DNA of 47,827 bases, taken from positions 1 through 47,827 of the forward strand of contig SCSX01000029.1 of assembly GCA_004297825.1 (NCBI GenBank). Direction: 5' to 3'. This document shows positions 1 to 47,827 of the stretch, in pieces. The translations under genes and the position numbers were made by a program. The stretch's first letter is position 1, and each line of letters starts with the position of its first letter. Under the pieces are notes generated by a model. It saw nothing but the letters and a program-made list of their open reading frames with translations. It did not search any database and was not told the DNA's origin. Source of the stretch: Spirochaetota bacterium (lineage in GTDB: Bacteria > Spirochaetota > UBA4802 > UBA5368).

Positions 1-186
1 CTGGTGGCGATCGCCACGGACCGATATCTGGACGAAATATTGCAAGGCAAGAAAAACAGGCATAACTATGCAAAGTTTTCTCACTATGCCATCGGCCAGA
101 GGATCGAAAATGGCATCATTTGTTGGGAATTGTACTGGGGAGACCCCGGCGACACGCCGAAGGAGAAAATACACCGCTGTACATAA
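1..186 (+). CDS. Small repeated-family protein, copy A (C-terminal fragment cut by window edge)
   Basis: The reading frame is open from base 1, so only the last 61 residues are visible. They match the C-terminal part of the proteins at 30756-31235 and 36889-37410: a helix with LVAIATDRYLDEIL, a variable linker, then the motif ICWELYWG and a basic tail. By comparison with the complete copies, this is the end of a second ribbon-helix-helix-like unit and the family's C-terminal Cys-Trp-aromatic motif. Function is unknown; DNA binding is inferred from fold pattern only. The ATG at base 4 lies inside the conserved helix and is not a credible start. The gene converges on the hybrid kinase that follows, with 48 bases between them. 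Confidence 0.75.
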   Translation: MVAIATDRYLDEILQGKKNRHNYAKFSHYAIGQRIENGIICWELYWGDPGDTPKEKIHRCT

Positions 187-234
187 TGCTCATTTTTTCC
201 CAAAAATTAATCCTCGCATCGGCCCCCGCCCCGC

Positions 235-2994
235 TTACTCGTTGCCCGAGATGTCGATGACGACGAGCGTAACGTCGTCCTGCATCCAGTCCTCCTCGGC
301 CGTTGCTGCCCAGGCGCGAACCCTCGCGAGCAGGAAGTCGGCGACCCCGTCCGCGTCCATGCCGGCGCTCGCGCGCAGCGCCTCATGGAAGCGGTCTTCC
401 CCGAACATGGGCCGCCCGGGCCCCGGGGCCCGGGTCTCGATAATCCCGTCCGTATAGAAGACGATCCGGTCGCCCGGGAGAATATCGGCCTCCAGGGTCT
501 CGTATGCCTGCTCCTGCCGCCAGCCGATGGGTATGCTCTCGACGGTTTCGACGACGACAAGGTCCGGCTCGCGACGCCAGATCACGAATGGCCAGTGCCC
601 GGCGCTCGCATAGCGGATCTTCATGGACGCGAGATCGATCTCGGCGTGACAGGCGGTGATAAACTGGCGCCCCATGTAGTCCTTCATGCTCCCGTTCACG
701 AGGCCCAGCATGTCCCCCGGCGAGCCGGCGTGCGCGCGGGAGAAGGCATAGACCACCTTGAGCATGGCGCTCAGGAACGCCGCGGCGACCCCGTGCCCCG
801 ATACGTCCGCGATGAGGACGGCGATTCCCCGCGCACCCTCCGCGCGCACCTCGTAGAAATCTCCACCGAGCTCCTTCATGGGCCTGTAGCGGACGGCGAT
901 GGATGCCCCCGGCACGCGCGGCAGCTCGTGGTAGAGGACCCCGTGCTGTATCTCGTGTGCGATGTTCAGGTCGCGTTTGAGCAGGGAGAGCTCGTTCGAG
1001 GAGCGGACCGCGTTCTTGAGGGAAATGAGACCGTGCACGCGCGCGAGGAGCTCGGCGCGGTCCACGGGCTTGGCGATGTAATCGTTGGCGCCCGCCTCGA
1101 ACCCGGTCACGATGTCGCCCGGCCTGTTGCGCGCCGTGAGCATGATCACCGGAAGCTCGTGCGCCGAGTGCCGCGCGCGGATAGACCGGCATACCTCGTA
1201 ACCGGAAATGCGGGGAAGCATCACGTCGAGGAGGACCAGGTCGAACGGCCCCTCGCGCTCGAGCGTTTCGAGAGCGCCCGTACCGTGCGCGGCGGTCCGC
1301 ACCCGGTAGCCCTGGGTGGCAAGCTGCCGTTCCAGCACCTGGAGGTTCACCGGTTCGTCGTCAATGACAAGGACGCTCCCGGGGGATTTGCCGTTATGCG
1401 GTTTTATTTCCGCCGGCCGGTACGATTCGCGGACGGGCAGGAGCGCCGCGGGGGCTTCCGGCGGCACCCGCGACTCCTTTCTTTCCACGCGCCCCGGCTC
1501 CGCTTCCCCCGCCCAGAGCGGAAGGGTGAATCGGAACACGGAGCCTTCCCCCTCGCGCGATTCCGCGCCGATCGTTCCGCCGTGCAGCTCGACCAGCCTC
1601 TTCGTCACGGCAAGCCCCAGGCCCGTTCCGCCGAAGCGCCGGGAGATCGAGGGGTCGGCCTGTTCGAAGGATTCGAATATCCTGCCGATCCGATCCCGGG
1701 GAATGCCGATTCCCGTATCGCTCACGGAGACCGCGACCATTCCCGGACCCTCCGGCGAATCGGCGACCGCGATGGAGATAACGCCCGCCTCCGTGAACTT
1801 GACCGCATTCCCCAGCAGGTTCAGGAATACCTGCTGCAGGCGATTCTCGTCACCCCGGACGAACGCGCTCTCGGGCGGAATTTCGTTGCGGACCTCGATC
1901 GATTTGCTTTCGATGAGGTACTGCATGAGCGAGATCGCGACCGCCGCCACCGCGTGCAGGTCGACACGGGAAATCTGGAGATTGATGTCACGGTGCTTGA
2001 GCCGGGAAAAATCCAGGATATCATTGACCATGTGCGAAAGCCGCGTCCCGCTGCTGCTGATGAGGGACAGGACCCCCACGGTCTCCTCTCTCAGAACGGC
2101 CGCGGGATCCTGGATGAGCGAATCGGCGAGCCCGATTATTCCGTAAAGCGGCGTCCGCAGTTCGTGCGAAACGGTGGCTATGAACTCGTCCTTGATGCCG
2201 TCCAGACGCCGGAGATCCTCGTTGGCGCCCCTGAGCGCCTCGATCTCCAGCTTGATGACCTCGGCGAGATGGTTAAAGGTGACTGCAAGCCGCGCGATCT
2301 CATCGTGCCCCCGCACCGCGACGCGCATACCGAAATCCCCGCCCCCCAGGCGCTCCACGCCGTCGATGAGCTCGTCGATGGGCCGCGACACGAGCCTGCC
2401 GAGATACAACCCGATCAGGGTGACCGCGGCGAGCGCGGCCGCCATCGCGGAGTAGACGAGCCTGCGGAGCTTGCGGACCGGTTCGAGGGCGGCAGCCTTC
2501 GAGAAGACGAGCCTTCCCACGCAGCGTATCGCACCTCCCGGGAGTTCCTCGCGCCCGGTGAACTGCAGGTACGATTCCCCGTCGCCGGTGATATCTCCCG
2601 GGGATTCGAGCATGCGCAGCAGGTCACGCGTAACGCGACCGCCGGAACGCTCCGGGCCCGCCTCGCCCTCGTAGCGCGCGAGCTCCTGCCCGTTTAAACG
2701 CTCCTGGGTCGAGAGGAGCACGGTATCGGCATACACCAGCCCCGCGGCCTCGAGCGGGCGCAGCACCTTCAGCATCTCGCGCGCGTCGACCCGCGCGTTC
2801 GCCAGGTCTCCCCCGTTCTGAAGCAGAATGTTGAGCGCGTAACGGGCGATGATCGCGCTTTGCATTTCGCCGTTGCGCGCGAGCTGGTCCGTGATTTCGG
2901 ATTCCTGCTTATTCAGGATGAAAAGGGTAAGGGGAAGCGAAGATGCGATGATGAGGAGCGCGAAGATGAGGATGAGCTTGTATTTAAGCCTCAT
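235..2994 (-). CDS. Hybrid sensor histidine kinase / receiver / SpoIIE-type serine phosphatase
   Basis: A 919-residue membrane signalling protein. Visible in order: TM helix about 5-27, an extracytoplasmic sensor of about 150 residues, TM about 180-199, HAMP about 200-255, HisKA with phospho-acceptor His277 in SHELRTP, HATPase with N box NLLGNAVKF and the G-rich DTGIGIP and GGTGLGL boxes, a receiver at about 540-655 with Asp590, and a PP2C/SpoIIE domain from about 690 to the end (GGDFYEV, DVSGHG, YTDGIIE). Family knowledge: the kinase should phosphorylate the receiver, which gates the phosphatase on a partner such as an anti-sigma-factor antagonist. No such partner is encoded nearby. It starts 6 bases after the stop of the barrel/TPR gene, so the two are almost certainly one operon. 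The ligand is unknown. Confidence 0.93.
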   Translation of the reverse strand: MRLKYKLILIFALLIIASSLPLTLFILNKQESEITDQLARNGEMQSAIIARYALNILLQNGGDLANARVDAREMLKVLRPLEAAGLVYADTVLLSTQERLNGQELARYEGEAGPERSGGRVTRDLLRMLESPGDITGDGESYLQFTGREELPGGAIRCVGRLVFSKAAALEPVRKLRRLVYSAMAAALAAVTLIGLYLGRLVSRPIDELIDGVERLGGGDFGMRVAVRGHDEIARLAVTFNHLAEVIKLEIEALRGANEDLRRLDGIKDEFIATVSHELRTPLYGIIGLADSLIQDPAAVLREETVGVLSLISSSGTRLSHMVNDILDFSRLKHRDINLQISRVDLHAVAAVAISLMQYLIESKSIEVRNEIPPESAFVRGDENRLQQVFLNLLGNAVKFTEAGVISIAVADSPEGPGMVAVSVSDTGIGIPRDRIGRIFESFEQADPSISRRFGGTGLGLAVTKRLVELHGGTIGAESREGEGSVFRFTLPLWAGEAEPGRVERKESRVPPEAPAALLPVRESYRPAEIKPHNGKSPGSVLVIDDEPVNLQVLERQLATQGYRVRTAAHGTGALETLEREGPFDLVLLDVMLPRISGYEVCRSIRARHSAHELPVIMLTARNRPGDIVTGFEAGANDYIAKPVDRAELLARVHGLISLKNAVRSSNELSLLKRDLNIAHEIQHGVLYHELPRVPGASIAVRYRPMKELGGDFYEVRAEGARGIAVLIADVSGHGVAAAFLSAMLKVVYAFSRAHAGSPGDMLGLVNGSMKDYMGRQFITACHAEIDLASMKIRYASAGHWPFVIWRREPDLVVVETVESIPIGWRQEQAYETLEADILPGDRIVFYTDGIIETRAPGPGRPMFGEDRFHEALRASAGMDADGVADFLLARVRAWAATAEEDWMQDDVTLVVIDISGNE

Positions 2995-3000
2995 ATGCGG

Positions 3001-4086
3001 TCATCTGAGCTTCTGAAGCCCCTCGTAACGCTTCTGGGCGCGCGGCAGGTAAATCACCATCACGCGGTTATCGGGGTCTACCGCCTGGATTTTCTTCATG
3101 ATAGCGATGCACAGCTCGTACTCGCCGCGCTCGTACGCCGCGACGCCCATCTGTTCGAGCGCGGGAATCTCCGCGGCGAGGCGCTCGCGGGCGTTCTTCA
3201 GCAATGTGCGCGCTTCGCCGCTGTATTTCGCCGCCTCGGACAGGGGCGTTATGGCCTCGTAATACCGCGCCTCGTCCAGGAAGCGCTTCCCCTGGGCGAG
3301 CGACGATTCGGCCGCGGCGATGAGCGCGAGGAACCGGTCGGCGTCGCGGTAATGCGCGGCCTGACGGTCAAGCCCGGTGAAACCCTCCTTCGCGGCGGCG
3401 ATATCCCCCTCCTCAAAACGCTTCACCGAATCCGCGTAAAGCGACTCGATCGCGGCCGCGCGCGGATCGTCCCTTCGCGCGGCGATCCCCTCCTCGGTGA
3501 CCGCGCGCTCGAAGGCGTTGTAATTGAATGATGCTCCCGCGACGAAGTTTATCCCGGTGAAGGCCTTCCCCGAGAGCGGCGCGGAGGTGAGCTCGGCGCC
3601 AACGCGCAGGCCCAGGCTCTGCCGGACCGGGATGAAGACGCCCGCCTTGAGCATGCCCCCCGGCTTGAAGGCGTAATCCCGCTTCCCGTATGTATCGCTG
3701 TCGAAGGCGAAGAATACCCCCTGGAGCGAGAGCCCGGCGTACAACCGGGCCCACGGTGCGAGCGGGTAATGCCAGAGCGGCCCCGCGGCGAACGCCAGCG
3801 AATGGATTTTCGAGGTACCGCTGTTTTCGAGCGGGTAGGACGCGTAGGAGATGTCGGTTTCGGCCATCACGCGGTCGCGGATGAGGAAATCCTGGTAAAG
3901 TCCAAAGTACGGCGCATCGGTGAGCTCCCGCTGCCAGTAGCCGGAGAGGTGCGAATACCCAGCGCGCGCGCCCCACACGACATCCCCGCTTTTCAGCTCC
4001 TGCGCCCCCGCGCTCCCGGGGAAGGCCGGCAGGAGGAACGCCGCGCAAAGCGCGAGGAGTACGGCCGGGATCTGCGGGATTTTCAT
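3001..4086 (-). CDS. Exported beta-barrel-like protein with C-terminal TPR-like repeats
   Basis: 361 residues. The N-terminus is a clear signal peptide (hydrophobic core PAVLLALCAAFLLPAF, likely cleavage after SAGA). Residues about 30-200 alternate aromatic and polar residues in the way of an outer-membrane barrel (WGARAGYSHLSGYWQ, LYAGLSLQGVFFAF). Residues about 210-360 are Ala/Glu-rich helical repeats resembling TPRs (EGDIAAAKEGF, ARYYEAITPLSEAAKY, RGEYELCIAIMKKI). It sits directly upstream of the kinase/phosphatase with a 6-base gap, so an envelope partner or sensor role for that kinase is a reasonable inference. No enzyme motif is seen. The barrel may belong to the OmpA/OmpW-like class, but I cannot name the family. 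Confidence 0.8.
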   Translation of the reverse strand: MKIPQIPAVLLALCAAFLLPAFPGSAGAQELKSGDVVWGARAGYSHLSGYWQRELTDAPYFGLYQDFLIRDRVMAETDISYASYPLENSGTSKIHSLAFAAGPLWHYPLAPWARLYAGLSLQGVFFAFDSDTYGKRDYAFKPGGMLKAGVFIPVRQSLGLRVGAELTSAPLSGKAFTGINFVAGASFNYNAFERAVTEEGIAARRDDPRAAAIESLYADSVKRFEEGDIAAAKEGFTGLDRQAAHYRDADRFLALIAAAESSLAQGKRFLDEARYYEAITPLSEAAKYSGEARTLLKNARERLAAEIPALEQMGVAAYERGEYELCIAIMKKIQAVDPDNRVMVIYLPRAQKRYEGLQKLR

Positions 4087-4219
4087 GGAGCCGTGCCTGT
4101 AATGATCTATTCGGTGATCGTCGCGTGTTCCGCGCGATGGCGACGAGCACGCCCGTCAAATATAGCGAAATTTTCGGTGAGGATCGAACGCAATGCAAGA
4201 AAAAAATTTTCCCCGCGGT

Positions 4220-5005
4220 CTATCGCCCAAGGAGCGAGAAAAAATTCGCCTCCACGGATTCCGCGATCATTTCCACGGGTTCTCCGCGCAGGGAGGCGAA
4301 GTACGCGTAGGTGTGGGCGACATGCTCCGGGCGGTTCTTCCTGCCGCGCAGGGGTACGGGGGTGAGAAAGGGCGCGTCCGTTTCGAGGAGAACGCGGTCG
4401 AGCGGGACGAAACACGCGGCATCTTGAAGGTCGAGCGCGGCTTTGTAGGTTAGGTTGCCCGCGAAGGATATCATGAAGCCCAGGTCCAGCACGCGGCGCG
4501 CGGCGCGGGAGTCCCCGGAAAAACAATGCATGACCCCCTTCGCGGGCCGCACCCGCGCGAGGAGTGCCAGCGTGTCATCGAGCGCGTCGCGCGAGTGTAC
4601 TATGAGCGGGAGCCCCAGCCGGGTGGCGAGCGCGGCCTGGAATTCGAAGGCGCGCGCCTGTTCCTCCCGGGGCCTGCGCAACCGGTAATAATCGAGTCCC
4701 GCCTCCCCTATGCCGAAGAGCAGGGGGGCATCGTCCGACCCCATGACCGATACCACCTCTCCCTCGAGCATGCCCAGCGCCCCTTCGTCCGCAGCGGTCG
4801 AAGGATGGATGCCCAGCGTGAAGTACGCACCCCGCTCCCTGTTGCGCCGCGCGAACTCGCGCGAGAACGCGAAACCCGCGGGGTCGATCGAGACCTGTAC
4901 CGCATAACGCACCCCGGCCGCCTCCATGCCGGAAAGGAGCGCGTCCTCGGGCATCCCCTCCTCGACGCAGAGATCGAAGTGCGCGTGTGAATCGATGCAG
5001 GTCAT
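4220..5005 (-). CDS. tatD: TatD family metal-dependent hydrolase/deoxyribonuclease
   Basis: 261 residues, the normal length for TatD/YcfH proteins. Metal ligands of the amidohydrolase-type TIM barrel are all present: HAH at His7/His9, Glu101 in GEAGLDYY, His137 in VHSRD, His160 in HCFSG and Asp210 in ETDAPFLTP. The family cleaves DNA 3'-5' or acts on related substrates in the cytoplasm; the exact substrate cannot be read from sequence. It is transcribed divergently from the metallophosphoesterase gene with 95 bases between the starts. The downstream barrel/TPR gene starts 133 bases after its stop, so co-transcription is possible but not shown. Confidence 0.93.
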   Translation of the reverse strand: MTCIDSHAHFDLCVEEGMPEDALLSGMEAAGVRYAVQVSIDPAGFAFSREFARRNRERGAYFTLGIHPSTAADEGALGMLEGEVVSVMGSDDAPLLFGIGEAGLDYYRLRRPREEQARAFEFQAALATRLGLPLIVHSRDALDDTLALLARVRPAKGVMHCFSGDSRAARRVLDLGFMISFAGNLTYKAALDLQDAACFVPLDRVLLETDAPFLTPVPLRGRKNRPEHVAHTYAYFASLRGEPVEMIAESVEANFFSLLGR

Positions 5006-5100
5006 GGCGTCCCCCGATAATGGTTTGACTTTTTCTTACGCGCGCCCACCATACGGGGCTGTGGCCGTTTGTCAATTGCGATTGCCGCCGGGAGGGCCCC

Positions 5101-5775
5101 ATGAAGATACTGCTGCTCGCCGACATACACGGCGCCGCGGACATGCTCCGCCGCGCGGAGGAACCGGCGCGCGCCGCCGACGTCGTAGTGCTCGCGGGGG
5201 ATATCACGAAGGGCGGTTCGGCGGACGAGGCGCGCGCGCTCCTCGATATCATGCAACCCTTCGCGGCGAAGCTTCTCGCGGTCCACGGGAACTGGGACTC
5301 GGAGGACGTGCGCGCGCTCTTCGAGGAGAGGGGCATATCGCTGCACGCGGACGCGCGCGTCATGGGAGACACGGGGTTCTTCGGCGTGGGGGGGTCCACC
5401 ACCACCCCGATGCACACGAGGGTCGAATACGCGGAGGAGGAGATCGCGGGCTTCCTCGCCCACGGGTACGCTAAGCTTGCGGGGGTCCGGCACATCGTAC
5501 TGGTCTCGCACACGCCCCCCCACCGGACGCGCGACCGCACCTTCCTGGGCATACGCGCGGGAAGCCGCGCGGTACGCGCCTTCATCGAACAGAACCGTGT
5601 GGACCTCTGCCTGTGCGGGCACATCCACGAGGCGGGGGGCGTCGAATCCCTGGGGACCGCGACGATCGCGAATCCCGGCAGCTTCAAAAAGGGAAAATAT
5701 ATCTACGCGGAAACCGGCAGTGACGTGCGGGTTTCAAGGGGCCGTATAAGGATGGGGTTCCGATTATTCAGGTAG
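5101..5775 (+). CDS. Metallophosphoesterase (YfcE/MJ0936-like)
   Basis: 224 residues. Calcineurin-like phosphoesterase motifs are intact: DIH (Asp8, His10), GDI (Asp34), GNWD for the GNHD box, the single His of VSHTPPH and the final CGHIH. The family binds two metal ions and hydrolyses phosphodiesters or phosphomonoesters; the substrate is not predictable here. The start ATG follows a GGGAGG-type ribosome site. The 3' end overlaps the convergent DUF1499 gene by 12 bases. Confidence 0.9.
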   Translation: MKILLLADIHGAADMLRRAEEPARAADVVVLAGDITKGGSADEARALLDIMQPFAAKLLAVHGNWDSEDVRALFEERGISLHADARVMGDTGFFGVGGSTTTPMHTRVEYAEEEIAGFLAHGYAKLAGVRHIVLVSHTPPHRTRDRTFLGIRAGSRAVRAFIEQNRVDLCLCGHIHEAGGVESLGTATIANPGSFKKGKYIYAETGSDVRVSRGRIRMGFRLFR

Positions 5776-6243
5776 GCGAATCGGCGCCTGTTCCCCGAAC
5801 CGCGTGCGCACCTCTTTCATGCGCTTCCTGTTGACCCCCATGTCCCCATTCCCCAGCCGCGAGGCCGAGCGGAAGTGAATGATCTTCCGCGCGTCGTCGA
5901 ACAGGAACTCGACGTCGTCCACGAAGCGGAACAGCGCCGAGGTGAACTCCACGTGCAGGTATGCGTCCTCCGCCGTCACGATCCTGGTCCTCTTCATGGA
6001 ACCGATCACGCCGATGAGCTTTTCACGCGCCGCTTTCAGCTCTCCATCATATGAAATCGGTTTCATTCTGTGACGCGGGTCCTCGCTTATCGTCGATACG
6101 CAGTTGGGCTTGTCCGGGCAGGGTGAGAGCCTGCCGTCGTGCACCCCCAGGTTGTGCGGCGGAGTCCCCGAGCATCCGAACATGATGATCACCCCCAGCG
6201 TCCCCAGGCCGCGTGCCGCCCGGGACTGCGCAATTTTAATCAT
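5764..6243 (-). CDS. DUF1499 family lipoprotein
   Basis: 159 residues. The N-terminus carries a hydrophobic segment ending in a lipobox-like IIMFGC, so the mature protein is probably lipid-anchored. The remainder matches the DUF1499 pattern: CPDKPNCVST near the start, an internal segment around YLHVEFTSALFRFVDDVEF, and an end with HFRSASRLGNGDMGVN(R)KR. The molecular function of DUF1499 is not established. The 3' end overlaps that of the metallophosphoesterase on the other strand by 12 bases, so expression is likely independent. Confidence 0.88.
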   Translation of the reverse strand: MIKIAQSRAARGLGTLGVIIMFGCSGTPPHNLGVHDGRLSPCPDKPNCVSTISEDPRHRMKPISYDGELKAAREKLIGVIGSMKRTRIVTAEDAYLHVEFTSALFRFVDDVEFLFDDARKIIHFRSASRLGNGDMGVNRKRMKEVRTRFGEQAPIRLPE

Positions 6244-6403
6244 GCTTCATCTCCCCTATCCGTCATGGCCGCCCCGCCGACCAAAAGAGGCACGAAAAGC
6301 GCAGGGCGCGCCGCTCATGCATTAATACTACAAAAAGCAGGCGGGCGCGACGAGTTTCGGCGTCTATTATCCGTGAATTCCCGACCGCAGCGGTCCCCGC
6401 CCC

Positions 6404-9400
6404 TTACTCCACGCAGCCCGGGATGTGCACCGTACACACGGTCTTCTCGCCGCGCGCGAAGGTGAAGGTGCCGCCCAGTTGTTCCGCGAGCATGCTGACG
6501 AGATGGAGGCCGGAACCCATGGGCGGTTTCACGTCGAATCCCGATGGCGGGCCCGCGCCGTCGTCTTCAACGACCAGGTCCATCCCGTCGCCGGCGCAGT
6601 ATAGGCGTATGCTTAGCGTCCCCTTCCTGTCCCCGGGAAACGCGTACTTGATCGCATTGGTGACGAGCTCGTTCAGGATAAGGCCCACGGGCGCGGCCTG
6701 CTTGACGTCCAGGTATATCGGGTCGCACTCGATGCTGAGCGCGACCTTGTTCATGCGGGTGATGTAAGTTTCCGAGAGCGAATGCGCGACCCTGGCCACG
6801 TATTCGTCCAGCCTCAGGGTGCGTAGCGCGCCGCTCTGGTAGAGGAGCTCGTACAGCTTCGCGATGGAGTCCACCCTGTTCCGGAGGCTCATCAACACGG
6901 AACGCGCCCCCTGGTCCTCGATCCGGCCCGCCTCGATCCCGATAAGGCCCGCAATCATGACCAGGCTGTTTTTCACGCGGTGCTGCAATTCGCGCAGGAG
7001 CGCGTTTTTTTCCTCGAGGGATTTTTCGAGGGCTTCTTCGCTCCGCTTGAGCGCGTCGGCCGCGCGCTTGCGTCCGGTGATATCGTGGGAAACGCCGTAC
7101 ATTCCGGATATGGCGCCCGTCTCATCCCGCATCGACTTCACGCTGTTTTCCATCCACACCGTGGAGCCGTCCTTGCGGTAATATTCGACCTCGATTACGG
7201 TCACCCTGTCCGGATCCGCACCGGGCTCGCGGTCGCGCGCGAGTTCCGCGGCCACCTTGGCCGTGCAGCGCGCGAGCGAATCGGGCGTCATTATCTGCTC
7301 CAGCGGCTGCGTTTTCCTTTCCTCGGGGGTGAATCCCAGAATCTGCTCCACGGACGGGCTCACGTAGGTCGTGTGCATTTCCAGGTCCAGTATCCAGATG
7401 ATGTCGGTGATGTTACGGGCCAGGAATTCGAATACCTCTTCCCGTTCCCGAAGCGAGGCCTCCATGCGTTTTTTCTCGGTAATGTCGCGTCCCACGGCCA
7501 GGAAGCCGGACGGCGCGCCCCGTTCGTCGCGCAGCAGGGTCACCACCGATTCGGTCCATTTTGTGCCGCCATCCTTGTGGATAAATTCAAGTTCCGCCGT
7601 GATGGTGATTTCCCGGACAGGGTCCGCAAGCGTTTCCGAGGTGAGGTACCGCCCCATGAGGGATTTAATGCGCTCCAGCGAAGCGGGTGTCATGTGCCGC
7701 TCCAGGGGCATCGCGATCAGCTCCTCCATCGTGAATCCGCGCGACTTCACCACGGACGGCGATAGCCATGTGATCTGTAGGTTCATATCCATGAGCCAGA
7801 TGGTATCCCGCATGTTTTCCGTAATGAGACGAAGCTCCTCTTCACTTTTGCGCAGGGCCTCCACTACCTCGCGCATGCGCGATTCAGCTTCTTTCCGGCG
7901 CGTGATGTCGGTCATGACGCCGGTGATTCCGGAGGCTACGCCGTCCTTAACGATGAGCCTGCTGGACGTTCGAATATGGTGCACCGTCCCGTCCTTGTCG
8001 AATATGCGATACTCGTACGGGTCGAACCCCCCGCTCATCGTTTTTTCATAGCTGGACAGCAGCCCCGGCAGGTCCTCCGGATGAATGAAGTCCGTGAAGT
8101 TTTTCCCGATGATTTCTTCGCTTTTAAACCCGCTCAGCCGCTCCACCACCGGGCTCACGTAGGTGAAGTAGCCCTCCCTGTCAAGCGTGTAGATCACCTC
8201 GTTGACGTTTTCCACGAGCGCGCGGTACTTTTCCTCGCTTTCGGCGAGTTGGGCGAGGGCGCGCTCACGCTCCTCCTCTGCGCGTTTCATGGGGGTTACA
8301 TCGCGCGAAACGCCCAGGATTCCGGACGGGCGGCCCTCCGTATCGCGAAGGAACGTGAGGGTGTTGTCGAGCCAGTGGAGCGTGCCGTCCTTGTGGTATT
8401 CCTCAAGGACGAGCCTGTGGAATCGCCCGGGGGGCGCCGCACCGGTCTGTTCGAGCTCCAGCTCCTGGGCGAGCACCTGCATCGCCTTCTCCGCGGAATG
8501 CGGCGGCATCACCTGGTCTATGGTATGCGCCATCGCCTCCTCCACGGTGAAGCCGCGCACGTTGATGATCGACGGGCTCACGTAGGTGAAGCGCAAATCC
8601 ATGTCCATGATCCAGATATTGTCACCCGTGTTGTCGGTGATCAGGCGAGAAAGCCGTTCGTTTTCCCGAAGCCTTTCCAGCGCGGATTCACGCTCTTCCT
8701 CCGCCCGCTTGCGCTCCGTGATAACATCGAACACCGCGACGAAGTATTCGCGCGCGGGAGAATAGACCGATACGGAAAACCACATTTTAAGCGCTTCGAC
8801 CCAGGTTTCGAAATACTCGGGCGTTCCCGTGAGCGCGACCCTGCCGTATATTTCGAAGATCCCCGGGTCGGACTCGCGTATTCCGGGGATGACCTCGGAA
8901 ACCTTCTTCCCCTCGACATCGGACAGGCCCGTTTGTTTCGCAAAAGCCTTGTTGACCGCGAGGTAGGTGAAATCGACGGGCCGGCCGTCCAGGAATTCCA
9001 TTTTGCAATAGGCGAAGCCGTTCAGCATGTTCTCGAAGAGCGAGCGGAAGCGCTCCTCGCTTTCCCGCACGGCGGTATCCGCGCGCGCCCGGGCCAGCGC
9101 GACGGCGAGATACCCGGCCAGGCGCGTCCACATGCCGATAAGCTCGGACGTGAAACGCCCCTTCCTCCGGTCATTGAGCTGCAGGAGGCCCAGGCGATCC
9201 TCTCCGGCCTTAAGCGGAATGAGCGCCACCGATTCGTAGCCCTCGCCGTTGCACCGGTTGCGCGTGCGCGTCTGGCGGTCCTTGTCGGTGGTGGTGGCGA
9301 GAAGGTCGGTCGTGCAATTGCTCCAGAAGCTCCCGTCCGTGGTGAAGAATGACTTGGACGGATCGGTACGGCCGCAGATTATATTGCCGCACATGCATTC

Positions 9401-10546
9401 GATAACGGGATTGCCAATCTCGTCGCGCAGCATCTGCCCTTTCAGGTCGCGGGCGCACAGGCTGTTTTCCGCGCGCAGGAATTCCGCGGGAAAGCCCCGG
9501 GCCTCGTAATAGGGGAAATCCTCCCCCCGGCGCAAACGGATCCCCACCGCCTCGCAGCCGGACTGTTCCTGGAAAAAGCTCACGGAATTGCGGACCAGGT
9601 CATCTATCCCCGCGCTCCCATTGATGAGGCCAAGGAAGCGCACCGCGATCTCGCGCTCCCTTCCCGCGATCCTGCGTTCCGTGATATCGCGGTTGGAGGC
9701 GCGCACCCCCAGGTACTCGCCGTCCCCGGCAAAAATGGGCCGGCACACGTGCGCGATCCAGCGCTCTGAGCCGCCGCGCGTGACGATGCGAAAATCCATT
9801 TGGAAGATGTTTCCATTTGTCCCGGGGCGCGTGGTGATTTCAAAATGCCGCGCCATCATGTCGCGATCGTCCGGGTGCACGATGGCGATGAATAAACCGG
9901 GGTCCCGTATGAAGTCGGCGGCGGGATAGCCGGTGATGCGCTCGCAGGAGGGCGAAATGTACACGACCGTGCCGTCGGGGGCGATCCAGTACTCCCAATC
10001 ATAGGTATAATCGGCGACCGTTTGAAAACGGCGCTCGCTCAGCATTATCTCCGATTGCGCGGCGATAAGCTCCTCGTTGGCCGCCTCGAGCGCCTCGATC
10101 GTGGCCGAGAGCTCCTCGTTGGCCGCGGTGAGCTCGTTTTCATTGTTCTGGACGATACGTTTGGCCTCGTGGAGCTTGAAGGCCATTTTTATGGAGGCGA
10201 TGAGGACCGTCTCGCCGGTGTTTTTTACGACATAGCCGTAGTTGGTGATCTCTTCGGTCTTCTCGACGACCTCGCGCTCGGTGTGGCTCGAGAGGAAGAC
10301 GAGCGGCACGTCGCGCATCGAAAGGACGATCCGGGCCGCCCGGGTCCCGTCCATGCCGCTTCCCAGGTTTATGTCCATGAGCACGAGGTCGACCGCGGCC
10401 CCGCCCCGGACCAGCGCGACCGCCTTCTCCCCGGTTGACGCGGTAATGACGTCGAACCCGTAATCGCGGAGCGTCATGGATTCGGCCATGGCGAGTATTG
10501 CCTCGTCCTCGACGAGAAGGACTGTTTTGCGCGTAGTGTCCGGCAT
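6404..10546 (-). CDS. Receiver / multi-PAS / GAF sensor histidine kinase (HisKA_2)
   Basis: A 1380-residue soluble kinase without TM segments. An N-terminal receiver (about 7-120; Asp58 in LMDIN, Lys108) is followed by a coiled linker. Then come a PAS domain (about 165-295), a GAF-like domain (about 300-485), five further PAS domains to about 1175, and a HisKA_2/HATPase core (phospho-acceptor in ELQHRVKN, then a GAGPP-type ATP lid). Three of the PAS units share a repeated pattern (IW-MDM, YVSPS, KDG, DIT-RK) and look like internal duplications. Another (FENMLNGFAYCKMEF) is close to a PAS domain of the divergent kinase. HisKA_2 kinases commonly signal to general-stress or light/redox circuits; the input here is unknown. 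A sigma70-like promoter lies upstream. Confidence 0.93.
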   Translation of the reverse strand: MPDTTRKTVLLVEDEAILAMAESMTLRDYGFDVITASTGEKAVALVRGGAAVDLVLMDINLGSGMDGTRAARIVLSMRDVPLVFLSSHTEREVVEKTEEITNYGYVVKNTGETVLIASIKMAFKLHEAKRIVQNNENELTAANEELSATIEALEAANEELIAAQSEIMLSERRFQTVADYTYDWEYWIAPDGTVVYISPSCERITGYPAADFIRDPGLFIAIVHPDDRDMMARHFEITTRPGTNGNIFQMDFRIVTRGGSERWIAHVCRPIFAGDGEYLGVRASNRDITERRIAGREREIAVRFLGLINGSAGIDDLVRNSVSFFQEQSGCEAVGIRLRRGEDFPYYEARGFPAEFLRAENSLCARDLKGQMLRDEIGNPVIECMCGNIICGRTDPSKSFFTTDGSFWSNCTTDLLATTTDKDRQTRTRNRCNGEGYESVALIPLKAGEDRLGLLQLNDRRKGRFTSELIGMWTRLAGYLAVALARARADTAVRESEERFRSLFENMLNGFAYCKMEFLDGRPVDFTYLAVNKAFAKQTGLSDVEGKKVSEVIPGIRESDPGIFEIYGRVALTGTPEYFETWVEALKMWFSVSVYSPAREYFVAVFDVITERKRAEEERESALERLRENERLSRLITDNTGDNIWIMDMDLRFTYVSPSIINVRGFTVEEAMAHTIDQVMPPHSAEKAMQVLAQELELEQTGAAPPGRFHRLVLEEYHKDGTLHWLDNTLTFLRDTEGRPSGILGVSRDVTPMKRAEEERERALAQLAESEEKYRALVENVNEVIYTLDREGYFTYVSPVVERLSGFKSEEIIGKNFTDFIHPEDLPGLLSSYEKTMSGGFDPYEYRIFDKDGTVHHIRTSSRLIVKDGVASGITGVMTDITRRKEAESRMREVVEALRKSEEELRLITENMRDTIWLMDMNLQITWLSPSVVKSRGFTMEELIAMPLERHMTPASLERIKSLMGRYLTSETLADPVREITITAELEFIHKDGGTKWTESVVTLLRDERGAPSGFLAVGRDITEKKRMEASLREREEVFEFLARNITDIIWILDLEMHTTYVSPSVEQILGFTPEERKTQPLEQIMTPDSLARCTAKVAAELARDREPGADPDRVTVIEVEYYRKDGSTVWMENSVKSMRDETGAISGMYGVSHDITGRKRAADALKRSEEALEKSLEEKNALLRELQHRVKNSLVMIAGLIGIEAGRIEDQGARSVLMSLRNRVDSIAKLYELLYQSGALRTLRLDEYVARVAHSLSETYITRMNKVALSIECDPIYLDVKQAAPVGLILNELVTNAIKYAFPGDRKGTLSIRLYCAGDGMDLVVEDDGAGPPSGFDVKPPMGSGLHLVSMLAEQLGGTFTFARGEKTVCTVHIPGCVE

Positions 10547-10946
10547 CGTTTAAAATCCCGCCGCGTGTGCGGCCGCCCGTGCTTGAAATATAGCCCGCCC
10601 GATATAAATTCACAAGTTAATTATTGAGGGGGGGGGCGCCGGCCCCTCGGGCGGTCCGCCGGCCTGTCAAATCGCCGCCAACCGCCCGGGTCCGCGTACG
10701 AGGATTTGATTTCTGGCGATCACGCGCATATATTCAGATACGGCAATCAGGCGCCGGCTGGAATTGCCGCGAATCCCGACGTTCGATGCGAGGGCAGGGT
10801 CGGGTCCGATGCGTTTGAATTTTACAGCGCAGCCCTTTGTACCATAGGGGCGGCGGACGTGTTGCTTTCTTCCGTGCGTGGAAACCTGCGAATCTTACAA
10901 TCGGGACACCGCATGAAGAATGCGGCCTGAGTACAGGGGGTATGAC
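10547..10946. other. 400-base divergent intergenic region with a G9 tract
   Basis: Separates the starts of two large divergent PAS kinases. It holds the promoter at 10587-10615 and an uninterrupted run of nine G at 10628-10636, next to a GC-rich segment. It also holds the ribosome site (CAGGGGG, ending at 10940) of the plus-strand kinase. I see no credible gene here. Confidence 0.5.
10587..10615 (-). promoter_or_regulatory. Sigma70-like promoter of the receiver/multi-PAS kinase
   Basis: On the minus strand TTGTGA (10615-10610) and TATATT (10592-10587) are separated by exactly 17 bases. They sit about 41 bases upstream of the ATG at 10546. The spacing and -10 match are strong; this is inferred from consensus only. 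Confidence 0.55.
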
Positions 10947-13613
10947 ATGGAATACTCCGCGTTGTCAAAAGCCGAGCTTATCCGGAAGGTGGAGCGCCTG
11001 GAGCGCATACTCGCCGGGCAAAAACGCGAAACGGGCGGTTCGACCGGGAAGAAACGTAACTATATCCCTCAGCTTGAGGTTTTCCGGGATACCGTCGACA
11101 GCATCCCCTACCCGATTTTCTCGGTCGATTCTAAATATCGCTATACCGGTTTCAACGCCGCCCATAAAGCCGCCATGAAGGCCCTTTACGGGACCGATAT
11201 CGCCCCGGGCATGAGCCTGCTCGAGTGCCAGACGGTCGACGCCGATCGCGAGGCGGCGCGGAGAAACCTGGACCGGGCGCTCAAGGGCGAAACCGTGATC
11301 AAGGAGGAGTATTCGGGACATAGCGATCTTTCTCGGCGTTATTTCGAGATATCCCATACGCCGATACGCGACCCCGGGGGCGCGATCACGGGCGTATCGG
11401 TTCTGGCGCGCGACATTACCGTCGAAAAGCACGCAGGGGATGCGCGGCGCCGGAGCGCGGAACAGTACCGGTACCTTTTCAACAACATGCTGAACGGCAT
11501 GGCCTACTGCAAGATGATCTTCGAAGACGGCGCGCCGGCGGATTTCATCTACCTGGAGGTGAACGCCGCCTTCGAATCGCTCACGGGGCTCAAAGACGCG
11601 GCCGGGAAAAAGGTGTCCCAGGTGATCCCGGGATTTCGCGAATCGGACCCCGGGCTCTTCGAAATTTACGATCGGGTCGCGCGTACGGGCATCCCCGAGG
11701 TTTTCGAAATGCACGTAAAGTCCCTCGACATGTGGTTCGCCATATCGGTGTACAGCCCGGAAAGGGAATTTTTCGTCGCCGTCTTCGACGTGATTACCCT
11801 GCGCAAGCAGATCGAGGCCGCCCGGGAAAGGGCGCTCGAGGCGCTGCGCGAAAGCGAATACCGATACGGCCTCCTGGTGCGGTCCCTGCCCGGCATGTCC
11901 CTCCACCTGTTCGACAGGGACCACCGGTTCCTCATCGCCGACGGCGAGGAGATACGGAAAGCCGGCTTCACGCGCGAGTCGATCGAGGGGCATACCCTGG
12001 AAGAGGCGTACCCGCCGGACGTGGCGCGGCTGTTCGCGCCGCTCTACGACAAGGCACTCCAGGGAGAATCGACCGAGCTCGAGATGGAGTTTGGCGGCAT
12101 GCATTACCGGCAGAACGTCGTTCCGGTGCGCGACAGCAGGGGCAGGGTCTATGCGGGTATGGTTATCTCGCAGAACGTCACCGAGCTGGCACAGGCGGAG
12201 GCGCAAAGAATAGCGGTCCAGGAGGCCCTGCGCGACAGCGAGGAGCGCTTCAGGAGGGCGTTCGAGATGGCGTCCATTGGGGCGCTTCTTGCCTCGCCGG
12301 ATAAAATGTTCAAGAATATCAACGACGCGTTCTGCGCAATGATGGGATATTCGCGGGAGGAGCTCATGCAAAAAAACTTCCTCGAGGTGACGCATCCCGA
12401 CGACATGGCGGCAACCCTGGAATGTTCCAGGGCGTTGCTCTCCGGCGAAGTACGCAGTTGCCGTATTGAAAAGCGCTACATCCGGAAAGACGGCGGATTG
12501 CTCTGGGCGGACGTAAACGCAATGCTGTTCCGTGAAAAGGACGGAACGCCGCTTCATTTTCTCGCCTATATCATCGACATCACGGCGCGCAAAAAGGCCG
12601 AGGAAATGCTCGGGATGACGTATGCGCGCCTGGAGCGGATCGCCTCGTCGAACGTGGTGGGGGTCGTCCTGGGCGATGCGCGGGGCGGGATTCACGAGGC
12701 GAACGACTACTACCTGAACCTGCTGGGACGCACCAGGGATGAATTAGACGCCGGACTGGTTCGGTGGGACGAGATGACACCCCCCGATCACCTGCCCTCC
12801 GACGCCCGGGCACTCACGGAGCTCCGCGAACGCGGCATATGCACCCCCTACGAAAAGGAATATATCAGGAAGGACGGCTCCCGGGTATGGGTGCTTATCG
12901 CGGACGCGCTGGTACCGGGGCCGGAGGAGAGAATTCTCGCCATCGTCGTGGATATCGACGACCGCAAGCGCGCCGAGGCGAGGATCCACGAGGCGCTCGA
13001 CGAAAAGGTGATGCTTCTGAAAGAGATTCACCACCGCGTGAAGAACAACCTGCAGGTGATAACGAGCCTCGTGAGCCTGGAGCTCCTGGGGATATCGGAC
13101 GCGCACGCGATCGCGGCCTTCCAGGACATCCAGAACAGGATCAAGGCCATGGCAATCCTTCACGAGAGGCTTTACCGGTCGGATAATGTCGCGAACATCC
13201 TGCTGCGCGACTACGTGGAAGAAATGGCCGAAAACCTCATACGGTCCCTGGCCGTCGATCACGCGAAAATTTCCCTGCGCTGCGAGATGGGGGATCTCAG
13301 GCTGGGGCTGGACCAGGCGGTCCCCCTGGGGCTGATACTCAACGAGCTGATCACCAACGCATTGAAGCATGCCTTCCCGGACGGCACGCACGGCGCGATC
13401 GTAATCTCCATGACGCGCGACGGCGGGGGAACGAATCGCCTTTCGATAAGGGACGATGGGGCGGGCATGCCGGAGACAGTGGACCCGGAAACCGCCAATT
13501 CGCTGGGATTAAGGCTGGTCCGCATGATCACCCAGCAGATTCACGGCACGCTGAAAATCGTCAGGGACGGGGGCACGGAGATCGTGATCCGGTTTAAAAA
13601 CGGCGAGGCCTGA
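10947..13613 (+). CDS. Multi-PAS sensor histidine kinase (HisKA_2)
   Basis: An 888-residue soluble kinase from the preferred ATG at 10947, which has CAGGGGG six bases upstream. The in-frame ATG at 10920 has no such site and would add nine residues. Five PAS domains (about 45-165, 170-295, 305-430, 435-555 and 565-685) are followed by HisKA_2 (LLKEIHHRVKNNLQV, His in HHRVKN) and a HATPase domain (N box LNELITNALKHAF; RDDGAGMP). The second PAS (FNNMLNGMAYCKMIF) is a close paralogue of one in the divergent kinase, pointing to module exchange between neighbours. There is no receiver or output domain, so phosphotransfer to a separate regulator is required. The receiver at the N-terminus of the neighbour is one possible target. 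Confidence 0.93.
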   Translation: MEYSALSKAELIRKVERLERILAGQKRETGGSTGKKRNYIPQLEVFRDTVDSIPYPIFSVDSKYRYTGFNAAHKAAMKALYGTDIAPGMSLLECQTVDADREAARRNLDRALKGETVIKEEYSGHSDLSRRYFEISHTPIRDPGGAITGVSVLARDITVEKHAGDARRRSAEQYRYLFNNMLNGMAYCKMIFEDGAPADFIYLEVNAAFESLTGLKDAAGKKVSQVIPGFRESDPGLFEIYDRVARTGIPEVFEMHVKSLDMWFAISVYSPEREFFVAVFDVITLRKQIEAARERALEALRESEYRYGLLVRSLPGMSLHLFDRDHRFLIADGEEIRKAGFTRESIEGHTLEEAYPPDVARLFAPLYDKALQGESTELEMEFGGMHYRQNVVPVRDSRGRVYAGMVISQNVTELAQAEAQRIAVQEALRDSEERFRRAFEMASIGALLASPDKMFKNINDAFCAMMGYSREELMQKNFLEVTHPDDMAATLECSRALLSGEVRSCRIEKRYIRKDGGLLWADVNAMLFREKDGTPLHFLAYIIDITARKKAEEMLGMTYARLERIASSNVVGVVLGDARGGIHEANDYYLNLLGRTRDELDAGLVRWDEMTPPDHLPSDARALTELRERGICTPYEKEYIRKDGSRVWVLIADALVPGPEERILAIVVDIDDRKRAEARIHEALDEKVMLLKEIHHRVKNNLQVITSLVSLELLGISDAHAIAAFQDIQNRIKAMAILHERLYRSDNVANILLRDYVEEMAENLIRSLAVDHAKISLRCEMGDLRLGLDQAVPLGLILNELITNALKHAFPDGTHGAIVISMTRDGGGTNRLSIRDDGAGMPETVDPETANSLGLRLVRMITQQIHGTLKIVRDGGTEIVIRFKNGEA

Positions 13614-13625
13614 GGGGGACACACG

Positions 13626-14402
13626 CTATCGCCGAATCGCCCCCAGCGTCCGCAGCGCCTCGTACACTGACTCCTTTCGGTACGAGGCGTCGTCCCCGGT
13701 TTTTATCTCGAGATTGCACGCGAACAGCCATGTGTCGTCGGGCGTTTCCGCGTACCCGACGTACCAGCCCACCGGGGGACGCGCATCGGTCGCGAGCCCG
13801 GTCTTGGCGTAGATGCGGCACTCCCCGGCTTTTTCCACGAACATCGCTTCTTTCAGGATCGCGTAATTCTTTTTATCGAACGGGAACTTCTGTGCGATGA
13901 CGCCCTTCATGAATTCCACCTGCCCGCGCGCCGAAATCCGGAGCGCCCCGTCCAGCCAGAAGCCGTCCGCGGCTCCTCCCGCATCCCCGTTCCCGTAATC
14001 CAGGAGCGCGAGGTAGCGGGTGAATTTCTCCCTTCCCACCCGGCGCACGAGCTCCCTGTAGCACCACACGCAGCTCGACCGAAACGCGCTCATGACGGTA
14101 TGATCGCGGTTCCATTCCGGGCGCCCGCGGTCGGTGCCGTCCCAGCGGAGCACCTCGTTCCCGTCGCGAAGCGCGCCCTCTTCGAGCGAAATGAGCATGT
14201 TGGGGATTTTAAAGGTCGATGCGGGAAGAAAGCCCGTGCGCGCGCGTTCCTCGTTATACGTGTATTCCCTCCCGGTGCCCAGCGACTGCACGACAATCGT
14301 CGCGTTCAGCCCGCGCTCCTGGAAATATTTTTCCATGAATCCGCCGCGGGCGCAGGCGGTAAGCAGCGAAAGGCACAGAACACACGCATACACAATTTTC
14401 AT
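13626..14402 (-). CDS. Class D (OXA-type) beta-lactamase, putative lipoprotein
   Basis: 258 residues. The signal segment ends in LLTAC, a good lipobox, so export and lipid anchoring are likely. The class D active site is complete: S62-T-F-K65 (serine nucleophile and the carboxylatable Lys), S110-C-V, Y136-G-N, FWLDG with the conserved Trp149, and K200-T-G followed by GWYVGY. The family hydrolyses penicillins and sometimes cephalosporins or carbapenems by an acyl-enzyme; the spectrum cannot be read from sequence. The alternative is a BlaR-type sensor domain, but the protein lacks TM helices and is of normal enzyme length. AAGGAGG precedes the ATG. No regulator or mobile element adjoins it, so it looks chromosomal and intrinsic. 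Confidence 0.93.
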   Translation of the reverse strand: MKIVYACVLCLSLLTACARGGFMEKYFQERGLNATIVVQSLGTGREYTYNEERARTGFLPASTFKIPNMLISLEEGALRDGNEVLRWDGTDRGRPEWNRDHTVMSAFRSSCVWCYRELVRRVGREKFTRYLALLDYGNGDAGGAADGFWLDGALRISARGQVEFMKGVIAQKFPFDKKNYAILKEAMFVEKAGECRIYAKTGLATDARPPVGWYVGYAETPDDTWLFACNLEIKTGDDASYRKESVYEALRTLGAIRR

Positions 14403-14469
14403 TCCAGTCCTCCTTTACTATGCCGATCCCGGGCAGAACGGTGCGGCCGCGCACGAAGGCGTATCGGCC

Positions 14470-15099
14470 CTAATCCCTTTCCGTGAGAATGAGTTTCACC
14501 GCGAGCGAGACGAATACCGCGCCCGCGATACGATTCAGGATTTTTTCGCCGCGCCCGGAACGCGCGATCCATCGGCCCGCCGTGCCCGCGAGCATGGACA
14601 GGAACCCGAACACGACGAGCGTCACGGCGATGAATACCGCGCCCAGCGCGACCAGCTGCAGCGTGATGGACCCGCCGGCCGGGCCCGCGAACTGCGGGAG
14701 GAACGCGAGGAAGAATATCGAGACCTTGGGGTTGGTCACGTTCATGATGATCCCGCGCCGATACAGCTTCCACCCGGAGAGGCGCTCCTGTCCGCCCGTA
14801 TCGATCCCGCCCGCGGAGGCGCGGAAAGACTTCCACGCGAGAAAGAGCAGGTAGGCGGCGCCCGCGTACTTGAGCGCGTTGAACGCGATCACCGATGTCC
14901 TGAAAATCGCGGCGACGCCCAGCGCGACCACCGCGGTGTGTACGAGAAGCCCGGTGCACAGTCCCAGGGTGACCCTGAGCCCCGCGCCCCTTCCGTACAC
15001 CATCGACTGGGCAACCACGAAGATGTTGTCGGGACCCGGCGCGAACGCGAGGAGCGTGGAGGCGGTGACGAACATGGCGAGCGCGTCGGCTTCTATCAT
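14470..15099 (-). CDS. LysE/RhtB family amino-acid exporter
   Basis: 209 residues, the usual length, with about six hydrophobic helices. The N-terminal signature AFAPGPDNIFVVAQS and GLCTGLLVHTAVVALG are diagnostic for LysE/RhtB. These inner-membrane proteins export amino acids or derivatives by proton antiport; the substrate is unknown. NPKVSIFFLAFLPQF in the middle is also typical. The ATG has AAGGAG upstream. It lies 67 bases upstream of the beta-lactamase gene and 39 bases downstream of the YiiX-like gene, all on the same strand, so a loose three-gene transcript is possible. Confidence 0.92.
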   Translation of the reverse strand: MIEADALAMFVTASTLLAFAPGPDNIFVVAQSMVYGRGAGLRVTLGLCTGLLVHTAVVALGVAAIFRTSVIAFNALKYAGAAYLLFLAWKSFRASAGGIDTGGQERLSGWKLYRRGIIMNVTNPKVSIFFLAFLPQFAGPAGGSITLQLVALGAVFIAVTLVVFGFLSMLAGTAGRWIARSGRGEKILNRIAGAVFVSLAVKLILTERD

Positions 15100-15138
15100 G
15101 GGAGGCTCCTTGCCGAATTCTGAATTTTCCTCATTGCC

Positions 15139-15765
15139 TCATCGTTCATACACCGTCTCGAGAAGCGGGGAATCGAAAATATCGCCGGGTGAAACCGCGG
15201 GCTCGTCCAGCGGGACCGCGTTCCCATAACGCTCGAAGAGCGTCCCCTTCACTACGGGATGTGACAGGTCGAAGTCACGGATTCTCCTGAGCGGGCAGAG
15301 CTCGATTCCCGGCCCGTACCGGTACACCTTCCATACGAGCTCCGAGCAATAGAGCCGGTCGTCGGCCCAGCCGAAATAAATGTCATAGGGCCTGCCAATA
15401 TAGCCTGCCCCGGCCTCGCGCATTTTCACGAGCGCCGCGTCCGTGAGTGTTCCCGCGGCGCCCCTGAGCCGCTTCACCGTGTAATGCCCGCCCGCGCCGC
15501 GCGCCGCCCAGGATTCGAGCGGCGTCATGGTGACGGGCTGGATCGCCTCGAACACGAACCACGCGCCGTTCACGCGGAACACCATGCCCATGTGGCTGAA
15601 GCGCGAATGGGTCGCGCGCTGGATCGCCTCCGTCTGGGGAGATCGCGCCTCCTGGAACACGATGTCCCCGTCAAGAAGCGCGAAGGGCGCGGCCCCCGCG
15701 GCCGGTATTGCGATCGAGAGTACGAGCGCCGCTCTTGCGATAGTTGAAATTATTGTGCGTGCCAA
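15139..15765 (-). CDS. YiiX/permuted NlpC-P60-like exported hydrolase
   Basis: I place the start at TTG 15765, which has AGGGAG upstream and yields a proper signal peptide (ARTIISTIARAALVLSIAIPAAGA). The longer frame from 15849 has an implausible N-terminus. The mature part shows the YiiX-like permuted papain pattern: GDIVFQ, a His in THSRFSHMGMVF, VFEAIQPV, and the catalytic Cys in LYCSELVWK. In this family the order of Cys and His is reversed relative to classic NlpC/P60. Members are thought to hydrolyse amide or thioester bonds in the envelope; the substrate is unknown. The protein has 208 residues from the chosen start. Confidence 0.85.
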   Translation of the reverse strand: MARTIISTIARAALVLSIAIPAAGAAPFALLDGDIVFQEARSPQTEAIQRATHSRFSHMGMVFRVNGAWFVFEAIQPVTMTPLESWAARGAGGHYTVKRLRGAAGTLTDAALVKMREAGAGYIGRPYDIYFGWADDRLYCSELVWKVYRYGPGIELCPLRRIRDFDLSHPVVKGTLFERYGNAVPLDEPAVSPGDIFDSPLLETVYER

Positions 15766-15941
15766 AATTTTCTCCCTGGAATTCCGCCCGCGATGAACCC
15801 ATCCAGGCTCATGGCTATAAACAAAACAATATGGTTGGCCGTTGTCCACCCCCGTAGAATTTCACGCGCGCCCACCGTCACTTGGTTAGAAGGGCGCTCG
15901 GCAGTGGAACGTACTGTGCATCCCCCGCCGATCTTCGCAAT

Positions 15942-16373
15942 TTACATTCTTTTAAGCGGGTTGAGAACTTTCAGGTTTTCCCTTTCACCGCTTTTCAACA
16001 GTCTGTCGTTGCATGAGACGAAGTAATCGATTTCACCGTTGACATATACCGCGGTTCCCAATTGTAGCGAATCCAGGCTTTTTAGCTGGTATTTTTCAAT
16101 CAATTCAATCGCATGCTTTTTTATCTGGTCGTCGATATCGATCACATTGAAATAACGCATATCGGACTGGATTTCGGATTTCAGGTACCTGAAATCCTCG
16201 TCATTGATAACGGAATCCTTAACGAGCCTTCTCAATGTGGAGAGCGCTTCGATTTCCGCGATTGTCGAGACATATATCGCCTGGGCATCTTCGAAAAGCC
16301 GGTCTACGTTCCCGGAACCTTTTTCATCTATATATTTTTTAATCATGGCGGAGGTATCGAAATAGAGGTTCAT
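15942..16373 (-). CDS. PIN-domain ribonuclease toxin (VapC-like)
   Basis: 143 residues, with PIN-domain acidic positions: Asp6 in YFDTSAM, a Glu in STIAEIEAL, Asp in SLDSLQLGTA and Asp in SCNDRLL. VapC-type toxins cleave RNA, often tRNA, with Mg2+. The gene overlaps its antitoxin by 4 bases (ATGA type), which indicates translational coupling. Base composition is visibly AT-richer than flanking genes, as is common for acquired modules. Confidence 0.9.
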   Translation of the reverse strand: MNLYFDTSAMIKKYIDEKGSGNVDRLFEDAQAIYVSTIAEIEALSTLRRLVKDSVINDEDFRYLKSEIQSDMRYFNVIDIDDQIKKHAIELIEKYQLKSLDSLQLGTAVYVNGEIDYFVSCNDRLLKSGERENLKVLNPLKRM

Positions 16374-16594
16374 CCCTCATCGCGCTCCCGCTTGATGTAT
16401 TCCAGGGTGTCCGCGTTTTTCCTCAGCCTGATTTTTTTAATTTCCCTTTTCCAACCCGTCGTTTTTTCGGCAAAAGGAACTATTCGTGCAATCGGCTTTC
16501 CCTTTCGTATGATAATATAGGTGCTGCCCTTTTCCACATTATCGAAGTATTCTTTCGAGTGATTTCTGAAATCCGTGAATTTAAGGTAATCCAT
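16370..16594 (-). CDS. Phd/YefM-type antitoxin paired with the PIN toxin
   Basis: 74 residues from ATG 16594, with TTTGGGGG upstream; the GTG one codon earlier is less likely. The N-terminus (YLKFTDFRNHSKEYFDNVEKG, with STYIIIRKGKPIARIVPF after it) has the Phd/YefM DNA-binding fold pattern. The charged tail (REIKKIRLRKNADTLEYI) is the likely toxin-neutralising segment. The 4-base overlap with the PIN gene and the palindromic promoter upstream are typical of an autoregulated toxin-antitoxin operon. Confidence 0.85.
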   Translation of the reverse strand: MDYLKFTDFRNHSKEYFDNVEKGSTYIIIRKGKPIARIVPFAEKTTGWKREIKKIRLRKNADTLEYIKRERDEG

Positions 16595-16610
16595 CACGCC
16601 CCCAAAGTGC

Positions 16611-16651
16611 CATTATAATGACATAATAATATCATGTCCGTACCTCGTCAA
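16611..16651 (-). promoter_or_regulatory. Promoter and palindromic operators of the VapBC-like operon
   Basis: Reading the minus strand: TTGACG (16651-16646), a 17-base spacer, TATTAT (16628-16623). An inverted repeat with arms GACAT/ATGTC (16620-16638) covers the -10 box, and a perfect 10-base palindrome CATTATAATG (16611-16620) follows immediately. This arrangement fits autorepression by the antitoxin-toxin complex. It is inferred from sequence symmetry. Confidence 0.65.
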
Positions 16652-16699
16652 CTATTTCATGCCGTCGTTTCGCCGGGATCGAAGAGGCCGGGCGCGCCG

Positions 16700-17089
16700 T
16701 TACCTGGAAAAATATTTCCTCATGGGCTTGAAGTAAAACTCGGTCCACCCCTTCCGGTAATCCTCGCCCTGGCCGTCGGGAATGCCGGAATGGTTCAGGA
16801 CCAGCCGGGTTCCCTTCCCCGATTTCTCGAAGCGGATCTCGAGGAGCGAGTATCTCGCGCGTTCGGGAAACTCGGTCGTCTTCCATCTCTGCACGATTCG
16901 TTTCCCCGGTTCGAGCGCGACCGTGGTCCCGAAAATGTATCCGTCCCACGCGGTGAATTTCCCGTTCGCGCGCGCGGATATCCGCGCCCCGCTTCCAGTC
17001 ATCGCGGAATGCGTCGCGCCGTCCATCCACGCGTCATACAGCGTGCGCGGCGCCACGGGAAAAAATTCGCTCATTTCGAACGATTCCAT
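16700..17089 (-). CDS. AHSA1/SRPBCC-domain protein
   Basis: 129 residues from ATG 17089, chosen because GGGAGG lies six bases upstream. The ATG at 17095 abuts that site and the 17146 start is unlikely. The sequence fits the Activator of Hsp90 ATPase homologue 1-like (SRPBCC) fold: FPVAPRTLYDAWMDG at the start, GKFTAWDGYIFGTTVAL, IVQRWKTTEFPE, GTRLVLNHSGIPDG and GWTEFYFKPMRKYF at the end. The fold makes a hydrophobic cavity for ligands; the function of bacterial members is mostly unknown. No partner is evident nearby. Confidence 0.88.
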   Translation of the reverse strand: MESFEMSEFFPVAPRTLYDAWMDGATHSAMTGSGARISARANGKFTAWDGYIFGTTVALEPGKRIVQRWKTTEFPERARYSLLEIRFEKSGKGTRLVLNHSGIPDGQGEDYRKGWTEFYFKPMRKYFSR

Positions 17090-17146
17090 GGACATCCTCC
17101 CGGAGCCCTTTCCGGCGGGGCGACGTCCGCCCGCCGTTTCGTGCAT

Positions 17147-17463
17147 GAAATTTAGGGCATGTGCGTATTAGTTTCAATTAATATTTATAGCTCCGCCGGC
17201 ATATTCGGGTGCGGGCTGGCCCCGGGCGGAACTCCAAGATTACTGCCGGGATGGATCAATGGAATCGGGAATTCCAATACCGTGCAGACTAACGAGCCCG
17301 GGTCCCCGTTGAAGGGTCCGCAGGCGGAAGCGTGATCATGGGGGTTCCGGCATTCTTCCAACTGGCGATCCGAACGTCTTTATGCGCGTTCGTAACGCGC
17401 AAAGCCGGGAAAGGCAGATTGCGGATCAGACAGCACTATTCCAGAAACCGGCGGTCGGTCCTG
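17147..17463. other. Intergenic region, no gene seen
   Basis: About 315 bases between the AHSA1-like gene and the small basic protein. It begins with an AT-rich patch (about 17165-17190) that could hold a promoter for the minus-strand AHSA1-like gene; the rest is GC-rich and unremarkable. Confidence 0.35.
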
Positions 17464-17598
17464 CTAGCGCGGCGGCACCATCTGGTCGTGCTTCGTCTGT
17501 TTTTCCTGGTTTTTCTTTGTTGCCTGGTGCTTGGCTTCTTTCTTGTCGTGCATCTGCCGGTCGTGCTTCGCCTTGTCTCTCTTGCCCTTGTCTCCCAT
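17464..17598 (-). CDS. Small 44-residue Lys/His/Gln-rich protein
   Basis: A short open frame that automated callers may miss. It starts at ATG 17598 with GAGGGG eight bases upstream and stops at TAG 17466-17464. The composition is extreme: repeated Lys, His, Asp and Gln with no hydrophobic core, starting MGDKGKRDKAKHDRQ and ending KHDQMVPPR. Many bacteria encode tiny Lys-rich proteins of this look beginning MxDKxxK, whose role is unknown; nucleic-acid binding or stress protection are guesses. Support is the ribosome site, the low-complexity but consistent amino-acid bias, and the absence of any competing gene on either strand. Confidence 0.6.
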   Translation of the reverse strand: MGDKGKRDKAKHDRQMHDKKEAKHQATKKNQEKQTKHDQMVPPR

Positions 17599-17814
17599 AC
17601 CGTCTGCCCCTCGCCTTGAATTATTTAAACATCCGCGACTCCCGGGGGTGCCGCAACTTCCAGTTTCTCGAGGGGTTTCCCGGACGCATTATCCCCCCTG
17701 TGACCATTATAGTACACGTTAAAAGGGGAGATTGCAAATGCAGGACGTAAATAAGACGATGCAGCGGCGGAAATACAGGCTATTTATGGCTTTAATTGCG
17801 CGAAACCGGACGGG

Positions 17815-18564
17815 TCAGCCGTTCATTCCCTTGAAAACACGGTCCGGATCGGACCGTGAACCGGCCACGAGGTTTTTCGCGATGCCCACCGCGCATTCGA
17901 ATTCGTCGTTCGCAAGGGCCGCGATCGCGGCCGCCGCAACCTCTTCCGGGGAAATTCCCCTGTCCGCCAGGCCCCGGCGCTCCCTGGTGCCGCGGTGAAG
18001 GTCCGTATCGACGATGGGCGGGATGATCTCGAAAACCTTTATGGCGGTGTCCCTGAGCTGGCGCCGCATCGACAGCGAGAACGAGTGGACGGCCGCCTTC
18101 GTCGCGCAGTATACGGGAACCGCCGCGAGCGGGACGAACGCGAGCCCGGAGGAAACATTGACGATCGCCGCCGCGCCGCGCTTCATGAACCGCGGGATGA
18201 AATACGCGGAGAGGCCCACCACCGCCGAGAAATTTATTTCTATCTCGCTCTCCTTTCCCGCGATATCCCGGCCGCCCTTTTTCAGATCGACCGTCTTCTG
18301 AATCCCCGCGTTGTTGACGAGCATGTTAATTTTCGGATACTTCGCCACGACCCATTCGCACAGGCGCTCCCGGTCGGCGGGATCGGCGATGTCGCAGGTC
18401 TTCACGTCGACGCCCGGCAGCTTTTTTCGCGCCGCGTCCAGCTTCGATTTTCTGCGGCCGCAGAGAATCACCTCGTTGCCCGAGTGGACCATGGCCTTCG
18501 CCAGCGCGAACCCGATTCCCGTTGCCCCGCCCGTGATGAGCACCGTGTTGCCGGAAGTTTTCAT
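17815..18564 (-). CDS. Short-chain dehydrogenase/reductase (DltE-like)
   Basis: 249 residues with all classical SDR features: nucleotide-binding TGGATGIG at about 12-19, NNAG, and the catalytic Ser of VNVSSG with Tyr and Lys in YCATK. The C-terminal half (IIPPIVDTDL) resembles the DltE/YdfG group. It should be a cytosolic NAD(P)(H)-dependent oxidoreductase acting on an unidentified alcohol or carbonyl. CAAGGAG precedes the ATG. It stands alone, with about 525 bases of non-coding DNA upstream and the small basic protein downstream on the same strand. Confidence 0.92.
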   Translation of the reverse strand: MKTSGNTVLITGGATGIGFALAKAMVHSGNEVILCGRRKSKLDAARKKLPGVDVKTCDIADPADRERLCEWVVAKYPKINMLVNNAGIQKTVDLKKGGRDIAGKESEIEINFSAVVGLSAYFIPRFMKRGAAAIVNVSSGLAFVPLAAVPVYCATKAAVHSFSLSMRRQLRDTAIKVFEIIPPIVDTDLHRGTRERRGLADRGISPEEVAAAAIAALANDEFECAVGIAKNLVAGSRSDPDRVFKGMNG

Positions 18565-19090
18565 ATGGTTTCTCCTTGAGCGGGGCGCGCACCGCCGCGT
18601 GTGCCGATTCCTGCGTATCGATGCGCATTACGCGTCCGGGGATCGTCTGCGAAATTCCATGCCCATCCCGCGCGGCGATCTCGCCCTGGAAGCGGGATGT
18701 ATCGGACCTCTCCGGATTTCCGGCGCTGTGCGCTGAACGATACCATTACTTCACGGGGGTCCGATATTCTTCCCGGTGCATCGCTCCCCGCGATTCCATC
18801 GATCCGGATCCCGCGTCATGCGCTCCCGGGGTGTGCGCCCGGCCGCATCATCGTCTGCTTCAACACGCATCGTGCACTCGGGATCCCGCGGGTTCCGATT
18901 CTCCTTCCAGCGCGGGGACAGCCTGTTTGCGCATCGGCCCCCCTGCCCCCGCCGCGAAAACAGGGTACGACAAAAATCGCGCGACTGCAAGAACTATTCG
19001 TTCCCCTTCGCGCGCGGGAGCGTGGAGCGGGCCGCCCGGCCCGTGTCCGCCGGACGGGCGGACATGCGGAAACGGGGCCTTTGCCGCGGA
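18565..19090. other. 526-base intergenic region, no gene seen
   Basis: Lies between the HEAT-repeat gene and the SDR gene, both on the minus strand. The short frames inside have arginine-rich, low-information translations typical of GC-rich noise. I see no tRNA-like fold, repeat or clear promoter. Confidence 0.35.
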
Positions 19091-20119
19091 TCAGGCGATG
19101 TACTTCGACCGCACGGCGATTCTCGATTTCAGGTCGTTCGCCGCGGCGATGGCCTCCGCCCTCACGAACCGGTTCCTGTCCCGGGACGCCTTCTCCAGGC
19201 CGTCAAGCGCGTTATGGTCGTAAATCAGCCTGAGCGCGCGCACCGCCTCCAGGCGCACGTCGTAGAACTTGTCATCGAGCAGCTTCACGAGCGCTTCTAT
19301 CCCTCCCCGCTCCCGAAGCTGGCCCAGGGATTTCGCGGCCGCCAGGCGCACCTCCTTATACCGGTCCGATGCGGCCTTCACCACGAGCTGCAGCCCCTCG
19401 GCGAGGCGCAGCGCGCCCACCTGCTCCGCGGCCTCCCGGCGAATACGCTCGCCGCCGTCCATTTTTTTCAAGAGCACCGAGTAGCGCGAATCCTCCAGGG
19501 CCTTCCTTTCAGCGGCACCCCCCTTGCGCGCGAGCGCCTCCCGCGCGGCCGCGCGTATTTCCGAATCGTTGTCCATGAGCGCGCGGAAGAGCGGTTCGAG
19601 CGTGCTGTCGTCGTCGATCATGCCCAGCGCGCGAATCGCCTCGAGGCGGATATGAATGTGCTCGCTGTCGACAAAGCGTCCCAGCCTCTCCACCGCGTGG
19701 GGGTCCCCCAGCTTTCCCGCGGCCCTGATCGCCGCCCTGCGCACCGAGAAATTCCTGTCGTCCATCGCCGCGAACGCGATCGCCTCGAGATCAAGGTCGC
19801 CCGCGCCGCGTTCCGCGAGCAGGTCGAGCGCCTCGATCCTGTCCCGCGGGGAGCCCGACCGGATGACCTGTCCCAGGTTCGCGACCGTGTCCTCCCTGCG
19901 CACACCGCCAAACCGGAGCGCCGCGACCGTCCGCACGCGCGGGTCCGGGTCTTTCAGGAGCGACTTCATCCGCTCGACCGCCGAGTCGGCCGTGCTCTTC
20001 GAGAGCGCGAGGAACGCGCTCATCCGCGTGTCCGCGTTCCTGTCGTCCAGAAGCGACACGAGACGATGTATGTCATGCCTCGCGGCAAGTTTCCTGATAT
20101 TCGGCCTGAAAAGTCCCAT
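19091..20119 (-). CDS. HEAT-repeat (PBS-lyase-type) scaffold protein
   Basis: 342 residues made almost wholly of about ten helical repeats of about 31 residues, with the recurring pattern (V/I)R-x-x-A-(A/I)-x-(A/S)-L-G-x-(L/I): for example VRRAAIRAAGKLGDPHAVE, IRLEAIRALGMI, VRLAAAKSLGQLRERGGIE and VRLEAVRALRLI. There is no signal peptide or enzyme motif. Such proteins act as scaffolds; the E/Z or PBS-lyase HEAT type is common next to regulatory genes, but the partner is unknown. AAGGAGGGGG lies upstream of the ATG. It is transcribed divergently from the chemoreceptor gene. Confidence 0.88.
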   Translation of the reverse strand: MGLFRPNIRKLAARHDIHRLVSLLDDRNADTRMSAFLALSKSTADSAVERMKSLLKDPDPRVRTVAALRFGGVRREDTVANLGQVIRSGSPRDRIEALDLLAERGAGDLDLEAIAFAAMDDRNFSVRRAAIRAAGKLGDPHAVERLGRFVDSEHIHIRLEAIRALGMIDDDSTLEPLFRALMDNDSEIRAAAREALARKGGAAERKALEDSRYSVLLKKMDGGERIRREAAEQVGALRLAEGLQLVVKAASDRYKEVRLAAAKSLGQLRERGGIEALVKLLDDKFYDVRLEAVRALRLIYDHNALDGLEKASRDRNRFVRAEAIAAANDLKSRIAVRSKYIA

Positions 20120-20562
20120 TGTTTCCCCCTCCTTAAAATTAGTACAAAGCCCGTTGTAGTATCGCCCTATCCCTTCCCCCGCGGCCGGGTTTCGGCATAA
20201 AAACCCCCGGGGAAACGAAAGTGCAATGGAGTAATGTAATAAAGGATTGGGAGGGAATCAAGGGGCGGGTGCCCGGGTTGGCAGATGCATCAAAAGTCAG
20301 GCGGCGTCTGCTTTTAACCGTCGATCGCCCGAGCCGGCTGAGATTTTCGGGCAGCGTCATACCGCTTTGATCCCGGATGCACGGCAATTCGGCGGCCCCC
20401 TGAAAATGAATTGCAAAAGTGCTGCTGCCGGAACATACTATTAATCAATAGAGGTAAAAATAAATTAGATTTAATCCCAAATCCTGATAATTGTATAGTA
20501 TGGGCGAATCGGTGGGACGGGAAAAGATGAATTAAATCGTTAACGCGGAGAACTGAAAGAAC
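20120..20562. other. 443-base divergent intergenic region
   Basis: Separates the HEAT-repeat gene and the chemoreceptor gene. The first half is GC-rich. The second half (about 20430-20510) is clearly AT-rich and holds TATAGT at about 20496-20501, a possible -10 for the chemoreceptor, though no convincing -35 at the right distance. No gene seen. Confidence 0.35.
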
Positions 20563-23247
20563 ATGGATATACTATATCTGAATTCATTTAGCATCGGTTC
20601 ACTCATCGGTGTCGTGTTTTTCGCGGTTATCGCGACTTTCCTCTTAACGGTCAAGAACAAGTCGAAGGCGACGCTGCACCTGGGGATAGGCTATGCGGCG
20701 ATGTCGGTTTTCAACTTCGGGTATGTCATCGCTTCGAGCATATACCATCCCGTTGCGGCGTACCACCGATGGATCACGGTTCTCACCATTCTGATCGGGC
20801 TCAGCCATATCAATATATTTTACTTCTATTTTCCTACCGAGCGAAACCCGCGCGCCGCCAGAATATTCATACGGGCCATTTACGCGGTTACTATTTTCGT
20901 CACCCTTGCCTTCGTAATCGTATCCGCGGGCACGGAAAGGCTTTATTTATTTCGCGGGCACTATTGGGATTTCGATGCCGACGCCGTCAGCAAGCGTGTC
21001 GCCCTGGTGATCGTGCTCTATACTCTCATAAACATCGTTCTGTGCGCCTGGCGCGTTTTCACGGGAGAGAAAAAGGATCGAAGGCTGCTGTTGTTGATGC
21101 TGCTCACATTCCTGTTCGCCTCGCTGGTTCCCACGATCACCAATACGCTGAGCCGGGAGGGGACGATAAGCCGCGAAACCTTTCACAACACGTGGGTTAT
21201 TTTCAATGTCTTCGGATTTTTCCTGTACGCGATCGTCTATCTCAACAATACGCGCGAGACCATATCCTTCATGGGGAAGCTTATCGGCATAAGCGGGGTC
21301 ACCATGCTCGTACTCCTTCAGTTCGAGAGCTTTTATTTCCTCCGTGAGCGGGACGCATCCTACGACGAACTGCACTACAGGATCGCCGAGCTTACCGTGC
21401 TGGACGGAAGCCTTCATGGCGAAGCCGTCTACTGTGCCGCCTACGATCAAGCCGCCGGTTCAATCAAACTGAAAGCGGGCGAAAAGCTGGTGGATTTCAG
21501 CACCCTCAAGGATACGTATATAAACGGCCTGGTGCGCGCGCGCCTGCGCGAAGTCGAAGCCGGGGATTTCCGCACCGGCCTTGCCAGGATACTTCGCGAC
21601 TCCCCCGCCGGGTTTACCGGCTATGCGAGAGCCGTGGCGCGTTTCGCCGAAACCCTCGCCCCGGGCGAGCCCGACCCTTCGGGCAAGATCATCGCATACC
21701 TGGATTCACTCCATGAGCCAGTTTTAATTCTGGCGAACATGTTGCGCCGGATTCCCGGCGAGAATTTCCGGGAATCCGCGCTGAATTACCTCGCGAAAAC
21801 GGACGAGAAGCTGGAGCCTTTCCTCGATTTGATGCGTACACGCTTGAAGAATGAAACTGACAGGTCCCGGGACTTGAAGAAAGAGCTTCTTGGGTATCTT
21901 GCCCCGGTTGAAAAACCGGGAACAAGGCTTTACCGCCAAAATGCCGACGGTACGGGACATATAGTCGCGTTTCTGGTTTACAACGCGGGAACGGGGCTCC
22001 TCAATGAAGTCGGATTCCCCTATACGAATTACCGCGCATATATGCACCCTTCCGTATTGCGCATGGTGATCATGCTGGGCGTGATCATGCTCGTCGTGCG
22101 CTTTGGATTCCTGTTCTTCTTCTCGGGCATTCTCATCAATCCCCTGCGCGCGCTTTCCCGCGGGGTTCGCGAGGTGAATAAGGGCAACCTGAACGTGGAG
22201 GTGCCGGTCAAGATCGAAGACGAGATCGGCTATATCACCCGCACCTTCAATCACATGGTGGCGTCGATCCGCGGAATGGTTGAAAATATCTCGGCCAATT
22301 CCAGCGAGGTAAAAACCCTGAGCGGCGACCTGAACGACTCCTCGTCGCAGCTTTCGGAAATCGCGCAGGAGCTGGCGTCCATCGTCGAGGAAGCGGCCGC
22401 CGCTTATGAGGAAATGTCGGCGTCGTTTGAATCGAGCCTCACCGATATCAAGGCCCAGATGGACGGATCGGAGCTCATCAAGGACGGCATCGCGAAGATC
22501 AATGCCAGCAGCGGACAGCTGTCCCAGCGAATCGGCAGGCTCACCGACAGCATACAGGGCGCCGTGGGACTCGTCGAGACGGGTGAAAAGACCATGACTA
22601 AATCCGTGAAGGCCATAGGCGAAATGGCCGATTACCTGCGTGAACTCGAAGGCACCATTAACCTAATCGACGAGGTCGCCGACAAGATCAATCTGCTCGC
22701 CCTCAACGCGGCCATCGAGGCATCGCGCGCCGGCGATGCCGGCAAGGGGTTTTCGGTGGTAGCGGACGAAGTGAACAAGCTCGCGGACCAGACTGCCGAC
22801 CTGGTGAAGGGGATACGGACCACCATAACACAGCATACCAAACGCATCACCACGGAGCTGAGCTTTATAAGCGATACCGCGAGCATCTTTAGCGAGGTGC
22901 GCGAGAAAATCAGGGAGACGAGCGGCGTGCTCGCGGGCACCATGGAATTCACCGGCGAGCTCGGCGCGATGAACAGCGACATCAAGGCGAAGATCGACCA
23001 GCTCAGCAAAATTTCGGCGGGGGTGTTTTCGTTTTCCATTGAACAGAAAAAGACCGTCGAGGAGCTTACGAAAACCATAAATTCCGTAAACGAGATTTCG
23101 CAAAAAACGCTGGCAAGTTCCGAGCTGGTGCGCGGTTACGCGAAGATAATCGGCCTGAGCTCGCAAAGCCTTTCCGGGAATCTTGAGACATTCACGCTGA
23201 AAGGCGATGCAGAAACAGAAGACGATTCCGGGAAAGGGCGGGGGTGA
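20563..23247 (+). CDS. Methyl-accepting chemotaxis protein with N-terminal 7TM-type sensor
   Basis: 894 residues. The N-terminus has about seven hydrophobic helices (near 10-30, 38-58, 69-90, 103-121, 145-164, 174-192 and 209-227), resembling the 7TM region found on some histidine kinases. A further helix (238-256), an extracytoplasmic domain of about 240 residues, a last TM near 505-527, HAMP and a full MCP signalling domain follow. The MCP hairpin tip reads [19 protein letters not shown], and a putative methylation helix contains [13 protein letters not shown]. No CheR-tethering pentapeptide is visible at the C-terminus. It should control the CheA kinase from the inner membrane; no che genes are in the window, so it is an orphan receptor. 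The ligand is unknown. Confidence 0.92.
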
Positions 23248-23330
23248 AGGGAGCTCCTGTTTAAAGCCTGGGTTTGACCAGTATTGTTTATGCGGGAGCC
23301 TAAAAAAATGCATAAATCCGAAACTTATTC

Positions 23331-23358
23331 TTGACAAATATATACCATACGGTATATT
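23331..23358 (+). promoter_or_regulatory. tetR promoter with overlapping operator
   Basis: TTGACA (23331-23336), a 16-base spacer and TATATT (23353-23358) form a strong promoter. The near-palindrome TATACCATACGGTATA (23341-23356) covers the spacer and the -10 box. The same motif recurs before the thioesterase gene, so it is very likely the operator of the TetR protein encoded here, giving autorepression. Confidence 0.75.
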
Positions 23359-23376
23359 TTATCAGGGAAGCACACC

Positions 23377-23970
23377 ATGGGAAAAGCTGAGCTGACACGC
23401 AAGAATATCATCGAGGAATCGGCGCCCATATTCAACAGGAAGGGATACGCGGGCACCTCGATTTCCGATTTGACTGAGGTGCTGGGTCTTACCAAGGGCG
23501 CCCTCTACGGGAATTTCGCGAACAAGGACGAGATCGCCGTCGAGGCCCTGGCATTCAATTTCAGCCGGATTAGAAAGGGCATCGAGGAGGCGCTGGCGCC
23601 GATAGACGGCAGTTGCGACAAGCTCATCGCCTTCGCACGGTACTACACGGAACACTACCGGGAGCTTGCCGCCGGCGGAGGCTGCCCCGTGCTGAACGCG
23701 TCCATCGACTCCGACGACGGGAACCCGATCATCCGGAAAAAGGTGCGCGCCTACATCGAATACTGGAGGCAGAACCTCGAGCGCATTGTCGCGCGTGGTG
23801 TGAGAAGGGGGGAGATGCGGGAAGGGGTTGCGCCGGCGGAATTCGCGTCGCTCTTCATCACCCTGATCGAGGGCGGTATCATGCTCTCGAAAATTACCGG
23901 CGACCGCGCGCACCTGGACGCGGCGGCGCGCCACATCGAGGAACACGTCAACGGCGCGCTGCGTGCGTGA
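23377..23970 (+). CDS. TetR/AcrR family transcriptional repressor
   Basis: 197 residues. The N-terminal helix-turn-helix is typical (TRKNIIEESAPIFNRKGYAG, then TSISDLTEVLGLTKGALYGNF and NKDEIAVEAL). The C-terminal ligand domain resembles the YxaF/LmrA group (GGCPVLNASIDSDDGNP). It should repress its own gene and the following thioesterase through the paired operators at 23341-23356 and 23989-24004, with release by a small molecule. AGGGAAG lies upstream of the ATG. Given the target, an acyl-CoA or hydrophobic effector is a guess. Confidence 0.92.
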   Translation: MGKAELTRKNIIEESAPIFNRKGYAGTSISDLTEVLGLTKGALYGNFANKDEIAVEALAFNFSRIRKGIEEALAPIDGSCDKLIAFARYYTEHYRELAAGGGCPVLNASIDSDDGNPIIRKKVRAYIEYWRQNLERIVARGVRRGEMREGVAPAEFASLFITLIEGGIMLSKITGDRAHLDAAARHIEEHVNGALRA

Positions 23971-23987
23971 CATTTTTTTCTATATAA

Positions 23988-24005
23988 ATATACCGTTCGG
24001 TATAA
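23988..24005 (+). promoter_or_regulatory. Second TetR-type operator, before the thioesterase gene
   Basis: TATACCG-TT-CGGTATA (23989-24004) is a perfect inverted repeat and differs from the operator before tetR at only two of 16 positions. It lies just downstream of TATAAA (23983-23988), a plausible -10, and just upstream of the ribosome site AGGAGGGGG. Confidence 0.75.
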
Positions 24006-24019
24006 ACTAGGAGGGGGAA

Positions 24020-24490
24020 ATGGGAAACGAGTACAATGCGACATTCCAGGCCCGCTGGGCCGATATGGACTTCAACGGGCACATGAAAAACACGTCGTAC
24101 CTGGACTATGCCGCCGACACGCGGATGCTGTTCTTCAAATCCCACGGCTTCGATATTGCCGAATTCAAGAGGCTGAACATAGGCCCGGTGGTGTTCGCGG
24201 ACAACTTGAGCTACCACACCGAGCTCTTCATGTACCAGGATTTCACGGTGTCCCTTGTATTAAAGGGCCTGAGCCCGGACGGTGCGCGGTTCTGCTTCGT
24301 GAATGAGTTCCGCCGCACGGACGGCAGGCTCGTCGCCCGGCTGCAAAGCGACGCCTGCTGGCTGGATCTCGCTAAAAGGAAAATCACCCCTCCCCCGGGG
24401 GAAATAATGTCCATACTCGAAAACCTTAAGAGAACCCCCGATTTCACGTGCATCGGCTCCGCATGCGAGGAAAAAACAGCGGTGGCCTGA
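24020..24490 (+). CDS. Acyl-CoA thioesterase, hot-dog fold (YbgC/FadM type)
   Basis: 156 residues. The start RWADMDFNGHMKNTSYLDYA carries the hot-dog thioesterase signature, with Asp17 at the position of the catalytic Asp of YbgC. Central strands (FADNLSYHTELFMYQDFTV; SLVLKGLSPDG) fit the 4HBT fold. It should cleave acyl-CoA thioesters in the cytoplasm; chain specificity is unknown. It lies 49 bases after tetR with its own copy of the TetR operator, so the two form one regulon, possibly an acyl-thioester stress response. Confidence 0.9.
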   Translation: MGNEYNATFQARWADMDFNGHMKNTSYLDYAADTRMLFFKSHGFDIAEFKRLNIGPVVFADNLSYHTELFMYQDFTVSLVLKGLSPDGARFCFVNEFRRTDGRLVARLQSDACWLDLAKRKITPPPGEIMSILENLKRTPDFTCIGSACEEKTAVA

Positions 24491-24692
24491 GGGATTATCG
24501 GACTTTTCCAACCCGGCCCCATTTTTGCCCGGCCGCCCTCCCCCATTAAACGGCCGGCTGCGGGGTGCGCTTGATGGACCGCGGGTTAATTCACGGAAAA
24601 TTCATCCGGGGGCTCGCTGAAAACCTTGACGCGCGGCTGTTCATCCGGGAGAATCAGCGCCACGCCTGATAATTTATCGGGAGGGTTCGCAT

Positions 24693-25991
24693 ATGGACGA
24701 CCGCCCCATGGCATCGAATCGAAACGCGTCGCTGCGCTCGTGGCAGCTTCGCATATTCTGGCTCCTGTGGGCGGGGTACGCGTCCTATTATTTATGCCGC
24801 GTGAATTTCGCCGTGGCCCAGCCCCTGATCCTGAAAGAATTTCCCGACTGGACGGCGGCGCAGGTGGGCATGATACCGTCGGTGTACGCCATGTTCTACG
24901 CGGTGGGCCAGATTATCAACGGCACCCTGGGCGCCCGCCTGGGCACGCGGCGCATGATGACCATGGCGATCTCCTTCGCCGCGGTGACGAACGTGCTTTT
25001 TTCGATGACCCACTCGTTCACGGGGATGCTCGTGCTCTGGGCGATCAACGGCTTCGCGCAGTCCGCGGGCTGGTCGCTTCTCATCCAGACGATCTCCAAC
25101 TGGAACACCTCGAAGCGCCGCGGCGTACTTATCGGCCTCATCTCTACCTGCTACCAGGTGGGCAACGTCGTCTCGTGGATACTGGCCGGCTACCTGTGCG
25201 ACTCGCTCGGGTGGCGCGCGGCCTTCATGGTGCCCGGCCTCATCCTGGTGCCCATGGCGATCGTCTTCGCCGCCGGCCTCCGGAACACGCCCGAGGACGC
25301 AGGCTTCGCACCGGTGCGGGACGATATCGGGCACGGCGAGGCACACGGTGCGCACGAGCAGGGGGCGCATCTGTCCATCTCGAAAATTCTTTCCATAACG
25401 CTCGCGAATAAAACGCTGTGGGTCCTGGGCATAGGCTATTTCTGCATGAACTCGGTGCGCTACACCTTCATGAACTGGACGGTGCAATACATGGCCGACT
25501 TCCAGGGACGGAGCATCAAGGGAAGCGCCTTCACCGCGATCGCGATACCGCTCATAGGCTCGGCCGGGGCGATCGCGGCGGGATGGGCGTCCGATAAAAT
25601 TTTCGGCCACCGGAGGGCGCCGGTGTGCGCCATCATGCTCTTCGGGCTCGCGGCGGTGTGCGCATCGTTCGCGGAGATACCGGCGGGGTCCTGGGTGCTC
25701 GCGACCGCGATGCTGGGTGTCGCGGGATTTCTCATCTACGGGCCCGACATGCTCATGAGCGGCGCCGCGACCATCGACGTGAGCCACCCGCGCGCGGCCT
25801 CCATCGCGACGGGCCTCACAATGAGCCTGGGGGCGACCGGCTCGATTTTTTCCGGCGCGGGGATTGGATACCTGCGCGACATCGCGCAGGGGGACTGGTC
25901 CCTCGTGTTCAACGTGCTCGCGGGGCTTTCGGTCGTATCGGCGCTGCTCATGGTCTCCATCTGGAACGCGCGGCCCCGGGGGGCGTCATAG
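24693..25991 (+). CDS. MFS transporter, organophosphate:phosphate antiporter (OPA/GlpT-UhpT) type
   Basis: 432 residues with about 12 hydrophobic helices. The N-terminal pattern WAGYASYYLCRVNFAVAQP and the segment around GWRAAFMVPGLILVPMAIV match the OPA group (GlpT, UhpT, UhpC, PgtP); the Arg in LCRVNF corresponds to a conserved phosphate-binding position. The central loop is His-rich (GHGEAHGAHEQGAH). Family members import sugar- or glycerol-phosphates in exchange for phosphate. The HAD phosphatase gene begins 1 base after the stop, which supports uptake of a phosphorylated compound that is then dephosphorylated. The first ATG may be 24693 or 24708; I kept the former. Confidence 0.88.
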   Translation: MDDRPMASNRNASLRSWQLRIFWLLWAGYASYYLCRVNFAVAQPLILKEFPDWTAAQVGMIPSVYAMFYAVGQIINGTLGARLGTRRMMTMAISFAAVTNVLFSMTHSFTGMLVLWAINGFAQSAGWSLLIQTISNWNTSKRRGVLIGLISTCYQVGNVVSWILAGYLCDSLGWRAAFMVPGLILVPMAIVFAAGLRNTPEDAGFAPVRDDIGHGEAHGAHEQGAHLSISKILSITLANKTLWVLGIGYFCMNSVRYTFMNWTVQYMADFQGRSIKGSAFTAIAIPLIGSAGAIAAGWASDKIFGHRRAPVCAIMLFGLAAVCASFAEIPAGSWVLATAMLGVAGFLIYGPDMLMSGAATIDVSHPRAASIATGLTMSLGATGSIFSGAGIGYLRDIAQGDWSLVFNVLAGLSVVSALLMVSIWNARPRGAS

Positions 25992-25992
25992 C

Positions 25993-27099
25993 ATGAAGCT
26001 CCTGGAACCGGGCTGGACGCCCCGCGCGAGGGACGCGCTCGAGCGGCTCATCGAAAAGGGCGCCGGGAAAAACCTTCCCGTGACCTTCGACTTCGACAAT
26101 ACGATCGCGTGCGGCGATATCGGCGAGGCGACCCTCGCGCTGCTCACTAAAAACGGTACCATCCGCAAAGACGAAATTCCTCCCGTGCTCGCGCCCGATT
26201 TTCTCGCGGCCGGCGGGAAAAAAATTTCCCTCCGCGAATCCGCCGATATCACCGTCTACTACGAGGAGCTCCTGGGTGCGACGGCGCAGGACGGGGACGA
26301 TCCCGCGCCCCTTTCCAGCGGGTATCTCTGGGCCGTGGAGATCATGCAGGGACTCACGGTGCTCGACGTGGTGCGCGCAACGGCCGCGGTCCACGCGATG
26401 AGCGAATCGATGGCCGAGAAGTATATCGAGGTGACCCCGGGCGTGTCGGCCTACCCGGTCCCCTTTATATTCCCCGAGATGATGGAGCTCCTCGCCGCGC
26501 TCCTGGACCGCGGGTACGACGCGTGGATCGTCTCGGCGAGCAACGCCTGGACAATCCGGTGGATGGCGCACAACGTGATCAATCCGGGGCTTGCGCGCCG
26601 CGACTGCGCGCGGCGGATCGAGCCCGACCGTGTGATTGGCGTCTCCACGCTCATGCGCGACCGGGAGGGGCGTCTCCGGAAGGACCGGCTCCTGGTGCGC
26701 GGGGACCGGCGCTACGCCGCGATGGAGGAGGAGCGCCTGGCAGGCCTCGCCATCACGTCGAAGGCCTGCCTGCCGGCGTCGATATACTCGGGGAAGGTGA
26801 CGAACATAATGGACGTCATCGGGGCGCGGCCCTACCTCGCCGCGGGGGACAGCCCGGGCGATCTCCCCATGCTCGCGTACGCGGAGAACCGCCTGTGGCT
26901 CGCGCGTCTCGAGAAGCCCGAGTACCAGCGCGAGCTTGCCGCGACAGCGGCGCGATCGGGCGGGCCGTGGATGGTTCAACCGGTATTGTGCAAGAAGGCG
27001 CCGGGCTTCGTAAGGGATGCGGGTATGTTGAATACCATATTCGGCGGCAACCCGGAGAAAATCGCCGGGTCGCTGGAGGCAATCAGGAAATTCATGTAA
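25993..27099 (+). CDS. HAD-superfamily phosphatase (phosphoserine-phosphatase-like)
   Basis: 368 residues from ATG 25993, one base after the transporter stop, so the two are translationally coupled; the longer frame would lie inside the transporter. HAD motifs: I = FDFDNTIA (Asp33, Asp35), II = VSAS, III = the Lys of SGKVTNI, IV = AGDSPGDLPML. The large helical cap between motifs I and II is of the phosphoserine/phosphocholine phosphatase sort. It should hydrolyse a phosphomonoester in the cytoplasm. Given the OPA-type partner, the substrate is probably an imported organophosphate. The 3' end overlaps the convergent GNAT gene by 8 bases. Confidence 0.9.
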   Translation: MKLLEPGWTPRARDALERLIEKGAGKNLPVTFDFDNTIACGDIGEATLALLTKNGTIRKDEIPPVLAPDFLAAGGKKISLRESADITVYYEELLGATAQDGDDPAPLSSGYLWAVEIMQGLTVLDVVRATAAVHAMSESMAEKYIEVTPGVSAYPVPFIFPEMMELLAALLDRGYDAWIVSASNAWTIRWMAHNVINPGLARRDCARRIEPDRVIGVSTLMRDREGRLRKDRLLVRGDRRYAAMEEERLAGLAITSKACLPASIYSGKVTNIMDVIGARPYLAAGDSPGDLPMLAYAENRLWLARLEKPEYQRELAATAARSGGPWMVQPVLCKKAPGFVRDAGMLNTIFGGNPEKIAGSLEAIRKFM

Positions 27100-27589
27100 C
27101 GGCGCGGGGCGCAACCTCGAGCGTCAGCGCCGCTTCTTCCTGTTCCGCGAATCCCGCCTTACGATAGAGCGGTTCCCCCATCTTCGTCGCGTTAAGAAAG
27201 AGCCTGTCGATCCCCCGCGCCACCGCTGTGTCGATTGTGAACCTGAGCAGGGAGGCGCCCGCGCCGGCGCGCCTGGATTCGGGGACCGTGTAGAAATTCA
27301 ACACATGGCCGATTTTACGGCCGGCGCTGGAATTCAGGGGCGGAAGGTCGTACAGGAGGAGCCCCGCACAGCACACGATTTTTTCATCGATTAACCCGAG
27401 GATCCCGATATAGGAGCCGGCCCGGAGATGCCGTGCAAAATATTCCGTGGTTGCGCGGCGGAATTCCAGGGGCGGTTCAGGGTCTTCAAGCCGCTTCAGT
27501 TCACGCACGAACCGCCATCGCAGATCGACAAGCGTTTCCAGCGCGGATTCGTCCACAGTTTTGAAAATGATGTGCGCACTATCCGTCAT
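27092..27589 (-). CDS. GNAT family N-acetyltransferase
   Basis: 165 residues from ATG 27589, chosen for AGGAAAG seven bases upstream. The acetyl-CoA site is seen as VPESRRAGAGASLLRFTIDTA (the R/Q-x-x-G-x-G/A loop), preceded by strand HVLNFYTV and followed by FLNATKMGEPLYRKAGF. It acetylates an unknown amine in the cytoplasm. It stands apart from the barrel gene upstream by 141 bases and overlaps the phosphatase end on the other strand. Confidence 0.88.
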   Translation of the reverse strand: MTDSAHIIFKTVDESALETLVDLRWRFVRELKRLEDPEPPLEFRRATTEYFARHLRAGSYIGILGLIDEKIVCCAGLLLYDLPPLNSSAGRKIGHVLNFYTVPESRRAGAGASLLRFTIDTAVARGIDRLFLNATKMGEPLYRKAGFAEQEEAALTLEVAPRAVT

Positions 27590-27730
27590 AAGATTTCTTT
27601 CCTGCACAAGCGCCACGACCCGCATGGAACGGGAAGGAGACCCGCTGAATCCCGCAAACGCGAATCGGCGCCCGAAATCTTTTCGGCCGTGAACCCGGCT
27701 CTGCGATCAGAAGTGCCGGGAGAGGCGCGC

Positions 27731-28414
27731 CTAAAGCGTGAACGAGTACACGGCCGACAGCGTCACGCCGTAGAAGGTGTGGGTGAGCCGGGCGGAACCC
27801 GAAGACTCCTGGGGCCTCGTCACGAACCGCTGCGCGCGTACTCCAAGTGCAATCACGGTCGAGGAAATATTATACGCAAGCGACACGCCGCCGTTCGCCC
27901 CCGGCTCGGTGTAATCGTAGTCGCCTCCTTGGTCATCGTGATGTCCCCAGATGTAGAGCCCCGAGACGTTACCCAGAAGGAACAGGTTGTCGGCCAGGGG
28001 CGCCGTGAAGCTCAATCCGAGCCCGGGCCCGTAGCCCGCGTGTTCGCCTTCGGAAAAATCGTATCCCATATACTTGAAGCCCAGGAACAGGCTCACGTAG
28101 CGGGCAATGGAATAGTTAAGCGTGGTATCCGAATCGTAGCGGGTTATTTTTCCGGGACCGTTGCCCTTATCGGACTGGTCGAATTTGCCGTAGAGGAACA
28201 CGCCCGAAAGGCTCCACTCTCGGGAAAAACCCAGGCTGATGACCGGACCATAGAGCGGCGCCGCGTCGAAGTTGGTGTTTCCCTCCGAGGACTCGAAACG
28301 CCAGTCCGCGTACCATCCCGTCGCGCCGATACCGATATTCAGGGCCATCGAGGGCGAGGACATCCCGATAATGACCGCGAATCCCATGATGAGAAGAAGC
28401 GGTAATTTTTTCAC
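27731..28414 (-). CDS. Outer-membrane beta-barrel protein (small porin-like)
   Basis: 227 residues from GTG 28414, which has AGGAGG six bases upstream and yields a clean signal peptide (KKLPLLLIMGFAVIIGMSSPSMA). The mature chain alternates aromatic and polar residues in barrel style (YADWRFESS, LSGVFLYGKF, YVSLFLGFKYMGYDF, FYGVTLSAVYSFTL) and ends in a C-terminal aromatic/Leu residue as barrels often do. It should sit in the outer membrane; the specific family and any substrate are unknown. Confidence 0.82.
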   Translation of the reverse strand: MKKLPLLLIMGFAVIIGMSSPSMALNIGIGATGWYADWRFESSEGNTNFDAAPLYGPVISLGFSREWSLSGVFLYGKFDQSDKGNGPGKITRYDSDTTLNYSIARYVSLFLGFKYMGYDFSEGEHAGYGPGLGLSFTAPLADNLFLLGNVSGLYIWGHHDDQGGDYDYTEPGANGGVSLAYNISSTVIALGVRAQRFVTRPQESSGSARLTHTFYGVTLSAVYSFTL

Positions 28415-28588
28415 TGTATTCCTCCTGTCCACGGTCCTCCTCCAAGGGTGACCGGAACTAAATAAGTCCATCCCAATGCGATTTGCAACTATGCACTACC
28501 GCAGCAGGTTGCGCTTGTCAATGACAAACCATAATGACGGCCAGGATGCATGTGCAGTATATGCCGGCCGGGGAAACCCGGGGAAGTC

Positions 28589-29347
28589 CTACAGCGTGAG
28601 GACCTCCGGTCCGTGCTCGGTCACCGCGATGGTATGCTCGAACTGCGCCGAAAGCATGCCGTCGCCGGTCACGACCGTCCACCCGTCATCGCAGGTCTCA
28701 ACCTCGTAGGTGCCCTGGTTGATCATGGGTTCCACCGCGAGCACCATGCCCGATTCCAGGAACCTGCCAGTGTTACGTTTTCCGTAGTGCGGGACATTGG
28801 GCTGCTCGTGCACGGCAAAGCCCACGCCGTGGCCCGTGAAGTCGCGCACCACGGTGAAGCCGTTCGCATGGGCGTGTTCCTGAATGGTCGCGCCGATATC
28901 CCCCAGGCGCCGTCCGGGGTACAGGACCTCGATCCCCTTCGCTAGGCACTCATGGGCCGTCTTCACGAGTTTTCGCGCGGGCGCCGATATTTTCCCCACC
29001 GGGAAGGTATCGCACCGGTCCGAAAAATACCCGTTCCTGACGACGCCTATATCCACCTTCACGATGTCGCCCTTGCGCATGATCTTTTTTTTGGAGGGAA
29101 GCCCGTGCACGACCTCGTCGTTCACCGATATGCAGCTTGCATATGAATAATTCTTAACGGTCTGGAAGGAGGGCCGCGCCTTGCGCTTGATGATCGCGTC
29201 CTCGATGATACGGTCGAGTTCCCACGTGGAGAGGGAATCCAGGGCGAGGATGGAAATCTGGGTGAACACCTGGGCGAGTATGGCGCCGGATTCGCGTATG
29301 CGCATGACATCGTCGCGGGTTTTAAGCCTCATCTGTTTCATGCACAC
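28589..29347 (-). CDS. map: Methionine aminopeptidase, type I
   Basis: 252 residues. All five metal ligands are present in order: Asp of VKVDIG, Asp of DRCDTFP, His of FTGHGVG, Glu of AVEPMIN and Glu of SAQFEHT, plus the substrate His of VHEQPNVPHYG. It removes N-terminal Met from new proteins in the cytoplasm. The start may be the first ATG or one of two in-frame ATGs within the next six codons (MCMKQMRLKT). It lies 26 bases after the recA stop on the same strand, so a recA-map transcript is likely; that gene order is not the common recA-recX arrangement. Confidence 0.95.
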   Translation of the reverse strand: MCMKQMRLKTRDDVMRIRESGAILAQVFTQISILALDSLSTWELDRIIEDAIIKRKARPSFQTVKNYSYASCISVNDEVVHGLPSKKKIMRKGDIVKVDIGVVRNGYFSDRCDTFPVGKISAPARKLVKTAHECLAKGIEVLYPGRRLGDIGATIQEHAHANGFTVVRDFTGHGVGFAVHEQPNVPHYGKRNTGRFLESGMVLAVEPMINQGTYEVETCDDGWTVVTGDGMLSAQFEHTIAVTEHGPEVLTL

Positions 29348-29373
29348 ACGCCGGCCGGGATAACGCGCCCCGG

Positions 29374-30420
29374 TTACTTGGCCGCCGCGGCCGGTGCGGT
29401 TTCGTCGTTTTCTACGATAAGCCCCGCGGCGATCTTGATCTTGCGTTCGATGTCGCCAGAGATGTCGGGATGGTCTTTCAAAAACTGTTTCGCGTTCTCG
29501 CGTCCCTGGCCGATGCGCTCCTCGCCGTACGAGTACCAGGTGCCCGCCTTCTTGACGATACCCAGGCTCGTGCCCATATCGATCATGCCGCCCTCGCGCG
29601 AGATGCCGGAATCGTACATGACGTCGAACTCGGCCTGGCGGAAGGGGGGCGACACCTTGTTCTTGACGACCTTCACGCGCACCCGGTTGCCCACGGCCTC
29701 CTCGCCGTTCTTGAGCGTTTCGATGCGCCGGATGTCGAGCCGGATGGACGCATAGAACTTGAGCGCGTTTCCGCCTGTGGTCGTCTCGGGGCTCCCGAAC
29801 ATGACGCCTATCTTGTGGCGGATCTGGTTGATGAACACCACCGAGGTCTTCGACTTCGCGATCACGCCGGTGAGCTTCCTGAGCGCCTGGCTCATGAGGC
29901 GCGCCTGCAGGCCCATGTGGGAATCGCCCATCTCGCCCTCGATCTCGGCCTTGGGAACGAGCGCGGCCACCGAGTCGATGACCACGATGTCCACCGCCCC
30001 CGAGCGCACGAGCGCCTCGGTGATCTCGAGCGCCTCCTCGCCGGTGTCGGGCTGGGATACCAGGAGCTCGTCCGTGTTGACGCCGAGCTTTTTCGAATAG
30101 CCGGGATCCAGGGCGTGTTCCGCGTCCACGAAGGCCGCGACGCCGCCCAGCTTCTGGGCCTGGGCGACCACGTGGAGCATGAGCGTGGTCTTGCCGGAGC
30201 TTTCCGGGCCGAATATCTCGGTGATGCGCCCGCGCGGTATGCCGCCTATGCCGAGCGCGATATCGAGCTCAAGCGCCCCCGTGGAGATGGACTCCACCTT
30301 GATCTTCGCGGAATCGTCGCCGAGCCGCATGATGGCTCCCTTGCCGAACTGCTTCTCGATCTGCAGAATCGCCGATTCGAGCGCCTGTGATTTCTGGTTA
30401 AGTTCCTTCTGGTCCGCCAT
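29374..30420 (-). CDS. recA: Recombinase RecA
   Basis: 348 residues from ATG 30420 ([12 protein letters not shown]), chosen because it aligns with family N-termini and has AAGGAG six bases upstream. ATG 30453, with GAAGGAG seven bases upstream, would add 11 residues and cannot be excluded. Walker [10 protein letters not shown], Walker B with [14 protein letters not shown], the L1/L2 loops ([30 protein letters not shown]) and the C-terminal acidic/Ala tail are as in canonical RecA. It forms filaments on single-stranded DNA for recombination and SOS induction. An imperfect palindrome upstream may be an SOS operator. Confidence 0.97.
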
Positions 30421-30453
30421 CTCCCTCTCCTTGACCGGTGCTGCGCTGCTCAT

Positions 30454-30755
30454 GGGGCATCTCCTTCACTGCCTTGGTTTATCGTGATATATATAGTACG
30501 ATTTATTGCAAGAAAATATAAACGACATAATCGAAAAAACCTTTATGTGCGCATCCTTCATCCAATGTATCGGACTGTCAAGCGAAATACTATACAAAAA
30601 TATGGCATACGGGCGAATGTGTTAAAAAATTGGGGGCCGATGCGCTTGCCCGACGCGCGGGGAAGCGTATGGGCACTTTTATTGCCTGGAAAACGTTCAT
30701 ATTTTTCATTCTCCATTCGTATCCACTTTGGGCGCTCTTGTCCCGGAGGATACAA
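30454..30755. other. 302-base divergent region between recA and family copy B
   Basis: AT-rich near recA, with the palindrome listed separately. Near copy B it holds a leader segment (30716-30737) that is 19 of 22 identical to the leader of copy D, and the ribosome site GGAGGATACAA. No gene seen. Confidence 0.45.
30481..30502 (-). promoter_or_regulatory. Imperfect palindrome upstream of recA (candidate SOS operator)
   Basis: Arms ATCGT and ACGAT flank a self-complementary TATATATA core, 18 of 22 positions symmetrical, 28 bases upstream of the outer recA ATG. It resembles neither the Escherichia nor Bacillus LexA box, so a lineage-specific LexA site is only a hypothesis. Confidence 0.35.
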
Positions 30756-31235
30756 ATGCTTCGCACATCCATCAATATGAGTTATGCTGTCTTCGAGAAG
30801 ATCGCTCTTGCCGCAGCCAGGCGCGGAATATGCCGCAGGGAGCTCGTCATCATGCTCCTCAGGCGTGTTTTACGCGATATCGACCGGTTTCAGGGAGGAT
30901 TCACCCTGGTGAGGTATCAGCCCCGCGATCCCCTAAAGCAATGGAAGCATTTTCCGATCTGCTTCAGGAAGAACGAAAACGAGTTCTCCCAGGACTTCCG
31001 TAAGCTGAGCAGGTTCTCACTCTCGTATCTGGTAGCCATCGCGACCAGGCGCTACCTGGACGAGTTGCTGCGCGAACGGGATGCCATGTGTAACTATTCA
31101 CAATTTCCACAGTATGCCATCGGCCGGAGGACCATAAAGCACGTTACCTGCTGGGAATTCTACTGGGGGAACACCGAAAACCTCCCGAAAAGGGCCTCCC
31201 CAGCACGAATACTCCGCCGAACCACTGCACAATAG
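30756..31235 (+). CDS. Small repeated-family protein, copy B (tandem ribbon-helix-helix-like)
   Basis: 159 residues from ATG 30756, preceded by GGAGGATACAA. Residues 2-41 read as a ribbon-helix-helix unit (strand RTSINMS, helix AVFEKIALAAARRG, turn and helix CRRELVIMLLRRVL). A linker with GGFTLVRYQP (47-56) follows, then a second similar unit at about 64-105 (strand HFPICFR, helix ENEFSQDFRKLSRF, helix SLSYLVAIATRRYLDELL). The C-terminus has CWEFYWG (132-138) and a basic tail. Copies A, C and D share these parts. The layout recalls Leptospira DUF1564 proteins, from memory and unverified. Function unknown; DNA binding is inferred. It lies between recA (divergent) and a PerR-like regulator gene. 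Confidence 0.8.
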   Translation: MLRTSINMSYAVFEKIALAAARRGICRRELVIMLLRRVLRDIDRFQGGFTLVRYQPRDPLKQWKHFPICFRKNENEFSQDFRKLSRFSLSYLVAIATRRYLDELLRERDAMCNYSQFPQYAIGRRTIKHVTCWEFYWGNTENLPKRASPARILRRTTAQ

Positions 31236-31374
31236 GCATTTCATCTGCATACGCGCGCCAGGCCTGGGGCGAGCCATGCCCATTCACCTTTGCTTGCCCT
31301 GGAAAATAATTCACACTCCTTCACGTAAAATAAACATTCCGGCATATTGAGATTGACTGGGCATAGTGAGTTGC

Positions 31375-31395
31375 TTATTTTAGGAACGGTTCCTA
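31375..31395 (+). promoter_or_regulatory. Fur/PerR-type 7-1-7 operator and -10 region
   Basis: TAGGAAC-G-GTTCCTA (31381-31395) is a perfect 7-1-7 inverted repeat, the geometry of Fur-family boxes. It directly follows TTATTT (31375-31380), a weak -10 that is 16 bases from TTGACT (31353-31358). Autoregulation by the downstream regulator is inferred. Confidence 0.65.
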
Positions 31396-31412
31396 TTATT
31401 TACGAGAAGCCA

Positions 31413-31811
31413 TTGAAAATACTCTCTTCGAAATACAAACGCAGCAAACAGCGGGAGCGGATACTCGAGCTGCTCCGGGGCACGCATACGCACCCGTCCG
31501 CGGACTGGATTTACGAGAAGCTGAAAAAGGAGTTCTCGAACCTGAGTATGGGCACCGTCTACCGGAACCTGACCGTGCTCATGGAACAGGGCCTTATCCG
31601 CAAGATCGATTTCGGCAGCACATTCGACCGCTTCGACGCCAATACCGCGAACCATTACCATTTTATCTGCGAATCGTGCGGAGAGATATCGGACGTTGAT
31701 ATGCCGTTTAACACAACGCTGAACGAGACAGCGAACCGCACGGGACAATTCAGCGTCCGCCACCACCGCATAGAATTTTACGGCACGTGCGGAAAATGCG
31801 GACGGGCATGA
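31413..31811 (+). CDS. Fur-family metalloregulator, PerR-like
   Basis: 132 residues from TTG 31413, with GAGAAG upstream. An ATG at 31347 would place the operator inside the coding region, so I reject it. The winged-helix part includes THPSADWIYEKL and SMGTVYRNLTVL. The metal-sensing region DRFDANTANHYHFICESCGE keeps the Asp and HxH positions used by PerR, and two CxxC pairs (CESC and CGKC) form the structural zinc site. PerR proteins sense peroxide through iron-catalysed His oxidation; discrimination from Fur or Zur by sequence alone is not certain. It binds DNA as a dimer. Confidence 0.88.
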   Translation: MKILSSKYKRSKQRERILELLRGTHTHPSADWIYEKLKKEFSNLSMGTVYRNLTVLMEQGLIRKIDFGSTFDRFDANTANHYHFICESCGEISDVDMPFNTTLNETANRTGQFSVRHHRIEFYGTCGKCGRA

Positions 31812-31863
31812 TAAATTTTCCGGACCGCCTGGTATCGGAACCCCTTTAACCGGCTCACCGGGT

Positions 31864-32014
31864 CATTACCCATATCACAAAAACTGTCTCAGGAGGCCCC
31901 CTAAATCCCCCGGAGGGGGACTTCAGTAATCGGCAGAATATGCATTTTCTACCATTGGCCGATGTAGTTGCCCCCCGCAGGGGGGTATGGGGGCGTTTTT
32001 ACTTGTGGGTAATG
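31864..32014. repeat. 151-base near-palindromic repeat element (MITE/REP-like)
   Basis: The ends CATTACCCA and TGGGTAATG are perfect inverted repeats. Inside, C-rich and G-rich blocks (CCCCCTAAATCCCCC on one side; CCCCCCGCAGGGGGG near the other) are arranged symmetrically around a near-palindromic centre AGAATATGCATTTTCT (31935-31950). The whole element can fold into one long imperfect hairpin. It has no coding capacity. It sits between the PerR-like gene and the ParE gene, as such elements often do beside toxin-antitoxin modules. Confidence 0.65.
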
Positions 32015-32050
32015 GGTAGCTTTTGCACCGGGATGTACTGGCGCGCGTAA

Positions 32051-32383
32051 TTATTCCCTGATCAGCCGGGCAAGCAGCAGGTCTTCGATATTTCTTTTTC
32101 CATCGATTACCGACATGACGTAGACCGTATCATGTTCGACGCGGTAGATGATCCTCCACGGGGCGGCGATGAGCTCGCGATATGTAATTATGTTATAGAA
32201 CTTAAGCTCGGGAACTATGCGCCCCCGATGCGGCAGGTTTATGAGGGTTGCGGATTTTGTCCTGATGCGCGTAAAAATTTCACGCGCCGTGTTCGGGGAA
32301 TCAAGGGATATATAATCGATAATGTCTTCAATATCCTGGTAGGCAGTTCGGGTCCAGAAAACTTTAAAAGAGTCGCCGGCCAT
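32051..32383 (-). CDS. ParE/RelE-family toxin
   Basis: 110 residues with the compact ParE/RelE pattern: FKVFWTRTAYQDIEDIIDYI, a middle helix with REIFTRIRTKSATLINLPHRGR, and the strands YRELIAAPWRIIYRVEHDTVYVMSVIDGKR. ParE toxins poison gyrase and RelE toxins cut mRNA at the ribosome; the PHRGR-PEL and WRIIY features lean to ParE. It starts 2 bases after the antitoxin stop, consistent with a coupled operon. Confidence 0.88.
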   Translation of the reverse strand: MAGDSFKVFWTRTAYQDIEDIIDYISLDSPNTAREIFTRIRTKSATLINLPHRGRIVPELKFYNIITYRELIAAPWRIIYRVEHDTVYVMSVIDGKRNIEDLLLARLIRE

Positions 32384-32385
32384 GG

Positions 32386-32658
32386 TTATCGCATGAATTT
32401 CTTCGCAATCCGGCCGAACGCCTCTTCCTGGGAGAGCAGGTTGTTGTCGATGACGTCCTTTTCCCCCTGCGAGACCATTTTAAGAATGCCGAGCGCTTTC
32501 TGCATATTTTCAAAGCTTTCGGGATCAAGAAGGACCGCCTTCGCCTCGCCGTTCTGGGTGACGAATACCGGCCTCCTCGTTTCATTTACCTGTTCGAGCA
32601 TGTCGGCAGCGTGCGCCTTGACGTAGGATATGGGACGAATGTCTTCTTTTATGTTCAT
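32386..32658 (-). CDS. Phd/YefM-type antitoxin paired with the ParE-like toxin
   Basis: 90 residues from ATG 32658, with GGGGAG five bases upstream. The N-terminus (IRPISYVKAHAADMLEQVNE, then RRPVFVTQNGEAKAVLLDPESFE) is the Phd/YefM DNA-binding fold; the tail (LLSQEEAFGRIAKKFMR) should contact the toxin. It is distinct from the antitoxin at 16370. A strong promoter with an inverted repeat over the -10 box lies just upstream. Confidence 0.88.
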   Translation of the reverse strand: MNIKEDIRPISYVKAHAADMLEQVNETRRPVFVTQNGEAKAVLLDPESFENMQKALGILKMVSQGEKDVIDNNLLSQEEAFGRIAKKFMR

Positions 32659-32681
32659 GGGAGCTCCCCGGGGAAAGTGAT

Positions 32682-32716
32682 CCTTATATAGTACCAAATA
32701 AGGTCTTACCTGTCAA
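32682..32716 (-). promoter_or_regulatory. Promoter/operator of the ParE-Phd-type module
   Basis: On the minus strand TTGACA (32716-32711), a 17-base spacer and TACTAT (32693-32688). Arms CCTTAT/ATAAGG (32682-32687 and 32698-32703) form an inverted repeat centred on the -10 box. This suits autorepression by the antitoxin. Confidence 0.65.
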
Positions 32717-32835
32717 GGGCAATAACTTATAAGGGACATCCGGATGAGCTTCTAGGGAGGTGTTCCGAAACTCGAAGGGTGAAGATCGCCTGTCGCCGGG
32801 CAGATGCGCCCCGGAGGGGCGCATCCGTTGTACTA

Positions 32836-33477
32836 CTATTTCCCGAACGGGTACTTCACGCCCAGGCGGAACAGGTAGCCGCCCATGTCTATCTCGATGC
32901 TCCCGCTCTTGAGCGCCCCCCCGCGGTACCCGACCTCGCCGATAAACTCTATCTTGGAGCCCTCGGGCTGGAAGCCCGCGCCCGCGAGGAACTGCCAGGT
33001 GAATCCGTAGAAGAACTTGTTGATCGACTCTGCATTGTAGTGTTTGCTCTCCGGGGCCGGCGTGGTGAAGTCGGGCTGTGAATAGGTAAGGAGCATGAAT
33101 GAATACCCCAGGCCGATGGTTGCGTACGGTGTTACATAGATATACTTTTTAAGTACGGGAAGCCTGAGTTGTGCGTCCGCCATCACGGGAATATCATAGG
33201 CGTTAGTGTCCGCTTTAACGTCCACGGTTGCCGCGCCAGAGGTTTTCGTTCCGATCTTCCGGCTCCAGTTTATCCAGTAAAAACCCGCGTCGAATCCCAG
33301 CGCGAAGTAGGGATCCAGCACCCAGTTGAACTGGCCCGACACATCCAGGCCGAACTTGTCGGGATCGGTGGCGTAGGCGGTGCCCAGCCTTCCCTGTATC
33401 TCGTTGGGAACCGCGAACGCACCCGCCGCCGTCGCGCAGATAATAATAATGATTGCACAGATTCTGATGATTTTCAT
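32836..33477 (-). CDS. Outer-membrane beta-barrel protein
   Basis: 213 residues from ATG 33477, with AAGGG eight bases upstream. A strong signal peptide (KIIRICAIIIIICATAAGAFA) is followed by alternating strands typical of small barrels (GLDVSGQFNWVLDPYFALGFDAGFYW is split between two strands; YVTPYATIGLGYSFMLLTY; GGYLFRLGVKYPF at the end). The closing YPFGK is a plausible barrel C-terminus. The specific family is unknown. It lies 34 bases downstream of the trypsin-like protease gene on the same strand, so the two may be co-transcribed and both act in the envelope. Confidence 0.85.
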   Translation of the reverse strand: MKIIRICAIIIIICATAAGAFAVPNEIQGRLGTAYATDPDKFGLDVSGQFNWVLDPYFALGFDAGFYWINWSRKIGTKTSGAATVDVKADTNAYDIPVMADAQLRLPVLKKYIYVTPYATIGLGYSFMLLTYSQPDFTTPAPESKHYNAESINKFFYGFTWQFLAGAGFQPEGSKIEFIGEVGYRGGALKSGSIEIDMGGYLFRLGVKYPFGK

Positions 33478-33511
33478 CGTGTCCACCCTTGACTGATATT
33501 TTATCGGCCGG

Positions 33512-35539
33512 TTACTCGTACAAGGTAATCACGGCCATGGCGCCATTCAATTTCTTTTCGATCTTCGCCGCCTCGACATTTCCCTCCATACCCACGCGTA
33601 CCGTATAGAGGTAATTTCCGGACGGCGTTCCTTTGCCGTACCCCGGACAGGGGGCGTGGATGTAGGTGCTTCCCTCGTAGGTGTATGATACACCGTTAAA
33701 AGGGTGCTCCCGGGCCGCGATCTTCCCCCATCGGATCTGGAACGATTCCTTGAGCGCGGGATCGGGCTTAAGCTCCCTGAACATGGCGACGTGATTGTTG
33801 TTGCCCTTGTTCTCACCCATGGTGACGCCGCAGATATCCCAGACCACCGCGTTCTTGTCCGGGTAGAACGCGAATTTGAGCGACATGTCGCTCTGGTCGG
33901 CGATGGGGAAGAGTTCCGGGGTGTACTCCATCGAGAATCGCGCCGTCTTGAGCAGGGCCTTCGCCCCGGGCTTGTAGGAAAATTGAATCCCCGAGAACGC
34001 GCCGGGGAGGTACGGGCCGCACTTGAGAAACTCCTCCCATTGCCGGAAGGTTCCGTAATAAGGATAAATGACAAAGTCCGCGAGCGTCTTGAGGTCGGTG
34101 ACGAACTCGTTCACAACGCCCGTCTGTCCCGATTTCATGATGACGACCGCGCCGCCGGGGACCAGCAGCGTGAAGGTGAGCACGCGGGAATCGTTGTACT
34201 CAAGCTGCCAGACGTGGACCATCCAGACACGTTTGTACCCGTCCACGTGCGTGAAATTCTCGACCGGGTCGCCCAGCGAGGTGATCCGGATCTTTTCGTT
34301 CATCACCGAGCGATTGTAGGTGCTCCCCTTCAGGACAAGGTCCATATAACGGCGCGGGTTCGCGTACACGTCCGAAAGCGGCATGTCGTCGGGCTTCTGG
34401 AAGTAGATGAATATGAATCCTCCCAGCTCGCCGTACTGGAAAAATCCGTTCGCGTCCAGGTTGGACCGGCTCACGCTCTTGGGTTTGAAGGGCGTCCATT
34501 CGCCGTCCTCGTCTTCCGCGATGACGCTGGGGAATCCCGGGGTGTAGTTAGAGTACAACAGGTTCTGCGAGCCCTTGCCGCGGGGAAAGAAGCTCTCCCT
34601 GTTTTCGGAAAGGAAAGAGACATGGGTGGCGCCGATAAAGCCTTTCAGGGATCGGGTCATCTCGGCGTTGAATTCGGAGAACTTTTTGGGGAGCTTTGCC
34701 TGGTAATCGTATTCCACGAATTTTTTCTTCCGTGTGTTGACGAGGGAATACTTCACGCGCTTATGCGAAACCGCGAGGCCGCGCGCGGCGCCGAGCGCCT
34801 TCGAGACCGGGAGCGCGTAATTCAGATTTTCGTTTTCGGATTTGCGCGTGATGACGCCGATCACCTTCCCTTCCCGGTCGAGGAGCGGTCCGCCGCTGTT
34901 GCCCGGGGACGCCGCCGCCGAGAAGCGCAGCCATTCCCACCTGCCCTTCTCCTCCTCGGGCGTGGTGGAGGTGAGCACGCCGTCGCGCACGATCACCCCC
35001 TGCCCCAGGGCGTTTCCCACGGCGTATACCTGTTCGTTGAGCGTATACGACTCGCGGGCGGGCAGGGTATTCTTCACGGATTTGCCCTTCGCGGTGAAGA
35101 TGATGAAGTCCTGCTCGTCCGAAAACTTGAATATCTCGTCGATCTCGAAAACGTTGCCCTTCCGGTCGCGGATATAATAATCCCGGAACTGGGACTCGAT
35201 CCCGATATCGAACAGGTGGGACGCCGAGAGGAATTCCGTGGGCGATATCGCGAACGCGGTGCCGATAGAATAGTACTTGTCGTTGCGGATGGCGAAGGGA
35301 ATGAGGTCGAGCGGGAGGGGCTTTTCGTAGCTGAGCGAATCCTTCACCGGCTTGGAGGTCACGACCTCGAACACGGATTCCTCGATGACCGAAAGCACCG
35401 ATTTGGATAAGAACTGCATTCCCGGCTCGTGGACGGGGGTCTCGATTTTCGCGTCCGTCACCGCGGCGGGCGCCTGGTACGCGGCCAGCGCGATGATCAA
35501 CGCACAGGGTATTGATATAAGCGAACCGAGTCTCTTCAT
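33512..35539 (-). CDS. Exported trypsin-like serine protease with long C-terminal domain
   Basis: 675 residues from ATG 35539 (MKRLGSLISIP), with AAGGACC upstream. A signal peptide ends near AYQAPAA. Residues about 45-290 form an S1-type domain with the full triad: His108 in SASHLFD, Asp144 in EQDFIIF and Ser215 in GNSGGPL. The remaining about 380 residues are of unknown fold, rich in strands and aromatic residues, with no PDZ domain that I recognise, so this is not a standard DegP. It should act in the periplasm or at the cell surface. The barrel gene 34 bases downstream may be a partner or target. Confidence 0.87.
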   Translation of the reverse strand: MKRLGSLISIPCALIIALAAYQAPAAVTDAKIETPVHEPGMQFLSKSVLSVIEESVFEVVTSKPVKDSLSYEKPLPLDLIPFAIRNDKYYSIGTAFAISPTEFLSASHLFDIGIESQFRDYYIRDRKGNVFEIDEIFKFSDEQDFIIFTAKGKSVKNTLPARESYTLNEQVYAVGNALGQGVIVRDGVLTSTTPEEEKGRWEWLRFSAAASPGNSGGPLLDREGKVIGVITRKSENENLNYALPVSKALGAARGLAVSHKRVKYSLVNTRKKKFVEYDYQAKLPKKFSEFNAEMTRSLKGFIGATHVSFLSENRESFFPRGKGSQNLLYSNYTPGFPSVIAEDEDGEWTPFKPKSVSRSNLDANGFFQYGELGGFIFIYFQKPDDMPLSDVYANPRRYMDLVLKGSTYNRSVMNEKIRITSLGDPVENFTHVDGYKRVWMVHVWQLEYNDSRVLTFTLLVPGGAVVIMKSGQTGVVNEFVTDLKTLADFVIYPYYGTFRQWEEFLKCGPYLPGAFSGIQFSYKPGAKALLKTARFSMEYTPELFPIADQSDMSLKFAFYPDKNAVVWDICGVTMGENKGNNNHVAMFRELKPDPALKESFQIRWGKIAAREHPFNGVSYTYEGSTYIHAPCPGYGKGTPSGNYLYTVRVGMEGNVEAAKIEKKLNGAMAVITLYE

Positions 35540-35716
35540 TTTTGGGTCCTTATAAAAGCGATACGCGCCGACCGGAACGCATGGGGGGTCACCCGGCCGT
35601 CTCTCCACTTTTGTATCATCCCCCGAAAACGGCCGATGTCAATCAGTTTTGAACGAAGGCGTGTAAAATTTGCTTGAGCCGGACAAGGGTCGTGCGAGAG
35701 TGTCCGCGGAGACGCG

Positions 35717-36856
35717 ATGAAAAGAAAGAAACGTGACATGTTCGACGAACTGGCCGAACGCTTCAGGGGAGAGGGCGTATCGGCGCCGTGCGCGCACTTC
35801 GGGGAATGCGGGGGTTGCCTCTTCCAGGATATACGATACGGGGACCAGCTGCTGTTGAAGCGGGAATGGCTGCGCGGCGTGCTGAGCGGGGTGTGCGACG
35901 TGGGGGACGTGGGCGCATCGGACCCCCTCTCCTATAGAAACCGCATGGACATGGTGAGCGCGTTCGGTGCGTCGGGACTGCGCGTACGCGGGTCGTTCCG
36001 GCGCGTGGTGGACGTCCGTTCGTGTGAAATCATGCAGGAGCGGTCGCGCAGGGCGTTCATGGACATGAAGCCGCTCCTGGCCGCGACGCCGGGTTACGAT
36101 TACCTGCGGCACGAGGGCTTTTTGCGATACACGGTCCTGCGCCAGGCGCGCTTCACGAACGAGCTCATGATCAATTTCGTGACCGCGTCCCGCGAGGACA
36201 GGCTGGGCGCGCTCGCGGAGGCGGCGTGCGGCATGGCCGACTCGGTTTCGCTCATCCTGAACGAAGGCCTGGCGGACCTGAACACAGGGGAGGTGTACGC
36301 GGTTCTGAAGCGCGGTCGCATCGAGGAGGATTTCGACGGCGTGCGCTACGAGATTTCGCCTAACTCGTTTTTCCAGTCGAACTCGGAAATCGCGCGGGTA
36401 ATGTACCGTGAAATCCGCGACCAGGTAAAGGGACGGGTCCTTGATTTATATTCGGGCGTGGGCAGCATCTCACTCTTCGCGGCGTGCGCGGCCGAACACG
36501 TGACGGGCGTGGAGATGAGCGCCGAGGGCGTCGATACTGCGCGCGCCAACGCGGAGCTGAACGGTATAGCGAACGCGGAATTCGTGTGCGCCGATGCGCT
36601 CGATTTTCTCCGCGAGCGCGCGGCCGGCTTCGACACACTGGTGCTCGACCCGCCGCGCGGGGGCGTGCACCCGAAGGCCGTCAAGCGCGTCAATGAATGC
36701 GCCCCCGAAAAAATCGTGTACATGAGCTGCAACCCGGTGACGTTCCGCGACGACGTGAAGCTCCTCGAGAATTATCGCGTGGAAAGCTTCCGCGCCTGGG
36801 ACATGTTTCCGCAGACGCCGCATGTGGAGACGCTGGCGGTTCTGAAGAGGAAGTGA
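35717..36856 (+). CDS. RlmD/TrmA-family RNA (uracil-5-)-methyltransferase
   Basis: 379 residues. An iron-sulfur cluster is suggested by Cys25, Cys31 and Cys34 (CAHFGECGGC) with Cys103 as the fourth ligand. The SAM-binding motif LDLYSGVGSISLF, the VLDPPRGG loop and the catalytic nucleophile Cys338 in YMSCNPVTF are intact; Glu in HVETLAVL is the family base. The family transfers a methyl group from SAM to C5 of uracil in rRNA or tRNA. There is no N-terminal TRAM domain, as in RlmC-like short members, so the exact target (23S U747, U1939 or tRNA U54) is open. Confidence 0.92.
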   Translation: MKRKKRDMFDELAERFRGEGVSAPCAHFGECGGCLFQDIRYGDQLLLKREWLRGVLSGVCDVGDVGASDPLSYRNRMDMVSAFGASGLRVRGSFRRVVDVRSCEIMQERSRRAFMDMKPLLAATPGYDYLRHEGFLRYTVLRQARFTNELMINFVTASREDRLGALAEAACGMADSVSLILNEGLADLNTGEVYAVLKRGRIEEDFDGVRYEISPNSFFQSNSEIARVMYREIRDQVKGRVLDLYSGVGSISLFAACAAEHVTGVEMSAEGVDTARANAELNGIANAEFVCADALDFLRERAAGFDTLVLDPPRGGVHPKAVKRVNECAPEKIVYMSCNPVTFRDDVKLLENYRVESFRAWDMFPQTPHVETLAVLKRK

Positions 36857-36888
36857 GTCGGACAGCAATGAGTGAGGGACGAATCCCG

Positions 36889-37410
36889 TTACCAGTGCGA
36901 AATGACGGGCCGGCCGCGGGGGCGAGAGGGATTATCGGCGGTTGTGCGGAGCTTTTTGGCACGGGGATGGGTTTTTTTGGGGTTTTTTGGGTTTCCCCAG
37001 TAATATATCCAGCACCGAAGGCCTTCGACCTGTTCTTGGCTGATAAAATAATTAATATAGTTTAAATAGTTATTTAATTCATCATGAGGCATCCGCAGCA
37101 ATTCATCCAAATAGAGCCTCACCGCAATAGCAAGAAGATGAGAAACAGTAATTTTGCAAAGCTTGCGCATATCCGTAAAAAACTCATTCTCATCCTCCCT
37201 GATCTGGAGGCAGAAGCAATGCCACCGTTTCTCCGGGTCGGCCGGCTGATACTTCACCAGGGTAAACCCGCCCTGCAGCCGGTCGATATCGCGCATGATA
37301 CGCTTCAACAAAAGCACCACGATATCGCGCTGTTTGGATTCCTTCAAGCCTGCGGCGCGGATGATCCTTTCTCTTGTGGTACAATGCATATTGATCGTGG
37401 TAGTCAGCAT
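36889..37410 (-). CDS. Small repeated-family protein, copy C (tandem ribbon-helix-helix-like)
   Basis: 173 residues from ATG 37410 (MLTTTINMHC). Architecture matches copy B: an N-terminal ribbon-helix-helix-like unit with TTTINM and IVVLLLKRIMRDIDRLQ, the linker GGFTLVKYQPADP, a second unit ending HLLAIAVRLYLDELL, then CWIYYWGNPKNPKK. The C-terminus carries about 20 extra residues (RTTADNPSRPRGRPVISHW) absent from B. It is more diverged from B than D is, and lies in a locally AT-richer stretch between the RNA methyltransferase and an orphan STAS-like gene. DNA binding is inferred only. Confidence 0.8.
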   Translation of the reverse strand: MLTTTINMHCTTRERIIRAAGLKESKQRDIVVLLLKRIMRDIDRLQGGFTLVKYQPADPEKRWHCFCLQIREDENEFFTDMRKLCKITVSHLLAIAVRLYLDELLRMPHDELNNYLNYINYFISQEQVEGLRCWIYYWGNPKNPKKTHPRAKKLRTTADNPSRPRGRPVISHW

Positions 37411-37654
37411 CGGTCATCTCACTGGTTTTATTGATGGCACTATACTGAATCTACGAAATCGATGTCGGAATCGTGAATGAAAAAACGTCGATGTTGAAAG
37501 AAATAGAGGACCTCTCGGTGCGCGCTGTCGGCACCGGCACGGCTTGTTCATCCGTCACGCCCTGTTATGTTCAGAATTTGGAAAAGAACAGTACTAAATT
37601 GCCAACTCACAAGCTTGACTTATCGAATACACAGGATTATTATTTCGTCTTCCA

Positions 37655-38326
37655 ATGAACTTTATGAATCCGAAATTCGATTATATGCGCAATTCTTCTT
37701 CCGGCAGGCGGATCGACAGAATCGTAGATCTCGGGGATGCCGGTGTTTTCGGTGAAATTATCGTCCGAAACACTATTCCCCCGGAGGAGATATATATCGG
37801 GGGCCTTGGATTCAAGAGCATTCATATAATCGACAACCTGCTCGGCCTCAGGGTATTTACCGCGTACCGATGCGACCTGCGGCCGGAGATACTGCTTATC
37901 GTATGGAAGGGATTTCCGTTCAATGCGCAGATCGAGGAAGGGGGCGATTTCATGCTCCAGGCGATGCTCGGGGATCCAAGGATTAAGCACCTGGTGATCG
38001 ATAACACCTATGTGCAATCAGGATGGATGAACACGGGCATTATGGATTACCTGACCAGGGGATGGATACCCGGTCTTGTATGGTGTGGCGTACGCACGTT
38101 CTGCCATCTTCAGGCCGAAAGCTATCTGGGCAGTTCCTCTTTCCAACAATTCGGTCGGATGCTCATGGAGCGCTCAGCGGATATAGGATGCGCCATGAAG
38201 AAGGAGACGTTCAAATATTTCCCGATACATTCATCCGGGAACAAGGATGCCGAAGCGATCGACGAAAGAATGAGAGAGTCCGCGTTCAGGAAGGCGTTTG
38301 AGATACTGGAATCCCCGGAATCGTAA
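37655..38326 (+). CDS. Hypothetical protein, possibly SpoIIAA/STAS-like
   Basis: 223 residues, no signal peptide or TM helix. The pattern of short strands and helices (PEILLIVWKGFPFN, RIKHLVIDNTYVQSGWMN, WIPGLVWCGVRTFCHLQAE) loosely recalls SpoIIAA/STAS-like proteins that precede stress circuits. I do not recognise a family with confidence. The start could be ATG 37655 or 37664; neither has a clear ribosome site. The gene is AT-richer than its flanks and sits beside family copy C, so it may share an acquisition history with it. Confidence 0.6.
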   Translation: MNFMNPKFDYMRNSSSGRRIDRIVDLGDAGVFGEIIVRNTIPPEEIYIGGLGFKSIHIIDNLLGLRVFTAYRCDLRPEILLIVWKGFPFNAQIEEGGDFMLQAMLGDPRIKHLVIDNTYVQSGWMNTGIMDYLTRGWIPGLVWCGVRTFCHLQAESYLGSSSFQQFGRMLMERSADIGCAMKKETFKYFPIHSSGNKDAEAIDERMRESAFRKAFEILESPES

Positions 38327-38338
38327 ACCGAAGAAACT

Positions 38339-39376
38339 TCACTTCGTCCCTGCACCCCCCTTGAATATCTCCTCCCGCTCCTCGTATGAGGGATGCGTGG
38401 AAAGCAGGCTCGGTCCGCCGGTCGATCCCGCTTTCTCCGTCATGCGCTTCAGGATCGCGCTCATGCGCGCGGGATCGATTTTCTGCGAACGCATGTAGTC
38501 CAGCGCATAACGGTCCGCCTCGCGCTCGAAGTCTCGGGAATAGCCGCTCTTGAGGAGCACGGCGGGGAGCGCCACCGCGAGCGATGATGCCGAGAAGAGA
38601 TCCCCGGCGAGCACGACGACCGCCAGCGTGATGATCGAATCCTGCACCACCATGCGCATGCCGTGCCGGTTTACGACGTGGCCCGCCTCGTGCGCGAGCA
38701 CTGCGGCGATCTCGTCATAATTCTCCGCGAGCTCCACGAGCTCGTCGGTGACGACAATGGACCCGTCGGGAAGGGCGAACGCGTTCGCCCCCACCGTGTT
38801 TCCGTGCCGGAAAACGAGCGTAAATTTTCGAGCGTCCCCCGCATACGCCGCGATTTTTTCGAAGCGCTTTTGGACCGCGCCCCGGCGCGCGGCGTCCAGG
38901 TTCGAACCGGTAAACACACCCTGGTCCAGCGAGCGCAGCGTCTCCTCGCCCACCGTGCGCGCCACCGTATCGGGCATGAGCTCGGCGGCCTTGCGCGCGG
39001 CGAAGGGGAGGAGCATCGTCACGGCAAGCCATGCGCCCGCGGCGACGAGCGCGACGGCGGCGACGGCATAATGCATCTTCGCATCGACCAGTCCGCCCCA
39101 GAGAGAGGTTCCCTGCACGGTCCGCCTGCGGATTATTTCGTCCACGGCGGCGGCGTCGGCGGTTTCGAATACCGAGCCGTCGGGGAGGAGCAGTGGCCGC
39201 ATCCCCCCGGCACCGGCGCCCGGCACCCGGAGGCTCCGAACGTGGAAGCGGGAAATATCGGCCCCCCCGGACCTTACCGTTACTTTTCCCTTTTCATCGA
39301 GCGTCATCTCGGCGTGCCCGCCCCGGGCGGAATCGGGTGCGCGCAGGATTCCTGCTACGCTGATGGGATTGAACAC
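38339..39376 (-). CDS. M48 family zinc metalloprotease (HtpX/Ste24-like)
   Basis: 345 residues. Zinc site HEAGH (His229-His233) with the third ligand Glu in FEREADRYAL. One clear TM segment near 102-126, after an N-terminal cytoplasmic region of about 100 residues with VRSGGADISRFHVRSLRVPG. After the active site a further hydrophobic segment (SIITLAVVVLAGDLF) is present. M48 enzymes degrade misfolded membrane proteins or process peptides. Its 5' end is separated from the next gene by 290 bases that hold two GC-rich hairpins. Confidence 0.9.
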   Translation of the reverse strand: MFNPISVAGILRAPDSARGGHAEMTLDEKGKVTVRSGGADISRFHVRSLRVPGAGAGGMRPLLLPDGSVFETADAAAVDEIIRRRTVQGTSLWGGLVDAKMHYAVAAVALVAAGAWLAVTMLLPFAARKAAELMPDTVARTVGEETLRSLDQGVFTGSNLDAARRGAVQKRFEKIAAYAGDARKFTLVFRHGNTVGANAFALPDGSIVVTDELVELAENYDEIAAVLAHEAGHVVNRHGMRMVVQDSIITLAVVVLAGDLFSASSLAVALPAVLLKSGYSRDFEREADRYALDYMRSQKIDPARMSAILKRMTEKAGSTGGPSLLSTHPSYEEREEIFKGGAGTK

Positions 39377-39462
39377 TTTTCTTCACCTCCGGTCGGGGTC
39401 CGATACTGCTTGTTTAAATATGGGACAGGATTCGATTGCAGTCAATCTTTAACAGGGAGATA

Positions 39463-39515
39463 CGCGGCGTGAGGCTCGCCGAACACGCCGCGTCCCGGAG
39501 CGAAATTCCCGGGAC
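39463..39515. repeat. Two adjacent GC-rich hairpins
   Basis: Arms CGCGGCGTG (39463-39471) and CACGCCGCG (39484-39492) form a perfect 9-bp stem with a 12-base loop. Immediately after, GTCCCGG (39492-39498) and CCGGGAC (39509-39515) form a perfect 7-bp stem. They lie between the nitroreductase end and the M48 protease start; transcript end structure or REP-like repeat cannot be told apart. Confidence 0.5.
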
Positions 39516-39666
39516 GCCGATACCCCTTCCGCAGGCAACGACAGCATCCCGCGGATGATGCCGCTTTTTATCTTGTGCCACGCGGGGAATAAAACACACG
39601 CTGCTGCGTGCGGCGGTCCGGGAAACCGGCGTGCGCGGATTACTTTCCCGGCCGCCCGTGTGCGCG

Positions 39667-40485
39667 TCAGCGCCAGTCGACTTGCGCTTCTTTTCTCACC
39701 GGAATCCTATGGTAGCGGTACTTCGGCCTGCCCAGGATCATCGCGCCCAGGGTCACATGCCCGTCCGGAAACGCGAGCGATTCCCTGAGGGGCGCGTAGG
39801 TCGCCGCGGCCCTGTGCACGAATCCTGCCCAGCACGCGCCCACGCCCGAGGCGTGCGCGGTAAGCTCCAGGTAGGAGAGCGCGACCGTCGCCGCGGAGGG
39901 CGCCATCGGGTTCGCCTGGTCCGCGTGGCAGAGCACCAGGTGCGGCGCGTCGCGGCAGATGGCGTCAATCCCCGCCTTCCAGCCGGCGGTTATCCGGTCC
40001 ATGTGCACCGCCTTCCCTATCTCCGGGCTCGCGGCGAGAACCGTATCCATCCACTCCGCGGTGAGCCCGGCCACGCGGTGTACGCCCTCGCGCCCGTTGA
40101 TTACCGTCCACGAGAGCGGCTGGCTGTTGTGTCCCGACGGCGCGTAACGCGCGGTATCCAGGAGGCGTGCGAGCTCTTCCCTGTCGATCGAGGATTTTTT
40201 AAATGAGCGAATCGATCTCCTGGAGCGGAGGAACGCCGCCGCCTTCGCGGGATCGATCGCGGCGCGCGCGGGGACCGCGACGCACTGTGAGGGCGACATG
40301 GAGCGGTGGGACAGCGCGGCGTGCTGGCAGACGGCCACGCAGTGCCCGCAGTCGATGCACAGCTCGTTCGCACCCGGAACGGGAACCGGGAACCTGCCGT
40401 CCATCGCGATTATCCTCGCGGGGCATTCTTCAACGCATGCGAGGCATGCGGTACACTTGGTCTGGTCAACTGCGAAGAGGCTCAT
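39667..40485 (-). CDS. Nitroreductase with N-terminal 2x[4Fe-4S] ferredoxin domain
   Basis: 272 residues. Two ferredoxin cluster motifs lie at Cys11/14/17/21 (CTACLACVEEC) and Cys43/46/49/53 (CIDCGHCVAVC). The rest is a nitroreductase fold that binds FMN (RSIRSFKK near the start, ARYAPSGHNSQP, GVGACWAGF). Such fusions reduce nitro, quinone or other electron-poor compounds using ferredoxin-type electron transfer. The ATG lies 3 bases after the stop of the TVP38 gene, with GGAAG upstream; it is the last gene of the operon. Confidence 0.92.
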   Translation of the reverse strand: MSLFAVDQTKCTACLACVEECPARIIAMDGRFPVPVPGANELCIDCGHCVAVCQHAALSHRSMSPSQCVAVPARAAIDPAKAAAFLRSRRSIRSFKKSSIDREELARLLDTARYAPSGHNSQPLSWTVINGREGVHRVAGLTAEWMDTVLAASPEIGKAVHMDRITAGWKAGIDAICRDAPHLVLCHADQANPMAPSAATVALSYLELTAHASGVGACWAGFVHRAAATYAPLRESLAFPDGHVTLGAMILGRPKYRYHRIPVRKEAQVDWR

Positions 40486-40488
40486 GGG

Positions 40489-41169
40489 TCACTTCCTTTT
40501 CCTTAATTTTTCGACTATGGCCGGCAGCGCCGCGAGGAGACCGAGCAGCGCGAGCGCCAGCAGTATGCCGGGCGAAACAATGTCGCCGGGCGATTCGAGC
40601 GTGACAAGACGGCTTCCCGCGTAGGCGTACACGAAAGAGCCGGGGATGATTCCGATCGAGGTGGTCCACACGAATGTGCCCAAAGGCACACGCGTAAGGC
40701 CCACCAGGAAATTCACGAGAAAGAACGGGAACACCGGGATGAGCCTGAGGGTGAACAGGTACGAAATCCCGTTGCGCGCAATTTCCTCGTTGAACGCCGC
40801 GAGTTTCTCCCCCCATCGCCCCTGCATCCATCCGCCCAGCACATAGCGGGCCGTGAGAAAGGCGCCCGTGGCTCCCGCGGTCGCGCCCGCGTTCACGAGC
40901 ACCGTGCCCCCGAACGCGCCGAAAAGAAACCCTCCCGCGATGGTGAGGAGCCATGCCCCCGGCACCGAGAGGGTCACCGACGCGGCATAGACACCGATAA
41001 ACACCGCTGCCATCGAAACAAGGTGCGCGTCCACGTAGGCCTTGAGCGCGCCGCGGTTCGCTTTAAGCGCCTCGAAGCTCAAGTATTCGTCCAGCCCCGC
41101 CAGCCTCACCGCAACAGCGGCGGCGACAAGCACGGCCAGGAGGGCGAGCTTTTTCCAGTGGCGTTTCAA
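40489..41169 (-). CDS. TVP38/TMEM64 (DedA-type) membrane protein
   Basis: 226 residues from TTG 41169, with GGGAA upstream and no nearby ATG. About five hydrophobic helices. The VTT-domain pattern is clear: LSVPGAWLLTIAGGFLFGAF, AGATAGATGAFLTARYVLG, the loop with RLIPVFPFFLVNFLVGLTRV and GTFVWTTSIGIIPGSFVYAYAG. Family members are inner-membrane proteins linked to lipid scrambling or phospholipid homeostasis; the substrate is unknown. It is wedged between the disulfide reductase (4-base gap) and the ferredoxin-nitroreductase (3-base gap). Confidence 0.9.
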   Translation of the reverse strand: MKRHWKKLALLAVLVAAAVAVRLAGLDEYLSFEALKANRGALKAYVDAHLVSMAAVFIGVYAASVTLSVPGAWLLTIAGGFLFGAFGGTVLVNAGATAGATGAFLTARYVLGGWMQGRWGEKLAAFNEEIARNGISYLFTLRLIPVFPFFLVNFLVGLTRVPLGTFVWTTSIGIIPGSFVYAYAGSRLVTLESPGDIVSPGILLALALLGLLAALPAIVEKLRKRK

Positions 41170-41173
41170 CGGA

Positions 41174-42619
41174 TCATTTCCCTTTCACGAGCGACGCGAG
41201 GGCGCCGATAAGTCTCACCGCCGGGTGGCGCCGGAGCTCGTCCACGTACGCCTGCTTGGACGGGCGGCTGATTACGTCCGAATACGACGGGTACGCGTGC
41301 ACCATGCCCGCCATCCGACTGAACTTCATCCCCGCCGACTTCGCGAGGAGCGCCTGATGCAGGATTTCCCCCGCGTGCGGCCCGAGAATATGAATACCGA
41401 GCATACGGCCGCTTTTGTCCAGTATAAATTTCGCCATACCGGAAACGCCGTCGGTTTTACCGCGGTCGGTATCCTCGAACCGGTGGCGGTACACGCGGAT
41501 GGAGGGCCCGTGCACAGCGCGGGCCTCATCCTCGGTGAGCCCGGAGCGGGCGAGCTCCGGGTCGCAGAAGGTGATCCACGGCACGTGGGAATAGTCCATT
41601 TTCGTCCGGAACACCGGGATCAGGGCGTTCCGCGCCGCGACGACCGCCTGCGCACCCGCCATGTGGCTGAAATAATAGGGCCCCGCGGCATCGCCGCACG
41701 CGTATATGTGGGAAACGCTTGTCTGCATACGGGCGTCCACCTGAATCCCGCGCGGTCCGGCCTTCACGCCGGCATGCTCCAGCCCCAGGCCATCGGTTAC
41801 GGGAACACGGCCCACTGCTACGAGGAGCGTATCGGCGCGCAGCGCGACTGCCTTTGCCGCTCCTGTTGCACGTACTTCCACCATGACACCATTCCCAGCC
41901 TTATGCGCGCCCGTCGCCGCGACGCTCGTCATTATCCCGACACCCTCCGCCCGGAGGAACGAGCCGACCAGGTCCGCGAGCTCGGGCTCCTCGCGCGGAA
42001 GCAGGCGCGCGGCCATTTCGACTACCGTGACCTTCACGCCCAGGCGTCCGAGGGCCTGCGCCAGCTCCACGCCGATGGGCCCGCCCCCGAGCACGATCAT
42101 TGAGCGGGGAAGCTTCTTGAGCGCGAACACGGTCTCGTTGGTGAGAAAGGGCGTATCCGCGAGTCCCGGAACGGGGGGGACGAGCGGCCGGGAGCCGGTT
42201 GCGATGATGAACTTTTTGGCGGTAAAGCGCGCGGCATCGACGGCTATCTCGTGCGGGCCGGTGAACGAGGCCGCGCCCTGGATCACCCGGATGCCTTCCG
42301 CTTCGAATACCGCGGGCTTCTCTCCCTCGTAGACGCGCTCGACGACCGCGCGCACGTAACGCAGGGCCCCTGAGGCGTCGATGCGCGCAGGGATTTTCCA
42401 CGCCGGCCCGAATTCCCCCGACCTTCCCGCCTCGCGCGCCGCGCGCGCGGCGCGGATGAGCGCCTTGCTGGGCACGCAGCCCGACCAGGTGCATTCCCCG
42501 CCGATCCTCGATTTTTCGACGAGCGCGACGCGCCGCCCCAGCCCCCGCGCGAGCCTGGCCGCGGTGATCCCCGCCGACCCCGCGCCGATCACGATCACGT
42601 CGAAGCGTTCACCGTCCAT
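41174..42619 (-). CDS. FAD-dependent pyridine nucleotide-disulfide oxidoreductase (MerA/Lpd-like)
   Basis: 481 residues. FAD-binding VIGAGSAGITAARLA at the N-terminus, redox-active Cys43 and Cys48 in GGECTWSGCVPSK, a second dinucleotide site GGGPIGVELAQ and the C-terminal dimer domain with HAYPSYSDVI. There is no N-terminal metal-binding domain and no C-terminal Cys pair, so mercuric reduction is not supported. The C-terminal active-site region has HAYPSYSD where Lpd has HPT-x-x-E. Such proteins are often encoded beside TVP38 membrane proteins, as here. The substrate is unknown. AAGGGAGGGG precedes the ATG. Confidence 0.92.
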   Translation of the reverse strand: MDGERFDVIVIGAGSAGITAARLARGLGRRVALVEKSRIGGECTWSGCVPSKALIRAARAAREAGRSGEFGPAWKIPARIDASGALRYVRAVVERVYEGEKPAVFEAEGIRVIQGAASFTGPHEIAVDAARFTAKKFIIATGSRPLVPPVPGLADTPFLTNETVFALKKLPRSMIVLGGGPIGVELAQALGRLGVKVTVVEMAARLLPREEPELADLVGSFLRAEGVGIMTSVAATGAHKAGNGVMVEVRATGAAKAVALRADTLLVAVGRVPVTDGLGLEHAGVKAGPRGIQVDARMQTSVSHIYACGDAAGPYYFSHMAGAQAVVAARNALIPVFRTKMDYSHVPWITFCDPELARSGLTEDEARAVHGPSIRVYRHRFEDTDRGKTDGVSGMAKFILDKSGRMLGIHILGPHAGEILHQALLAKSAGMKFSRMAGMVHAYPSYSDVISRPSKQAYVDELRRHPAVRLIGALASLVKGK

Positions 42620-42637
42620 GATCCCCTCCCTTGCACG

Positions 42638-43414
42638 TTATGCGAAAGGCGTGCGGAGCACGCCCGCCGCCCCCTGCCACTCCTCCTCGCGGAGGAACCT
42701 GAGACCCAGCGGCATCCCGCGCGTGTCCCCGCGCGCCCGGTAGCTCCCGAAGAGCCGGTCCCAGATCGAGAATACGGACGCGTAGTTCGAATTGGTCTCC
42801 CCCCATTCCACCGAGTGGTGCACGCGGTGCATGTCCGGACTCACGACGAGCGCGCGCATCACCCTGTCGGCCCGCGCGGGAAGCGCCGTGTTGCTATGGT
42901 GAAACTGCACGATGGTCTGCATGCAGGTTTCGTAGACCAGGAGATCGGCGGCGTCCATACCGAGCGCCAGCATGACCGGAATGCGCAGGAGCGCGGAGAG
43001 CATTATCTCGAACGGGTGAAAGCGGAGCGCCGTGCTCGCGTCCATCGCGGTATCCGAGTGGTGCGCACGATGCAATCTCCACAGCAGCTTTATGCGGTGG
43101 TTCATGCGATGCCATGCGTACATCCAGAGATCGAACAGCACGAAACAGAGCGCGCCGCGCGCGAGCGTCCCCTGCGCGACGGGATCGATCAGGCGCGCGA
43201 GGCCCAGGCCGCGCGCCTCCGCCATCGGCAGTATCTGCGCGTACAGGAAGGAGGCCGGGGCCCCGATGAGCAGGCCGTTTATAATCCCGACCGCAATGTT
43301 GCCCAGCGCGTGGGGAATGCGCCGGACCCGTCCGCCAAAATGCGGGAAAAGCGTTTCGAGTCCGATGAAGAGCGCGAGCGTCGCCGCGCTTATCAATGCG
43401 CGCGCGTTCATCAT
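42638..43414 (-). CDS. Sterol desaturase/fatty acid hydroxylase superfamily protein
   Basis: 258 residues from ATG 43414, which overlaps the stop of the upstream gene (ATGA). Histidine clusters of the di-iron superfamily are present: HRMNHR, HRAHHSDTAMD, HHSNTAL and HRVHHS, with four to five TM helices between. The superfamily hydroxylates or desaturates lipids at the membrane using molecular oxygen. The substrate is unknown. The tight coupling with the upstream transferase suggests lipid or isoprenoid modification within one pathway. Confidence 0.92.
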   Translation of the reverse strand: MMNARALISAATLALFIGLETLFPHFGGRVRRIPHALGNIAVGIINGLLIGAPASFLYAQILPMAEARGLGLARLIDPVAQGTLARGALCFVLFDLWMYAWHRMNHRIKLLWRLHRAHHSDTAMDASTALRFHPFEIMLSALLRIPVMLALGMDAADLLVYETCMQTIVQFHHSNTALPARADRVMRALVVSPDMHRVHHSVEWGETNSNYASVFSIWDRLFGSYRARGDTRGMPLGLRFLREEEWQGAAGVLRTPFA

Positions 43415-44148
43415 GCCCCGTTCCCCGCGAGGTCCGGAAGGTTTTCCGCGCACCAGGCGCGGGTGCGCGGCGCGGCTCCGTTTCCCGAGGAGATACGCGC
43501 CAGCAGGCGCTCAAGGTCTCCCCACGAATCGACGTCGTGCCAGGCGGGAAGCAGGTGGAACGATTTTCCGTACTGCCGCAGCCGGTTCGTGGTGTAGGCG
43601 AGGACCGTCTCCGTGCTCCAGGGGATATCCGCGAATATCCGCGGCTCGAACGAACGCGCGTTGAAGCCGACAAGAAAATAGCCGCCGTCGGAGGCCGGTC
43701 CTATCACGGCGTCATGGGAGTCGAGCGCCGATAATGTCTGGGCGATCATGGGGCCGGGAAGATCGGGGATATCGCTTCCCACGAGAAGCGCGCGCCCGTA
43801 ACCCATCCCGAAGGCGCGCGCAAGGGCCGCGCTCATGCGCTCCCCCAGGTCCCCGGCACCCTGCTCGGCGTATGCGAACGCGCCACCCAGCCACAATTCG
43901 GCGCCGGGAATACCACCGGGTGGATCGCATGCGACGATGATATCGGCGCCGGAAGCCGCGAGTATTTCCATTTCATCCTCGACGAACCGGCGATACAGCG
44001 CGGCCGCGCGGTCGTTCCCGATCTCCGTGCCAAGCCTCGTTTTCACCGGGACCGCGCCGGGCAGTTTGATGAACACGATTATCGCGTCCCCCCGATTTGG
44101 CGCGGACGACGTAGGCGCAGACGCGCCGATATTCTCATTCGAACTCAT
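43411..44148 (-). CDS. TIGR04282-type nucleotidyl/glycosyl transferase (GT-A fold)
   Basis: 245 residues. The start IIVFIKLPGAVPVKTRL is the hallmark of TIGR04282 (DUF2064), with GSDIPDLPGPMI as the nucleotide/metal site and IGPASDGGYFLVG. Such proteins are named for association with radical SAM/selenodomain proteins; some act in arsenosugar or glycolipid pathways. No ArsM or ArsS gene is in the window. The 3' end overlaps the sterol-desaturase-fold gene by 4 bases. About 200 bases upstream on the same strand is the TIGR04283 type partner. Confidence 0.9.
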   Translation of the reverse strand: MSSNENIGASAPTSSAPNRGDAIIVFIKLPGAVPVKTRLGTEIGNDRAAALYRRFVEDEMEILAASGADIIVACDPPGGIPGAELWLGGAFAYAEQGAGDLGERMSAALARAFGMGYGRALLVGSDIPDLPGPMIAQTLSALDSHDAVIGPASDGGYFLVGFNARSFEPRIFADIPWSTETVLAYTTNRLRQYGKSFHLLPAWHDVDSWGDLERLLARISSGNGAAPRTRAWCAENLPDLAGNGA

Positions 44149-44355
44149 AGGTATAAGAATTCACAAAGCCGGCGATTTCCCCATGGCGATCACACCGTCC
44201 CCTCCACCGCGAACGGGCGGGACATTACTATTAGTTATTTCCTGTATCGGGCAAATCGAACTAAACGACGCCGTGGGCGCGCCGCTTCCCGTCCATTTAA
44301 TATACCGCACACAGACGCCTGTTTCAAGCACAAAACACAACGGCAGTCAGCGCGC

Positions 44356-45078
44356 CTATCCCCGACCCGGGTAATACCAGCGCACCAGGCGCTCGGGGGA
44401 AACGCCCGCGAGGTAGAGAAGCTGGATGGCGTAATTCCTGAACGTGGTCCGCAGCATCCCGTGGCGCCGCCACATGCGCGAGGAGGTGAGCACCCTTTTT
44501 TTGAAAATTAATATTTTCCATCCCCGCCGCTTGATCCTCCGCATGATCTCGACGTCTTCCATCAGGGGAATGGGGGCATATCCCCCGAGCTCTCTGAAGA
44601 GGGCCGCGCGGATGAATATCGCCTGGTCTCCAAAGGGAATGGCCGTGGCGCGGCTGCGCATAGACGAAGAGCGCTCGACGATGCGAAAGTAGGGGCCGGG
44701 GTCATCCACGCCCAGGTCGAACGCGCCCCCGGCGAGTGCCGGGTCCGCGAGCGCGTCGGCGATATCGTTGAGCGCGCCGGGGGGGAGGATCGTATCGGCG
44801 TGAAGGAAGAGGAGGATGCGTCCGCGCGCCCGGGCGGCGGCGGCGTTCATCTGCAGGGAGCGCCCGCGCGGCGCGATGAGCGTGGTGACGCCGCGACTCT
44901 TCAAGGCCCCGATCGTGGAGCCCGCAGGGTCCCCGTCGGCGATGAGTATATCGGCGCCCCCGTCGTATTCGCGGATACGCTCATCCAGCGAATCGAGCGT
45001 GCGGACGATGGTGCCCGCCTCGCGCAGGACCGGGATGATGACGGATATTCCCGTTTCCTTTTTCGCATAACGCGTCAT
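44356..45078 (-). CDS. TIGR04283-type family 2 glycosyltransferase
   Basis: 240 residues. GT2 core: ISVIIPVLREAGTIVRTLDSL, the nucleotide Asp of LIADGDPAGST, FLHADTILPPGAL for the DXD-like metal site, GDQAIFIRAALFRELGGY and LMEDVEIMRRIKRRG. The last 40 residues (MLRTTFRNYAIQLLYLAGVSPERLVRWYY) form a short hydrophobic end typical of TIGR04283. It pairs functionally with TIGR04282 in many genomes. The 207-base gap to the next gene suggests either a separate promoter or a long leader. Confidence 0.9.
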   Translation of the reverse strand: MTRYAKKETGISVIIPVLREAGTIVRTLDSLDERIREYDGGADILIADGDPAGSTIGALKSRGVTTLIAPRGRSLQMNAAAARARGRILLFLHADTILPPGALNDIADALADPALAGGAFDLGVDDPGPYFRIVERSSSMRSRATAIPFGDQAIFIRAALFRELGGYAPIPLMEDVEIMRRIKRRGWKILIFKKRVLTSSRMWRRHGMLRTTFRNYAIQLLYLAGVSPERLVRWYYPGRG

Positions 45079-45448
45079 ACGCGATCGCCTGAACGGCGTT
45101 TTTTTCCGGATGCGTCCCGGCGCAGGGGCACGGGCGTATTTCCGCCGGACGACGCATGATCTCCGGAATGGTTTCGGGTATTCATAGATGCGTATCGGCC
45201 CCCGAAAAATGCTACCATGGTGATGGCGGAAATGTCAACCATCGCGCGCTGAGGTCGAAGCAGGGAAACACGGAGATTTTCAACGGTGCGTTGCCGGGCT
45301 CGGGGCACGATCCATACGTCATCTTCCGCCCGTACGGTTCACAGCAGGAGGAGCGCGGTGCCGTCACGTGCGTATTATAAGAGGTGGTGTCCGATATTGA
45401 CCCGCGGGTGCCGCACGCGCCTTCACCCGCGATTTCACTCGCCGCGCG
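45079..45448. other. 370-base intergenic region, no gene seen
   Basis: Between the radical SAM gene and the glycosyltransferase gene, both on the minus strand. GC-rich without tRNA, long repeat or clear promoter. A 4-bp stem followed by seven T at 45086-45105 was seen but is too weak and faces no plus-strand gene. Confidence 0.35.
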
Positions 45449-47206
45449 TCAGTACGGGCTGTTCTTTTTCAGGCTCGAAATGGATCCGCTGAAAAACGCC
45501 TGCGCTTCCCTGAACTGCGCGGCGTAAAAAATCCTCATCTCCCCGTTGAGCCGCCGATACTTCCTCCCGAGCGTCTTTACCAGGAGCGCGAGCCTTTTCT
45601 CAATCTTCTCGACCTCGAGCGCATGGACGCTCTCCGAAATCGCGCCCAGCCGTGCGATGCTCTCGCGCACGAAGCCCTGCACGCGGCCGAGATACGTGGA
45701 ATACTCGTCCGCCTTCAGGATGTCCCTGGTCATGATGAACAGGTGATAGCCCTTGATGGCGAAGCGGACCGCAAGCGCGAACGCCGACGGATTTCTAAGG
45801 GCGACGCGGGCGAGGAAGCGCAGGTAGCTCAGCCCGTAACGCGAGAAGGTCTGCTTCACGAGCGAGAGAAAAAACGCGCGGATATCGGTCATGGTGAGCG
45901 GCGGATCGGTCCTCACGGAGGCCGCCGGAAGGCGGTCGATGAACACGCGGCATCGCTCGAAGTAGCGGCGCGGCGAGTAGATCGTGGCGATTATTTTTTT
46001 GTATCCCTCGACGAGCCGCGCTTCCGGCATGCGGGGAACGAATGTCAGCTGGAGATCGTTGGTATTGCTGCCCTGCCAGTTGTTATCGGCCTTGAGGCGT
46101 CCCTCCTTTTCGAGGCGCCGGTAGAGCTGCGTTCCGGTGATGGCGCTCAAAAGGCCCACCATGGCCATGGGAATTCCCGCCCGCTGGATGAAATCGATCT
46201 GCCGATCGAAAATATCGTCCCCGTCGCTGTCGAAGCCCACGATGAATCCCGCCGTGACCTCGATCCCCGCGCGCTGGATCTTTTCCACGGACTCGAAGAG
46301 CCCCGATCTCAGGTTCTGGCCCTTGCTGCATTCCGCGAGCGCCGCGGCGTCCGGGGTTTCGATACCCACGAACACCATGTCAAAACCCGCCTCGACCATG
46401 AGCGCGAGCAGCTCGTCGTCGGCCGCGAGATCGACGCTCGCCTCGGTGAAGAGCGCGAAGGGATACGCGTGCTCCCGCTGCCATTCGATTATTTTCCTGA
46501 GCAGCTCCTTCACCTTGCGCTTGTTCCCGATAAAATTATCGTCCACGATGAAGATGGAGCCGCGCGCCCCGTTCCTATACGCCAGGTCCATCTCGCGCAC
46601 GAACTGGTCCGGGTCCTTGAACCGCGGGTTTCGTCCGAACAATTCAATGATGTCGCAGAACTCGCAATTATAGGGACAGCCCCGCGAGTTCTGGATCGCC
46701 GCGTTCTGGTATTTTGAAAAATCGACCAGGTCGAAGCGCGGGGCGGGCGTTTTCGTGATATCGGGCCTCTCCTGGCTTTCGTAAAGATGTTTCGCGTTCC
46801 CGGCCTCGTAATCCCGTATGAAGCCGGGGAGCGTCGTCTCCGCCTCGTTCAGCACGAAGTGATCGACTCCGCTGATTTCGCCGTGAAGCGCAGTGGGAAA
46901 AGGTCCGCCCGCGACCACGGGCGTGCCGCACTCGTTGCAGAGCCGCACCACCTCGTCGAACGAGCGCCGCTGCACGATCATCGCGGAGAGGAACACCATG
47001 TCGGCATCCTCGACATCCTCGCGGCGCAGCGGTTCCACGTTCATATCGACGAGTTTCGATTCCCAGTCTTCGGGAAGTAACGAGGCTACGGTGATGAGGC
47101 CGAGCGGAATTATGGATGACTTCTTGTTCACAAACGCGAGCGAGTGCTTGAAGCTCCAGTAGGTGGTGGGAAACTCCGGGTATATCATAAGTATTTTTCT
47201 ATGCAT
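45449..47206 (-). CDS. B12-binding-domain radical SAM protein (DUF4070 family)
   Basis: 585 residues from ATG 47206; GTG 47221 would add five residues and neither has a strong ribosome site. An N-terminal cobalamin-binding-type domain (KILMIYPEFPTTYWSFKH, LLPEDWESKLVDMNVEPL, VVAGGPFPT) is followed by a radical SAM barrel with the CxxxCxxC motif in SRGCPYNCEFCDI and FIVDDNFIGN. The last about 180 residues are helical, as in DUF4070. Family knowledge: cobalamin-dependent radical SAM enzymes methylate or rearrange unreactive carbon atoms; close relatives include hopanoid C-2 methylase HpnP, but no hopanoid genes are here, so the substrate stays open. Confidence 0.9.
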   Translation of the reverse strand: MHRKILMIYPEFPTTYWSFKHSLAFVNKKSSIIPLGLITVASLLPEDWESKLVDMNVEPLRREDVEDADMVFLSAMIVQRRSFDEVVRLCNECGTPVVAGGPFPTALHGEISGVDHFVLNEAETTLPGFIRDYEAGNAKHLYESQERPDITKTPAPRFDLVDFSKYQNAAIQNSRGCPYNCEFCDIIELFGRNPRFKDPDQFVREMDLAYRNGARGSIFIVDDNFIGNKRKVKELLRKIIEWQREHAYPFALFTEASVDLAADDELLALMVEAGFDMVFVGIETPDAAALAECSKGQNLRSGLFESVEKIQRAGIEVTAGFIVGFDSDGDDIFDRQIDFIQRAGIPMAMVGLLSAITGTQLYRRLEKEGRLKADNNWQGSNTNDLQLTFVPRMPEARLVEGYKKIIATIYSPRRYFERCRVFIDRLPAASVRTDPPLTMTDIRAFFLSLVKQTFSRYGLSYLRFLARVALRNPSAFALAVRFAIKGYHLFIMTRDILKADEYSTYLGRVQGFVRESIARLGAISESVHALEVEKIEKRLALLVKTLGRKYRRLNGEMRIFYAAQFREAQAFFSGSISSLKKNSPY

Positions 47207-47221
47207 GGTTGTATCCGTCAC

Positions 47222-47580
47222 ATGTTTTATTTCGGGAAATAGTATTTCCAGGTTCGATTATGCTTACAAGGACAGGGTGGGAAGCGCAAAGGTTGCGATA
47301 TTTTTATTACAAAATGGTTTTCCTTAAGGTACTGCTTTTTACAACTCCATGTATTCATTTCGTCGAATCGTGGAGGCACAGAAATGTTTTTAAAATAGTC
47401 TGAATATCCCTGACTCTCCGGGCTGCTGCGGAAATCACCTTGTTATAATAATTCAGAATTAATTGGGGTGTGAATTATTTTCCAGGTGTTTAAAAGGAGA
47501 ATCCGGGAAAAGTGTTACAATTTTCTGCCACTCCTTCGTATTCACTTTAGACGCTCCACTCTTTCTTCGGAGAATACGGA
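47222..47580. other. 359-base divergent, AT-rich intergenic region
   Basis: Lies between the radical SAM gene (minus) and family copy D (plus). It holds the 7-1-7 palindrome at 47235-47249, and near its right end (47535-47556) the leader shared with copy B and a GGAG ribosome site. No gene seen. Confidence 0.45.
47235..47249. promoter_or_regulatory. Perfect 7-1-7 inverted repeat upstream of the radical SAM gene
   Basis: GGAAATA-G-TATTTCC. It lies 14 bases upstream of the GTG and 29 bases upstream of the preferred ATG of the minus-strand radical SAM gene. The geometry equals that of the PerR-like box at 31381-31395, but the sequence differs, so the binding protein is unknown. Confidence 0.4.
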
Positions 47581-47827
47581 ATGCTGCGAACGAGCATCAA
47601 TATGAGAATCGCCATCTTCATTAAGATAGGTCTCGCCGCCGCCAAGCTTGGAATATCCCGCCGCGAGGTCGTGATTATGATTCTTATGCGTATACGACAC
47701 AACATTGATCACTTCCAGGGGGGCTTTACGCTGGTGAAGTACCAGCCGCGTGATCCACGGAAACTTTGGCATTGCTTTCCGATTACCTTCAGGAAGAATG
47801 AGAATGAGCTTGTTTCGGATTTCCGCA
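47581..47827 (+). CDS. Small repeated-family protein, copy D (N-terminal part, cut by window edge)
   Basis: The first 82 residues are visible from ATG 47581, with CGGAGAA upstream; the frame is open to the window end. The N-terminal unit reads RTSINMR, then IFIKIGLAAAKLG and ISRREVVIMILMRI, a close match to a ribbon-helix-helix (GISRRE turn). The linker is GGFTLVKYQPRDP and the start of unit two is CFPITFRKNENELVSDFR. It is the closest copy to B in both protein and leader DNA. Function unknown. Confidence 0.78.
   Translation, partial: MLRTSINMRIAIFIKIGLAAAKLGISRREVVIMILMRIRHNIDHFQGGFTLVKYQPRDPRKLWHCFPITFRKNENELVSDFR

Follow-up and report, generated by a model that had tools for sequence, protein, structure and literature searches.

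We describe here a large family of predicted single-chain ribbon-helix-helix (RHH) proteins in an order of Spirochaetota, many copies of which lie in small repeat-bounded units. The reading that we favor, and consider somewhat probable overall, is that these are TraY-like DNA-binding proteins, multiplied by non-autonomous ISKra4-type transposition and expressed in a DNA-uptake regulon shared with dprA. The family had no name; it reaches about 50 copies per genome (54 protein matches at most) and occurs in 23 of the 46 genomes of the order. To our knowledge, the single-chain RHH fold has so far been solved mainly in TraY. Newly found here are the non-autonomous ISKra4-type units that carry a family gene, and an upstream motif common to the family and dprA. 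Together, these suggest a route by which bacterial regulator families can grow, namely, capture by a non-autonomous ISKra4-type element with both the promoter and selection on the coding sequence retained, and the motif gives a first handle on possible regulation of DNA uptake in this group.

Family copies in the window and across the genome

The window, i.e., the whole stretch of DNA analyzed, is contig C29 from end to end (47,827 bp), part of a Spirochaetota metagenome-assembled genome (MAG; 4.89 Mb in 96 contigs, 95% complete). The initial annotation had recognized four copies here and expected more of them dispersed across the genome. All four are real, two complete and two truncated, and a protein search found 53 family matches in the genome, with the best paralogue at E 1e-50. 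Copy 1 (1..186, plus strand) retains the C-terminal part from about residue 92 onward, where it is cut by the contig start, and its downstream terminal repeat is decayed. Copy 2 (30756..31235, plus strand) is a complete tandem RHH gene of 159 amino acids, predicted to encode two beta-alpha-alpha units and a C-terminal hairpin. Copy 3 (36889..37410, minus strand) is also complete, with 173 amino acids, but divergent, at 48% identity to copy 2. Copy 4 (47581..47827, plus strand) holds the N-terminal 82 residues and is cut by the contig end. The GGFTLV-[RK]YQP linker and the CW-x-x-YWG motif that had been read from the sequence are both present.

The truncation of copies 1 and 4 is due to assembly breaks at the contig ends. 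Because the family is a high-copy repeat, contigs are expected to break at its copies, and of the 192 contig ends in this genome, 26 are no more than 35 bp away from a family match. Copies 1 and 4 may also be the two halves of a single gene on a circular contig, although breaks in this conserved part of the gene recur on other contigs, at residue 82 in C57 and at residue 90 in C93 and C95. The window neighbors of the copies include recA, a FUR regulator, a protease, and an RNA methyltransferase, and have no common theme. The recA gene (29374-30453, minus strand) is divergent from copy 2, with about 300 bp between them. Rfam and tRNA searches of the window gave no matches, and no viral relatives of the family were found in a single scan.

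A predicted single-chain ribbon-helix-helix fold

Structure prediction bears out the earlier suggestion of two RHH-like units in one chain. The AlphaFold model (mean pLDDT, 80) has a strand at residues 2-9 and helices at 10-23 and 27-40, followed by a second strand at 63-70 and helices at 72-85 and 89-106, and it ends in a C-terminal beta hairpin that bears the CW-x-x-YWG motif. Seven positions are invariant in an alignment of 21 family sequences (T4, V52, Q55, D80, S90, W133, and W137). The top matches among solved structures (Foldseek, VIA) are chains of the F-plasmid relaxosome (Z 10.0 over 97 residues, rmsd 3.1), and the next are AvtR (Z 7.6) and single-chain Arc (Z 6.3), which are RHH proteins. 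Judging by its fold, the matched relaxosome chain is probably TraY, which in the F plasmid is a monomer holding an entire RHH dimer fold (PDB 9f0x-9f12; PMC12117103). The prediction supports the view that both halves of an RHH dimer are fused in one chain in the family, as in TraY, and suggests that the family proteins bind DNA. At the sequence level the signal is faint. Pfam RHH matches are weak (RHH_5 in 4 and RHH_1 in 2 of the 21 members; best E, 0.0023), and profile comparison of the two halves gave no signal of internal homology.

The likeness to TraY is one of architecture, a single chain with the whole RHH dimer fold. Identity is about 13%, and the NCBIfam TraY profile hits 1 of 21 members at E 0.089, which is no sequence-family match. 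The family also differs from TraY in its additional C-terminal beta hairpin with W-x3-W-G and in its tens of copies per genome. Ten window genes around the copies include no conjugation genes, and neither an oriT nor a relaxase or tra gene lies near those copies that we inspected.

The initial annotation had also likened the layout to DUF1564 (PF07600) of the Leptospira type. The likeness holds for the layout: DUF1564 has the same predicted beta-alpha-alpha arrangement in duplicate (model of mean pLDDT 69 from 9 sequences), a conserved Y-Q in the linker, TraY as its best match (Z 8.9), and likewise tens of copies per genome. It does not extend to membership, which is ruled out by profile search. 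None of the 21 members match the DUF1564 Pfam profile, and none of the listed genomes of the order, this one included, has a DUF1564 match. Direct comparison by hhalign gave a probability of 10% and a score of 25 versus 15 for the best column shuffle, i.e., no significant sequence relation, and the family upstream motif was not found in the 8 DUF1564 loci tested. The most fitting description of DUF1564 is a family that is either analogous or very remote. The parallel points to large families of single-chain RHH proteins as something that recurs in spirochaetes and is so far unexplained.

Non-autonomous ISKra4-type units

In one lineage, about 17 copies share ∼90% identity between about −113 and +560 relative to the ATG, with no relation to one another farther out. 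These limits define a unit of ∼670 bp with terminal inverted repeats (TIRs) of ∼20 bp, a single open reading frame (ORF), and no transposase inside. The left end reads GGGTGTGAATTA[AT]TTTTCGGG and the right end ...CCGGAAAAT-TCACACTC. At three mismatches or fewer, the 19-base TIR core has 44 matches in this genome versus 1 for a control sequence. In the window, the unit of copy 2 has its right repeat at 31298..31316 (minus strand; GTGTGAATTATTTTCCAGG read inward) and a decayed left repeat, and the unit of copy 4 has its left repeat, also GTGTGAATTATTTTCCAGG, at 47468..47486 (plus strand). No terminal repeats were found around copy 3, and its upstream motif is under threshold. Four units are flanked by apparent target duplications, matching at 8/8 bp in two (L004 and L005) and 7/8 bp in the others (L003 and L006), whereas 272 mismatched left-right flank pairs reached 5/8 at best and none reached 6/8. 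These four are the only clear duplications kept among about nine units with both ends recognizable; two more look shifted.

The composition of the unit bears on the idea of an orphan antitoxin family, which had been one of the roles proposed. RHH domains are common in antitoxins, and the best PDB sequence matches of the family, all insignificant, include MazE7 and MazE6. However, the repeated unit has one ORF and no toxin or other recurrent partner gene, and no Pfam or NCBIfam antitoxin profile matched above threshold, so that we regard this role as very improbable.

What, then, moved the units? A same-family relative, G002, carries a 1.5-kb insertion sequence (IS; L197) with nearly the same ends (TIR GGGAGTGAATTAA...), bordered on both sides by GTCATGCG as a target duplication. 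Its 372-amino-acid transposase belongs to ISKra4 (NF033572, 259.8 bits versus a curated cut-off of 205). Because this IS combines nearly identical ends with an ISKra4 transposase, we conclude that the TIR-bounded copies in our genome are non-autonomous ISKra4-type elements, presumably moved by an ISKra4 transposase acting in trans. ISs are often lost from MAGs, and an ISKra4 transposase was not found in this assembly, for which reason mobilization in trans is given here as an inference. The genome has a single IS256-family element (L129, G000:C14:226-1317), which carries terminal repeats and is flanked by what looks like a GCGAAAC target duplication. We rejected IS256 as the mobilizer because its inner repeat, TTGTGTAAACGG, is not that of the unit ends.

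The units resemble mobile insertion cassettes and other non-autonomous IS derivatives (e.g., PMC5444012) in having IS inverted repeats, a target duplication, one passenger gene, and no transposase. They differ in their ISKra4-type ends, in an RHH passenger that appears to bring its own regulon promoter, in their tens of copies, and in being under purifying selection. Relative to the ISKra4 family (p-MULT 4, Mutator superfamily; PMC3942029), nearly the same ends are shared by the G002 IS, but the RHH units lack the transposase. Spirochaetota are absent from the phylum list given for the ISKra4 group (PMC3942029).

Other genomes of the order have ISKra4-like ends too. Some of these genomes lack RHH copies, and one of the latter carries a full ISKra4 IS with these ends. 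G025 has 32 such ends and one RHH copy, and no ISKra4-family transposase was detected in its assembly. Many of the G025 ends (L180-L194) form miniature elements (MITEs) of about 130-330 bp. Perfect 8-bp duplications flank the MITEs L186 (GACGCAAT) and L199 (GCCAATAA).

These distributions bear on whether the RHH protein is itself required for mobility, as a transposition accessory or a new recombinase, in a selfish family that recognizes ISKra4-like ends. Such a role would fit a genome that has about 50 copies and no transposase with these ends, a protein conserved during spread, and proliferation of the family in several lineages. Yet the G025 MITEs with the same ends are abundant without an RHH gene, the ends occur in genomes that lack the family, including the one with the full IS, and copies in a related genus are syntenic and lack the ends (see below). 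No catalytic motif was seen in the protein. We therefore consider a part of the RHH protein in transposition to be quite improbable, and continue to favor mobilization in trans.

Selection and history

For the recent lineage, 12 copies (66 pairs) give a mean dN of 0.033 and a mean dS of 0.219, with a dN/dS of 0.148, which indicates that the protein was maintained by purifying selection during its spread. The recent-lineage copies form one clade of this genome in the phylogenetic tree, while its other copies interleave with those of related genera. In the genus g12 (G017, G029, and G032), copies are reciprocal best matches in conserved neighborhoods, with 2.5-5.4 kb shared (tblastx) by ten G017-G029 locus pairs. 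Terminal repeats are absent from the g12 copies at 2 mismatches. Given this combination of synteny and missing repeats, mobility is not a property of the whole family: it was either acquired later, in one lineage, or lost elsewhere. The proposal that the gene is the cargo of an undefined mobile unit can be revised on this basis. It applies to many copies in this genome, for which the unit is now defined by its ISKra4-type repeats and 8-bp target duplications, but not to the family as a whole, since copies in another genus are syntenic orthologues. A divergent branch of the protein family, found in family f6 (G012, with 39 matches; L113-L118), has an IETTTCI N terminus and no recognizable upstream motif.

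A more ordinary possibility is that the family expanded as a set of local transcription regulators, each governing its neighbor, with mobility incidental. The single-chain RHH fold, the stable syntenic paralogues of g12, and purifying selection are all compatible with this. However, the insertion sites of the mobile copies are mutually unrelated, the window neighbors share no theme, and the upstream motif precedes the RHH gene itself rather than its neighbors. We think local regulation unlikely as the general role, and prefer a regulon defined by the motif.

A shared upstream motif

Most family members, mobile or not, carry a promoter-like motif upstream, which the initial annotation had overlooked. 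Of 100 non-redundant upstream regions, 44 contain the exact heptamer TTCGTAT, versus 1.4 expected, and mostly 40-50 nt 5′ of the ATG. The full motif is a 38-column matrix, GAAAA-N2-kTT ... CCCATTCGTAT, in which CGT is almost invariant; it holds a weak AAAA-N9-TTTT inverted repeat and ends about 38 nt before the start codon (median, −38). In the window, it precedes copy 2 at 30685..30722 (plus strand; CCTGGAAAACGTTCATATTTTTCATTCTCCATTCGTAT, score 37.1) and copy 4 at 47504..47541 (plus strand; CGGGAAAAGTGTTACAATTTTCTGCCACTCCTTCGTAT, score 29.2). Upstream of recA in the window, the score is only 7.7, which we did not count.

How specific is the motif? With a matrix that was trained on the family genes themselves, all 30 of 30 sites scoring at least 16 lie before family genes, with none elsewhere in 357 kb (the window, 212 kb of genus g12, and 97 kb of other loci). 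We also scanned 1.19 Mb of this genome (24%), fetched irrespective of the motif, at a score of at least 14, and found 14 sites versus 0 in a reversed control. These precede eight family genes, dprA (27.6), an integrase-like gene, and three genes for unknown or secreted proteins, and one site has no clear gene. Two loci with the motif, L229 (G000:C15, ∼117.7 kb; score 34.0) and L231 (G000:C33, ∼61.6 kb; 27.4), encode proteins without a Pfam match. With only 14 sites in 1.19 Mb, a general promoter of the organism is ruled out. From its sequence and position, the motif may instead act as a promoter shared by a restricted set of genes.

Does the motif mark a DNA-uptake regulon?

In 6 of 10 genomes, the motif stands upstream of the true dprA, with scores of 14.1-27.6, against a 99th percentile of 4.4 in random 200-bp pieces. 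Five of the six motif-bearing dprA genes come from one genus, so the six cases are not independent. The motif was found upstream of comEC in 0 of 10 genomes and upstream of a second DprA-like gene in 0 of 10; comM carries it in one genome. In late-competence regulons, dprA is under a dedicated promoter, e.g., that of ComX in streptococci, with its cin-box TACGAATA. The situation here is similar in that one motif is common to dprA and a set of dispersed genes. It differs in the motif itself (ATTCGTAT rather than TACGAATA, read in the direction of transcription) and in that comEC lacks it.

We favor a single scheme that joins these observations. An ISKra4-family transposase, acting in trans, would have moved the ∼670-bp units, and since each unit brings its own promoter, every new copy would enter the same regulon. 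This regulon would be turned on with DNA uptake, and the family proteins would bind DNA in that state. Most likely, they are expressed together with dprA and probably regulate themselves: they would most likely act as auto- and cross-repressors of the shared promoter and/or coat specific sites, which would lie on incoming or chromosomal DNA. DNA uptake may in this way be tied to a hitch-hiking gene family. A bolder form of the scheme is a DNA-uptake regulon in uncultured Spirochaetota that has tens of single-chain RHH proteins acting on incoming DNA as its largest group of members and grows by transposition of the gene together with a competence promoter. We offer this form as a speculation that is rather doubtful.

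The motif could be an operator instead of a promoter. If it were the operator of the RHH proteins, the family would be a large set of cross-regulating repressors that act on themselves, dprA, comM, and some mobile genes and have no connection to a competence sigma factor or activator. The motif is nearly confined to the family and contains the weak inverted repeat, and RHH proteins, TraY among them, typically control their own promoters. On the other hand, the motif is spaced from the start codon as a promoter −10 region would be, the CGTAT box is conserved far better than any symmetric half-site, and paralogues at ∼30% identity should have diverged operators. We regard the operator as a serious alternative, though one that is less probable than not, and retain the promoter as the preferred reading.

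In five whole genomes, a looser pattern gave more sites, some of which are background in AT-rich genomes. The genes behind some of these sites encode IS200-like Y1 transposases, ORF6N and DUF559 proteins, a DNA methylase, a ComM-type Mg-chelatase protein, and a phage-integrase-like protein. Because genes of the first three kinds (Y1 transposase, ORF6N, DUF559) also follow the motif, the regulon may serve something other than competence. In G017 (L236, L245, L239, L241, and L240), such genes stand alone behind it, as if solitary mobile genes formed a class with a common promoter.
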